DNA of 39,713 nucleotides from a virus: positions 1 through 39,713 of the IMG/VR virus record IMGVR_UViG_3300027722_000014; one strand, given 5' to 3'. Within the stretch, counting starts at the first letter, position 1, and every line of letters starts with the position of its first letter. Shown one piece after another: positions 1 to 39,713 of the stretch. A model generated the notes under the pieces. It saw only the letters and a list, made by a program, of their open reading frames with translations. It was not told where the DNA came from and searched no databases. The position numbers and the translations under genes are program-made.

Positions 1-384
1 GAGTTCACGCATGAACAGTGCAGGTTTCTGAAAGAGCGCAGGATCAACACGACGCAGCTGTGCAGAAATCCTTCTGGCGCAACAACGACATCGGCAACGG
101 CAAATGCTGGAAGCTCAGGCAGTGGAAGCTCTGATGGTTCTGGTGGTAGCGGCGGCGGTTCTGGTGGCGGCGCTGGTTCTCCTGGTCCTGCTGGTCCCTC
201 TGGACCCGCTGGACAGCCGGGCGCACCCGGTCAACCAGGCTCTCCGGGACAGCCAGGAACGCCGGGAACGCCGGGAACGCCAGGGGGACCCGGCAAAGGC
301 AACAGTGCACCCGAGTCTCCCGGAAGACCGGGGACTGGCAACAACCCAGGACAGGGGCACGGCAAAGGAGGAAGACCGAAATGA
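1..384 (+). CDS. collagen-like Gly-X-Y repeat protein, C-terminal part
   Basis: The reading frame is open from base 1 to TGA at 382-384, so the N-terminus lies outside the window. The visible part starts with a short globular stretch containing two cysteines. It continues as a Ser/Gly-rich linker and then about 20 Gly-X-Y triplets rich in proline (for example GPAGPSGPAGQPGAPGQPG), and ends in a basic Gly/Pro tail. The triplets are clear in frame 1; the longer-looking ATG frame starting at 104 is a hydrophobic shadow of the same GC-rich repeat. Such repeats form trimeric rods in phage tail fibres and some virion proteins. Because the next genes are small membrane or exported proteins, a lysis-region or fibre-accessory role is also possible. 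It overlaps the next gene by ATGA. Function beyond a collagen-like rod is not shown. Confidence 0.75.
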   Translation, partial: EFTHEQCRFLKERRINTTQLCRNPSGATTTSATANAGSSGSGSSDGSGGSGGGSGGGAGSPGPAGPSGPAGQPGAPGQPGSPGQPGTPGTPGTPGGPGKGNSAPESPGRPGTGNNPGQGHGKGGRPK

Positions 385-506
385 TTAGGGGACTGTTTCT
401 TCTCGCAGCTATTCTGATGTTCACGCTGCCTGCGCTGGCCCACCCAGGTCACGACGATTGCCCTGGCGCCCAGACGCAATGCGGCAAGAAAGGAACCAAG
501 CCATGA
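381..506 (+). CDS. exported micro-protein, 41 aa
   Basis: The start ATG overlaps the preceding stop (ATGA), and the gene ends in an ATGA overlap with the next one, so three genes are translationally coupled. Residues 1-20 form a classic signal peptide: MIRG, a hydrophobic core, then PALA, with cleavage expected before HPGHDD. The mature part would be only about 21 residues, His/Asp-rich at the start with two cysteines. No family recognised. A small lipoprotein-like or lysis-associated (spanin-type) role is conceivable from its position, but there is no lipobox. Confidence 0.6.
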   Translation: MIRGLFLLAAILMFTLPALAHPGHDDCPGAQTQCGKKGTKP

Positions 507-715
507 TCAACGCACTCGTCAATCTGATCATCTATCTGCTGGTACTGGGCATCATCTACGCGATCGGTGAGTACGTTATCACCAACCTGATCCCGGACCC
601 GCCGGCTCGGATCATCCGTGTCGTGTTGATCGTGCTGATCGCACTGGCGGCTATCGTCCTGCTGCTCGGTCTGATCGGCGGTGGCACTGGCTTCCCGCAG
701 ATAAGGGTGCAGTGA
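503..715 (+). CDS. small two-helix inner-membrane protein (holin-like candidate)
   Basis: This 70-residue protein starts at the ATG overlapping the previous stop. An in-frame upstream ATG at 458 would read through the previous gene and is not preferred. It has two transmembrane helices, roughly residues 5-30 and 36-60, joined by a short NLIPDPPARI turn, and a short tail GTGFPQIRVQ. The layout resembles the widespread small Thivi_2564-type membrane proteins found in proteobacteria and their phages. Size and topology would also suit a holin, but no endolysin is visible in the window, so that role is inference only. The stop overlaps the next start (TGATG). Confidence 0.65.
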   Translation: MINALVNLIIYLLVLGIIYAIGEYVITNLIPDPPARIIRVVLIVLIALAAIVLLLGLIGGGTGFPQIRVQ

Positions 716-975
716 TGGATGAAACCCGTGACTGGATTGCCGAATACAATCCGGAAGCGTTGCTGGCCGACGGCTACGAAGATGCCATTGTCGGCATCGC
801 CGAGCGCTGCGGTCAGCCTGTACTGGTCGTCTATGATGCCGCGAAGTGTATCCAGATACTGATGGATCGTGACGGCATGAGTAAGGAGGAAGCCGAGGAG
901 TTCTTCTCGTTCAACACATTAGGTTGCTGGGCTGGAGAAAACTCACCGCTCTACCTCTGGCGAAAGGAGAACTAG
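715..975 (+). CDS. conserved small phage protein of unknown function
   Basis: The product has 86 residues. The ATG at 715 overlaps the TGA of the membrane-protein gene; a GTG one codon upstream (712) is an alternative start. It is acidic and looks globular, with an N-terminal MDETRDWIAEYNPEALLADG stretch and a C-terminal EEAEEFFSFNTLGCWAGE motif. I have seen this EEA-EFF-FN-G-W-GE pattern in many phage proteins of unknown role. It ends directly before the ATG of the HNH-type gene, consistent with one rightward operon. Confidence 0.65.
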   Translation: MDETRDWIAEYNPEALLADGYEDAIVGIAERCGQPVLVVYDAAKCIQILMDRDGMSKEEAEEFFSFNTLGCWAGENSPLYLWRKEN

Positions 976-1218
976 ATGACCAAGCCACGGGACTACGGAG
1001 AGGAGTACGCTCGCTTCCATGGCAAGCCGGCCGAGATCGCCAAGCGCGCGAAACGCAACTCGGCCCGTGCAGAGATGGTGAAGACCCACGGTAAGGCAGC
1101 CCTCGCAGGCAAGGACGTTCACCACAAGAAGGCGATCCGTCACGGCGGCAGCAACGGCAAGGGCAACCTGGCGATCAGTTCGGTGCATCGGAACCGGGGC
1201 TGGGAGAAGAAGCGGTAG
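976..1218 (+). CDS. HNH-type endonuclease-like protein
   Basis: The product has 80 residues, starts immediately after the previous TAG, and is strongly basic. Its second half carries an HNH-like pattern: VHH at residues 48-50, N60 in GGSN, N64 in GKGN, and a closing SSVHRNRGW. This matches small phage HNH proteins that read D-x-H-H-K, then GGSN and N-L. Known phage HNH proteins nick or cut DNA, often near cos or packaging sites, but at this length it has only the metal-binding core. Its last 44 bases overlap the 3' end of the convergent prim-pol/helicase gene. Confidence 0.6.
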   Translation: MTKPRDYGEEYARFHGKPAEIAKRAKRNSARAEMVKTHGKAALAGKDVHHKKAIRHGGSNGKGNLAISSVHRNRGWEKKR

Positions 1219-4105
1219 GCAACGGCGTGAAGTCATAGCAGGCATAACGGCCGAACTTCGCCAGTGCATCCAGCCCAACCACTCCGGTGCCGATCGTCTG
1301 CTTCGACTGGTAGACGTGGTAATGACCCCGTAGCGCGGCGATGATCTGGTCCGGATTGAGATGACGCTTTCTCAGCCAGTCTTTGAATGGTCGTACACGC
1401 GCTCTGATCTTACCGTCCTTCTGCCCCACCCACAGCCAAGGGTCGTTGATCTTTGACATGTCGGTATCGACCAGGGTCATGGGTACCGGCCTGCCGGCAC
1501 TGCTGTAAGGGATCGTTTCGGTGATGATCAGTCCCTTGTTGCGGGCGTCGAGTAGCATCTCATGCATCAGGCTGACGACATCCTGTGTTGTCGTCATGGT
1601 GGCATAATCCTGCAGCTTCATTCCGCCGCGCAGTCGATCAAGCGCAACGTCGAGGTACTGCTTGATGCTAGAGATGTCGAAGCGGGTGAGGCCGATGTAG
1701 TTGGCAAGCCCGGCGCCAACGATGATGGACGCCATGGTCATCGACCAGAAGCGCTCCCTGGCCTCGAACTTATGCTTTGCTTCCAGCTCCTTGGAAACTT
1801 TCTCCAGTGCAGCCTCGACGACATTGCGGTTCAGCGCCAGCCACTTGGCGTAAGTCGCGCCGGCGACACCGTAATTGTGCTGTAGCGGGATCAGCAGCTG
1901 CCGCGCTGCATAGTCAGGCATGGTTGGGGTCAGCGCTATAGCTTCGATCTCGAACACCCGCACGCCACCTGCCGATGTCGACTCAGTCTGGTTGTATACG
2001 GTATCGCCAACGCCATGGTTGGAGGCGACGACGAACATGGTGGTGAAAGTCGATATTTCAGCCAGTGAAGTGTCGCGGTTCATCCGCGCCTTGCCCTTGC
2101 CCTGCGTGACCTGGAAGACGATGTCGATCACCTTCTCCAGCTGGTCTCTGGTACGCAGCTCGTCCCAGTATACCGGCAGGTTTTTCAAGTCGCCGATCTT
2201 CTTCATCATCGCATTGGTGGTGTCATCGAGCGTCGACATGCCGGAGCGTGGATGTCCCCACACCGACTGCGCCAGCATCATGGCGGTCGACTTGCCGATC
2301 CCCGACAGGTGTGAATAGAGCGACACGACCAGCGAATAAGCGCCGAGCAGCTCGACCAGCGGGGCAGCGAAGGCTGTCGCCACCGTGACTTCCAGCGGCA
2401 TGTTGCCGTAGACCAGCGGCATGGCGTTCTGCCATGGCTTGATCGTGCCGACCGGCATGAAGCTCGCATTGTGGCGACGCCCGCGGTAGACCATCTCTGT
2501 GTCCCCGTTGTCGCGGAACAGCTGATCGTCGAAGGCGAACGACTTGCCATCGGCCGACCAGCCATAGGCGCTCTGATTGGCGTAGCGCTTGATGCTCTGA
2601 AGATGTGCGACCCAGGACACGAAAAAATCCCTCGCGTGTTTGTGGTTGTCCGTGTTGATGTAGAGACCGTTGTTGCGCGCCAGCGCTCCTCCGATCTGGG
2701 CTATTTGCATATTGGCGCTGACATTGATCTCACGCCATTTCCTGCTGCTGGAGATCGATGTCTCATAGAGCAGCCTGCCTTCGTCCGTATCGTCGATGCC
2801 ACCATCGTGGATCGGGTAGTTGATTACCTCAACGGTATACGGGTTGCCCTGCTTGTCGAACTTGCTGGTGAAGACGTGGTGGTCCTTGTTGCGCCAGTAC
2901 CCCTCCGGCATCAGCGCATCGTTGCTGGACGCCATGAACTGCTGCGGCGACGCCGGCTGTGGCCGACGGGCATGATGGAACGGTGTCTTGCCCTGAGCGA
3001 ACAGCGGGCAGGTGGCGCAGGCTGGTGTCAGCGTCGAGAATGACTGGCAGGTCGGCCAGCCTGCCTGGGGATTATTCGCGCGGGCAGTGATCTTCTCGAC
3101 AAGTTTCTTGTCGGTGGCGTCCTTGGTGTAGCGCGGGTCCTGATCGGAGAGCCGGCGGGCTGCGTCATGCGGGTCGGTGGTGAACGAAGCAGCATACAGC
3201 GCCAGGTTCCACAGCGGCTCACTGTCGCCGTTGCCACCGCGCGCCAGGATGTCGTCGAGTGCCGGGCAGTTGGCGGCGACGTCGTCGATGTCGACCGGCG
3301 GCGCCTGGTTCTGCTCCATGCCGGAAGTGAAGTTGCTGTTCAGCTTCGAGGTGTTCGCGGCGGGGATGTATTTGTGCGCCGGGTCCTTGTTCAGGAACAC
3401 CGACAGCGCGCTGACCATCTGCTGGTAGCCATAGCGCGGGAAGCTGTGGCCTGGCTCGCGGATGAGCTGGACCTTGGTCGGCGGAGTTGTCTTGTGATTG
3501 AAGGTGTTGGGGACACGCAGGATTCGCGCCGTGTCAATCGTCACCTGCGGGTCGAACTTCAGTTTGTGGTGGAGGCCTGCCGCCTGCAGCGCGCCGGCCA
3601 GCGGGCGCCAGTTCTCGACTGGCACCGGCTTGTCGAAACACCAGTAGACGTGCAGTCCGCCGCTGCCTGACAGCACCAGCATGGTCGGCTCCGGCAACCC
3701 GACCTGCTGGCAGAACTGCTCCAGCGCATGGCGGGCGTCGCCGGTCGTGGCATAGGCGCCTTCCTTGCCGACATCGATGTCGAGGAACAGCGACTTGAAG
3801 GAGACGATGTTCTTCTGGGTGCGGCTGGCCTTGGGGTAACCGTCGACAGATTTGGTCTCGGAAATCGCTGCGCGCTGGGTGCCGAGCGCCACGTAGAGAT
3901 TAGCCGACGGCCGTTTGGTGCGGGTCTCGATCAGGTGGCAGACGTCCGCCATCGATTGCGCAGCATAGCTGGCGAACTTGAGGTCGCCCTCTTTGCCAAC
4001 GAAAGTCCACGAGACGCTCTTCCAGAGGTCCTTGTTGCCGTCATCCCACGGAAACAAAAGCGCCAGAAATAATTGAATCTCTTTTTGTTCTTCAACGGTG
4101 AACAT
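1175..4105 (-). CDS. bifunctional primase-polymerase / helicase
   Basis: The product has 976 residues from the ATG at 4105, preceded by GAGGGAAATC; a frame extension to 4147 has no ATG. The N-terminal part reads as an archaeo-eukaryotic primase: catalytic DID at residues 109-111, SGSGGLHVYW at about 146-155, and DTARILRVPNT at about 191-201. A middle region has Cys353, Cys363 and Cys366 and resembles the PriCT or zinc-binding linker of prim-pol proteins. The C-terminal half is a P-loop helicase with Walker A SGIGKST (601-607), Walker B LPVYWDEL (643-650) and a downstream VVASNHG segment. It would prime and unwind the phage DNA for the family A polymerase encoded at 11-13 kb. The start is 78 bases from the stop of the upstream gene. 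A GTAACACAA motif and a 16-nt sequence shared with the polymerase leader lie in that gap. Confidence 0.85.
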   Translation of the reverse strand: MFTVEEQKEIQLFLALLFPWDDGNKDLWKSVSWTFVGKEGDLKFASYAAQSMADVCHLIETRTKRPSANLYVALGTQRAAISETKSVDGYPKASRTQKNIVSFKSLFLDIDVGKEGAYATTGDARHALEQFCQQVGLPEPTMLVLSGSGGLHVYWCFDKPVPVENWRPLAGALQAAGLHHKLKFDPQVTIDTARILRVPNTFNHKTTPPTKVQLIREPGHSFPRYGYQQMVSALSVFLNKDPAHKYIPAANTSKLNSNFTSGMEQNQAPPVDIDDVAANCPALDDILARGGNGDSEPLWNLALYAASFTTDPHDAARRLSDQDPRYTKDATDKKLVEKITARANNPQAGWPTCQSFSTLTPACATCPLFAQGKTPFHHARRPQPASPQQFMASSNDALMPEGYWRNKDHHVFTSKFDKQGNPYTVEVINYPIHDGGIDDTDEGRLLYETSISSSRKWREINVSANMQIAQIGGALARNNGLYINTDNHKHARDFFVSWVAHLQSIKRYANQSAYGWSADGKSFAFDDQLFRDNGDTEMVYRGRRHNASFMPVGTIKPWQNAMPLVYGNMPLEVTVATAFAAPLVELLGAYSLVVSLYSHLSGIGKSTAMMLAQSVWGHPRSGMSTLDDTTNAMMKKIGDLKNLPVYWDELRTRDQLEKVIDIVFQVTQGKGKARMNRDTSLAEISTFTTMFVVASNHGVGDTVYNQTESTSAGGVRVFEIEAIALTPTMPDYAARQLLIPLQHNYGVAGATYAKWLALNRNVVEAALEKVSKELEAKHKFEARERFWSMTMASIIVGAGLANYIGLTRFDISSIKQYLDVALDRLRGGMKLQDYATMTTTQDVVSLMHEMLLDARNKGLIITETIPYSSAGRPVPMTLVDTDMSKINDPWLWVGQKDGKIRARVRPFKDWLRKRHLNPDQIIAALRGHYHVYQSKQTIGTGVVGLDALAKFGRYACYDFTPLPTASSPSPGSDAPN

Positions 4106-4108
4106 GAT

Positions 4109-4124
4109 TTCCCTCGGTGACACA
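4109..4124 (-). promoter_or_regulatory. 16-nt leader element shared with DNA polymerase gene
   Basis: On the leftward strand this reads TGTGTCACCGAGGGAA, ending in the ribosome binding site of the prim-pol/helicase gene. An identical 16-mer lies at 13199-13214 in the leader of the DNA polymerase gene. A shared leader element could couple expression of the two enzymes, for instance through a translational repressor. That is inference. Confidence 0.4.
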
Positions 4125-4176
4125 GAGGCAGGACCGGGAAAGCACAATGGCCTTCCCCGATCCCCTTGGCAATTTG

Positions 4177-4189
4177 AATTGTGTTACTC
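4177..4189 (-). promoter_or_regulatory. GTAACACAA motif upstream of prim-pol/helicase
   Basis: On the leftward strand this reads GAGTAACACAATT. The TAA is the stop codon of the upstream gene, and the motif lies 71 bases before the prim-pol start. It is one of about seven copies in gene leaders (see findings). Confidence 0.4.
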
Positions 4190-5527
4190 TTTCATCACTT
4201 CTCGCAGCACGTCATCGAGGGCTGCCGGAGCTGGCTTGACACCATTGTTTTTATCCGGTTTCGGGGCGTCCTCGATCGGCGCCGGAGCCGCTGCCACGAC
4301 CTCAGCGGGGGCCGCCTGCGCGGCTTCCGCCTCTGGCTTGGGCTTGGTGGTCCTGGGCTTCGGTGGCTTCGCCTTGATGACCGTCACCCCCTGCACTGGC
4401 ACCGCCGTTTTCTCCGGCCCGGTGACGAACGCCCCCAGCCGCTGGTTGTAGTAGCGGTTATCGGGCAACGTGATGGTGTCGGGGTCCAGCTCCGGCATCT
4501 CCACCTTGGGTGCCGGGGCGTCGACATACTCACCGGTCGCCGGGTTGAAGTAGGTGCCGTCAGGCAGCGCGATGAGGCCGGCTGTCGGCACCACATGCAA
4601 CGATGGCATCGGACTAGGCTGGATCGGCTGGCTGAGTGACGGTTTCACGTGTGACGCAGGCGCCTCGTCCTCCTCTTCGACCTCAGCCTCCTCGGTTTCC
4701 ATCAGCTTGCTGAATGCCTCCGGCACCGGTGCGGCCGGCAATGGCTGCAGTGGCTTGTTGGCGCCCGGCGTCTGCTGATCCGGGGTCGAGGTGGCATTCT
4801 CGAAGTCGGGCGTGTTCACCATGCCCTGCACCAGCGTCGACTGCGACAGCGCTGCCACCCAGTCCCACTGCGGCTCGGTCAGGATGTTGACATAGGTGAA
4901 CAGCAGTTGTGGGAACGCCTCGTTGGTGAACGACAGGCGAGTGATGCAGGCCTTCACGTTGACGCCGTAATTGGCGAGCAGGTCGCCATGCGCCTTGAGG
5001 TTCTTCAGCGACGACTGCGGCACCCGCAGCGCCATTGGCGTCGCCTGATCGGAACCGATCTGGTGCGGCAGAAGTACCACCACGCGGCGGTAGTCCGAGC
5101 AGGCCTTGGCCTTCTTGCCGGCCGGCGTTACCCGAGAGCCGAACATGTTCTGCGGACACATCGCGCAGGTTGGCGCCTGGAGTTTCGGCGACGACGGGTC
5201 GGGCTTCACGGAATCCAGCGACCAGCAGTCCGGTCGGGTGAATTCGTTCGGATCGAAGCCCTTCTCATAATAGGTCTTCGACAAAAGCGGTGAGCCTTCG
5301 ACCAGCACCACGTCGAGAAACGGCATGGCGAAGCCGTTCTGCTCGTGCCGCTGCGAGCGGCCGTCGGGCAGACGGAAGGTGAACTCCTTGCCCCTGATGG
5401 AGAGCAGCGGGTATGAGGTGGAGACGTTCGAGGTGAACGCCTGATTGCTTAGCGCCTTCATGCGTTCGCGCATGGACTGGCTGATGCTGTTGATCTGCTG
5501 GCTGATGGGTACGATGTTGTTGGTCAT
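4184..5527 (-). CDS. Cys-motif replication-associated protein, possible ssDNA-binding protein
   Basis: The product has 447 residues. The N-terminal 240 residues look folded and include a cysteine cluster (a DCW, then CAMCPQNMFG, then KACSDY within about 50 residues) that could bind zinc or a metal. Residues after 240 are low-complexity Pro/Ala/Glu-rich. Two short related repeats sit in this part: ALPDGTYFNPATGEYV and TLPDNRYYNQRLGAFV, about 35 residues apart. The C-terminal tail is PAALDDVLREVMKE, acidic and amphipathic, as in ssDNA-binding proteins that recruit partners. It lies directly upstream of the prim-pol gene and in the same operon, which suggests a replication accessory such as an SSB. 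I do not recognise a named family. The upstream gene overlaps its start by ATGA. Confidence 0.6.
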   Translation of the reverse strand: MTNNIVPISQQINSISQSMRERMKALSNQAFTSNVSTSYPLLSIRGKEFTFRLPDGRSQRHEQNGFAMPFLDVVLVEGSPLLSKTYYEKGFDPNEFTRPDCWSLDSVKPDPSSPKLQAPTCAMCPQNMFGSRVTPAGKKAKACSDYRRVVVLLPHQIGSDQATPMALRVPQSSLKNLKAHGDLLANYGVNVKACITRLSFTNEAFPQLLFTYVNILTEPQWDWVAALSQSTLVQGMVNTPDFENATSTPDQQTPGANKPLQPLPAAPVPEAFSKLMETEEAEVEEEDEAPASHVKPSLSQPIQPSPMPSLHVVPTAGLIALPDGTYFNPATGEYVDAPAPKVEMPELDPDTITLPDNRYYNQRLGAFVTGPEKTAVPVQGVTVIKAKPPKPRTTKPKPEAEAAQAAPAEVVAAAPAPIEDAPKPDKNNGVKPAPAALDDVLREVMKE

Positions 5528-5706
5528 TTTGCTTTCCCTTCGTTATCAAGTTCAACGAAGTGACCAATGCCACCATCGACATCGTTCACAGTAATTTCGT
5601 TGATAATTAAACCTCCGTTGCGAATCAGCGCTGCTATGGTTTCAGCCGCTTTTTCAGGTTCATCTGCTTTAATCTCTAGGAATATTTGAATTCCATATTC
5701 CTTCAT
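5524..5706 (-). CDS. small unknown protein, 60 aa
   Basis: The product has 60 residues and starts at the ATG overlapping the previous TAA (TAATG), with a near-perfect AGGAGG ribosome site inside the last codons of that gene. It looks like a compact alpha/beta fold: a beta strand (YGIQIFLEIKA), a helix (EPEKAAETIAALIRNGG), a second strand (IINEITVNDV) and a third. No family recognised. Overlaps on both sides place it in the replication operon. More AT-rich codons than its neighbours are noticeable. Confidence 0.65.
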   Translation of the reverse strand: MKEYGIQIFLEIKADEPEKAAETIAALIRNGGLIINEITVNDVDGGIGHFVELDNEGKAK

Positions 5707-6101
5707 TATTTCCTCCTGATTCCTACGGTGAGAAATGTTGCGCGGTTGACACCGGGCGGAACTTCCTGCCCCTGCTCAACCATGTCGTTGATGACTGTCT
5801 TGTTGGCCCGCCAGTCGGCGAGGTCCCACGCCTCGGTGCCGATGACATGGCGGCGGAATTCGCGTGCGTCGGCAATCGTCACCGACGTTGATACCTTCTT
5901 GTAGGCAGTGCCGTTCTTGCCGGTGATCGACTCGACGCCCAGCGTGTTCAGCATGTCGAGCAGCTGCCCTTCGATCTCGTCCATGCGGGCGCCATACAGC
6001 TCCAGGCACTTGGCAGCGGCGATCTCTTCGAAGCGTTTCTTCTCGTCTCTGAGCCTGATGAACTCGGTCACCAGCTCGGTTGGCTTCATGTCAGTGGTCA
6101 T
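5706..6101 (-). CDS. conserved phage protein, DUF7173-like
   Basis: The product has 131 residues. It begins with a helical region (TELVTEFIRLRDEKKRFEEI) followed by a helix ending in LLDMLNTLGVESI, then GTAYKKVSTSVTIADAREF, ANKTVINDMVEQG and a closing EVPPGVN-R. This order (RDEKK, LGV-S, GTAYK, ANKT, PPGVN) is that of a widespread phage family found beside recombination or replication genes; its biochemical role is not established. It overlaps the methyltransferase gene upstream by ATGA. It could act as an accessory to the nuclease and helicase genes of this operon. Confidence 0.75.
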   Translation of the reverse strand: MTTDMKPTELVTEFIRLRDEKKRFEEIAAAKCLELYGARMDEIEGQLLDMLNTLGVESITGKNGTAYKKVSTSVTIADAREFRRHVIGTEAWDLADWRANKTVINDMVEQGQEVPPGVNRATFLTVGIRRK

Positions 6102-6628
6102 TTGTTTCTCCCGTGAAATTTCGGCCCGCCGGAATGACGGGTGTCGAAGCGGTACCAGGCAACGTTGTCCTTACCGGTCTGTGTAGTGCCCTCGATCCAG
6201 CGGATGCGGCCAACGGCGACGATGTCTGAGCACTGGTCAAGGTAGGGACCAGCTGCCTTGTTGAAGGCCCAGTCGGCATCGAACAGCAGCCATACGCATG
6301 GAGCTAGCTTCTGGAAGTGCATGATCATCGGGTGCAGCAGCGCACGCGTCCAAGGCGGGTTGGTGATAACCGCATCGGCATGGTTGATGAACTTGGTAAT
6401 CTTCAGTGCATCAGTGCCGTCAGGTTCGCTCGTAATATCGGATGCGCATACACAGGTAAGCCCCATCCTGACGAGGGACCGTACTAGATGTCCTTCGCCA
6501 CAGCATGGCTCGGCAAAGGTCCGGATGCGGGCGCGCTTGAGGTGCGGCCACAGTGTTCGTACTGCGGCCGGGTCAAACGTCTGGTATGCGTCCGCCTTGC
6601 GGCGGGGAAAGTTGGATCGCTTCGCCAT
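6098..6628 (-). CDS. SAM-dependent DNA adenine methyltransferase-like protein
   Basis: The product has 176 residues. Motif I reads FAEPCCGEGHL (residues 38-48), where the expected pattern is D/E-P-x-x-G-x-G. Motif IV is TNPPW at 89-93, the N6-adenine or cytosine-N4 amino-methyltransferase signature. It lacks a recognisable target-recognition domain and is short, like other phage Dam-type or rRNA/tRNA-type small methyltransferases. DNA methylation to escape host restriction is the likely role given its place in the replication operon. A non-DNA substrate cannot be excluded. It overlaps the genes on both sides. Confidence 0.75.
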   Translation of the reverse strand: MAKRSNFPRRKADAYQTFDPAAVRTLWPHLKRARIRTFAEPCCGEGHLVRSLVRMGLTCVCASDITSEPDGTDALKITKFINHADAVITNPPWTRALLHPMIMHFQKLAPCVWLLFDADWAFNKAAGPYLDQCSDIVAVGRIRWIEGTTQTGKDNVAWYRFDTRHSGGPKFHGRNK

Positions 6629-8193
6629 TATCCCCTCGTCAGTTCAGCGAGCAGGTCGAGCACCGATGCCTGCAGTTCCTGTTTGGCCTCCAGCTTGCGG
6701 TAGACCATGCGTTCGACCGGCGTGCCGATCAGCTTGATCACCTGCTGCTTGTGGGCCTGGCCGACCCGCGTGATGCGGGCGTTGGCCTGTTCGAATGTTT
6801 CCAGTTTGGTCACCGGCCCGAACCACACGATGGTATCGGCCGCAGTCAGCGTCAGCCCGTGGCTCATGCATTCAGGATGCGCGTTAAGGACCCGATATTT
6901 CTCGGTATTCTGGAATAGTGAAAAGATTTCCGCGCGCTCCTTGGCGGAGGTATCGCCGGTGACATTGGCATGCTCGATGTTGGCCTGGCTGGGCGACAGC
7001 GCAAAGTCGATGCCGGCGGTCGCCGACTTGAACGGGCTGAACACAATGACCTTGCGTTCGGCTGACTGGATGATGTCAACCAGCGCGTCGATGCGGTCAT
7101 GATTATCCAGCGCAAAGACCTTGCGATCCTCGTCGCCATAGACCCAGCCGATCGATGCCTGGAGCAGCTTGGTGAACACCACGCCACCATTGGCAGCGGT
7201 GATCGTGCCCTCTTTTAGCAGGGCAGAGGCGTGCTCCTTGAGCGCGTCGTAGACCTTCTGCTGACGGGCGCCTATTGGCACCTCGATGTCGCGATAGATC
7301 ACCGGCGGCAGTTCGACGATCTCATCGAGGGTGAAGCGGGTGGCCGGCTGCAGCACCTTCGCCACCGTCTCGTGGGCATCCTTGCGCGGCACCCAGCGGA
7401 ACTGCGAGACATTGATCATGGTGTCCTGACGGAACTGCACGAATGAACGCGGCGCTGTCTCGGGTGTCACCAGCCACGCCAGACCGAACGCATCGGTGGG
7501 CGCAGACGGCGTCGGTGAGCCGGTCATGCCCCAGATGTACTTGCGCCGCTCGCAGAGCTTGCGGGCAATCTTGGAGCGCTGCGCCCTGGCATTCCTGTAG
7601 GCCGCGGCCTCGTCGAAGCAGATGACATCGATGTCGAGACGCTGCTCAAGCTCCTTGAAGATGACCTTCACGCCGTCGTGGTTGATGATGTAGATGTCAG
7701 CATCTGAAGCCAGCAGCTTGCGGCGGCGATCGGCACTGCCCGACAGCACGACCACCTTGAGATGAGGCAGCGTATGGAAGACCTCCCTTTTCCACGTAAA
7801 GTCCAGCGTCGACAGCGGCGCCACCGTCAGCATGCGCCGCACCTTGCCTTCGCTCCGGAGATAGTCATATGCCCAGAGGCAGGCCTTGGTCTTGCCGGTC
7901 CCCATTCCATTGAGGACATAGTTGTGGGGGTTCATGACCATCTCTGCTGCCGTAAGTACCTGCTTGGCAAATGGTCGCTTTCCGTCTGCGGATGGGAATG
8001 CGTAGTGCTCCGTTATCGGTGCGGGTACAGGCATGTCGAGGTTGCGCAATAGCTTCGTCTCGTCGATGCCATGCGGCACCGCGATCAGATCATTGCCTTC
8101 CCAACTGAACCTTTTCCCGTGCGGAAACAGTGCGCCGAGCCGCGCCTCAAATGGGACGACGACGGACCGTGTCTGGTGGGATATGAACATCAT
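6628..8193 (-). CDS. SNF2/DEAD-type DNA helicase
   Basis: The product has 521 residues. It is a superfamily 2 helicase: Walker A GMGTGKT (96-102), DEAA (194-197) after ICF, motif III-like GMTGSPTP (about 222-229), and the C-terminal lobe ending in EQANARITRVGQ (about 470-482), the SNF2 motif VI form. A role in DNA repair, recombination-dependent replication or fork remodelling is usual for these phage enzymes. It starts 47 bases inside the 3' end of the VRR-NUC gene. The pairing of an SNF2 helicase with a VRR-NUC nuclease directly upstream is a common phage arrangement and suggests they act together. Confidence 0.88.
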   Translation of the reverse strand: MMFISHQTRSVVVPFEARLGALFPHGKRFSWEGNDLIAVPHGIDETKLLRNLDMPVPAPITEHYAFPSADGKRPFAKQVLTAAEMVMNPHNYVLNGMGTGKTKACLWAYDYLRSEGKVRRMLTVAPLSTLDFTWKREVFHTLPHLKVVVLSGSADRRRKLLASDADIYIINHDGVKVIFKELEQRLDIDVICFDEAAAYRNARAQRSKIARKLCERRKYIWGMTGSPTPSAPTDAFGLAWLVTPETAPRSFVQFRQDTMINVSQFRWVPRKDAHETVAKVLQPATRFTLDEIVELPPVIYRDIEVPIGARQQKVYDALKEHASALLKEGTITAANGGVVFTKLLQASIGWVYGDEDRKVFALDNHDRIDALVDIIQSAERKVIVFSPFKSATAGIDFALSPSQANIEHANVTGDTSAKERAEIFSLFQNTEKYRVLNAHPECMSHGLTLTAADTIVWFGPVTKLETFEQANARITRVGQAHKQQVIKLIGTPVERMVYRKLEAKQELQASVLDLLAELTRG

Positions 8194-8503
8194 CTCTTAT
8201 GGTCTCTGTTAGGTTGTCCAGCCAGCGTTGAAGATCACCAAGCGCCGGGTCGCTGTCCCCGACGATGACGAATGTTTTCCCCATGGCCTTTGCCATGGAG
8301 GCAAGTTCCTGGGTCTGGCGCAGGGTCGGCTTCTTGCCTTCGCCCTTCACCTCGACCGCAAAGAAATGTCCCCGGTAGCAACCGATGACATCGATGGTCG
8401 TCCTTCCAAATCCCGACGGTACCGGCCAGTACGTGTACATGCTTGGGTACTTCGACAGGATCGCCCTGACCTTCGCTTTCGCTCTGCCTTCAGGGGTCAT
8501 CAT
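8147..8503 (-). CDS. VRR-NUC domain nuclease
   Basis: The product has 118 residues. It has the VRR-NUC (PD-(D/E)XK-like) core: GRTTIDVIG with Asp38, FFAVEVKGEG with Glu51 and Lys53, then QTQELASM. The family cleaves structured DNA such as flaps or Holliday junctions. The start is a tandem ATG at 8503/8500 and no Shine-Dalgarno sequence is visible in the preceding AT-rich bases. A GTAACACAA motif copy sits only nine bases upstream, so a very short or leaderless transcript is possible. It overlaps the helicase gene. Confidence 0.85.
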   Translation of the reverse strand: MMTPEGRAKAKVRAILSKYPSMYTYWPVPSGFGRTTIDVIGCYRGHFFAVEVKGEGKKPTLRQTQELASMAKAMGKTFVIVGDSDPALGDLQRWLDNLTETIRDDVHIPPDTVRRRPI

Positions 8504-8508
8504 TTGTA

Positions 8509-8524
8509 TATCATTTGTGTTACG
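8509..8524 (-). promoter_or_regulatory. GTAACACAA motif upstream of VRR-NUC gene
   Basis: On the leftward strand this reads CGTAACACAAATGATA, identical over 16 bases to 13418-13433 on the other strand. The TAA is the stop codon of the gene at 8520-8831. A TTGACA lies at 8535-8540, but its spacing to any good -10 box is wrong for sigma-70. Confidence 0.45.
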
Positions 8525-8831
8525 AGGTCACAAGTGTCAAGAGGGGTTTTTTATTTATCTTTTTTCTCCCCTTCTTACGGTTAGGTACCTTCGCACGACG
8601 CCGGAAGGCATCGGCATAGACGGCCGCGGTCGCTGCTTCCTCCAGGGCTGCGCAGGCACGGGCGAGCGCTCTGAGCAACTTCTCCGACTCGACCCGGTCG
8701 AGCCGCACCATCGCTCTGTGACCGCCTTTCGGGCCGGTGAACCAGATGGTGAGGTGTTGCTCGCCATGCTGCATTCGAATGGTGCTCATCTCGGTCGAGT
8801 GGATTTCCAGAGGATCGATTTTTTTGATCAT
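8520..8831 (-). CDS. unknown protein with basic C-terminus
   Basis: The product has 103 residues. The N-terminal half alternates strands (MSTIRMQHGEQHLTIWF, AMVRLDRVE) and the middle is a helix rich in Ala and Arg (LLRALARACAALEEAATAA). The tail is very basic (RRRAKVPNRKKGRKKINKK), suggesting nucleic-acid contact. No family recognised. It abuts the HTH gene upstream by one base, and its stop codon is embedded in the GTAACACAA motif. Confidence 0.6.
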   Translation of the reverse strand: MIKKIDPLEIHSTEMSTIRMQHGEQHLTIWFTGPKGGHRAMVRLDRVESEKLLRALARACAALEEAATAAVYADAFRRRAKVPNRKKGRKKINKKPLLTLVTS

Positions 8832-9067
8832 CAGGCGGCCTCTCTTGGTGCCAGTCTGAGCAAGTGGTACTCGGCGTAGGGATTGCCGTAATCGTTGATT
8901 ACCCTGGTGGTAAGTATCTCGTGCCCCATCTGACGCAGATCGAAAATGCGGGCACCCAGCCTGAAGCAGCCATAGAGACGCAGCGCCTCGATGGGGGTGA
9001 TCGGTCGCGTCCTCAGATGATCTAGTATCAGCGCATTCTGGACAGCGATTCTGTTATGGCCGCGCAT
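8831..9067 (-). CDS. helix-turn-helix protein (HTH_39-like)
   Basis: The product has 78 residues from the ATG at 9067, which overlaps the stop of the nuclease gene (TAATG); a longer frame to 9205 lies inside that gene and is not used. The sequence NALILDHLRTRPITPIEALR, followed by YGCFRLGARIFDLRQMGHEI, has the layout of the phage-associated HTH_39 winged helix-turn-helix proteins. These bind DNA, probably as regulators, though their targets are rarely known. The C-terminus (YAEYHLLRL) gives the last strand of the wing. Confidence 0.75.
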   Translation of the reverse strand: MRGHNRIAVQNALILDHLRTRPITPIEALRLYGCFRLGARIFDLRQMGHEILTTRVINDYGNPYAEYHLLRLAPREAA

Positions 9068-9771
9068 TACCGTGATCCCTTCCCATGGTACGGGCAGCTC
9101 ACCACCGGACAGTGCCGCTTGCACAGGCCGGACGGATTCGGTGGGTAGGTAACGGTACGGTGGGCCTCGGTCATCTGATTGATTTCCGGCCACAGCTCGT
9201 TCCACAGTGGCACCATATTCTCCCGCCTGTAGGTCTCCTTGGTGGTCAGCACCTTGCCGTTGTCATCGGTGTGGCCGAGCCAGATGTAAGCCGTCTGCAC
9301 CTCGTTGACCTTCGGGTAGTTGGCAAAGATCAGCTGCGCAGAGAGACCCAGCTGCTCGAACTCCGGAGAGATTTTTCCGCCAGTCTTCCAGTCCAGGCTG
9401 ATCGCCGTCTCGTTGCCGATGCCAAGCACGTCGACGACGCCGCGGAACCATGTATCGGCGTCGAAGAACCTGGTGGGGGTGAACTCCTGTGACATCGCCA
9501 GCTTGTTTTCAACCAGCATCCTGGTGCCGGCCTTGCCCAGAGCGATCATTTTCTGGGGCCAAACGTCGTAGTCCCGCATGGATTCCGGCAACGGTGCGCC
9601 CTTGGCGATACGGTTCGCCAGTGCCTCGTGCACTTCGTGCCCCCACTTCAGCGCGCCGGCCTCCGGCTCGACATAGTTCTTGGCGACGTCGATTTCATAG
9701 AAGCGCTTCGGGCAGGTGCGCCAGTTCTTCAGGCGTGACCATGACCACGAGAACGGCTTACTCATATCCAT
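9067..9771 (-). CDS. Cas4/RecB-like PD-(D/E)XK exonuclease, possible Fe-S protein
   Basis: The product has 234 residues. It begins WSWSRLKNWRTCPKRFYE, the usual opening of RecB-family nucleases, followed by GHEVHEAL. Catalytic residues are visible as Glu88, Asp114 in FRGVVDVLG, Asp127 and Lys129 in LDWKTG, and Gln140 of the QxxxY-type motif. Cys20 together with Cys217, Cys221 and Cys226 near the C-terminus matches the four-cysteine layout that holds a 4Fe-4S cluster in Cas4 and AddB. Such phage enzymes resect DNA ends for recombination. No CRISPR array or cas1/cas2 is present, so an adaptation role is unlikely. Confidence 0.85.
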   Translation of the reverse strand: MDMSKPFSWSWSRLKNWRTCPKRFYEIDVAKNYVEPEAGALKWGHEVHEALANRIAKGAPLPESMRDYDVWPQKMIALGKAGTRMLVENKLAMSQEFTPTRFFDADTWFRGVVDVLGIGNETAISLDWKTGGKISPEFEQLGLSAQLIFANYPKVNEVQTAYIWLGHTDDNGKVLTTKETYRRENMVPLWNELWPEINQMTEAHRTVTYPPNPSGLCKRHCPVVSCPYHGKGSR

Positions 9772-10195
9772 GATCCTTTACTGGATGCGGCGGCCCTGCT
9801 GCCACTGCCGTGTAGGTCCCATCCGGTAGGAGGTGGACGTGCACTTTATCGGCGAGGACCACCACAGTAGCCCGCAACTGCTCGATCTCATTGATGAACT
9901 CATCAATGCGGTCATGCAGACTTCGATAGCCCCTGCTGTGATCACGCCATGCCCGTGCGGCTTCCCGCATTTGCGTTACGGGAACGTCCTGCAACGTCAG
10001 CCGCTCGATCTCAAGCTGCTCAGCGACGAACCGCATATGCTCCGCTATTGGCACATTGCGGGTGTCCATGCCGTATTGGTTGATGATGGCCCGCAGCCGC
10101 TCGATCTCGTGCTTGGCCGCAATCAAAGTCTTATTTTTCTCGACGACGCTGACGACATACACAGCGTTGTTTATCCGCTCCATGATGTCGGTCAT
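9758..10195 (-). CDS. coiled-coil protein of unknown function
   Basis: The product has 145 residues. It is mostly helical with heptad-like stretches (KHEIERLRAIINQYG, VAEQLEIERLTL, RIDEFINEIEQLRATVVVLADKV) and a short Pro/Gly-rich tail. No family recognised. It overlaps the Cas4-like gene by 14 bases and the next gene upstream by ATGA, so it belongs to the same transcription unit. Confidence 0.65.
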   Translation of the reverse strand: MTDIMERINNAVYVVSVVEKNKTLIAAKHEIERLRAIINQYGMDTRNVPIAEHMRFVAEQLEIERLTLQDVPVTQMREAARAWRDHSRGYRSLHDRIDEFINEIEQLRATVVVLADKVHVHLLPDGTYTAVAAGPPHPVKDHGYE

Positions 10196-10479
10196 GCTTC
10201 GCCCTCCTTGAGAGCGTCACGAGCGATCTTCTCAACGCCCTTGATGACATGCCGCATGCAGCTGGACGCGAAGGCATCCATCGTCATGCCGTTAGCCGTC
10301 AGTAGTTCATGCGCCTTTTTCCACTCATCCTTGGTCGGCTCGTGGAAGATGTCGAGCGGGTAAGCCTCGCTCCACTGCACGATACTCTCCAGTGCCTCAC
10401 GCAGCCGTGCAATCTCATCGCTCATGAGCATTTCTTCCATTCGATCATAGACTTTCCTTGAACCTAGGATGTATTTCAC
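10192..10479 (-). CDS. unknown helical protein, GTG start
   Basis: The product has 95 residues. I place the start at GTG 10479, which has GAGGG seven to eight bases before it and follows the stop of the zinc-finger gene by seven bases. An in-frame ATG at 10425 (MSDEIARLREALES) would give a shorter product. The sequence is a helical opening (EIARLREALESIVQWSE) followed by a helical domain ending in MRHVIKGVEKIARDALKEGE. No family recognised. Confidence 0.6.
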   Translation of the reverse strand: MKYILGSRKVYDRMEEMLMSDEIARLREALESIVQWSEAYPLDIFHEPTKDEWKKAHELLTANGMTMDAFASSCMRHVIKGVEKIARDALKEGEA

Positions 10480-10486
10480 GCTGCCC

Positions 10487-10912
10487 TCACCAGCGCTGGG
10501 TTGTTGCTGCCGCTTCGCATACGAACTCCTTGTGCTGTGTCTGCATGTGCCGTGCCATCTGTGAAAAGGTGCGGTTGCAAACAGGACATGTTCCTGCCGA
10601 CGCACGCTTGGTCAGCTTCGCCTTCTCGGCTTTCACCTTGCGGGTCGTCGCTTCGGCGTCGTTAGCCAGCTTGATCAGCCTCTGGATGCGGTCGTCCCGC
10701 TCGGCCATCTGCTGTTTCAGCCGGTCGCGCTCGCGCCTCATCTTGGTGATCTCGTCGTCCTCGTCGCAGAAGTGCTGCGGGTGACCATAACCACAATGGA
10801 AGGTAATCCTCGACCGGCCCTCCATCGCAGCAAAGTAGTGCGTCGGCGTCAGCCAGATGCGACAGCCACAGCGGCAACACTTACCAGCCGCTATGGGTCT
10901 CTCCTCATTCAT
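10487..10912 (-). CDS. two-zinc-site coiled-coil protein with C2H2 finger
   Basis: The product has 141 residues. The N-terminal cluster CCRCGCRIW plus FHCGYGHPQHFC is a likely zinc site. Residues 55-103 form a charged coiled coil (MRRERDRLKQQMAERDDRI). The C-terminal part is a C2H2 finger: Cys109, Cys112, His122 and His127 in CPVCNRTFSQMARHMQTQH. The nine-residue spacing between the second Cys and first His resembles the prokaryotic Ros/MucR finger, though the flanking Ros fold is absent. DNA or RNA binding is likely. It overlaps the His-rich gene by eight bases. Confidence 0.7.
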   Translation of the reverse strand: MNEERPIAAGKCCRCGCRIWLTPTHYFAAMEGRSRITFHCGYGHPQHFCDEDDEITKMRRERDRLKQQMAERDDRIQRLIKLANDAEATTRKVKAEKAKLTKRASAGTCPVCNRTFSQMARHMQTQHKEFVCEAAATTQRW

Positions 10913-11114
10913 CGTTGAGCGCCTTCAGCAGCTTGTCGGCCAGTGCCTGAGCGCTGGCCTGATCGTGGTGCTCGCCGACGAAATCGACATGCACGAAGTG
11001 CGAATGCATGTGCCCGTCGTGCTCATGCATCTCGACGAACTCGACCTTCCAGTTGCTGGGCAAACCACCCATCGCTTTCTGTTCACGCAGCTTGCTCTGG
11101 ATTTCAAAGGCCAT
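10905..11114 (-). CDS. histidine-rich small protein
   Basis: The product has 69 residues. It has an excellent AAGGAGGATCAC ribosome site before ATG 11114. The centre, FVEMHEHDGHMHSHFVHVDF, is very rich in His and Met and alternates like a beta strand, so metal binding is plausible. It ends in a helix (ASAQALADKLLKALNDE). No family recognised. The 148 bases between it and the DNA polymerase stop hold no gene; an 8-bp inverted repeat (GTCTGGTT/AACCAGAC) lies there. Confidence 0.65.
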   Translation of the reverse strand: MAFEIQSKLREQKAMGGLPSNWKVEFVEMHEHDGHMHSHFVHVDFVGEHHDQASAQALADKLLKALNDE

Positions 11115-11262
11115 GTGATCCTCCTTGGATTGGTGACGGCTTGTCTGGTTTCACGGGGAAATGAAGCCTCTCGGCTGACCCTGGAAACCCGAACCAGACC
11201 TTGTTGCAGGAACAACCTGCCCACCCGTTGCCGCCGCGGCTGTGCTCTGGACCACTCCAGGG

Positions 11263-13110
11263 TTACTTCGCATCATAGTATGTCCTGCCGATATGTCCCT
11301 CGGCGGCCAGCGGTGCGTCGGGCATCCACTCCGGAGGGCGTGACATCTCACGCACCACCAGCTTCTTCGCCATCTCGGCGCTCGACTCAGGGACGATGTA
11401 GATCAGCTCGTCGTGCACCTGATGCTTGGGCATCAGCAACCCGTGTGTGAGATGTTTCACACGCTTGGCTGTCTCCATGATGTGGATGAAGGCGAGCGCC
11501 TGAACGACATTCTCGACGATCTTGGCGCCGTAGATTCGGTGCGGTCTCTCGCCGCGCATGAAGGTCCAGCCGGACTTGCCCTCGGCATCGGTCGCGTAGC
11601 CGAGGTTCTTGTAGCGGAGCCTGTTGCCATTCGGCAGCAGCAACGATCCGCCCGTGGCTTCGATCGGCCCCCACTGCAGGCTGCTACCTGCGTTGCTGGC
11701 GAGGATCGGCAGGATATTTTTCTGCGCAAAGGACCAGTTGCTGACGATGTACGGAAACATGTTCCGGTACAGCTCGACGGCGCGTGCCGCCTCGATGTCC
11801 TCCAGCTTCACGTTGCCCTGTACCCTGCACATGTTCTGGAACACCGGCCACGAGGATGCGTAGCCCAACGACAGGATGGCAGTCTTGCCGACGAAGCGCT
11901 CGACCGGGTTGTCCTCTTTGTTGACCGGGTAATAGTAAAGACCCTCGGCAAAGACGCAGTAGATATCCTCGCCCCTGCGGAAAGCCTCGACGAGGTCGTC
12001 CTGCCCACTGATGGTGGCGTTGAAGCGCGCCTCGATCTGAGAGGCGTCAACAGCCACCACCAGTTCCCCCTCCGGCGCGCGAAATGCACGCCGGAGTTCG
12101 CCCCCGCGCGGCAGGTTCTGCAGGTTGATGTTCCAGTCACCGCTGAAGCGGTGTGTATGGGCGCCGGAATATCTGAGCGGCACCGGCATTGCGTCGACGA
12201 CATTGCCAATCGACAGCAGTCGTTCGGTGCGGGTCTCCTCCAGCGTCGACTTTACGCCCAGCCTTGCGGCGACCAGCGCCTGCACCAGCGGGTTGTCGTG
12301 TTCGAGCAGTGCCTGGAATTCCTTGTCGGTCTTGGCGAATGCCCATGCCCGCTTGCCCGTGGTCTTCGATATTTTCAGCGGGATCGGGGCGTTCAGTTGC
12401 CCCAGCATGGTCGCCAGATGCCGGTCGCTCATCACCACATGGATGTCGTCCTTGTGGATTTGCGCGGCGTCGAGCAGCGCCTGCTTGTTTGCCTTGACCG
12501 CCGCCAGATGTTCGGCCAGCACCATGCCGTCGAGCTGGAACCGTGGCTCAGTCGCCATGCGGATGACCATGTCGATGGTCTCAAGCTCGCTCTCGGGAAA
12601 GCCTTCGCCACGCATGTTGTCGAACAGTCGGCGGCACTTTATGGCATCGTCGATGGCGTACTGCTTGACCTCTTCGTAGAGGCTTGGCTGTTCCATGATC
12701 GCCGCCAGGCACAGCCCTTTGGTCTTGTGGACGGTGTCCATCTTCGCCGGCATGCCGTAGCGCTGGCAAAGCGAGGCCAGGGACAGCGATTTCAGTTCGT
12801 GGCTGAGCCAGTTGCGCGCCATCGACAAGGTGTCTCCGTACATGCCCGGCACGATGCCGTAACGGGACGACAGGATAACCATGTCGAACAGCGCATTGTG
12901 CGAGATCGCCATGACGTTGGGCCAGTCGATGGTCTCGAAGAAGCCGGGAAGATCAGGGCCGTCGACCCATACCTTGGCGCCAGCCTCGTCGACGAAGGCA
13001 CAGCCCAGCGCCTCGAAGCGCGGGTCGTTGATGTATTCGATCGGGGTGAGCTTCTTGAGCGTGAAGTCATCCGACCAGAAGCTCTCGAAGTCGAGGAAAA
13101 GTCTCTTCAT
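11263..13110 (-). CDS. family A DNA polymerase with 3'-5' exonuclease
   Basis: The product has 615 residues from ATG 13110; the open frame extends to 13215 without a better start. Exonuclease motifs are LDFES (Asp7, Glu9), SHNALFDM (Asn72, Asp76) and YAIDDAIKC (about 151-159). Polymerase motif A is VDASQIEARF (Asp355), motif B is RFVGKTAILSLGY (405-417) and motif C is HDE (566-568). LQNLPR at about 330-335 is typical of the family. No 5'-3' exonuclease domain is present, as expected for a phage replicative enzyme. It would copy the genome with the prim-pol/helicase. Motif B has LSLGY where T7-type enzymes have FxYG, a sub-family feature. The leader carries an inverted repeat, the shared 16-nt element and a GTAACA motif. 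Confidence 0.93.
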   Translation of the reverse strand: MKRLFLDFESFWSDDFTLKKLTPIEYINDPRFEALGCAFVDEAGAKVWVDGPDLPGFFETIDWPNVMAISHNALFDMVILSSRYGIVPGMYGDTLSMARNWLSHELKSLSLASLCQRYGMPAKMDTVHKTKGLCLAAIMEQPSLYEEVKQYAIDDAIKCRRLFDNMRGEGFPESELETIDMVIRMATEPRFQLDGMVLAEHLAAVKANKQALLDAAQIHKDDIHVVMSDRHLATMLGQLNAPIPLKISKTTGKRAWAFAKTDKEFQALLEHDNPLVQALVAARLGVKSTLEETRTERLLSIGNVVDAMPVPLRYSGAHTHRFSGDWNINLQNLPRGGELRRAFRAPEGELVVAVDASQIEARFNATISGQDDLVEAFRRGEDIYCVFAEGLYYYPVNKEDNPVERFVGKTAILSLGYASSWPVFQNMCRVQGNVKLEDIEAARAVELYRNMFPYIVSNWSFAQKNILPILASNAGSSLQWGPIEATGGSLLLPNGNRLRYKNLGYATDAEGKSGWTFMRGERPHRIYGAKIVENVVQALAFIHIMETAKRVKHLTHGLLMPKHQVHDELIYIVPESSAEMAKKLVVREMSRPPEWMPDAPLAAEGHIGRTYYDAK

Positions 13111-13140
13111 TTCAGGCCCACTTGTTTTTTGTGTTGGTTT

Positions 13141-13152
13141 AATTATGTTACG
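13141..13152 (-). promoter_or_regulatory. GTAACA-type motif upstream of DNA polymerase
   Basis: On the leftward strand this reads CGTAACATAATT, a one-base variant of the GTAACACAA motif, 30 bases before the polymerase start. Confidence 0.35.
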
Positions 13153-13158
13153 CAGTGC

Positions 13159-13176
13159 CGATGGACCTGTCCATCG
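13159..13176. promoter_or_regulatory. inverted repeat in polymerase leader
   Basis: Perfect 8-bp arms CGATGGAC and GTCCATCG are separated by CT, about 50 bases before the polymerase start. It could be a dimer-binding operator or an mRNA hairpin for translational control. There is no T tract, so a terminator is unlikely. Confidence 0.5.
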
Positions 13177-13198
13177 ACTAGGGGCGGTGGCGTTGTGG

Positions 13199-13214
13199 TT
13201 CCCTCGGTGACACA
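13199..13214 (-). promoter_or_regulatory. 16-nt leader element shared with prim-pol gene
   Basis: Identical to 4109-4124 (TGTGTCACCGAGGGAA on the leftward strand), 89 bases before the polymerase start. No ATG follows this copy at ribosome-site distance, so it is not simply a Shine-Dalgarno sequence here. Confidence 0.4.
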
Positions 13215-13320
13215 AGGTATCTAACCGTCGCCGCCCCGCTTCCTTTTATGAGCAGCGAAAACCTTGTATGATCGCCGGCAGGACGGGAGTAGCACCGATT
13301 ACCCGTCATCCCTCATTTGC

Positions 13321-13368
13321 CCCGGCGCGCTGCTTGCCCCCTCAAAAATTCGCGCGCCGGGATTTTTT
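13321..13368 (+). terminator. rightward intrinsic-terminator-like hairpin
   Basis: Perfect 10-bp arms CCCGGCGCGC (13321-13330) and GCGCGCCGGG (13352-13361) with a 21-base loop are followed by ATTTTTT on the plus strand. It would stop rightward transcripts, yet all genes around it run leftward. It may therefore block antisense transcription, or be part of an origin structure. Confidence 0.45.
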
Positions 13369-13417
13369 CGAGCCGGATTCGCCCGATTCCAAAATTTTGT
13401 AGAATCGAAAAATCCAG

Positions 13418-13433
13418 CGTAACACAAATGATA
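13418..13433 (+). promoter_or_regulatory. rightward GTAACACAA motif copy
   Basis: CGTAACACAAATGATA, identical to the leftward copy at 8509-8524. It points into the 3' end of a leftward gene, the only copy without a co-oriented gene downstream. Confidence 0.35.
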
Positions 13434-13436
13434 GTG

Positions 13437-13919
13437 CTAACTGGTCTTTACGAGATCAGTGACGGCGATCGGCTCGGGCGCGCCCTTGCCTTCCTCGACC
13501 AGCTTGGCCATGCCAGGCGAACGCCCTGCGACCTGCGCCTTGGCATCCGGGCCGAGTTCATCCGGTGTCATGGTGCCGGTCTTCAGCATGTCCTCAAGGC
13601 TGGCATTGGTGACCTGCGGAATCTTGATCGTCGAATTTTCCGGCGATGGCTCGCCTTCGATGACTTCGAAATGCGCCGGCTTTGATGCGGTCGCTGCCTT
13701 GAAGAACACCGTGTCGCCCACACGGGCGATCTTGGTGTGGTATGGGCCAGTACCGAACAGGTCACCAGCGGGCAGCGCCAAGGCCGGGCCACGGTCGTAT
13801 GAAGCCCAGTTCTTGTCGATCCATGCCGGGGCCGACTGGATGTCCTTGAATTCAAACTCCTGATCGCCTGCTGGCGGCTCCCATACGGGGGTTTCAGTTG
13901 CAGGGGCAGCTTCTGCCAT
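13437..13919 (-). CDS. unknown protein with AP-W-D-NW domain (paralogue of the product at 28656)
   Basis: The product has 160 residues from ATG 13919, which has GGAGGAACC before it; a frame extension to 13982 is rejected. After a Pro/Ala/Glu-rich start, residues 23-90 form a compact domain: EFKDIQSAPAWIDKNWASYD, GPALALP, KIARVGDTVFF and PAHFEVIEG. The same order (AP-W-D-NW, GP-L-LP, I-RVGD-V, EVW) occurs at the C-terminus of the acidic protein encoded at 28656-29540. I know this domain only from phage proteins without assigned function. The rest is low complexity with a helical end (PGMAKLVEEGKG). It is the last gene before the polymerase leader. Confidence 0.7.
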   Translation of the reverse strand: MAEAAPATETPVWEPPAGDQEFEFKDIQSAPAWIDKNWASYDRGPALALPAGDLFGTGPYHTKIARVGDTVFFKAATASKPAHFEVIEGEPSPENSTIKIPQVTNASLEDMLKTGTMTPDELGPDAKAQVAGRSPGMAKLVEEGKGAPEPIAVTDLVKTS

Positions 13920-13972
13920 GTCGGTTCCTCCGGTGAGATTGGTACACGGCGGACAATAGTACGAGGTGCGGC

Positions 13973-14209
13973 TCAGCGCCACACCAGCCGCTTTTCGAAC
14001 GGGACGTTCTGGTGAATGCCCCAGTTCTGGTCGGCACGATCGAGGTCGTAACGCTCGCCGATTGCCTCAACGAATTCGTAGACGTCCTCGCCGGCCATGG
14101 CGGCCGCCTCGGCACGCTCGCCGTGATCGTCGATCAGCCCTTCGTAGCAGTAGATGTGGTGGGCGTAGCGGCGGGCTTCAGCGAGCCACGCCTCGGTGGA
14201 TGGTGTCAT
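13973..14209 (-). CDS. small acidic unknown protein
   Basis: The product has 78 residues and is mainly helical (TEAWLAEARRYAHHIYCYEG, ERAEAAAMAGEDVYEFVEAI) with an aromatic end (QNWGIHQNVPFEKRLVW). It is preceded by the leader CCAACCAACAGAAGGACC and, 35 bases further up, by the 29-nt promoter-like motif, so it is likely the first gene of a transcript. No family recognised. Confidence 0.65.
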   Translation of the reverse strand: MTPSTEAWLAEARRYAHHIYCYEGLIDDHGERAEAAAMAGEDVYEFVEAIGERYDLDRADQNWGIHQNVPFEKRLVWR

Positions 14210-14241
14210 GTCAGTGGTCCTTCTGTTGGTTGGAGTGTCTC

Positions 14242-14270
14242 AAAGGGTAGATGGCATTTAATGCGGTTTA
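14242..14270 (-). promoter_or_regulatory. 29-nt promoter-like motif, copy A
   Basis: On the leftward strand: TAAACCGCATTAA, then ATGCCAT, then CTACCCTTT. The first TAA is the stop codon of the upstream gene. The start codon of the next gene is 32 bases downstream. This copy has the weakest right half (CTTT where most have CTAG). Confidence 0.6.
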
Positions 14271-14507
14271 GACGAGCCGCTTCTTGATTTCCTCGACGAC
14301 GCGGATCATCGCCTGCAATTCCTCGATGTTCTGCTGCAGGTCCTCGATGGTCTGGTTGAGCTTGACGATGGTAGTCGCCTTCGCCATCGCCGGTGTGCTG
14401 GTCGAGGAGATTGGCTTGGTACTGCCGAGAGTGTTGCCCTGGCCTTTCAGATTCAGGTTCTTGTCCAACTCGGCGTTGAGTTCCTTATCCATGTTTTCGA
14501 TGTTCAT
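14268..14507 (-). CDS. small coiled-coil protein
   Basis: The product has 79 residues. The first 40 are polar and probably disordered (Asn/Leu/Lys then Ser/Thr). Residues 47-79 form a clear coiled coil with Leu/Ile heptads (VKLNQTIEDLQQNIEELQAM). It overlaps the upstream zinc-ribbon gene by ATGA. Its stop codon is part of promoter-like motif A. No family recognised; an oligomerisation or adaptor role is plausible. Confidence 0.65.
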   Translation of the reverse strand: MNIENMDKELNAELDKNLNLKGQGNTLGSTKPISSTSTPAMAKATTIVKLNQTIEDLQQNIEELQAMIRVVEEIKKRLV

Positions 14508-15016
14508 TCTGCTACTTTCTCCCTTGGTTCACGTGAATATTCTTCGTAAGCCTTCAGCTCCGCTTCGATCAGCATCATGCGGCTGACGAACTTTTCAGGG
14601 TCGCTATTGATGGTGTCCTTGACGAAGGCGACCAGCACTGCCGTCCCAGCAAAGAAGATGTCCTGCGCCGCGATATAGAGCTTGTGGTCGGTGTTCAGCA
14701 CCCTCGTCGTCAAGCTCTTTCCGAGAAGTTCGCCGTGGTACTGCTTCCACAGGAAGGAGATGATCGGACCGTTCTCCTTCATGTGGATGAAGGCGTCGCG
14801 TGCTTCGCGCAGACGGCCGTTCAGCACCATACCGACATGCTCATCGGCCGTCGGCTTGCGAAAATCATAGCTCCGCACGATCAGCGGCTCACCGCATTCG
14901 GTGCACATGACGATGGTGCAGATTTTTTCGTTGTCGAGGTTTTCCAACTTTGCATTGCTGCAAATTTCATGGTGCAGCGATGCGAGGTCGGTCTGGCAGT
15001 ACGGGCAATAGATCAT
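14504..15016 (-). CDS. zinc-ribbon protein of unknown function
   Basis: The product has 170 residues from ATG 15016; the longer frame to 15088 contains a hairpin and no ribosome site. The N-terminus MIYCPYCQTDLASLHHEICS followed by MCTECGEPLIV is a two-CxxC zinc ribbon with a longer insert. The rest is helical, with LREARDAFIHMKENG and a hydrophobic helix around IFFAGTAVLVAFV, then an amphipathic helix MLIEAELKAYEEYSRE. Some rhizobial proteins with an N-terminal ribbon and similar helical body are annotated DUF4145-like; the fit is not firm. A GTAACACAA motif lies 22 bases before the start. Confidence 0.6.
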   Translation of the reverse strand: MIYCPYCQTDLASLHHEICSNAKLENLDNEKICTIVMCTECGEPLIVRSYDFRKPTADEHVGMVLNGRLREARDAFIHMKENGPIISFLWKQYHGELLGKSLTTRVLNTDHKLYIAAQDIFFAGTAVLVAFVKDTINSDPEKFVSRMMLIEAELKAYEEYSREPREKVAE

Positions 15017-15038
15017 GACTGGCTTTCGCGTTAAGAGC

Positions 15039-15050
15039 GGTTGTGTTACG
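15039..15050 (-). promoter_or_regulatory. GTAACACAA motif upstream of zinc-ribbon gene
   Basis: On the leftward strand this reads CGTAACACAACC. It lies just after the hairpin at 15056-15081, as expected if a terminator is followed by a fresh start signal. Confidence 0.4.
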
Positions 15051-15055
15051 GGAAA

Positions 15056-15081
15056 GAGAGGAGGGCTGCAACCCTCCTCTC
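15056..15081 (-). terminator. leftward terminator-like hairpin after the ParB-like genes
   Basis: Perfect 10-bp arms (GAGAGGAGGG and CCCTCCTCTC) flank a 6-base loop. On the leftward strand the stem is followed by TTTCCC, a short T run. It would end the transcript of the two ParB-like genes. Confidence 0.5.
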
Positions 15082-15143
15082 CCGCCAACGAAAGGAAACA
15101 TGCACTTCCCTAGCCTTGCCGACCTTGACCCTCCACATATGGA

Positions 15144-15157
15144 CCGCACATGTGCGG
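15144..15157. repeat. 14-bp palindrome downstream of ParB-like gene
   Basis: CCGCACATGTGCGG, perfect. It lies in the 208-bp gap 15017-15224 together with the hairpin above and a wider inverted repeat (GGGAGACC near 15160 and GGTCTCCC near 15220). A binding site for a dimeric protein, possibly one of the ParB-like proteins next door, is conceivable. Confidence 0.4.
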
Positions 15158-15224
15158 CGGGAGACCAAGGGAGGTCGGCTTGTCGTTATTGGGCTGGCCG
15201 CTCGCCCTCAAAACCCGGGTCTCC

Positions 15225-16274
15225 CTAATGTTTCTGATGCCTATGTCCGCACACCGGGCAGGTGCAGAAATGTATGTCCACTTCGCCTGCGACGATCGGC
15301 GCCTGTTGCACTTCCTGCCGCACATGATAGCGCTCCTGCGCGTCACGCACGGCGCGTTCCGGCAGGCCGGATTCCACGGCAACCTTGGTCCGCGACATGC
15401 CAGCGTCGAACAGCGGCTTAAGTCTGGTGTCAACTTCCTGCGGGTTATGCTTCCTCGGACGACCCACTTTAGGTCGTTTTGAATTATTAGTGACTAATAA
15501 TTCTTTCAGGTCCAGACTAACCTGTGGCTGGCTTATGTCTAACGCCTTGCCGATACTTTCCTGCGACCAGTTGTTGTCCTGATACAGGTACGCAGCAATG
15601 CGCTTGCGGTCGTTCGGCGACAGCTTCTTGCCGCCGATGTTGGAGGCAATGGCGATCTTCAGCCGGCGGGCGTCGGCGGCGTCACCGATGCCGATATGCA
15701 GCACCTGCTTGACCGGCTGGATGCCCAGCTCCTTGGCAAGCGCCAGACGTCGGCTGCCGACCAGCACGACGCCACGCTCGTCGACCAGCGCCGGGAATTC
15801 CGGCACCCATCCGAACGTCGCCAATGATTCGCGCAGCTCCTCCCATGCCGGGTCCTTGCCGGCCTCGGTCAGATGTTCGCGGGTGTTCTTGGAGAAGATG
15901 CCGGTCATCGGGTTGAACGGATCGCGCAGCTTCTCATGGATGTCGGGGCCTGGACGATGCAACTTCTTGCCGTGCAGCCTGAGGTCCTCGAACCTGTAGC
16001 CATTGCGGATGATGACCAACCCGTCGATATGTTCGACACCGTCGCCGAGATAGGCGAGCGCACGGCGGATCATCCACTCAATGGCTTCGCCGTCCTCCGT
16101 CATCCCTTCGTGCATCTTGATGCGCGTCAGGTCGGAGGGAACGGGATGCTTGTAGTCTTTTGCAAGCTCCTCGACTGACAAGGCCACACCAGCGGCCTTG
16201 TCGAGAGCGAGGGCTACGTAAACCACGGCACTGTCAATCGCCAGTGCGTAGTTCACCTTAGCCGGGTTAGTCAT
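15225..16274 (-). CDS. ParB/sulfiredoxin-fold DNA-binding protein 1
   Basis: The product has 349 residues. Residues about 140-190 (PAWEELRESLATFGWVPEFP, then VLVGSRRLALAKELGI) match a ParB-type N-terminal domain, with GSRRL in place of the usual GERR. A helix-turn-helix follows (WSQESIGKALDISQPQVSLD, about 237-256), then a basic linker KRPKVGRPRKHN and a second HTH-like segment (SRTKVAVESGLPERAVRDAQ). The C-terminus HFCTCPVCGHRHQKH is a possible zinc knuckle. The N-terminal 130 residues are not recognised. The start overlaps the stop of the second ParB-like gene. Phage ParB-like proteins may act in partition, as CTP-dependent clamps, as nucleases or as regulators; no parA is seen here. Confidence 0.8.
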   Translation of the reverse strand: MTNPAKVNYALAIDSAVVYVALALDKAAGVALSVEELAKDYKHPVPSDLTRIKMHEGMTEDGEAIEWMIRRALAYLGDGVEHIDGLVIIRNGYRFEDLRLHGKKLHRPGPDIHEKLRDPFNPMTGIFSKNTREHLTEAGKDPAWEELRESLATFGWVPEFPALVDERGVVLVGSRRLALAKELGIQPVKQVLHIGIGDAADARRLKIAIASNIGGKKLSPNDRKRIAAYLYQDNNWSQESIGKALDISQPQVSLDLKELLVTNNSKRPKVGRPRKHNPQEVDTRLKPLFDAGMSRTKVAVESGLPERAVRDAQERYHVRQEVQQAPIVAGEVDIHFCTCPVCGHRHQKH

Positions 16275-17235
16275 TGATCAGCTTCTCCTGCGCTGTGATG
16301 ACCGTGGTGAGCACCTGCACTGCCTCTTGGCAGGCCCTCAGATGCTCTTCCATGGCCGCAGGAGAACGCTCGACCAGCACCGACGGAATTGCGGCATGGG
16401 CGTTGATGTAGCCGAGATGGCGGCGCAGCTGGCTGGATGCCGGCGGCTTGCCGTTGCCCATCAGGCCATGCTCGCGGATACGCTCGCTCATCTCAGCGCG
16501 CTTGTTGTCGATGAAGGTGATCATGCCGGCGTCGGAGCCGGTCTTCTTCATCTCACCTGCAAGCTCCCTGACCTCGGCAGGACCGAGGTTGGCGTCGACC
16601 GAGAGTTCGACGAGCTTCTTGAACGGCACGTCGTTGAGGCTGATCTGCGGCTCCATGCCGAACGTGCGCAGTGCTGACGGCCCGAGCTTCTTGGCGTCCT
16701 TGAAGCCCACCTTGGCGAACTTCTCATGCGCCGCGATCTCGCGGCGGATGTTGTTGACGACACCGTGTTTAACGCCGGTGGCGCGGCCGATGGCGTCATT
16801 CTTCCAGCCACGCTCGACCAGTGTCACGGCGACACTGCGGGCTTCCGCCGGAGTGAGACGCTGCCCACCCTGCTGGTTGAGGGTAGCGGCAAGGGCATGC
16901 AGGTCGGCGTCGACCTTGGCCGACTTGCCATATTCGACATCCAGCACGAGGGCATGGCCGAACTTGACCTTGTTCACTTCATAACCGCCGACACGGGTGT
17001 TGCCGTCGACCAGCCAGTCATTGGCAGTGACGATGATTGGAGGAAACACCGTTTCCTTCATCTGCACCGCGTACTGGGCGACCTGAGCCTTGGGCGCGTA
17101 ATGTTCGGATTCTCTGACTTGGACTCGCCTGTCGGTCGAGAGCTTGCCGAGTTCGAACTGCGGTTCGTCCTGCCATTTGAAGCCGAGACGTTCAATCTCG
17201 ACGACGGCACTGGACTTTGGAGCTTGAGCTAACAT
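16267..17235 (-). CDS. ParB/sulfiredoxin-fold DNA-binding protein 2
   Basis: The product has 322 residues. Residues 36-90 form a ParB N-terminal domain (RRVQVRESEHYAPKAQVAQY, FPPIIVT, WLVDGNTRVGGYE). It is followed by an HTH-bearing region (LTPAEARSVAVTLVERGWKN and AIGRATGVKHGVVNNIRREI) and a helical C-terminal half. VDGNTR in place of GERR is seen in phage ParB-like proteins. It shares little sequence with its downstream neighbour beyond the fold, so the pair is not a recent duplication. A strong hairpin terminator (17279-17320) and tandem GCGTCAAGC repeats lie in its leader. Confidence 0.8.
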   Translation of the reverse strand: MLAQAPKSSAVVEIERLGFKWQDEPQFELGKLSTDRRVQVRESEHYAPKAQVAQYAVQMKETVFPPIIVTANDWLVDGNTRVGGYEVNKVKFGHALVLDVEYGKSAKVDADLHALAATLNQQGGQRLTPAEARSVAVTLVERGWKNDAIGRATGVKHGVVNNIRREIAAHEKFAKVGFKDAKKLGPSALRTFGMEPQISLNDVPFKKLVELSVDANLGPAEVRELAGEMKKTGSDAGMITFIDNKRAEMSERIREHGLMGNGKPPASSQLRRHLGYINAHAAIPSVLVERSPAAMEEHLRACQEAVQVLTTVITAQEKLIND

Positions 17236-17278
17236 ATATGAGATACCTTTCCGGCCTTTGGCCGATTAAGGGTTACAG

Positions 17279-17320
17279 AAAACGCCGGGATTTGGTTCGC
17301 TGCCGACCCGGCGTTTTTAT
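17279..17320. terminator. bidirectional intrinsic terminator
   Basis: Arms AAAACGCCGGG (17279-17289) and CCCGGCGTTTT (17307-17317) form an 11-bp stem with a 17-base loop and T runs on both sides (TTTTTAT to the right, TTTTC to the left). It would end the leftward transcript of the genes from 20 kb down and shield the ParB-like operon. Confidence 0.7.
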
Positions 17321-17371
17321 TTGTTACGACAGCTTCATTTGTTGCGTCAAGCGCTAAATGTAGCGTCAAGC
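17319..17371 (-). promoter_or_regulatory. leader of the ParB-like operon with tandem repeats
   Basis: GCGTCAAGC occurs at 17344-17352 and 17363-17371, 19 bases apart, which is two helical turns on one face. On the leftward strand they give two TTGACGC sequences. The second is followed after about 17 bases by GTAACAAAT, an approximate -35/-10 pair and a variant of the GTAACACAA motif. This looks like a promoter with a possible operator, though it lies before the terminator. Confidence 0.4.
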
Positions 17372-17379
17372 AAATTTGT

Positions 17380-17691
17380 TTAAACAACGTTTGACTCGGT
17401 ACGTTGTGTTACATTTTTCATCGTGATAGCGGCCGTCCCTCCCCTACCAACGCCCATTGCGTCGCACGCCGTCTGGATGATGACGCGCTGCTTGGCGAAG
17501 TCGAAGGCGTTCCGCGCCTCCTCCGAATCCTTGAAAACATTATTGCCAATGCGGCGATAACGATTCTGGATTTCGATGTACCAATGCTCAGCCTCGTCCT
17601 CCAGCCGGCCGAGCTTCTTCAGCTCGACCGAGTAGGTCCCAACCTCCACCCTGTCGAGGGTCTTGCCGGGATAGAACACCTGCGGTTTCAT
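17380..17691 (-). CDS. unknown protein, 103 aa
   Basis: The sequence has mixed alpha/beta character: strands MKPQVFYPG and VEVGTYSVELKKLG, a WYIEIQNRYRRI segment, and a helix EEARNAFDFAKQRVIIQTAC. The C-terminus is polar. No family recognised. It overlaps the next gene upstream by ATGA. A GTAACACAA copy (17404-17412) falls inside the codons NVTQ and may be accidental. Confidence 0.6.
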   Translation of the reverse strand: MKPQVFYPGKTLDRVEVGTYSVELKKLGRLEDEAEHWYIEIQNRYRRIGNNVFKDSEEARNAFDFAKQRVIIQTACDAMGVGRGGTAAITMKNVTQRTESNVV

Positions 17692-17894
17692 TTCACAGCC
17701 TCCAGCTTGCCGTCGATGTAGGTATGGCTGACGGGGTCATCCGACTCTTGGGCTTCATGATCCTCGGCCCCAGACCAGCGCATGAGCAGGTCAAAGCCCC
17801 AGTCTTGGGCTTCCTTCTCAGTGGCGAAGGCGAGACCATTGAGGCCCCATTTGTCAGAGCCTACGGTTTTAATTGCGGGTTTCCAGCTTTTCAT
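17688..17894 (-). CDS. small unknown protein, 68 aa
   Basis: The start is ATG 17894, one base after the stop of the upstream gene, whose last codons supply the GGAAGGACC ribosome site. The first half (MKSWKPAIKTVGSDKWGLNG, then LAFATEKEAQDWGFDLLMRW) has the strand-helix pattern of small phage proteins that pair a short beta segment with an F-x-T-x-x-EA-x-x-W helix. The C-terminal half is acidic. No function assigned. Confidence 0.6.
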   Translation of the reverse strand: MKSWKPAIKTVGSDKWGLNGLAFATEKEAQDWGFDLLMRWSGAEDHEAQESDDPVSHTYIDGKLEAVK

Positions 17895-17895
17895 T

Positions 17896-18531
17896 TCAGC
17901 GGTCCTTCCAGTTTCCAAATCGTTTCACCATTGTCTTGACGACGTCCTGCCGGCGTTCGATCTGCCGGTCGGGTGCCTTGCGCCAGCTTTCGTTGGCGGG
18001 CTGATCGAGCCAGACGATCTTCATCCGGTCGCCATTGCCGTTAGCCCTTGTGATGCCCGCCATCGGCGTCATCCCGAGCACCTTCTGCTCAGGCTCACGC
18101 GCGTATGGCATGGCGAACATGCCCGGTAGATCATGCCACTGCGGCCGGATCGTCTGGTATACCGTGGTATCCACCAGATAGCTGAGCTTGGGGATGCGGA
18201 CACAGACGTGGCCGTCCCAGCCGTCGCCCTTGGCGGGTGCCTGGCCGGCGGCAATGTGATCGCCGACGCCCACCGAGTGAATGAACTTGCCGTCCTTGTC
18301 GACCGCCTCGATGGCGAGGTAGACCGGCGTCATCTGCACATCGGTGAAGCCAATCCTGCGGAAGAAATCCCTGACCGTCAGCGATGCCAGCACGCAGGAT
18401 TCCTTCGACTTGCCGGCCAGCAACCAGTCGAGCCTGTCGTACTCCTGATGCAGGGTCGAGGCGACCACGCTGAGCGCCTTGACCAGCTTGCCGGGTGGCT
18501 TGCCCTGCACATACATATCTCCGAGCATCAT
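17896..18531 (-). CDS. candidate transglutaminase-like cysteine hydrolase or transferase
   Basis: The product has 211 residues. Cys46 sits at the start of a helix (KESCVLASLTVRDFFRRIGF), His108 in WDGHVCVRI and Asp121 in SYLVDTTVY. That Cys-His-Asp order and spacing is the one expected of transglutaminase or arylamine N-acetyltransferase folds. The segment between (VYLAIEAVDKDG, HSVGVGDH) would form the strands before the catalytic His. No export signal is visible, so it should act in the cytoplasm, possibly modifying or cleaving a host protein or small molecule. The family call comes from the residue pattern only. It is preceded by an AAGGACC ribosome site and starts at a tandem ATG (18531/18528). 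Confidence 0.5.
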   Translation of the reverse strand: MMLGDMYVQGKPPGKLVKALSVVASTLHQEYDRLDWLLAGKSKESCVLASLTVRDFFRRIGFTDVQMTPVYLAIEAVDKDGKFIHSVGVGDHIAAGQAPAKGDGWDGHVCVRIPKLSYLVDTTVYQTIRPQWHDLPGMFAMPYAREPEQKVLGMTPMAGITRANGNGDRMKIVWLDQPANESWRKAPDRQIERRQDVVKTMVKRFGNWKDR

Positions 18532-18533
18532 CT

Positions 18534-18722
18534 TCAGCGGTCCTTCTCATAGCCATCGAGTGCACGCTGCAGACGATGCTGTTGTTCGATGTTGATGTTG
18601 ATCTTCAGGCCGCGCCGCCTGAGTTCGACCTTGGCATGCTGGATATGCTCCGGGTTCTCGGCGTTGGCGAGAACGTAGCGCAGGCCCTTCTCGGTCAGCA
18701 CGGCGTAATGCGGATGGCTCAT
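18534..18722 (-). CDS. small unknown protein, 62 aa
   Basis: The start is ATG 18722, overlapping the stop of the 43-residue gene upstream (ATGA). It has a helical body: HYAVLTEKGLRYVLANAEN, EHIQHAKVELRRRG, and a basic amphipathic end (QHRLQRALDGYEKDR). No family recognised. Confidence 0.6.
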   Translation of the reverse strand: MSHPHYAVLTEKGLRYVLANAENPEHIQHAKVELRRRGLKININIEQQHRLQRALDGYEKDR

Positions 18723-18850
18723 TTCTTTTGTCCCAGTTCTTCGATCTCCCGTTGCAACAACCACGCCAACGTATCGTCGTTGTGGCCGGCCTCGTAGTTC
18801 TTGATGATCATCTTCACGATGCGATTTGCTTCACGTCTGGTGATGCCCAT
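18719..18850 (-). CDS. micro-protein, 43 aa
   Basis: The product has 43 residues: MGITRREANRIVKMIIKNYE, then AGHNDDTLAWLLQREIEELG and a short basic end. The start ATG 18850 follows a TAGGACC ribosome site and the stop overlaps the next gene (ATGA), which support its being real despite its size. It is predicted helical with a basic first half and an acidic second half. No family recognised. Confidence 0.6.
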   Translation of the reverse strand: MGITRREANRIVKMIIKNYEAGHNDDTLAWLLQREIEELGQKK

Positions 18851-18860
18851 TTGCTTGGTC

Positions 18861-19043
18861 CTACTGCATTGTCTGATGTTGCTCGGCCTTCACCGGCTCA
18901 TCTTCGAGCCTGTCCATGAAGGCGATGGCCTCCATCCACGTCGGGAAGGTGTTCAGCAGCCTGTCGTTCTTCCACGCCTCGATACGCTTGTGGTTGCGCA
19001 CCAGACGCCAGCCCTGCTCGAACTTGATGACCACGATGTTCAT
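18861..19043 (-). CDS. small unknown protein, 60 aa
   Basis: The sequence MNIVVIKFEQGWRLVRNHKR followed by EAWKNDRLLNTFPTWMEAIA is a strand-turn-helix pattern with a conserved-looking F-P-T-W-x-E-A. Similar short beta-helix proteins recur in this stretch (17688 and 20052). The start overlaps the stop of the upstream acidic gene by ATGA. No function assigned. Confidence 0.6.
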   Translation of the reverse strand: MNIVVIKFEQGWRLVRNHKRIEAWKNDRLLNTFPTWMEAIAFMDRLEDEPVKAEQHQTMQ

Positions 19044-19219
19044 TCGTCATCTTCCTCTTCTTCGAGTGCGAGCAGGTCACGGATGGCAGCTTGTTCGGTG
19101 ACGCCCCAGCCATAGCGGCCAGCATCCTCGACGTCGTTCTCCCGGTACGCCGCCCAGTCATGTGTGCGATCGGGGATTGGCGGGTAGGCGAACCACGTGA
19201 TGATCTTGTCGGTTTTCAT
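19040..19219 (-). CDS. small acidic protein, 59 aa
   Basis: The start is ATG 19219 and the end overlaps the next gene (ATGA); an open frame to 19161 in another phase is a shadow. The N-terminus MKTDKIITWFAYPPIPDRTH and a DWAAYRENDVEDAGRYGWG segment look like a compact fold of the type that follows W-A-Y-x-x-x-x-D-x-G, and the tail ALEEEEDDE is strongly acidic. No family recognised. Confidence 0.6.
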   Translation of the reverse strand: MKTDKIITWFAYPPIPDRTHDWAAYRENDVEDAGRYGWGVTEQAAIRDLLALEEEEDDE

Positions 19220-19404
19220 ACTGCCTCTCCATCAATCTCGAACAGCACGACGCCGAACTCGCCATCGTCACGAAGGCTTGCCTCGGTAATCTGCAGGTCC
19301 TCGAAAGCATCGACCCACGCCAGCTTCTTACGTGCCTCCGATTCGGTGTTGGCAAGAACCCGCACCACAGCGTTGAGCACCACATCGAATGCGAACTCTT
19401 TCAT
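19216..19404 (-). CDS. small unknown protein, 62 aa
   Basis: Strand-helix-strand pattern: MKEFAFDVVLNAVVRVLA, SEARKKLAWVDAFEDL, then ASLRDDGEFGVVLFEIDGE. This resembles small phage proteins with a ferredoxin-like half fold. It overlaps both neighbours by ATGA. No function assigned. Confidence 0.65.
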   Translation of the reverse strand: MKEFAFDVVLNAVVRVLANTESEARKKLAWVDAFEDLQITEASLRDDGEFGVVLFEIDGEAV

Positions 19405-19595
19405 ATCATTAGCTCCGCTTGGCTCTGGTTCAGCAGGTTCACGATCTTGCGGGCAAGTGCTTTGCGCTCGCCCAGTGTTCCAGCACTGATCTCGATGATC
19501 TCGTAGTTCTCATGATCGGCGTTGCAGATGATGACTGTCTCGTCGATCGTGTCGCCCTCTTCAGGGCCGCTCATTTCCCATGGTCCGTCGCTCAT
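19401..19595 (-). CDS. small acidic unknown protein, 64 aa
   Basis: The N-terminus (MSDGPWEMSGPEEGDTIDET) is acidic and probably flexible. It is followed by a strand TVIICNADHENYEIIEIS and a helix ERKALARKIVNLLNQSQAEL. Overlaps of four bases on both sides place it in the same translationally coupled chain. No family recognised. Confidence 0.65.
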   Translation of the reverse strand: MSDGPWEMSGPEEGDTIDETVIICNADHENYEIIEISAGTLGERKALARKIVNLLNQSQAELMI

Positions 19596-19765
19596 CGGTA
19601 GTCTCCTCTGTTGAACAGCCGATCGATCTCGTTGTCGGCAACCTGTTCGGCAAGGTCCTTGATCGCCTCGATCAGGCGATCGGTCTCTTCTTCCTTGAGC
19701 CGGAAGATGTCGCGCAGCACAGCGTCGAGGCTGTCAGACGCGCGGCTGATCTCACGGTGGGTCAT
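19592..19765 (-). CDS. small helical protein, 57 aa
   Basis: From ATG 19765 the sequence reads MTHREISRASDSLDAVLRDI, then FRLKEEETDRLIEAIKDLAE and a short tail. It is a charged helix throughout, suggestive of a helical hairpin. The start overlaps the upstream stop and the stop overlaps the next start (ATGA each). No family recognised. Confidence 0.6.
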   Translation of the reverse strand: MTHREISRASDSLDAVLRDIFRLKEEETDRLIEAIKDLAEQVADNEIDRLFNRGDYR

Positions 19766-19935
19766 TTCGCTTGTTCCTTCTGGATAACGTCGTCGATCTC
19801 ACTGCGCAGGTGGTCGACCTCGCCGTCGAAATCTTCCCAGTTCGCATCGTCTGGGCACTCGTCGAGCAGGTAGCTGGTGAGGATGTCGAACGCTGCCATC
19901 AGCGCCTCCAGCCTCGGTGTCATCGGTGATTTCAT
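19762..19935 (-). CDS. small acidic helical protein, 57 aa
   Basis: I choose ATG 19935, which has AAGGAAAGAATC before it; an upstream ATG at 20004 in the same frame has no ribosome site. The product is mostly helix (MTPRLEALMAAFDILTSYLL, then WEDFDGEVDHLRSEIDDVIQ). The 116 bases upstream hold no clear gene. No family recognised. Confidence 0.6.
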   Translation of the reverse strand: MKSPMTPRLEALMAAFDILTSYLLDECPDDANWEDFDGEVDHLRSEIDDVIQKEQAK

Positions 19936-20051
19936 GATTCTTTCCTTCTTCGTTCCTGCTTCGCCCTGATTAATTTCCCAAGCGAAGGATGTTGATTTGT
20001 GCATGTCGCGTGATTCGCGAATGCCGGCGAACCCACCGACGTGCCACGGTT

Positions 20052-20246
20052 TCATTCTTCCCTCGCGAGCCACGGATATGATCCGCTGTCGTTCAGGATT
20101 GCATCCTCAGCTTCGTCATAGGTCTTGAACTCAGTGGCGTTGCTGCGCCTGTTGCGTGGCACAAGAAATGGCTTCTCGCCTTCCTCCTGCACCAGCTTGG
20201 CATAGCGGTCGACGCCATTGCGTTTGGTCCAGACAATGATCCACAT
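20052..20246 (-). CDS. small unknown protein, 64 aa
   Basis: The sequence MWIIVWTKRNGVDRYAKLVQ continues with a basic stretch and KTYDEAEDAILND. The opening strand (WIIVWT) and later F-K-T-Y-D-E-A-E helix match the strand-helix pattern of several neighbours. A GTG at 20258 overlapping the VWA gene stop is an alternative start and would add four residues. No function assigned. Confidence 0.6.
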   Translation of the reverse strand: MWIIVWTKRNGVDRYAKLVQEEGEKPFLVPRNRRSNATEFKTYDEAEDAILNDSGSYPWLAREE

Positions 20247-20254
20247 GATAGCGC

Positions 20255-21553
20255 TCACTCCGCCTCAGGCACCTCGACCACGGTGCCGAACGGCACCCGT
20301 GGCGAGACGCGGGTCGAAGCCCAGATCACCGGGTAGTCCGGCTCACTGGTCGGGAAGCGGCCGAGCGTGTCGGTCAGATAGACCAGCATGTCGGGCTGCA
20401 CGTGGTTCTCCCTGATCCACTCGAACACCGGGATGAACGAGGTGCCGCCGCCACCGGGGGCGCCGCCCAGTTCGTTGATCTCCATGCGCAGTGCCTCAAG
20501 GTCGGTCGGCTCGTCGAGACGATCGACGCGCTGCACCGTGGCGTCGCACCAGACAACGATCAGTTCAGCCGGGTTGAGGTCGGCGACAATGCCGCTCATC
20601 TCGGTGAAGAAACGTTGCTGCATCTCGGGAAAGATGCACGAGCCGGAGGTATCGTAGCCGACCACGACAGTGCCGCAGCCGTACTTCGAGCGACCGGCGA
20701 AGGCGATCTTGCCCCATGGGGCAGGCCGGCTGATCAGGCGCTTATTCAGCTTCGACCAATCCTGTCCCGGCTCGCCGGCGGCGCGCTGCATGGTGGCCTT
20801 GAGATGGTCACCCCAGTAGACCTTAGGCTCCAGGATATCGCCGATCAGCTGTTTGATGGCGGCGGGCAGTTCCCCCATGCCCGCCGCCTCGGCGACCATC
20901 TTGGCAGTGGCAATCGCCTGCGCCCTTTTCAGGTCGCCGGACTGCTTCTCATCCGCGATGGTCTCCGCGGAGGGGTCGAGATGCAGGTCGAACCCTTTCC
21001 CCTGACCTGCGTCTTTCCCCCCTCCCTGTGTCTCTTTGTAGAGCTTGGCGTAGATTTCGACGCAGCCCTCCATGCCCTTGGCGCTGATCGATTTGTCGTA
21101 GAGGCCGATCGACGGGAACTTGCCGACCTTGCCGTCGACGAGCGCGGCGTTGATGACGAAGTCCATGGCGGCGTTCATCAGCTGCCCGTGATAGGGCAGC
21201 AGCGTGCCATCGGGCAGGATGATCTGACTTTCGTTGCGCCAGTATACCGACATGATGAGATGGCCGAGGATGTAGTGCATGACCTCGTGCGCCAGCACGA
21301 AGGCGACCTCCTCGAAGGTCCAGCCGGCAGCCCGCATGCCAGCCACGTTGACGTAGATGTAATGCGAGTCGGTAGCCGCATAAGGCACGTCATGGGTGAA
21401 CACGACGACCATCCGCGAGTAGAGGATCGACGCCCAGAACGGCGTCGTCATGTTGAGGTAGCCGAGGCCGTCGCCAATGTAACGTTCATCGGCGGCGCTT
21501 GGTTTGTAGGTGCGCAGTGAAGCCGCCGGCGCGGCGGTGACGAGGTTGTTCAT
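20255..21553 (-). CDS. VWA-domain metallopeptidase-like protein
   Basis: The product has 432 residues. The N-terminal half holds a zincin-type HEVMH (residues 89-93) followed by ILGH, and an AAMDFVINAAL segment, as in DUF2201-type putative metallopeptidases. Residues 180-230 are a flexible linker. The C-terminal part is a von Willebrand A-like domain with a MIDAS: DTSGS (301-305), GGGGTSF with Thr371, and LTDTLG with Asp395. Phage N4 and relatives encode the same pair, a VWA protein next to a MoxR ATPase. The MoxR protein encoded 12 bases upstream is the likely partner, with the VWA domain acting as substrate adaptor. Role in the infection cycle is unknown. Confidence 0.85.
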   Translation of the reverse strand: MNNLVTAAPAASLRTYKPSAADERYIGDGLGYLNMTTPFWASILYSRMVVVFTHDVPYAATDSHYIYVNVAGMRAAGWTFEEVAFVLAHEVMHYILGHLIMSVYWRNESQIILPDGTLLPYHGQLMNAAMDFVINAALVDGKVGKFPSIGLYDKSISAKGMEGCVEIYAKLYKETQGGGKDAGQGKGFDLHLDPSAETIADEKQSGDLKRAQAIATAKMVAEAAGMGELPAAIKQLIGDILEPKVYWGDHLKATMQRAAGEPGQDWSKLNKRLISRPAPWGKIAFAGRSKYGCGTVVVGYDTSGSCIFPEMQQRFFTEMSGIVADLNPAELIVVWCDATVQRVDRLDEPTDLEALRMEINELGGAPGGGGTSFIPVFEWIRENHVQPDMLVYLTDTLGRFPTSEPDYPVIWASTRVSPRVPFGTVVEVPEAE

Positions 21554-21564
21554 CGGTCTGATCC

Positions 21565-22710
21565 TTAGTTGAGGGCAGCGCGCTGCATGGTCGCCTTGCG
21601 CAGCGCTGCGGCCGACATCAGGGTGATGTTCTTTTGCGAGAACTGCGAGAACTCACGGGTGAAGATCAGCCCCTCGTCGCGCGCCGTGGCGGCGTTGAAG
21701 TAGCTGACCCCCATGTCGGTCGACAGCCGGGCAACGTACTGGGCAATTGCGGTGATGTTGTCCTTGGTGGTCTTTGCAGCGAGGTCAAAGACAAGGAACG
21801 TCAAGACGTCGAGCTTGTCGGGGATGCGGCATCCGGTGGGGTTGCGGAGCACCTCCGAGATGGTCGGGATTTCATGACGCGCCTTGACGAAGGCCATGTA
21901 AATCTGCGCTGCGGCAAAGCCGACGGCACCCGCCGCCGCGACCGACACCAGCGGGTCGTCGAGGTCACGCCCCTCGGCCATCGCTGCCTTGATGATATCG
22001 TCGAGCGCATGCAGCGAGCGCTGGGTGAGATGCGGCCCCTGTTCTTTCGGCGTCTCGCCATAGAACAGGTCCTGCTCGTTGCGCTTGGCGAACGCCATGG
22101 TGAGCGGCGTCATGCCCAGTTCCTGCGCGACGACGAGGAAGTTGGCGAGCGTCGGCTTCAGTGTCGCCTGCACCGTGCGGTTGATGATGAAGTCATACTC
22201 ACGGGTCTCGCCGGAGCGGTCCTTGCCGGTGTTGCCGAGCATGATGACGTCGAAGTCAGGGAAGTGATACAGCCCGACGCGGCGGTCATAGATCAGCGGG
22301 GCTGAGGTGCGCTTCACCTCCGGGTCGCCCTGCGCCCATTCTTCCAGCACGATGACGCCGTACTTGTAGGTATGCGCCGGCCGGCCGGTGAACAGGTCAT
22401 AGGCCCAGTACGGATAGGTGTAGCGGCCCGCCTTGATGACGACGCTGTTGCCATTGGCGTCGATGATCGTCTGGTCCTCCGGCATCAGGAAACCAAGGAT
22501 GTCGGCGACGTTGGCCTTCGACATGTCGAGCAGGAAGAACCCGTAGCCACCCTCGGCGGCGTACTTCTCGTTCATCTTGCGGGCATAGGCCTCGATCTGC
22601 TTCGACTTGCCCGACCCTGGCCGGCCCTTGATATGCGGTGTTTTCTTCGCCTTGAAGATCAGTTCGATGAAGGGGACGAGGTCGGAGTCGAGAACTTCGA
22701 TGGTTTGCAT
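21565..22710 (-). CDS. MoxR-family AAA+ ATPase
   Basis: The product has 381 residues. Walker A is GRPGSGKS (29-36), Walker B VIVLEEW (119-125) and sensor 1 in VIMLGNTGKD (about 156-163). Downstream are the REYDFIINR segment and a helical lid. MoxR ATPases work with VWA proteins as chaperone-like machines that remodel or insert cofactors into protein complexes. The VWA gene follows directly, and a DUF3150-like gene lies upstream with only a micro-gene between. It is preceded by the promoter-like motif B and an ACAGGACC leader. Confidence 0.88.
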   Translation of the reverse strand: MQTIEVLDSDLVPFIELIFKAKKTPHIKGRPGSGKSKQIEAYARKMNEKYAAEGGYGFFLLDMSKANVADILGFLMPEDQTIIDANGNSVVIKAGRYTYPYWAYDLFTGRPAHTYKYGVIVLEEWAQGDPEVKRTSAPLIYDRRVGLYHFPDFDVIMLGNTGKDRSGETREYDFIINRTVQATLKPTLANFLVVAQELGMTPLTMAFAKRNEQDLFYGETPKEQGPHLTQRSLHALDDIIKAAMAEGRDLDDPLVSVAAAGAVGFAAAQIYMAFVKARHEIPTISEVLRNPTGCRIPDKLDVLTFLVFDLAAKTTKDNITAIAQYVARLSTDMGVSYFNAATARDEGLIFTREFSQFSQKNITLMSAAALRKATMQRAALN

Positions 22711-22749
22711 GGTCGTGGTCCTGTGTGGGCTGGAGGGTTGAACGCGCCC

Positions 22750-22778
22750 CTAGGGTAGAGGCGCGTTAATGGGGTTTA
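22750..22778 (-). promoter_or_regulatory. 29-nt promoter-like motif, copy B
   Basis: On the leftward strand: TAAACCCCATTAA, then CGCGCCT, then CTACCCTAG. The first TAA is the stop codon of the Cys-rich peptide gene. It lies 40 bases before the MoxR start. Confidence 0.65.
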
Positions 22779-22916
22779 GTTGCAGGTGGTGTTGCAATAC
22801 TGGACGTCGCCGAGCCAGTAGCAGTTGGTGTAGCAATTGGTCTGCGCCTTCGCCACGTTGGCGAGCGACGGGGCCATGGCTGCGGCGAGCAGCAATGTTG
22901 CGAGAAAGCTTTTCAT
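22776..22916 (-). CDS. secreted cysteine-rich peptide, 46 aa
   Basis: The start is ATG 22916 with CCAAGGACC before it. Residues 1-24 are a strong signal peptide (MKSFLATLLLAAAMAPSLAN, then VAKA), with cleavage before QTNCYTNCYW. The mature peptide has about 22 residues with four cysteines (C-x3-C and C-x3-C) and looks like a two-disulfide hairpin. Short Asn/Cys/Thr/Tyr-rich exported peptides occur in rhizobial genomes without known role. In a phage it could act in the periplasm on the envelope, on superinfection or on competing cells. It sits inside the MoxR/DUF3150 region and ends in promoter motif B. Confidence 0.65.
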   Translation of the reverse strand: MKSFLATLLLAAAMAPSLANVAKAQTNCYTNCYWLGDVQYCNTTCN

Positions 22917-23005
22917 TCGCGTGGTCCTTGGTTGGCCGGCAGACTTGGGTTTATGACTGATCACACACGCTGCCGGACGGCGTATGATAGCGATATGTTT
23001 CCTCA

Positions 23006-23917
23006 TCAGATGAGGTCCTTGAGGTCCTCAAGGATGGCGTCGGCGCGCTTGGTGAGGTCCTTACGCAGGCTCTCGCTTGTCTTGATATCCTCGATGTCGA
23101 TGCCCTCGAAGGCGTCAAGTTTATCCGCAATCGACGTCATCAGCGGATTGTTGTCGAGGTTGAACGAGCGGAACACCTTGGCGATATCCTGCACGTGGGT
23201 GATCGTCGTCTCATAAAGGCGGGCACTGGACGAAACAACGCCGCGCGCCTTCTCGTCCTCGACCTTGTCGAAGGTGGTGATGCGATCGACCAGATGCTGC
23301 AGCGGCTCGGCGACACGGGTCAGCGCATCGTTGACGGCAGTCGAATAGGCCGCCTCGATGCTGCGCTCGAACTGCCGGCGCATCTCCGCCTCGACTTCCT
23401 TGGTGACGCCACGCGCCGAGAAGGTGTCGGTGTCGGGTATCTGCGACATCGAATATTCGAGCGAGTAGGCGTCGCGGATTTCCTCCTCGGTCGGCGGCTC
23501 GACGTTGTAGGTGCCCTTGTTGGCGTGTGCGGTGGCGATCAGCTGCGGCGCATCGGCGACCAGCTGGGCGACCTTCTCGTCGTACTGCTTCTTGATCGGC
23601 ATGTATTCCTGCAGCCAGTCGTTCATCATGCCGTTCGACAACAGGCGCTGGTTCTCGCCCCATGCGGTGGTCATCTCCTTGAGCTTGTTCTGCGCAAGTT
23701 TACCCAAGTCAGAGACTTCCTTGCAGCGATGCTCGCAGCCGGCCATGCGGGAGGCAAAGGTGCGGCCGGTGCCGGCCTGTGCGTTGTGCGCGCGGTCGGA
23801 TTCCAGTGACGCCTGCTTGTCGAAGCGCTTGAGGCCGAGCGACGAGGTCGAGACCTTGGCGATGGTGGCGACCTGCCCGAGCATGGCGGACAGGCGGGGC
23901 TTGGGTTGTGCGTTCAT
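23006..23917 (-). CDS. DUF3150-like protein linked to MoxR/VWA
   Basis: The product has 303 residues and is almost entirely helical, with coiled-coil stretches (EVEAEMRRQFERSIEAAYST, VAEPLQHLVDRITTFDKVED) and a conserved-looking FRSFNLDNNPLM. Size, helicity and position beside a MoxR ATPase and a VWA protein fit DUF3150, a family found with these two genes in phages and bacterial conflict operons. The assignment is by pattern and context, not by motif. The start has the full leader (AACCAACAGGACCACTGAC), with a GTAACACAA motif 48 bases and promoter motif C 61 bases upstream. Confidence 0.6.
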   Translation of the reverse strand: MNAQPKPRLSAMLGQVATIAKVSTSSLGLKRFDKQASLESDRAHNAQAGTGRTFASRMAGCEHRCKEVSDLGKLAQNKLKEMTTAWGENQRLLSNGMMNDWLQEYMPIKKQYDEKVAQLVADAPQLIATAHANKGTYNVEPPTEEEIRDAYSLEYSMSQIPDTDTFSARGVTKEVEAEMRRQFERSIEAAYSTAVNDALTRVAEPLQHLVDRITTFDKVEDEKARGVVSSSARLYETTITHVQDIAKVFRSFNLDNNPLMTSIADKLDAFEGIDIEDIKTSESLRKDLTKRADAILEDLKDLI

Positions 23918-23965
23918 GTCAGTGGTCCTGTTGGTTTGTATGGTGCAGATGATCCTACACCATGC

Positions 23966-23977
23966 ATTTGTGTTACG
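23966..23977 (-). promoter_or_regulatory. GTAACACAA motif upstream of DUF3150-like gene
   Basis: On the leftward strand this reads CGTAACACAAAT, beginning two bases after the CTAG end of promoter-like motif C. It is the only place where the two motif classes are adjacent. Confidence 0.45.
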
Positions 23978-23978
23978 T

Positions 23979-24007
23979 CTAGGGTAGCCTGTGGATAATG
24001 CGGATTA
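23979..24007 (-). promoter_or_regulatory. 29-nt promoter-like motif, copy C
   Basis: On the leftward strand: TAATCCGCATTAT, then CCACAGG, then CTACCCTAG. The first TAA is the stop codon of the gene at 24005. Confidence 0.65.
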
Positions 24008-24196
24008 GTTGAGGAAACTGTCGTCGCGGTCGTAGGCATCGTACTCGTCGAATGAGGCTTGGCATTCGGATACCAAGTAGCCGTCATTGACGCAGTGCCC
24101 CATGCGCATGTCGTCGAAAGTTTTGTCTACGATGGCGATAGCCACCAGAAGCGCCGCCACCACGGCAGCGCCCTTGATCCAGTCCATGCGTTCCAT
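24005..24196 (-). CDS. single-pass membrane protein, 63 aa
   Basis: Residues 8-24 (KGAAVVAALLVAIAIVDK) form one transmembrane helix. The remainder, with two cysteines (GHC, SEC) and an acidic Asp/Tyr-rich end (DEYDAYDRDD), would lie outside if the N-terminus is inside. No family recognised. The start has AAGGATTCGC before it. Its stop codon starts promoter motif C. Confidence 0.6.
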   Translation of the reverse strand: MERMDWIKGAAVVAALLVAIAIVDKTFDDMRMGHCVNDGYLVSECQASFDEYDAYDRDDSFLN

Positions 24197-24211
24197 GATA
24201 GCGAATCCTTC

Positions 24212-24412
24212 TCAGCGCTCCGGCCTTGGCGAGGGGATCGGTGCTGTCTCGGGCAGGATGATCCTGTCCTCTTTCAGCGCCTCGGTGGTGAATGGCTGCG
24301 CTTCGCAGCGGATGGCGATCTCGGGGATCAGCGACGGGCATTCGGCCATTTGCTGATTGCCGGGCGGCAGCAGGAGATAGGCCAGCAGCGCTGGGGTGAG
24401 CAGGATATCCAT
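24212..24412 (-). CDS. small exported or membrane-anchored protein, 66 aa
   Basis: The N-terminus MDILLTPALLAYLLLPPGNQ is a hydrophobic anchor or signal, followed by two cysteines (AEC, RCE) and a Pro-rich tail (ETAPIPSPRPER). Such a Pro-rich, exported, small product could be an outer spanin-like protein, but no lipobox is present. It follows the one-helix gene by one base after TGAC and shares the GGACCACTGAC leader. Confidence 0.55.
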   Translation of the reverse strand: MDILLTPALLAYLLLPPGNQQMAECPSLIPEIAIRCEAQPFTTEALKEDRIILPETAPIPSPRPER

Positions 24413-24413
24413 G

Positions 24414-24506
24414 TCAGTGGTCCTTGTTGTCGAGGATGAAGAGAAGCAGCATCACCCATGCGAGGGTGACGCCGCCGATTGCGGTGGCGAGGATGAGTGG
24501 CATCAT
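24414..24506 (-). CDS. one-helix micro-protein, 30 aa
   Basis: MMPLILATAIGGVTLAWVML, then LLFILDNKDH, starting at tandem ATG 24506/24503 that overlaps the stop of the protease gene (ATGA). It is a single hydrophobic helix and nothing else. Its coding region also supplies the ribosome site of the next gene (AACAAGGACC). Reality rests on the start and stop overlaps. Confidence 0.5.
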   Translation of the reverse strand: MMPLILATAIGGVTLAWVMLLLFILDNKDH

Positions 24507-25099
24507 CTGAGCACCTCGACGGCGCTCCAGCCATCCTCGGCGGTGATCCAGTAAACGTCCGGCTGTCTGGTGGTCATCATCGCGGTGACGATGTTGGCCG
24601 GCACCCCCCACTCGGCCATGGCGCGGGCCACCAGCGTGGTCAGCGCCAGTGCGCCCTGATCCTCGCCCTGATCGTCGCCGAGCGTGCCGTCGGCATTGGC
24701 GGCGAAGGCGGAGATGGCGTGAACGCCGAGCCTTGAGGTGGTGAACACGACTTTATGCTGGCCAGCAGCAAAGACCACGGCACACATCGATACGCATTCG
24801 TCGGTCTTGCCGACGACCACGTCGATGCCCCATGCGCGGACGAATTCGGCGATTTCCATGCCGGCAATGGCGTCGCCGCCGGGCGAGTTGAGGAAAATGC
24901 GTTCGACGACGGCGCGGCCGTACTTTTTCTCGGCGGCCTTGCCTGCGGCATGCAGACGATCGACGTCGCCAGCGACGATCTCGCCGGTCATCACCAGCGA
25001 TTTGCCCTTGTTGATCGGCTTGAAGGTGGCGGCATTAGCGCTGCCTATGGCGCATGATAGCGCCAGCGCGGCCATCGCCGCGCCAATGATGCGTTTCAT
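24503..25099 (-). CDS. periplasmic ClpP/SppA-like serine protease
   Basis: The product has 198 residues. Residues 1-23 are a signal peptide ending GSANA. The mature part has the ClpP/crotonase fold pattern: a strand-turn with FLNSPGGDAIAGMEIAEFVR (about 69-88), then GIDVVVG, the nucleophile Ser104 in DECVSMCAVVFAAG and a downstream RLGVHA (His127). Similar exported ClpP-like proteins with C-x-S-x-C-A around the serine occur in alphaproteobacteria. In a phage it could cut periplasmic or membrane proteins, for instance in envelope remodelling, quality control or lysis timing. It is followed by several membrane micro-genes, possible substrates or partners. The Asp of the triad is not assigned. 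Confidence 0.75.
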   Translation of the reverse strand: MKRIIGAAMAALALSCAIGSANAATFKPINKGKSLVMTGEIVAGDVDRLHAAGKAAEKKYGRAVVERIFLNSPGGDAIAGMEIAEFVRAWGIDVVVGKTDECVSMCAVVFAAGQHKVVFTTSRLGVHAISAFAANADGTLGDDQGEDQGALALTTLVARAMAEWGVPANIVTAMMTTRQPDVYWITAEDGWSAVEVLR

Positions 25100-25124
25100 T
25101 TCTTTTGGTCCTGTTGGTTAGAGG

Positions 25125-25232
25125 TCAGTCAAGAAAAGGAGTGGCGAGCAGGGCAATGATCGCCAAGGCGACCAGCCCGAGGTCAAATGCCAGCATGGCA
25201 TCGGCGAACAGGTATCCGGACCAGAGGTTCAT
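25125..25232 (-). CDS. one-helix micro-protein, 35 aa
   Basis: MNLWSGYLFADAMLAFDLGL followed by VALAIIALLATPFLD, from ATG 25232, which overlaps the upstream stop (ATGA). One transmembrane helix. No family recognised. Confidence 0.5.
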   Translation of the reverse strand: MNLWSGYLFADAMLAFDLGLVALAIIALLATPFLD

Positions 25233-25408
25233 GACGGTTCTCCGATGCAGACAAGGCCGATGCCCGGCACACGCTCGACGGCGTAGGTATTGAAGGCGCA
25301 GTCATCCTCGGCCGCGACGGGGCGGACGTACTGGGTGAAGATGGCGAAGAGGCCAACGATTGCTGCGATAATGCCAGCCGACAGGGCCAGGGTTAGTGCG
25401 TTGTTCAT
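25229..25408 (-). CDS. small membrane protein, 59 aa
   Basis: MNNALTLALSAGIIAAIVGL then FAIFTQYVRP is one transmembrane helix. The rest, with two cysteines (DDC and LVC), would be exposed, giving N-in or N-out micro-proteins like those nearby. The start ATG 25408 has the leader AACCAACAGGGACC, contained in the end of the upstream gene. No family recognised. Confidence 0.55.
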   Translation of the reverse strand: MNNALTLALSAGIIAAIVGLFAIFTQYVRPVAAEDDCAFNTYAVERVPGIGLVCIGEPS

Positions 25409-25578
25409 GTCGATGGTCCCTGTTGGTTGAGTGCGTTAGCGGCCTGTTGCAGCGCTTGCGTTGCAATTGCCATGTTGGATGATGCCTGCCGTTCGTTGTC
25501 GTAGTTGACGCGGCAAAGAGCTTGCAGCGCATTGGCAATGCGATCAGTGGCGTAGATGACGCTTTCCTTGCGGGTCAT
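25405..25578 (-). CDS. small helical protein, 57 aa
   Basis: MTRKESVIYATDRIANALQA then LCRVNYDNERQASSNMAIAT and a Gln/Ala-rich helix. The last codons (Asn-Gln-Gln-Gly-Pro) encode the AACCAACAGGGACC leader of the next gene. An ATGA overlap joins it to that gene. It lies 88 bases after promoter motif D. No family recognised. Confidence 0.55.
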   Translation of the reverse strand: MTRKESVIYATDRIANALQALCRVNYDNERQASSNMAIATQALQQAANALNQQGPST

Positions 25579-25665
25579 TTCAGCAGTCCTTGTTGCTGGT
25601 TGGTTCGCGCCACGAGCGAAATCCCGTTCGCTCGTGCCGCAGTTGGGTTCCGGGTTTGTGCTCGC

Positions 25666-25694
25666 CTAGGGTAGGCGGAGGTTAATGCCAGTCA
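25666..25694 (-). promoter_or_regulatory. 29-nt promoter-like motif, copy D
   Basis: On the leftward strand: GACTGGCATTAA, then CCTCCGC, then CTACCCTAG. No gene stop lies in this copy, so the left half (CATTAA) is kept without a coding reason. Confidence 0.6.
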
Positions 25695-25716
25695 GGCCTT
25701 ATTCGTCGTCCGATCA

Positions 25717-25740
25717 AAACGAACGTCTAGACGTTCGTTT
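25717..25740. repeat. 24-bp perfect palindrome
   Basis: Half-site AAACGAACGTCT followed directly by its complement. It covers the last codons of the gene at 25727-25939 and ends 23 bases before promoter motif D. A cruciform or dimer-binding operator is possible. On the leftward strand it is followed by TG, so a terminator with a short T run (GTTTTG) is also possible. Confidence 0.6.
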
Positions 25741-25939
25741 CGCCGTGAAAGCCGAGCACGAGAACGCCATCGGCGCTGCTGAGGAAGGTTGCCGGAGCGA
25801 TGTCGGTGAAGTGACGCGGATGTTTCGGCGCGTTCAGCGCATGATAGCGCTTGGTGACGCAGAAGCTCAGGCACAGGCGGCCGATCTTGACGAAGCGGAT
25901 GCCGCCGACTTTCCTTGTCGAGATGTTAATGATGTTCAT
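25727..25939 (-). CDS. small unknown protein, 70 aa
   Basis: MNIINISTRKVGGIRFVKIG, then RLCLSFCVTKRYHALNAPKH and a C-terminal part with no clear motif. The first 35 residues look like three short strands. The last codons form half of the 24-bp palindrome. It overlaps the next gene upstream by ATGA. No family recognised. Confidence 0.55.
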   Translation of the reverse strand: MNIINISTRKVGGIRFVKIGRLCLSFCVTKRYHALNAPKHPRHFTDIAPATFLSSADGVLVLGFHGETNV

Positions 25940-26217
25940 TCGATGATCCCCTCTTGTGGCCAGTTGCCGGCCGATGCGTTGGAGCGGTTGACGATGTCGC
26001 GGCGGGTGAACAGGGCGAGCGCGGTGCGCGGGCCAATGCCCGAGCCGATCATGTCGCCATTGGTGGCGAAGGCGCGCCAGCGTTTGTTGCGGTCGTAGAC
26101 GCCCGGCCGTTGCAAGGTGCCGGCGATTTCCTCACCCTTGTAGACGGTGAACCAGCGTTGATCGGAACGCGTGGTGACGCTGTAGTCACCATGGTTGGCA
26201 GTGAATTCGATCGGCAT
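25936..26217 (-). CDS. unknown beta-rich protein, 93 aa
   Basis: MPIEFTANHGDYSVTTRSDQ, then WFTVYKGEEIAGTLQRP and WRAFATNGDMIGSGIG suggest successive strands, followed by a helix (PRTALALFTRRDIVN). The layout resembles small phage proteins with a beta sandwich and C-terminal helix. No family recognised. Confidence 0.6.
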   Translation of the reverse strand: MPIEFTANHGDYSVTTRSDQRWFTVYKGEEIAGTLQRPGVYDRNKRWRAFATNGDMIGSGIGPRTALALFTRRDIVNRSNASAGNWPQEGIIE

Positions 26218-26223
26218 GGTGGT

Positions 26224-26460
26224 TTACCTTGGTTCGAGGTGGAGCTTGTCTGCATGCACGAGGTTGGTCGACAGCACACGGCCATGCTCGCCATTGTCCC
26301 AGTCGATATGGATGAGGTTGACGCCCTTGCGGACTTCCAGCCCGACCGCAGCGATGGTGCCACGCTTCGATGCGCTGGCATGGCTGAAATCGCAGATGTT
26401 GCGCAGGAACGTGGCGGAGATGGCGACGCGGTCGCCATCGTTGAATTGACGGTTCATCAT
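26224..26460 (-). CDS. small protein with KOW/SH3-like segment
   Basis: The product has 78 residues from ATG 26460, overlapping the upstream stop (ATGA); a second ATG follows at 26457. FNDGDRVAISATFLRN opens like an SH3/KOW barrel (x-G-D-R-V-x), and KRGTIAAVGL plus IDWDNGEHGRVLSTNL fits the later strands. Such domains bind RNA or proteins. Function not assigned. Confidence 0.6.
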   Translation of the reverse strand: MMNRQFNDGDRVAISATFLRNICDFSHASASKRGTIAAVGLEVRKGVNLIHIDWDNGEHGRVLSTNLVHADKLHLEPR

Positions 26461-26693
26461 TTGCCTCCTGTATGGAAGTGATTGTGCTTGTGCATGAAGT
26501 AGGCGTAGCACTCCAACAGGTTCTGAGCGCCGTAGTCCTTGCGCAACAGGTCATCCTGCATGGTGTCGTTCGCCATGTTCATGAGGCGGAGGTACTTCTC
26601 CGCCATCGGAAGGCGCTTGTAGTCATGCGCCAGTTCGGCACGTTCGATGAAGGACAAGGCCGTGCGAACGGCAGCGTTGGACAGTTCGAGCAT
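26457..26693 (-). CDS. small helical protein, 78 aa
   Basis: MLELSNAAVRTALSFIERAE then LAHDYKRLPMAEKYLRLMN and DLLRKDYGAQNLLECYAYFM. It is helical with a His-rich end (HKHNHFHTGGK). AAAGGATCGC precedes the start. A GCGGCC-GGA-GGCCGC hairpin lies just upstream at 26716-26730. No family recognised. Confidence 0.6.
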   Translation of the reverse strand: MLELSNAAVRTALSFIERAELAHDYKRLPMAEKYLRLMNMANDTMQDDLLRKDYGAQNLLECYAYFMHKHNHFHTGGK

Positions 26694-26746
26694 GTTGCGA
26701 TCCTTTCGCGATCGAGCGGCCGGAGGCCGCGAGGAGCGTCAGAGTG

Positions 26747-27337
26747 TCAGGCAAGGCACTCCACGTGGTAAGCCGACACCATGTCGGCAGAAGTGAGGGA
26801 TTTGTTGGCGCGGTTGCCGGCGACGAATTCGCACCATGTGTTCCACCAATGGCGCGAACCGCCAGTGTCGGTACAGATGCGGACATAGTCGGCGATCTTT
26901 TTCCGCTTGGTGGAAGGTTTAACCGATTTGGCGAGCTTGAATGCAGCCTCGCCAAGGCCCAGCCGGCGCAGGTTATGGGTATCGAGACATGCAACTTCCA
27001 GTCCGCATATCTGGGCGACGAAAGAGGCCTTGACGATGCCGAGACCCGGCACGTTGGAGAGCACGTCAATGCATCCGATGACGTCGTTGACGTCGACTGC
27101 GGCAGTGATTGCGGCATGCAGAACGACCGCATGCTCGACGGCATAAGCGTAACCGAGGCGCTTCGAACCGAACAGATATTTCGATTCTGCACCATTGATT
27201 TTGATGTCGGCCATCTGATTTTTGACCGACTGAAGCGGTTGCTGGATGGTCGCCAGCACAAATCCGATGACATCGACGAGGCCTTGCGGCGACGAAAGAG
27301 CATGCGAACGCATGCGCGGCATGTCGCGATCGTACAT
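26747..27337 (-). CDS. HhH-GPD-like DNA glycosylase or lyase
   Basis: The product has 196 residues from ATG 27337, with TTGGACCC before it. The centre, LSNVPGLGIVKASFVAQICG then ACLDTHNLRRLGL, is a helix-hairpin-helix followed by the Asp (residue 119) that is catalytic in the endonuclease III family; a lysine (IVKA) sits one place off the usual position. Phages carry related proteins of unproven activity. Base-excision of a modified or damaged base in host or phage DNA is the straightforward guess. It is the first gene of the leftward region, 39 bases after promoter motif E and with a sigma-70-like promoter 190 bases upstream. Confidence 0.65.
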   Translation of the reverse strand: MYDRDMPRMRSHALSSPQGLVDVIGFVLATIQQPLQSVKNQMADIKINGAESKYLFGSKRLGYAYAVEHAVVLHAAITAAVDVNDVIGCIDVLSNVPGLGIVKASFVAQICGLEVACLDTHNLRRLGLGEAAFKLAKSVKPSTKRKKIADYVRICTDTGGSRHWWNTWCEFVAGNRANKSLTSADMVSAYHVECLA

Positions 27338-27375
27338 TTCTGGGTCCAATTTGTTGGTTTGAGGCAGCTAACTGT

Positions 27376-27404
27376 CTAGGGAAACGGACAATTAGTGCAA
27401 TTTA
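27376..27404 (-). promoter_or_regulatory. 29-nt promoter-like motif, copy E
   Basis: On the leftward strand: TAAATTGCACTAA, then TTGTCCG, then TTTCCCTAG. It precedes the glycosylase-like gene and, like copy A, is preceded by GTC, although here there is no upstream gene stop to conserve. Confidence 0.55.
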
Positions 27405-27527
27405 GACGGCAAATTTCCTAATGAATTCAGCGTTTGAGGCAATTGTCTAATTGTCCACGCGATTTCAGCATGGAGTACGTGTGTATGTGATTCGGAATTT
27501 TTTTTTTTTTCGAAAATGGGTCCCTCT

Positions 27528-27557
27528 TATATACTGACTGTTTTTTCACACAGACAA
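27528..27557 (-). promoter_or_regulatory. sigma-70-like promoter, leftward
   Basis: On the leftward strand TTGTCT (27552-27557), an 18-base spacer and TATATA (27528-27533) followed by AGAGGG. It points to the glycosylase-like gene and the leftward block. It could serve the host polymerase early in infection. Confidence 0.4.
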
Positions 27558-27587
27558 TAAGGACACCAACCCACAACCGACCGACCT

Positions 27588-27618
27588 TGAACCCTTACTA
27601 CGTAGTAGTAAGGGTTCA
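27588..27618. repeat. strong hairpin, 14-bp stem with 3-base loop
   Basis: Arms TGAACCCTTACTAC and GTAGTAAGGGTTCA around GTA, perfect. There is no T run after it on either strand. Confidence 0.75.
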
Positions 27619-27677
27619 GATTCGGTTTTCCGATGGTGTTTAATGGTCGAAAGATGCTGTCCTGCTACCGGAGGTAA

Positions 27678-27703
27678 GGGACAGTTACGTTTACGTAAGT
27701 CCC
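27678..27703. repeat. hairpin with interrupted stem
   Basis: GGGAC, two unpaired bases, TTACGT, loop TT, ACGTAA, GTCCC: 11 base pairs in total with a two-base bulge. Confidence 0.55.
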
Positions 27704-27730
27704 GTGGTGTCGTTTCACCTCTGCCGACTG

Positions 27731-27749
27731 GTATGGAATGTTTCCATAC
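27731..27749. repeat. hairpin, 8-bp stem with 3-base loop
   Basis: Arms GTATGGAA and TTCCATAC around TGT. It shares the 3-base loop of the hairpin at 27588 but not its sequence. Confidence 0.6.
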
Positions 27750-28155
27750 TACGGCTGGTACGCAGCGGGGTGCTGCAGCTAGGACTATGTTTAACGTCGT
27801 TTGCCCAAGCTCTTGGACGTGCCGTCCGCCGAACGCATGCGTCAGGCGAACAAGCTTAAGTTGTATCGGTTTCCTTTCCGTCGTGGCAGCGATGCCGGAC
27901 CAGAGAAAGGTTACGCCGGACTTGTACCGGGTGCTGCAACATCCATTTGCGGATATGCTGTTGGCGCGCTCGGTGGTGTATCGTCTCCCCCGGGTTAGCG
28001 ATGGTCGCAGTTCGCCCATCAAAGCCCGATGGGTTAGCGTGCATCACGTACCGGGCAAGCCCCGAAACGCATCTCCTCTTGTCGCGGCCAGTAGCGCGCT
28101 CGCCCTAGCCTCATGTCTCGCCCGGTGATGTTGGCGGTATGCACTGCACTTCCAC

Positions 28156-28184
28156 CTAGGGAACGCGGCCGATAATGCGGAAAG
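28156..28184 (-). promoter_or_regulatory. 29-nt promoter-like motif, copy F
   Basis: On the leftward strand: TTTCCGCATTAT, then CGGCCGC, then GTTCCCTAG. It would drive leftward transcription through the hairpin-rich region. Beside it, on the plus strand, GGGGCGGGCA is repeated at 28184-28193 and 28194-28203. Confidence 0.55.
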
Positions 28185-28272
28185 GGGCGGGCAGGGGCGG
28201 GCACCCGGCCAACGCCCCCCACCCCCCGCGCCTTTTTTAGGTGCTAGCGAAATACAGGTGAGAAAAAACCCA

Positions 28273-28284
28273 TGTAACACAATT
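28273..28284 (+). promoter_or_regulatory. GTAACACAA motif upstream of the rightward block
   Basis: TGTAACACAATT, the one copy oriented toward the rightward genes, 54 bases before the ribbon-helix-helix gene. Confidence 0.4.
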
Positions 28285-28338
28285 GAATTTAGCCGCTGTC
28301 CAAACTATGTTGCGGCCCATCAGGAGACCCGTAACCCC

Positions 28339-28650
28339 ATGCCTTTCCAGCAGAAACCAGCCACCCTGAGACCCCTGCCGACGCGCGTCACCCAACGCCA
28401 GTACGATCGCCTCATGCAGCACCGGGCGCGCGACCATCTGTCGATCCAGGAGCATGTCAGAAGGTCGTTGGATTATTACCTGGAGATGCTCGACAAACGC
28501 TGGGAGCGCGAGATGATGCTCTCCGGCAAGGCCAATGATGTCGTAAAAGAGCCTCAACCTGTGGCGAAAAAGCTGGCCGTGCCGAAGGTCCCGGCCGTAA
28601 AAACCACGGAAAAAACCCCGAAATCAGCCCCCAAACTGGTCTTCAGGTGA
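28339..28650 (+). CDS. ribbon-helix-helix DNA-binding protein
   Basis: The product has 103 residues from ATG 28339; an in-frame ATG-less extension to 28258 is not used. After a short lead, PLPTRVTQRQYDRLMQHRAR followed by LSIQEHVRRSLDYYLEML has the strand, helix, turn, helix layout of Arc/MetJ-type ribbon-helix-helix repressors. The C-terminal third is a Lys/Pro/Val-rich flexible tail. As the first gene of the rightward block, beside the control region with its inverted repeats, it is a good candidate regulator of the leftward/rightward switch. GGAG lies 14 bases before the start, rather far. Confidence 0.65.
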   Translation: MPFQQKPATLRPLPTRVTQRQYDRLMQHRARDHLSIQEHVRRSLDYYLEMLDKRWEREMMLSGKANDVVKEPQPVAKKLAVPKVPAVKTTEKTPKSAPKLVFR

Positions 28651-28655
28651 GAAAA

Positions 28656-29540
28656 ATGCCCAAAAAACCCATTCCTGTTGCCGTGCCGGACGACCTCGCC
28701 GCCATGCTGGAGCTGACCGCCATCAAGCCTGGCGAGTATCCGCACAAGCAGGATGTTGTCCTGGAAGACCCACCCCGCCTGCCGGATAACGACGTCCCCG
28801 ACCGCCAGCCGATGCCGGAGCGCGATCCCCGCGACCCGGTTCCCCAGGAGGACCCCGACAACCCGCCGCCGACAAACGGCGACCCTGATGAGGATTCCAG
28901 CCAGATCGGCGACGTCCCAGAGTCTGACGAAGAGTCTGAGTCTGACGAAGAGTCTGAACCCGAAGCTGCGGAAAATGAGGAGGATGACGAGCACAAAACC
29001 CACGACGAGCCGGAGCCTGACGACGAGGAGGATGAGGATATTCCACCAAACCCCGACAGGTCTGCCGAAGACCCGACGATCATCACCCCTTCCCCCGGTG
29101 CCGCCCCTCCTGCCGCCCTTGGCCCCAGCTCTTCCGTTCGTGACGTCGACCGGCCTTCGGCCGGCGTTCGCTACGAAAGCCGTATCCAGATTCTCGACGC
29201 CTTCCAGTACCCCGGCAGCCTCAAGAATGCCCCCGACTGGGTCGATCGCAACTGGACCGCCTATGCCGCCGATTATGATCCTCTGAGGGAAATCGACCCC
29301 GGCCCCTGCCTGCGCGTCCCCTTGTCCAGTGGCCTCATCGCCATTTGCCGTGTCGGTGATTTTGTCTGCCGTCAGAGCGTGACCCTGGCGCCTGGCCTGC
29401 CCAGTGATGTCCGCATCGAGGTCTGGGACCGGACGCAGTTCGAAAAGCTGTTCGTCCCCACCCCGCAGCTCCCCCAGGGGGGTCAGCGGGTACCGGATTT
29501 CAGACTGCCGGGTAACGGCGACCAGCTGTTGTTCGCATGA
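28656..29540 (+). CDS. acidic disordered protein with C-terminal AP-W-D-NW domain
   Basis: The product has 294 residues from ATG 28656, with AGGTGA five bases before it; a GTG at 28647 is possible. Residues 30-160 are disordered: a Pro/Asp-rich part, then SES-DEES repeats and a run of Glu/Asp (to about 130). Residues 172-265 are a folded domain: LDAFQYPGSLKNAPDWVDRN, then GPCLRVPLS, ICRVGDFV and VRIEVW. It shares the order of conserved residues with the product of 13437-13919. The acidic part could mimic DNA or bind basic proteins. The overlap with the next gene is ATGA. Confidence 0.65.
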   Translation: MPKKPIPVAVPDDLAAMLELTAIKPGEYPHKQDVVLEDPPRLPDNDVPDRQPMPERDPRDPVPQEDPDNPPPTNGDPDEDSSQIGDVPESDEESESDEESEPEAAENEEDDEHKTHDEPEPDDEEDEDIPPNPDRSAEDPTIITPSPGAAPPAALGPSSSVRDVDRPSAGVRYESRIQILDAFQYPGSLKNAPDWVDRNWTAYAADYDPLREIDPGPCLRVPLSSGLIAICRVGDFVCRQSVTLAPGLPSDVRIEVWDRTQFEKLFVPTPQLPQGGQRVPDFRLPGNGDQLLFA

Positions 29541-29932
29541 AGATGCCACCCAAATCCGCCTCGATAGAGGAGGCCAGGGAGCGCCTGCACCAGGAGATCG
29601 CCAAATTCGAGGCCATGGCGCTCGGCTACACCAACGATCTTGCCACCTCCGGCATTGCCGACCAGCGCTGGTGCGCCATCGCCAGGACGCATCTGGAGGA
29701 AGGCGCCATGGCGTTGCACCGGGCAATCCGCGATTATCCCGGCAATGACCCTAACCAGTACGGCAAAGTGCCGCTGGACAAACCCTTGCCAAGAGAATTT
29801 ACCCCACCGCCTGCTGGTGATTTCCAGGAAACTGGAAATCGCAAGATCGGCGAACAGCGCAAGGTCGACTGGAAAGACTATTCGGCCGGCGAAAAACTTG
29901 ACCCGCCCGATCGGCCGGAGCCTGAGGACTAG
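29537..29932 (+). CDS. Acb2-like (anti-CBASS cyclic-nucleotide sponge) candidate
   Basis: The product has 131 residues. Residues 10-66 form a helical hairpin: EEARERLHQEIAKFEAMALG, then RWCAIARTHLEEGAMAL followed by HRAI (residues 44-64). The second helix follows the pattern RW-x-AI-x-x-T-x-x-x-x-G-x-MAL-x-RAI that I recall from the Acb2/Tad1-hairpin family (DUF7681), which binds cyclic di- and trinucleotides made by CBASS or similar defences. The remaining 65 residues are Pro-rich and probably flexible, an unusual extension. The family call is from memory of the motif. It sits between the acidic protein and the convergent terminase gene, sharing CTAG with its stop. Confidence 0.5.
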   Translation: MKMPPKSASIEEARERLHQEIAKFEAMALGYTNDLATSGIADQRWCAIARTHLEEGAMALHRAIRDYPGNDPNQYGKVPLDKPLPREFTPPPAGDFQETGNRKIGEQRKVDWKDYSAGEKLDPPDRPEPED

Positions 29933-31320
29933 GTCCAGCCTGCCGCGCTAACCCGCGACGGCGGCTTTTTGGCGGATTTCGGCCTGATGCGCCTGGCGAT
30001 GCGCTCCACCAGGCCGGAATTGGTGGTCAGCGCCACATACTGCAGGCAGTCTGCAACGTCTGACCATGGGTGGGTCTTGTCGGGCAGCGGCCTGGTCTGG
30101 CCGGCCTTGGTCTTGCCGAAACGGTAGGCGCCGCCCAGCGCCCTGACCAGCGACGGGCATCGGCCGCGATCGACAAGGATGGCGGCAGACCCATCTCGCT
30201 GCTGGTACAGCAGGCTCTCCACCGCCGCCAGCCGCGGGTCGATGGCGTTGGTCGGCGCCGGGAACGCCGGCACCCCCAGCCGTCGCAGCACGTCGAACGA
30301 ATCTTCCTCCAGGAAATTCCCCTTCGACACCCCCGAGGGGTCACCGACCGCGGCAAACATGAACCCCTGGTAACGGCTGGCGAACAATGCCGGCTTTAGC
30401 GAACGCGTCACATGCGTTTCCAGGCCGATGTCCTCGGCCAGGACTTCCTCCAGCACCAAGAGGCGTCCGCGGTAATCCACCTGGCAGATCAGTGAACAGG
30501 GATTTCTTCCGAAATCCTGCCCCACCAGCAGCGATCGTCCCATCACCGGCTCCAGTCCCTCCACCGTGTGGAAACTTCTGCGGTAAGATTCCCGGAACAC
30601 CGCCGTGCCCGACGGGTCTTCGCCGTATTCGCACTCGATGTAACGTCGTCTCCAGTCGGCATTCGGATTGAGAGCCAGACGCTGGTAATAGCCTGCCGGC
30701 AGGTTTTCGAGATTTTCAGCTTCTGGCGACAGGCCAGACGGCTGCCGGAACAATTGCCAGTCGGCCGGCATCTCCTCCTCGAACATTTTCCACCAGTCGG
30801 AGCCTTCGACCGGCGCGTTGGTGTCGGCGATGATGCCGTGCCAGCTCGGCCCGCCGTCGGCCTGGCTGGGGAAACGGCCGCAGCGGCCGGCAATCGCCGA
30901 GACAAGATCGACCGAAAGCTCGATCGCCTCGTTGATCATCGCCGCCGTCAGCTGCATCGACAGCAGACGTTTCTGGTCTTCCTCCTCTTCGAGGGGGATC
31001 AGGTAGATTTCACACACCACATCGTTGAATTCGAGCGTCACCAGCTGATCGGTGACCTTGTAGGTTGCAATCTGGCGAAACCACGCCAGGAGGTCCAGCA
31101 GCACTGACATTTTCAGCTGGCTGAGCGTGGTCCGCACGATCGCCCAGCGGGTGCGGCGGATGCCGTCCGGTCCAGGCGCCTGCTCGATCGCCCGGCGCAG
31201 GATTTCAATGATGCAGGCGGTCGTCTTGCCGGAGCCGACCGGTCCCATCAGCACCCGCAGGAAGGCCTGCGACTGCATGAAGGCCGCTGCCGTCGGGGTT
31301 GCCTGGTAGTTAATCGACAT
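29929..31320 (-). CDS. terL: terminase large subunit
   Basis: The product has 463 residues. ATPase: Walker A GPVGSGKT (26-33) and a Walker B-like AAMINEAIEL with catalytic Glu131. Nuclease: LLVGQDFGRNP with Asp269, then AAVGDPSG with Asp327 and the late HPWSDVADCLQY, the RNase-H-like active site. It packages DNA through the portal. It runs leftward, convergent with the Acb2-like gene and divergent from the portal, and overlaps the small-subunit gene by 11 bases. The length is normal for the family. Confidence 0.9.
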   Translation of the reverse strand: MSINYQATPTAAAFMQSQAFLRVLMGPVGSGKTTACIIEILRRAIEQAPGPDGIRRTRWAIVRTTLSQLKMSVLLDLLAWFRQIATYKVTDQLVTLEFNDVVCEIYLIPLEEEEDQKRLLSMQLTAAMINEAIELSVDLVSAIAGRCGRFPSQADGGPSWHGIIADTNAPVEGSDWWKMFEEEMPADWQLFRQPSGLSPEAENLENLPAGYYQRLALNPNADWRRRYIECEYGEDPSGTAVFRESYRRSFHTVEGLEPVMGRSLLVGQDFGRNPCSLICQVDYRGRLLVLEEVLAEDIGLETHVTRSLKPALFASRYQGFMFAAVGDPSGVSKGNFLEEDSFDVLRRLGVPAFPAPTNAIDPRLAAVESLLYQQRDGSAAILVDRGRCPSLVRALGGAYRFGKTKAGQTRPLPDKTHPWSDVADCLQYVALTTNSGLVERIARRIRPKSAKKPPSRVSAAGWT

Positions 31321-31786
31321 CCGGGATCACGCCGTCGATGATTTTCGGGGTCACATCGACATGCTTCACCGTCTCGCCGATCTGGATGTTGATCGAGAAC
31401 GCCTGGCCGGCGCTCATCCCGTCGCGGGCGCCATCCAGTTCGCCCAGCCGGGCCAGGAACTTGCCGGCCTCGACGCGCTGCACCAAAGGGATGGTGGGGT
31501 CGGAGATTTCCCGCACGAAGGTCTCAAGTTCGGACTCCAGCCCGGTCGCCGCCTTGATCTTCACCCGTTCGCGGGTATTGGTGGCCGACTGCCATTCGCG
31601 GGTCAGTTGCGCCACCTGGTGCTGGAACAGCGGGTTGCCGGAAATCTTCGTCCACTCGTCATTGGTCAGCTGGTGCAGTTTGAGAATGTCCGGCAGGTCG
31701 AGGATGTCCATCGCGATTTCGCGCGCCAAAGCGGCGAAATTCACTGCAAAAACCTCTGAACGGCTGACCTCTGTTGTCATCTGCAT
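31310..31786 (-). CDS. terminase small subunit candidate
   Basis: The product has 158 residues. It starts at ATG 31786, or at ATG 31780. The body is helical (VNFAALAREIAMDILDLPDI, LTNDEWTKISGNPLFQHQVA, ELETFVREISD), as in small terminase subunits, ending in a strand-like segment (NIQIGETVKHVDVTP). No HTH is obvious. The call depends mainly on position: directly upstream of, and overlapping, terL. It would recognise packaging sites in the DNA. Only 41 bases separate it from the divergent portal gene. Confidence 0.6.
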   Translation of the reverse strand: MQMTTEVSRSEVFAVNFAALAREIAMDILDLPDILKLHQLTNDEWTKISGNPLFQHQVAQLTREWQSATNTRERVKIKAATGLESELETFVREISDPTIPLVQRVEAGKFLARLGELDGARDGMSAGQAFSINIQIGETVKHVDVTPKIIDGVIPDVD

Positions 31787-31827
31787 CCCCTTGGGTGTAT
31801 TGGCGAAAGACCGAGGGAAGCTGAGTT

Positions 31828-33924
31828 ATGGCGGCAGGACTGCGACTTGTCACGCCCGAAGGGCTGCAGAGCCAGGAGGCAGAGGCAGCCAGGAAGGCGG
31901 TGATCGCCGAAGATGAAGCCTCGTCGACGCTGACTTCCAACCTGGTCGCCTTCATCGACACCGAATTCGAGACGTTTGTACGCCATCGCGATGGCGCCAG
32001 CGGCTGGACCGACCGGCTGACCGCCGCGATGCGGACATTTCACGGCCAGTACGACAGCCAGAAACTGTCGGAAATCCGACGTTTCGGCGGCTCGGAAATC
32101 TATGCCCGCCTCATTGCCACCAAATGCCGCGGCGCCACAAGCCTGCTCCGTGACGTCTACCTCAACACCGAAAAACCCTGGGGACTGGAGGCCACCCCCG
32201 ACCCCAAACTGCCCGACGACATGTTCGCCGCGGTGCAGGAGCTGATCCAGGCCGAGGTCGGCAACATGGTGCGGCTGGGCGAACAGCCGGCGCCGGCCGA
32301 AATCCGCGACCGCGTGCAGGGGCTGATGGCGGCCGCCTCGCGGGCGGCGATCAAGAAGGCCCGGCTGGAAAGCGAGGTGGCATTCCGCAAGCTGGACGAC
32401 CTTTTGGTCGAGGGGCTGTTTTACGAAGCGCTGGCCGAGATGCTGGTCGATATCCCGCTGTTCCCGTTCGGCTGCATCAAGGGGCCGATCGTCAGGATCA
32501 CCCCCGACATCACATGGGTCGAAGGCGCTGCGCAGGTCACCGACCGCCCCAGGATGTTCTGGAACCGGGTGTCGCCGTTCGATGTCTGGTGGACGCCCGG
32601 CGTCTCCAACATCGCCGACGCCGCGGTGATCGAGCGCTCCAGGCTGGCGCGCTCCGATCTCAACGAGCTGATCGGGCTGCCCGGCTATAACCAGCAGGCG
32701 ATCCGCGAAATCCTCAAATGGTACGGCCGCTCCGGCTATGTCGAGGCCAACGCCTCGTCGGCGGATAGCTCCAGGGCGGTGATGGAATCGCGGGAAGACC
32801 CACGGATGAACCAGTCCGGCATGCTGGATATGCTGGAATATCACGGCTATGTGCAGGGCGAGATGCTGCTGGATTACGGCTTCACCGCCGCCCAGGTGCC
32901 GGACCCGATGCGGGATTATTTCGTCGATGCGTTCAAGATCGGAAGATACATTCTCAAGGTACAGCTCTCTCCAAGCCTTAGGAAGCGGCCCCCCTACTAC
33001 GTCACAAGTTTCGAGAAGGTGCCAGGCACCGTCGTCGGCAACGCCCTCCCAGACATACTTGAGGATATCCAGGATGCCACGAACGCTGCCTTACGCAGCC
33101 TCATCAACAACATGTCTATCGCTTCTGGGCCTCAGGTGGTGGTGAATGACGACCGCGTCGCTGAAAACGAGAACGGCGACGATCTCTACCCGTGGAAGCG
33201 CTGGCATGTAGAGACCGACCCGCTGGGCGCCAACAACGGCCAGATGCCGATTACCTTTTTCCAGCCCAATTCGAATGCCCAGGAGCTGCTCGGCGTTTAT
33301 GAAAAATTCACCCAGATCGCCGACGAACTCTCCGCGATCCCCCGTTACATTACTGGTTCGGAGCGGCTTGGCGGTGCTGGCCGTACAGCTTCTGGTCTTG
33401 CTATGCTTATGGGCAACGCAGCCAAAATCCTTCAGACAGTGGCTGCGAACATCGACAACGACGTCATCGAGCCTGCCGTCAGCGCGCTGTACGATATGGT
33501 CATGCTTACCGACCAGACCGGCATGCTCCGAGGCGACGAGAACATTGTGGTCCTCGGAGTCAATGTGGCGATGCAACGCGAGACACAGCGGCAGCGGCAG
33601 CTAGAGTTCCTGCAGATCACCGCCAACCCGATCGACAGCCAGATCATGGGGGTGCGTGGCCGCGCCAACGTGCTCAGGGAAGTGTCGAACGGCATCGGCA
33701 TGCCAGGCGAGGACATCGTGCCGCCCGACGAGGAGATCAAGGCGCAGATGGGTGGCGGGCCTTCCGGGCCTGGCGGGCCGCCCCCCGGAGGCGGCCCTGC
33801 GGCGCCTGGCGGACCGCCTGGTGCACCGCCTGGCGCTCCGCAGGGTCCGCAGACCAACGTGGTTGGCTCGACGCCGGGAGCCGGACCAGGTACACCCCCC
33901 AATCCGGCCCAGGGACCAGCATAG
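31828..33924 (+). CDS. portal protein
   Basis: The product has 698 residues from ATG 31828 with GAGGGAAGC upstream. It is long, as in podovirus-type portals. Recognisable parts are an N-terminal helical stem region (FHGQYDSQKLSEIRRFGGSE), a central body with FWNRVSPFDVWWTPG, then LEDIQDATNAALRSLINNMS and PRYITGSERLGGAGRTASGL, which is the conserved portal segment before the crown. The C-terminal 65 residues are Gly/Pro-rich and disordered. It forms the dodecameric DNA gate of the capsid. Codon choice shifts near 32940-33560 to less GC-biased codons, which may mark a recombination joint. Confidence 0.88.
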   Translation: MAAGLRLVTPEGLQSQEAEAARKAVIAEDEASSTLTSNLVAFIDTEFETFVRHRDGASGWTDRLTAAMRTFHGQYDSQKLSEIRRFGGSEIYARLIATKCRGATSLLRDVYLNTEKPWGLEATPDPKLPDDMFAAVQELIQAEVGNMVRLGEQPAPAEIRDRVQGLMAAASRAAIKKARLESEVAFRKLDDLLVEGLFYEALAEMLVDIPLFPFGCIKGPIVRITPDITWVEGAAQVTDRPRMFWNRVSPFDVWWTPGVSNIADAAVIERSRLARSDLNELIGLPGYNQQAIREILKWYGRSGYVEANASSADSSRAVMESREDPRMNQSGMLDMLEYHGYVQGEMLLDYGFTAAQVPDPMRDYFVDAFKIGRYILKVQLSPSLRKRPPYYVTSFEKVPGTVVGNALPDILEDIQDATNAALRSLINNMSIASGPQVVVNDDRVAENENGDDLYPWKRWHVETDPLGANNGQMPITFFQPNSNAQELLGVYEKFTQIADELSAIPRYITGSERLGGAGRTASGLAMLMGNAAKILQTVAANIDNDVIEPAVSALYDMVMLTDQTGMLRGDENIVVLGVNVAMQRETQRQRQLEFLQITANPIDSQIMGVRGRANVLREVSNGIGMPGEDIVPPDEEIKAQMGGGPSGPGGPPPGGGPAAPGGPPGAPPGAPQGPQTNVVGSTPGAGPGTPPNPAQGPA

Positions 33925-33933
33925 GAGAACGCC

Positions 33934-34164
33934 ATGCCGTCCAAGACCTCGAAGTCCAAGCCTGCCGGCAAACAGAAAATCCAGGCTGGCCCGTCCGGAA
34001 AGATGCACAAATTCTCCGGTGTCGGCGCGCAGGCCCCCGGCGTTAGCGCGACCACCAAGCATTCCGGCAAGGGCGCTGCCTTCCCGTCTGGCGGGCCGAG
34101 CGGCAAGATGCAGAAATTTTCCGCGGTGAAGGCGCAGAAACCTGGCCGGTCGAGCCAGAGCTGA
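33934..34164 (+). CDS. basic repeat protein, 76 aa
   Basis: The sequence has two related units: GPSGKMHKFSGVGAQAPG and GPSGKMQKFSAVKAQKPG, about 40 residues apart, in a Lys/Ser/Gly-rich background. It is probably disordered. Placed between portal and scaffold it could be a minor virion protein or a DNA-contacting peptide. No family recognised. Confidence 0.6.
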   Translation: MPSKTSKSKPAGKQKIQAGPSGKMHKFSGVGAQAPGVSATTKHSGKGAAFPSGGPSGKMQKFSAVKAQKPGRSSQS

Positions 34165-34167
34165 CCC

Positions 34168-34482
34168 ATGGCCCGTGCACCCAGAGCCTCGGTCTCGAAG
34201 ACCTCGGGCCAGGGAATTTCCCGGCTTGCCTACCAGAAGGGCTACGCCATGAAGGGCGGCGCCTCCTCGGGTCTGTCTTCGAAATTCTCCAAGGGCGAAC
34301 AGCGCGACTATTCGAAGAAGGGCGGCAAGGCCAGGCCGATCGACGCCGAGGGGATCAACATCTCCTACGGCGGCACCTATGAGCCGACCGATCTCGGCGA
34401 CATCGAGGCGCTCGGCGAGCGCCAGGTGCCGAAGACCAAGGTCGGATTGCAGCACCAGGGGTCGAAGAAGTGGCGAAAGTAG
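34168..34482 (+). CDS. basic Gly/Ser-rich structural-region protein, 104 aa
   Basis: MARAPRASVSKTSGQGISRL, then YQKGYAMKGGASSGLSSKFS. The middle is rich in Gly/Ser/Lys and the C-terminal part has EPTDLGDIEALGERQVP. No family recognised; likely a minor head protein from its position. It overlaps the next gene by 13 bases. Confidence 0.6.
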   Translation: MARAPRASVSKTSGQGISRLAYQKGYAMKGGASSGLSSKFSKGEQRDYSKKGGKARPIDAEGINISYGGTYEPTDLGDIEALGERQVPKTKVGLQHQGSKKWRK

Positions 34483-34640
34483 GCAAGAAGTCGCGCCAGT
34501 TGCCGAAACGCGGCGGTCTCAATGACCTCGGTAAGTCCGGCCGCACCATTGGCGATTACGCCAAGGCGACGCCAATTGTACCCACTGAGCCGAACCCGGC
34601 CGAGATCAGAATCCTGTCGGCCCCGAAAGGCAGACGCTGA
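34470..34640 (+). CDS. small basic protein, 56 aa, GTG start
   Basis: A frame from GTG 34470 to TGA 34638-34640 reads VAKVGKKSRQLPKRGGLNDL, then GKSGRTIGDYAKATPIVPTE and a short end. AGGGG lies about ten bases upstream. The start overlaps the previous gene and the stop overlaps the next start (TGATG), filling a gap that would otherwise be empty. No family recognised. Confidence 0.55.
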   Translation: MAKVGKKSRQLPKRGGLNDLGKSGRTIGDYAKATPIVPTEPNPAEIRILSAPKGRR

Positions 34641-34879
34641 TGGTCGCCAATACCCGGCTGGTCTATGCCGCCATGCGGCTGCGAGGCGAGGCGCCGGAGG
34701 CCTGGGACGAGATGGTGGCGGCAGTGCGCGAATACGCCGCCGCGACGACCTCCGAGATGGTCAAATGCCCGGTCGAGCTGCTGATGCGGGCGCAAGGCAT
34801 GTCGCTCGCCGCCAATGATCTCGCCACGACGTTCATGAACGCCCCGAAACTTTACGAGAAGATGCGCACCAATGGCTAA
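34640..34879 (+). CDS. small helical structural-region protein, 79 aa
   Basis: MVANTRLVYAAMRLRGEAPE, then AWDEMVAAVREYAAATTSEM and QGMSLAANDLATTFMNAPKL. It is helical throughout. It overlaps both neighbours (one base upstream, eight bases with the scaffold gene). Role unknown; perhaps a head completion or scaffold-associated factor. Confidence 0.6.
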   Translation: MVANTRLVYAAMRLRGEAPEAWDEMVAAVREYAAATTSEMVKCPVELLMRAQGMSLAANDLATTFMNAPKLYEKMRTNG

Positions 34880-35903
34880 GAAACCAGAAGCGACACCGGT
34901 CGACTACACGCCGAAGCCGCCAAGACAGGTCCAGGATCAGATCGCCGAAGCTGAAAAAGTGCGCGAACAGATGGCGATCCCGACAGATTCCCCGCCGCCA
35001 GAGGAAGCGCCTCCGACGACGGAGACTCCTCCTCAGCCGGAGGGGGTCACGGCGGAAGCTCCCCTCACTGCTCAACCGCCGCAGCCGGCTGGGGAGGAGC
35101 AGAGCTGGGAGCAGCGGGCACGCTCGGCACAGGGGCGTTACGAGACGCTGCTGAGGAACTACCAGCAGCAGGGCGAGCGCATCAACGAGCTGGAGAAGCT
35201 GGTCTCGACGATGCGCATCAAGGGCGCCGAAGAGGAGCGCCCGGACGCCGCGGTGCCGAAGGTGCGGCCGAAATTCGTCACCCCGGAAGAAGCGACGGAG
35301 TATGGCGACGAGCTGCTGACGGTGATCGGCAAGCGCGCCAAGGAGGAATATGCGCCGGAGTTCGAGGAGCTGGCGGAGCGTCTGAAGCGCCTGGAGGGAC
35401 GTGTTGACGGGGTCGGCACGGTGATCGAGAAAACCCAGGTCAACGACGTTTATTCGAGCCTTAACAGTACCATACCGGAGTGGAAGCAGGTCAACCGGTC
35501 GGACGAATTCAAGGCGTGGCTGGCGCTGCCCGACCCGTATTCCGGCCGCATCCGGCACGACATGCTGCAGGAAGCCTTCTCTAGACACGAAGGAAATCGG
35601 GTCGTATCGTTTTTCCGGGGATTTTTGACTGAGGCTGTCGGCCTCCCGCCAGATTCCCAGGCAAGCGAGCCGACCCCGTCTAACGGCACCACCGGCAAGC
35701 CATCCCTGGAAGATTTCGCGGCACCCGGCAGAGCCAGGTCGGCGCCGCAGAACCTGCCGCCCGATAAGCCCATCTACACAGCCGCCTGGATTGCGAAGTT
35801 CACGGCAGACAAGATCGCGGGCAAGTATCGGGGCCGAGAGGCCGACGCGGACGCCATCGAGCAGGACATCTACCGCGCACAGCATGAAGGGCGAATCCAG
35901 TAA
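34872..35903 (+). CDS. capsid scaffold protein
   Basis: The product has 343 residues. The N-terminal 75 are Pro/Glu-rich and disordered. The next part is coiled coil (QRARSAQGRYETLLRNYQQQ, RINELEKLVSTM) and a second helix (FEELAERLKRLEGRVDGVGT). The C-terminal part is a mixed helical domain ending with an Arg-rich helix (YRGREADADAIEQDIYRAQH), typical of the coat-binding tip. Position directly before the major capsid gene is the main argument. It would guide procapsid assembly and be released or cleaved. Confidence 0.7.
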   Translation: MAKKPEATPVDYTPKPPRQVQDQIAEAEKVREQMAIPTDSPPPEEAPPTTETPPQPEGVTAEAPLTAQPPQPAGEEQSWEQRARSAQGRYETLLRNYQQQGERINELEKLVSTMRIKGAEEERPDAAVPKVRPKFVTPEEATEYGDELLTVIGKRAKEEYAPEFEELAERLKRLEGRVDGVGTVIEKTQVNDVYSSLNSTIPEWKQVNRSDEFKAWLALPDPYSGRIRHDMLQEAFSRHEGNRVVSFFRGFLTEAVGLPPDSQASEPTPSNGTTGKPSLEDFAAPGRARSAPQNLPPDKPIYTAAWIAKFTADKIAGKYRGREADADAIEQDIYRAQHEGRIQ

Positions 35904-35926
35904 CGCTTCTCTGAGCGAGGTTCGCC

Positions 35927-36922
35927 ATGGCATTTCCTGTAGCAGGTGCGGGGACCACCCCGCCTATCTATCCGACTGGTTCAGCAACACCCACACCAGC
36001 CTACTCCGGCACCTTCATCCCGGTGCTGTGGTCGACGAAGCTGATCGAAAAATTCTATGCGTCGACCGTGCTGGCAGCGATCAGCAACACCGACTACGAG
36101 GGGGAGATCAAGAACAAGGGCGACAAGGTGATCATTCGGACCAAACCGACGATCACCATCAAGGATTATCGCTCTGACGGTCTCCTGGAAGTCGAACGGC
36201 CTTCGTCGAATATCGTCGAATTGCCGATCGACAAAGGCAAGTATTTCAACCTCATCCTTGACGACGTCATGGAGGTCCAGGCGGACCTCAACATGATGAA
36301 CATGTGGTCGGACGACGCTGCCCAGCAGTTCAAGATCGTCGTCGATACCGAGGTGCTGAAAGGCCTTCTCGGCACCGCCGATACCTGGAACAGGGGTACA
36401 ACGGCTGGCGCCATTTCCAAGAACGTCAATCTGGGTGTCACCGGAACGCCGCTGCAGGTCGTCGCTCGCAACCCGGCCGGCACTGCTGGCAAGGTTGAGA
36501 TCGTCGATCTGCTGGTGCGTCTGGGGCAGGTGCTCGACGAGCAGAACATTCCGGAGACCGGCCGCTGGGTCGTGCTGCCGGCGTGGATTTCCTCGCAGAT
36601 CAAGATGTCAGAACTCCGGGATGCCTCCCTGACCGGCGATTCGGTGTCGATCTTGAGGAACGGCAGACTGGGCATGGTCGATCGTTTCACGATCTACGTG
36701 TCCAATCTGCTGCCGTCCGGCACTGCCGCTGGCCTGGCCGCCGGTGAATGGGTGGTCTATGCCGGCACCCAGCATGGGTTGACCTTCGCGTCGCAGATCA
36801 ACAAGGTCGAGACGCTGCGCTCCGAAATGACATTCGGCACGCTGCTCCGCGGCCTCCAGGTCTATGGCTACAAGGTGCTCGACGGAAAGGCACTGGCACA
36901 GGCAATCGTCACGCCGGGGTGA
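35927..36922 (+). CDS. major capsid protein
   Basis: The product has 331 residues. It has a flexible Pro/Gly/Thr-rich first 25 residues, FIPVLWSTKLIEKFYASTVL, then GDKVIIRTKPTITIKDY (extended loop), MNMWSDDAAQQFKIVVDTEV (spine-like helix) and a C-terminal MTFGTLLRGLQVYGYKVL. This order (N-arm, E-loop-like hairpin, long helix, P and A domains) fits the HK97-type coat fold. The gene follows the scaffold with a GAGCGAGG site and precedes the neck genes. Confidence 0.85.
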   Translation: MAFPVAGAGTTPPIYPTGSATPTPAYSGTFIPVLWSTKLIEKFYASTVLAAISNTDYEGEIKNKGDKVIIRTKPTITIKDYRSDGLLEVERPSSNIVELPIDKGKYFNLILDDVMEVQADLNMMNMWSDDAAQQFKIVVDTEVLKGLLGTADTWNRGTTAGAISKNVNLGVTGTPLQVVARNPAGTAGKVEIVDLLVRLGQVLDEQNIPETGRWVVLPAWISSQIKMSELRDASLTGDSVSILRNGRLGMVDRFTIYVSNLLPSGTAAGLAAGEWVVYAGTQHGLTFASQINKVETLRSEMTFGTLLRGLQVYGYKVLDGKALAQAIVTPG

Positions 36923-36925
36923 GCC

Positions 36926-37285
36926 ATGGCTGCACTGGAAACTGTAGGGCAGTACATCGAGGAATCGCGACGTCTCCTGCAGGATGAGTATCCGCCGTAC
37001 CGCTACCCCGATGATGATATGGTGGACGCACTCAATCTCGGCCTGCTGGAGGCGAAGCGGCTCAGGGCCGATCTGTTTTTGCCATTGTTCGAGGTGTCGT
37101 GGGTTGACCCCGTCGGCACCATCGACACGGCAGCACCGGTGACGCTTGATCCGATGTACAGGTCGGCCCTGGTCTATTACGTCGTCGGCCGCATGCAGCT
37201 GAGGGACGACGAGCCGACCGTTGACAGCCGGGCTGGTGCGTTGCTGCAGAAATTCGCTGCGCAGCTGCTGAGCGTACAGGGGTGA
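36926..37285 (+). CDS. head-tail adaptor protein (DUF6682-like)
   Basis: The product has 119 residues. A helix (GQYIEESRRLLQDEYPPYRY), then PDDDMVDALNLGLLEAKRLR, an extended segment ending FEVSWVDP and a final helical pair (RSALVYYVVGRMQLRDDEPT, AGALLQKFAAQLL). This is the pattern of small adaptor proteins (DUF6682 type) found just after the capsid gene in many phages. It would sit at the portal end of the head. Confidence 0.7.
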   Translation: MAALETVGQYIEESRRLLQDEYPPYRYPDDDMVDALNLGLLEAKRLRADLFLPLFEVSWVDPVGTIDTAAPVTLDPMYRSALVYYVVGRMQLRDDEPTVDSRAGALLQKFAAQLLSVQG

Positions 37286-37288
37286 GCG

Positions 37289-38032
37289 ATGGCCGAGACA
37301 ACCACCTGCAGTCCGATCGATCGCCTGATGCAGACACTGAAGGTGCATGTTCCAGGCGTCACCGATCCGCTGCTGCAGCTGGAAATCTTTAATGTCATCG
37401 ACGAATTCCTGCGCCGCACTTCGGCCTGGCGTTACCGTACCGACATCACACTGGAGGTGAATGTCGCCGAATATTTTCTGGCGACTCCGGCTGATGCGGA
37501 GGTGGTGCGGGCAATGGGCGTCGTTCACAACGGGCTGCCGCTGACCGGTCGGGCGGTTGGCGGCACCGGCTCCGCCTACATCCAGTCGTCGCTGGGTGAA
37601 TTGCTACCGGAGCAGACCTTCCCCGACGGCGATGCGTCGTACCTGCCGGCGATCAGCGATATCCAACCGACCGGCATGTTCACCTATGCTATCTACCGGC
37701 CCAACTACATTTCGGTGGCTGGGCTGCCAGATGTCGAGGCGGTGAAATATCCGCTGCAGGTCGACCTGGCATTGACCATTGCAGCCGGCTGTGTCGAATG
37801 TGACTGCGGGGACTGGATGCTGCCCGACTGGATGTATCCGATGTTCTTCCAGGACTGGCTCGATGGCACACTCGGGCGCCTGTACGGCATGCCTGCAAAG
37901 CCATGGGCGTCGCCGACCATTGCCGCCTACCATGCCAAGCGGTTTCGCAACAGAATGGCGTTTCGCAAGCAGGAAGCGATCCGCGGCTACGCTTATGGGG
38001 TTCCGGGGTGGCGGTTCCCAAGGAGCTGGTAA
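37289..38032 (+). CDS. neck / tail-tube-like structural protein
   Basis: The product has 247 residues. The N-terminal half resembles the beginning of tail tubular A-type neck proteins (LQLEIFNVIDEFLRRTSAWR). The C-terminal half has a cluster CVECDCGDW and a conserved-looking series WLDGTLGRLYGMPAKPW and AAYHAKRFRNRMAFRKQ, ending RGYAYGVPGWRFPRSW. Proteins with this W-x-G-x-LGRLY-x-x-P-KPW order follow adaptor genes in podovirus-type and related phages. Exact role not assigned. Confidence 0.65.
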   Translation: MAETTTCSPIDRLMQTLKVHVPGVTDPLLQLEIFNVIDEFLRRTSAWRYRTDITLEVNVAEYFLATPADAEVVRAMGVVHNGLPLTGRAVGGTGSAYIQSSLGELLPEQTFPDGDASYLPAISDIQPTGMFTYAIYRPNYISVAGLPDVEAVKYPLQVDLALTIAAGCVECDCGDWMLPDWMYPMFFQDWLDGTLGRLYGMPAKPWASPTIAAYHAKRFRNRMAFRKQEAIRGYAYGVPGWRFPRSW

Positions 38033-38431
38033 GTGAACGCTCCTTACGACACCGCCCGCTATAAGTTTGTAACGGCTGGGCTGAACTGGCTGACAACGCA
38101 ATTGCGTCTGACCGCGTGGGGTGGTGTGCCGCAATTCGTGGCGACCGATACGATGGTCAGCGATTTGACGACGCGCGGCGTGCCTTTGCTCGGTACATCG
38201 CAGCCTATCACTGTGACCACGGTCACACCCGACGGCACGGCGCAGACCAATAAGGTGGTCATCCCCAACGTGCCAGTGGGTCCGGATGTGACCCATTTCA
38301 CCATGGGCGACACGTCCGGCAGACTGATCCTGTTCATCGATCAGGCGTTGGGGCTTCCCTTTGTCACGAATGGTCTCGATATCGTCGTGCAGCCTGATTT
38401 TCTACAGCAGCGAGGTTGGTTCAAAGCATGA
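38033..38431 (+). CDS. unknown structural-region protein, GTG start
   Basis: The product has 132 residues from GTG 38033, directly after the previous TAA. It is beta-rich: VTAGLNWLTTQLRLTAWGGV, TTRGVPLLGTSQPITVTTVT and DTSGRLILFIDQALGLPF. It resembles tail or fibre-adaptor proteins with a first helix-strand and a jelly-roll-like part. It overlaps the next gene by ATGA. Confidence 0.6.
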   Translation: MNAPYDTARYKFVTAGLNWLTTQLRLTAWGGVPQFVATDTMVSDLTTRGVPLLGTSQPITVTTVTPDGTAQTNKVVIPNVPVGPDVTHFTMGDTSGRLILFIDQALGLPFVTNGLDIVVQPDFLQQRGWFKA

Positions 38432-38826
38432 CCGATCCGCTGCTCTCCTATTACGGCCATCCCATTCTTCCTGCTGGATACAACAGCTGGGAAAACGACG
38501 GCGACGACATCAATGGCCCCGGCGTAAATGAGCCGGTGTGGCCGTATCTGTTCGACAGCTTCATCCCATTGGAAGTGCTGATCATTACGCCGGAGATGAT
38601 GGAAATTTTCGATGGCTGCGCTGATTACGTGGTGCCAGGTATGGTCAGGGACATTCCGGTGCCGTCGGAGCCGCAGGTCTACCTGCTGGGAGCGCCACTG
38701 GACGAAGTAAAGATCACCATGCCGCTGACCGAATTTGTCATTGCGGCTGCGGACAACGTGATTGCCTTCCCGGCCGAGCAACGCACGCTGGTCATTCCGG
38801 GTGAATCGCTGAAGAGGAGTGCCTGA
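38428..38826 (+). CDS. unknown structural-region protein
   Basis: The product has 132 residues from ATG 38428, which overlaps the previous stop; a GTG-type start at 38416 is not preferred. MTDPLLSYYGHPILPAGYNS is followed by acidic and beta-rich parts (PVWPYLFDSFIPLEVLIITP, MPLTEFVIAAADNVIAFP). No family recognised. It overlaps the next gene by one base (TGATG). Confidence 0.6.
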   Translation: MTDPLLSYYGHPILPAGYNSWENDGDDINGPGVNEPVWPYLFDSFIPLEVLIITPEMMEIFDGCADYVVPGMVRDIPVPSEPQVYLLGAPLDEVKITMPLTEFVIAAADNVIAFPAEQRTLVIPGESLKRSA

Positions 38827-39125
38827 TGTCGTCGACGCTGAAAATGTACCGCAAGAGCGTCGTCGAACGGCGGCGACTCTATCTCGATTATTCCTGCTGG
38901 CTGGAAGAAACGGAGGTGTTGACCGACTTCCAGGTGACCATCTACCCCTATACGGAGGACGCGCCACTGTCGGTGACCGCCGCCTATACCGACGTCACCA
39001 ACAAGAAGCTGGCGATGTTTGTCGGCGCCGGCAAGGGAAACATCGACTATACCATCCAGATGGTGGTTTCGACCGACGCCGGGCAGGTCAAGCGTGATGA
39101 TATTGGGTTGAGAGTTACCCCATGA
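38826..39125 (+). CDS. fibre-tail adaptor-like protein
   Basis: The product has 99 residues. After a helical/basic start ([19 protein letters not shown]) it consists of strands: [61 protein letters not shown]. Small Ig-like proteins of this size directly before the tail fibre gene are often called fibre-tail adaptors; I base this on size, fold pattern and position. It overlaps the fibre gene by ATGA. Confidence 0.65.
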
Positions 39126-39713
39126 CTGTGCCGATGATGCTGTTCACCAACAATGCGTCGTCACGGCTCTACGCCAGTATCGACGCCATAACGACGTCTA
39201 TCCGTGTCCAGAATGGCGATGGCGCCAAGTTCCCTACTGTCGGTGCGCCGGAGGAATATTACACCGTCACCATCGAGGACCGGCGTACCGGTCAGATCGA
39301 AATCTGCAAGGGCATTGGCAAGTCCGGTGACATCCTCAACGTGGTGCGCGGCCAGGAAGGCACGACGGCGCAGACGTTCGCGATGGGGGCGACGGTTTCC
39401 AACCGGCTCACGGCAGGGACGATGGACTTCCTGGCGCATGCCGGGGCGCAGGGGCCGCAAGGGGAAGTTGGCCCGGTGGGGCCGCAGGGCGAGACAGGCC
39501 CGCAGGGACCGAAAGGCGATACCGGTGCGGATTCGACAGTACCTGGTCCACCGGGAGCGACTGGTCCGCAAGGCAGCACGGGAGCGACCGGCGCCCAAGG
39601 TCCACAAGGCGTGCCCGGCCCGCAAGGCGTGCAGGGGCCGCAGGGGCAGACAGGACCGCAAGGTGCGAAAGGCGACACAGGCGCTGCCTCGACGGTGCCT
39701 GGTCCGCAGGGAC
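39122..39713 (+). CDS. collagen-like tail fibre, N-terminal part
   Basis: The product begins [20 protein letters not shown] and is truncated after 197 codons by the window end. Residues 1-100 are a tail-fibre attachment domain (the pattern NNA-S-L, then [20 protein letters not shown] and [19 protein letters not shown], followed by NRLTAGTMD), common in phage fibres. From residue 112 it is uninterrupted Gly-X-Y triplets with GPQG, GPKGD and GATG units. Collagen-type shafts trimerise and carry a receptor-binding tip, which lies beyond the window. It starts at ATGA overlap with the adaptor gene. Confidence 0.85.

Follow-up and report, generated by a model that had tools for sequence, protein, structure and literature searches.

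A conserved divergent control region of a phage and the candidate iteron-like replication origin in its left half

Introduction

What is kept in a kilobase of phage DNA that contains no gene? We address this question for positions 27338-28338 of IMG/VR virus record IMGVR_UViG_3300027722_000014, a phage fragment of 39.7 kb with an SU10-type portal (39,713 nucleotides, called the window here). The nearest isolates by portal sequence are the Rhizobium phages RHph_TM27A, TM27B, TM29 and TM3_14A, at ~60% identity, and the group, which has cultured members (RHph_TM27A and its kin), is common among virus contigs. The region is positioned at the head of a leftward gene block that includes helicase and primase-helicase genes, and to its right runs a rightward operon that begins with an RHH-type gene (28339-28650) and includes the portal. 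A first-pass annotation, made from the letters of the window, had proposed a loose analogy to the hairpin promoters of phage N4, with an origin of replication or a structured leftward RNA as alternatives.

A blastn search of phage records at distant sensitivity returned no DNA match to the region. We give here a comparison by position, with ~60 related phage contigs collected via the portal and via the RHH protein and read at the corresponding place. Computed from the sequences are the repeat cluster and its geometry, the turnover of the repeat sequence, AT richness, the enrichment of IHF-type boxes in relatives, the covariation of a hairpin and the absence of coding signal. A portal scan with the TM27A sequence added few new upstream regions and one with the L050 sequence gave an independent set of loci. 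Scanning with the pattern TGTCCTTAKTGTCTKT brought up mostly unrelated contigs, and a GC-tract pattern scan only the L006 and L007 contigs, both already known.

Results

A conserved control region without a gene

The first reading of the region as lacking a convincing open reading frame holds: across 27570-28180 no reading frame of the six has a codon-usage score above zero, against +0.15 to +0.5 for every real gene of the window. Frames of 158 aa (minus strand) and 161 aa (plus strand) were considered as a hidden gene and rejected, as they score like wrong frames. No tRNA was found in the region. The leftward neighbour (26747-27349), labelled glycosylase-like, matches nothing in Pfam with the cut-off relaxed to E 0.1, so that the label is unconfirmed; the same gene was read by eye at the same place in G001. 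For the gene at 28339-28650 the RHH assignment comes from the first reading and a conserved N-terminal pattern; a Pfam search gave no match. Elsewhere in the window, two neighbouring ParB-like genes (PHROG matches) lie at 15225-17235.

The run of 13 T residues noted at first is present at 27498-27510, and the next longest homopolymer of the window has 7. Among all 250-bp windows of the 39.7 kb, AT content is highest in those that begin at 27321-27411. The sigma-70-like promoter noted at first is not confirmed as a good one, a strict scan of the region having found none; a weak leftward TTGTCT-18-TATATA is readable at 27557-27528. Nor does the sequence earlier called motif F recur in the window as a motif. 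We conclude that 27338-28338 is a real, conserved divergent control region of the phage and, judging by the related contigs, that it divides into a left half (27338-27630) and a right half (27630-28240).

A repeat array with a kept layout and a changing sequence

The inverted sequence CTAATTGTCC that drew attention to the left half is confirmed at 27386-27395 (minus) and 27447-27456 (plus), with 51 nt between the arms. The 7-mer AATTGTC has three copies in the whole 39.7 kb, all at 27387-27455 and thus within 70 bp, and a fourth copy, matching only in the 6-mer ATTGTC, is ~100 bp off and faces them across the T13/TATATA tract. The left half contains:

27387-27392, minus strand: iteron-like site 1, ATTGTC within CTAATTGTCC
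27442-27447, plus strand: iteron-like site 2, ATTGTC
27450-27455, plus strand: iteron-like site 3, ATTGTC within CTAATTGTCC, 8 bp after site 2
27457-27552, no strand: AT-rich spacer with T13 (27498-27510) and TATATA (27528-27533)
27553-27558, minus strand: iteron-like site 4, ATTGTC, 103 bp from site 3 and facing it

Site 4 is inside TGTCCTTATTGTCTGT, which is conserved in L006 and similar in L004. The spacer (27457-27552) is a candidate unwinding element, a candidate leftward promoter, or both.

To rank such clusters, 400-bp windows were scanned for clustered 7-mers in each contig separately. The region is the top 7-mer cluster in nine relatives (L004, L012, L015, L019, L022, L028, L098, L100 and G001), and the 7-mers differ from one relative to another: ACAATTA (8/8 copies), ATTGTCC (8/8), AATGGTC (9/9) and ATTTGTA (5/5), with further relatives having ATTTTAA (6/6 copies in the region), GACACTA (5/6), AATTGGC (9/12) and AATTACT (5/6). 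For L004 the top 7-mer cluster is the hairpin sequence described below. In the window, the region ranks only third among the 7-mer clusters of its own contig, and in L020, L023, L096, G002 and most TM27A-like genomes the cluster of the region is not first or is unclear.

The layout is what relatives share. Same-strand sites are 8-14 bp apart and inverted, facing sites are 98-111 bp away, as seen in the window and four relatives and, less regularly, in L028 and G001:

Window: minus 27387, plus 27442, plus 27450, minus 27553
L012: minus 689, plus 740, plus 749, minus 851, minus 860
L098: minus 1261, plus 1309, plus 1322, minus 1422, minus 1431
L022: plus 4169, plus 4178, minus 4280, minus 4288
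L019: triplets at 5240 and 5354

Across the 17 records scanned, all exact 7-mer triplets of the facing layout (5/5) fall in such regions; with 6-mers, the window has two triplets of this kind, one of them in the region. With exact 7-mers, the facing geometry is absent from L100, L096, L015 and L035. An array that is constant in position and variable in sequence points to a DNA-binding protein that changes together with its sites, and it is because relatives keep the repeat layout while the repeat sequence changes that the gene-free stretch looks like an origin. A longer repeat was seen in L040, where a 21-bp sequence (GCACATAGTTTTGCCACAATC) occurs three times in tandem at ~6360-6430, near the AT-rich region.

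AT richness and boxes of the IHF and DnaA types

The AT content of the region exceeds the contig average in 26/26 records, by 2-16 points. The IHF-type box WATCAANNNNTTR, which we take to be the IHF consensus, is found at 11 places in these regions (16 kb) and at 9 in 395 kb elsewhere. Because this box had already been noticed in some sequences of the first set, further loci were fetched for the count, and in this independent test an automatic rule picked, upstream of the portal, the stretch with the highest AT content. These loci, which have no contig in common with the first set and few mutual duplicates (L233 and L235), contain 16 boxes in 30 kb versus 19 in 486 kb; AT richness alone is expected to yield ~1.6 boxes per 30 kb by our own estimate. 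TM27A, whose own repeat region is at 19356-20124 of its record, carries AATCAATGGCTTA within an intergenic stretch of 62% AT. In L061, four DnaA boxes (TTATCCACA) are found within 75 bp (1738-1811) and none elsewhere in the 15-kb contig.

With few sites (3-4) and neither an exact IHF box nor an exact DnaA box in its region, the window is a weak member of its group; the IHF-like site that matches best in it deviates at one position. A peak of GC skew coincides with the region in the window, and the skew turns nearby in G003 and TM27A, though not in G001, G005 and G006.

Of the readings first offered, the comparative evidence (array, AT content and IHF-type boxes) thus favours the origin, and we consider the left half, 27338-27630, most likely to be an iteron-like replication origin, a preference held with appreciable doubt. 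The place of the region at the head of the block with the helicase and primase-helicase genes also speaks for it. Counted against it are the weakness of the window as a member, the inconsistency of GC skew among relatives, the four relatives without the exact facing geometry, the size of the sites, which at 6-8 bp are shorter than plasmid iterons, and the possibility that the clustered sites are operators. The main rival accordingly takes the array as a multi-site operator at which a phage-specific repressor or activator would control the leftward TTGTCT/TATATA promoter, and perhaps the leader, with no part in replication. The sites do surround that readable promoter, what may be its -35 is overlapped by site 4, and the region is divergent and rich in promoters; fast divergence is also a trait of repressor specificities. 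Against this, the AT maximum, the IHF-type boxes and the DnaA cluster of L061 are marks of an origin rather than of an operator. Nor is the RHH protein an obvious binder of the variable sites, as its N-terminal strand is conserved and it has a conserved element of its own, GTAACAC (see below). We regard the operator as unlikely, if worth keeping in view.

A covarying hairpin beside the array

Three hairpins had been described and all are present, two of them perfect with 3-nt loops and the third imperfect:

27588-27618, no strand: perfect 14-bp hairpin, loop GTA on the plus and TAC on the minus strand
27657-27684, no strand: imperfect hairpin CTGTCC/GGACAG with inner TACC/GGTA
27731-27749, no strand: perfect 8-bp hairpin, 3-nt loop

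The 14-bp hairpin is the longest perfect one of the window (the maximum was 11 bp in 60 whole-window dinucleotide shuffles), and shuffling gives P = 0.008 for a pair of perfect hairpins with stems of 8 bp or more within this kilobase. Another perfect hairpin, of 10 bp with a 3-nt loop (GAATTATTAG-TGA-CTAATAATTC), is located in a coding region at 15481-15503.

The comparison of stems that the first-pass annotation had suggested as a check was run on the main hairpin, and the stem passes. Its inner TACTACGTA is kept in relatives and the outer stem is altered on both sides; seven other copies of the TACTACGTA-core hairpin occur in six relatives, near the corresponding place. Among the eight aligned copies, 27 cells are changed on both sides, with no one-sided and no G-U changes. 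Since copies were chosen for at least 8 perfect pairs, covariation of the inner pairs is biased; the four outer pairs, which are outside that selection, are changed on both sides in 13 cells, on one side in none, and are unpaired in three. In the imperfect hairpin (27657-27684), L006 has one C-G to G-C double change. L023 has the main hairpin reversed, and L004 has copies of it in either orientation. This variable orientation, together with the lack of one-sided or G-U intermediates, fits a DNA palindrome no less well than a hairpin in RNA.

No T run directly follows the 14-bp stem (minus-strand scan and sequence), as originally stated, and a leftward intrinsic terminator at 27588-27618 was rejected on this ground. 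Unlike this hairpin, a GC hairpin followed by a T run stands after the gene for protein X (see below) in L019 and others.

The shape of the hairpin had invited the comparison with N4, whose virion RNA polymerase (vRNAP) reads promoters that are short hairpins with a C:G closing pair, a 5'G and a 3'A in the loop, described with a 7-bp stem (PMC4496689). The hairpin of the window is likewise perfect with a 3-base loop of the C-GNA-G type, and its plus-strand loop, C-GTA-G, conforms to the N4 loop rule (PMC4496689). However, searches for the N4 vRNAP core and for PF00940, both positive in the N4 control, found neither in the window (a 39.7-kb fragment), in RHph_TM27A, whose genome is complete, or in six relatives with lengths of 58-68 kb. 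C-GNA-G triloop hairpins of at least 7 bp number one in the window and one each in G001 and G002, and one per genome does not make a set of early promoters; stems in the group are also longer than in N4, at 10-14 bp. The MoxR/VWA gene pair, formerly taken as another N4-like sign, loses its force, because TM27A also has an ATPase and VWA/metallopeptidase pair and is without a single-subunit RNA polymerase. With no such polymerase in the window or the full-length relatives searched and a long-stem hairpin in single copy, the idea that a virion RNA polymerase uses this DNA hairpin as a promoter is largely refuted and is, in our estimation, exceedingly improbable.

The right half: a putative leader between divergent promoters

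The features of the right half are listed below, two of them identified by inspection:

27630-28171, minus strand: putative leftward noncoding leader or RNA, no coding signal
28172-28177, minus strand: CATTAT, candidate -10 of the leftward leader, conserved or similar in relatives (inspection)
28184-28241, no strand: GC tract ending in CCTTTTTTAGG (plus strand), between the divergent promoters
28274-28281, plus strand: GTAACACA, conserved element at the RHH promoter (inspection)
28283-28311, plus strand: candidate rightward promoter TTGAAT-17-TATGTT of the RHH operon

Read from right to left, relatives have the same order of RHH promoter with GTAACAC, GC tract ending in CCTTTTTTAGG, and a leftward unit. 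The spacing of the RHH promoter is also readable in L004 and L006. A GTAACAC(A)-like element is at the corresponding place in L004, L006, L011, L014, L019, L023, L028 and L035, in L035 and L028 paired as GTAAC-N7-GTTAC, and is probably the operator of the RHH protein. The position of the GC tract is conserved and its G-rich strand differs between groups. In L006, an ORF resembling an HNH-type endonuclease (by eye) is inserted between GC tract and RHH gene at 1187-1705.

The leftward unit takes two forms. It is directly the gene of protein X (~200-280 aa) in L011, L014, L019, L020, L022 and L023, and also in L028, L035, L096, L098 and L100. In TM27A-like phages a noncoding leader comes first, and between it and protein X is a small basic ORF (35-97 aa). 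Leaders at this place in relatives are 330-580 nt long, and over its 5' part the leader of the window matches L004 and L006 at ~70% identity. No protein X turned up in the window, L004, L006, L024 and L097, several of which are short contigs; the small ORF follows the leader in L004, L006, L024 and L097 and is absent from the window. Small basic ORFs of 35-97 aa also end the leader in L038, L050, L053, L066, L068, L069, L085 and L097, sitting behind a hairpin and a Shine-Dalgarno sequence, and the versions of TM27A and L050 are alike (VGG..FIKIGR). From the promoter-like elements and the arrangement in relatives we infer a leftward transcript, of which the right half would be the noncoding leader, with a putative function as RNA.

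A stronger version of this idea, close to the structured RNA first suggested, has a leftward ncRNA of ~550-600 nt that would start near 28170, end at the 27588-27618 hairpin and act at the RNA level. The minus strand of 27500-28340 folds with z = -4.75, the hairpin at the 3' end covaries, and relatives have leaders at the same place. The folding signal is nevertheless partly due to the hairpin, and without it the leader gives z = -2.2 in the window, -6.0 in L004, -4.8 in L097, -0.2 in L006 and -1.8 in L024; three-sequence alignments folded on the leftward strand give z from -1.4 to +0.3. A search of the region with the Rfam 15 covariance models returned no family match, and the hairpin, as noted, has no one-sided or G-U changes and varies in orientation. 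The folding and alignment results lend a structured leftward RNA little weight, and we consider it improbable.

Discussion

Under the preferred reading of the left half as an origin, a phage protein would bind the short tandem ATTGTC sites, facing sets of which are separated by ~100 bp of AT-rich DNA. Once bound, it would melt this tract, in relatives with the help of IHF and sometimes DnaA, and the melted tract would allow loading of the phage replication proteins encoded to the left, so that replication may start here. The single perfect palindrome beside the array may be extruded in the DNA or may mark the end of the leftward transcript. That transcript would start at the GC tract and run towards the array, the right half being its noncoding leader. 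A bolder combination, in which the leader RNA is a primer or regulator of replication, the C-GNA-G palindrome is extruded as an assembly or stop site, and initiator and repeats switch together within a fixed layout, strikes us as a long shot.

The closest known systems are the iteron origins of plasmids such as RK2, F, P1 and pSC101 (PMC4980987). As in these, several copies of one short sequence are clustered at a single place with an AT-rich element adjoining, here the AT maximum of the contig with T13/TATATA between facing sites, and relatives add IHF-type boxes and, in one case, DnaA boxes. Plasmid iterons, however, are 17-22 bp long (PMC4980987), whereas the repeats here are 6-8 bp, spaced 8-14 bp, of mixed orientation and arranged in facing sets ~100 bp apart; no Rep protein has been identified here, and the repeat sequence turns over among related phages. 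Because its sites are of 6-8 bp in facing sets, we do not file the region as a plain member of the iteron-origin class. It also resembles oriC of Escherichia coli (PMC4980987) in its AT-rich candidate unwinding region, with IHF-type boxes in relatives and, in L061, a DnaA-box cluster, but most members of the group, the window included, are without an exact DnaA box.

In the literature searched, we found no replication origin described for this phage group. If the reading is correct, the left half would give the group a defined region in which to test for one, and it would be a case in which related phages share the layout of an origin but not the sequence recognised there. The initiator should then be findable as the protein that changes together with the repeat.
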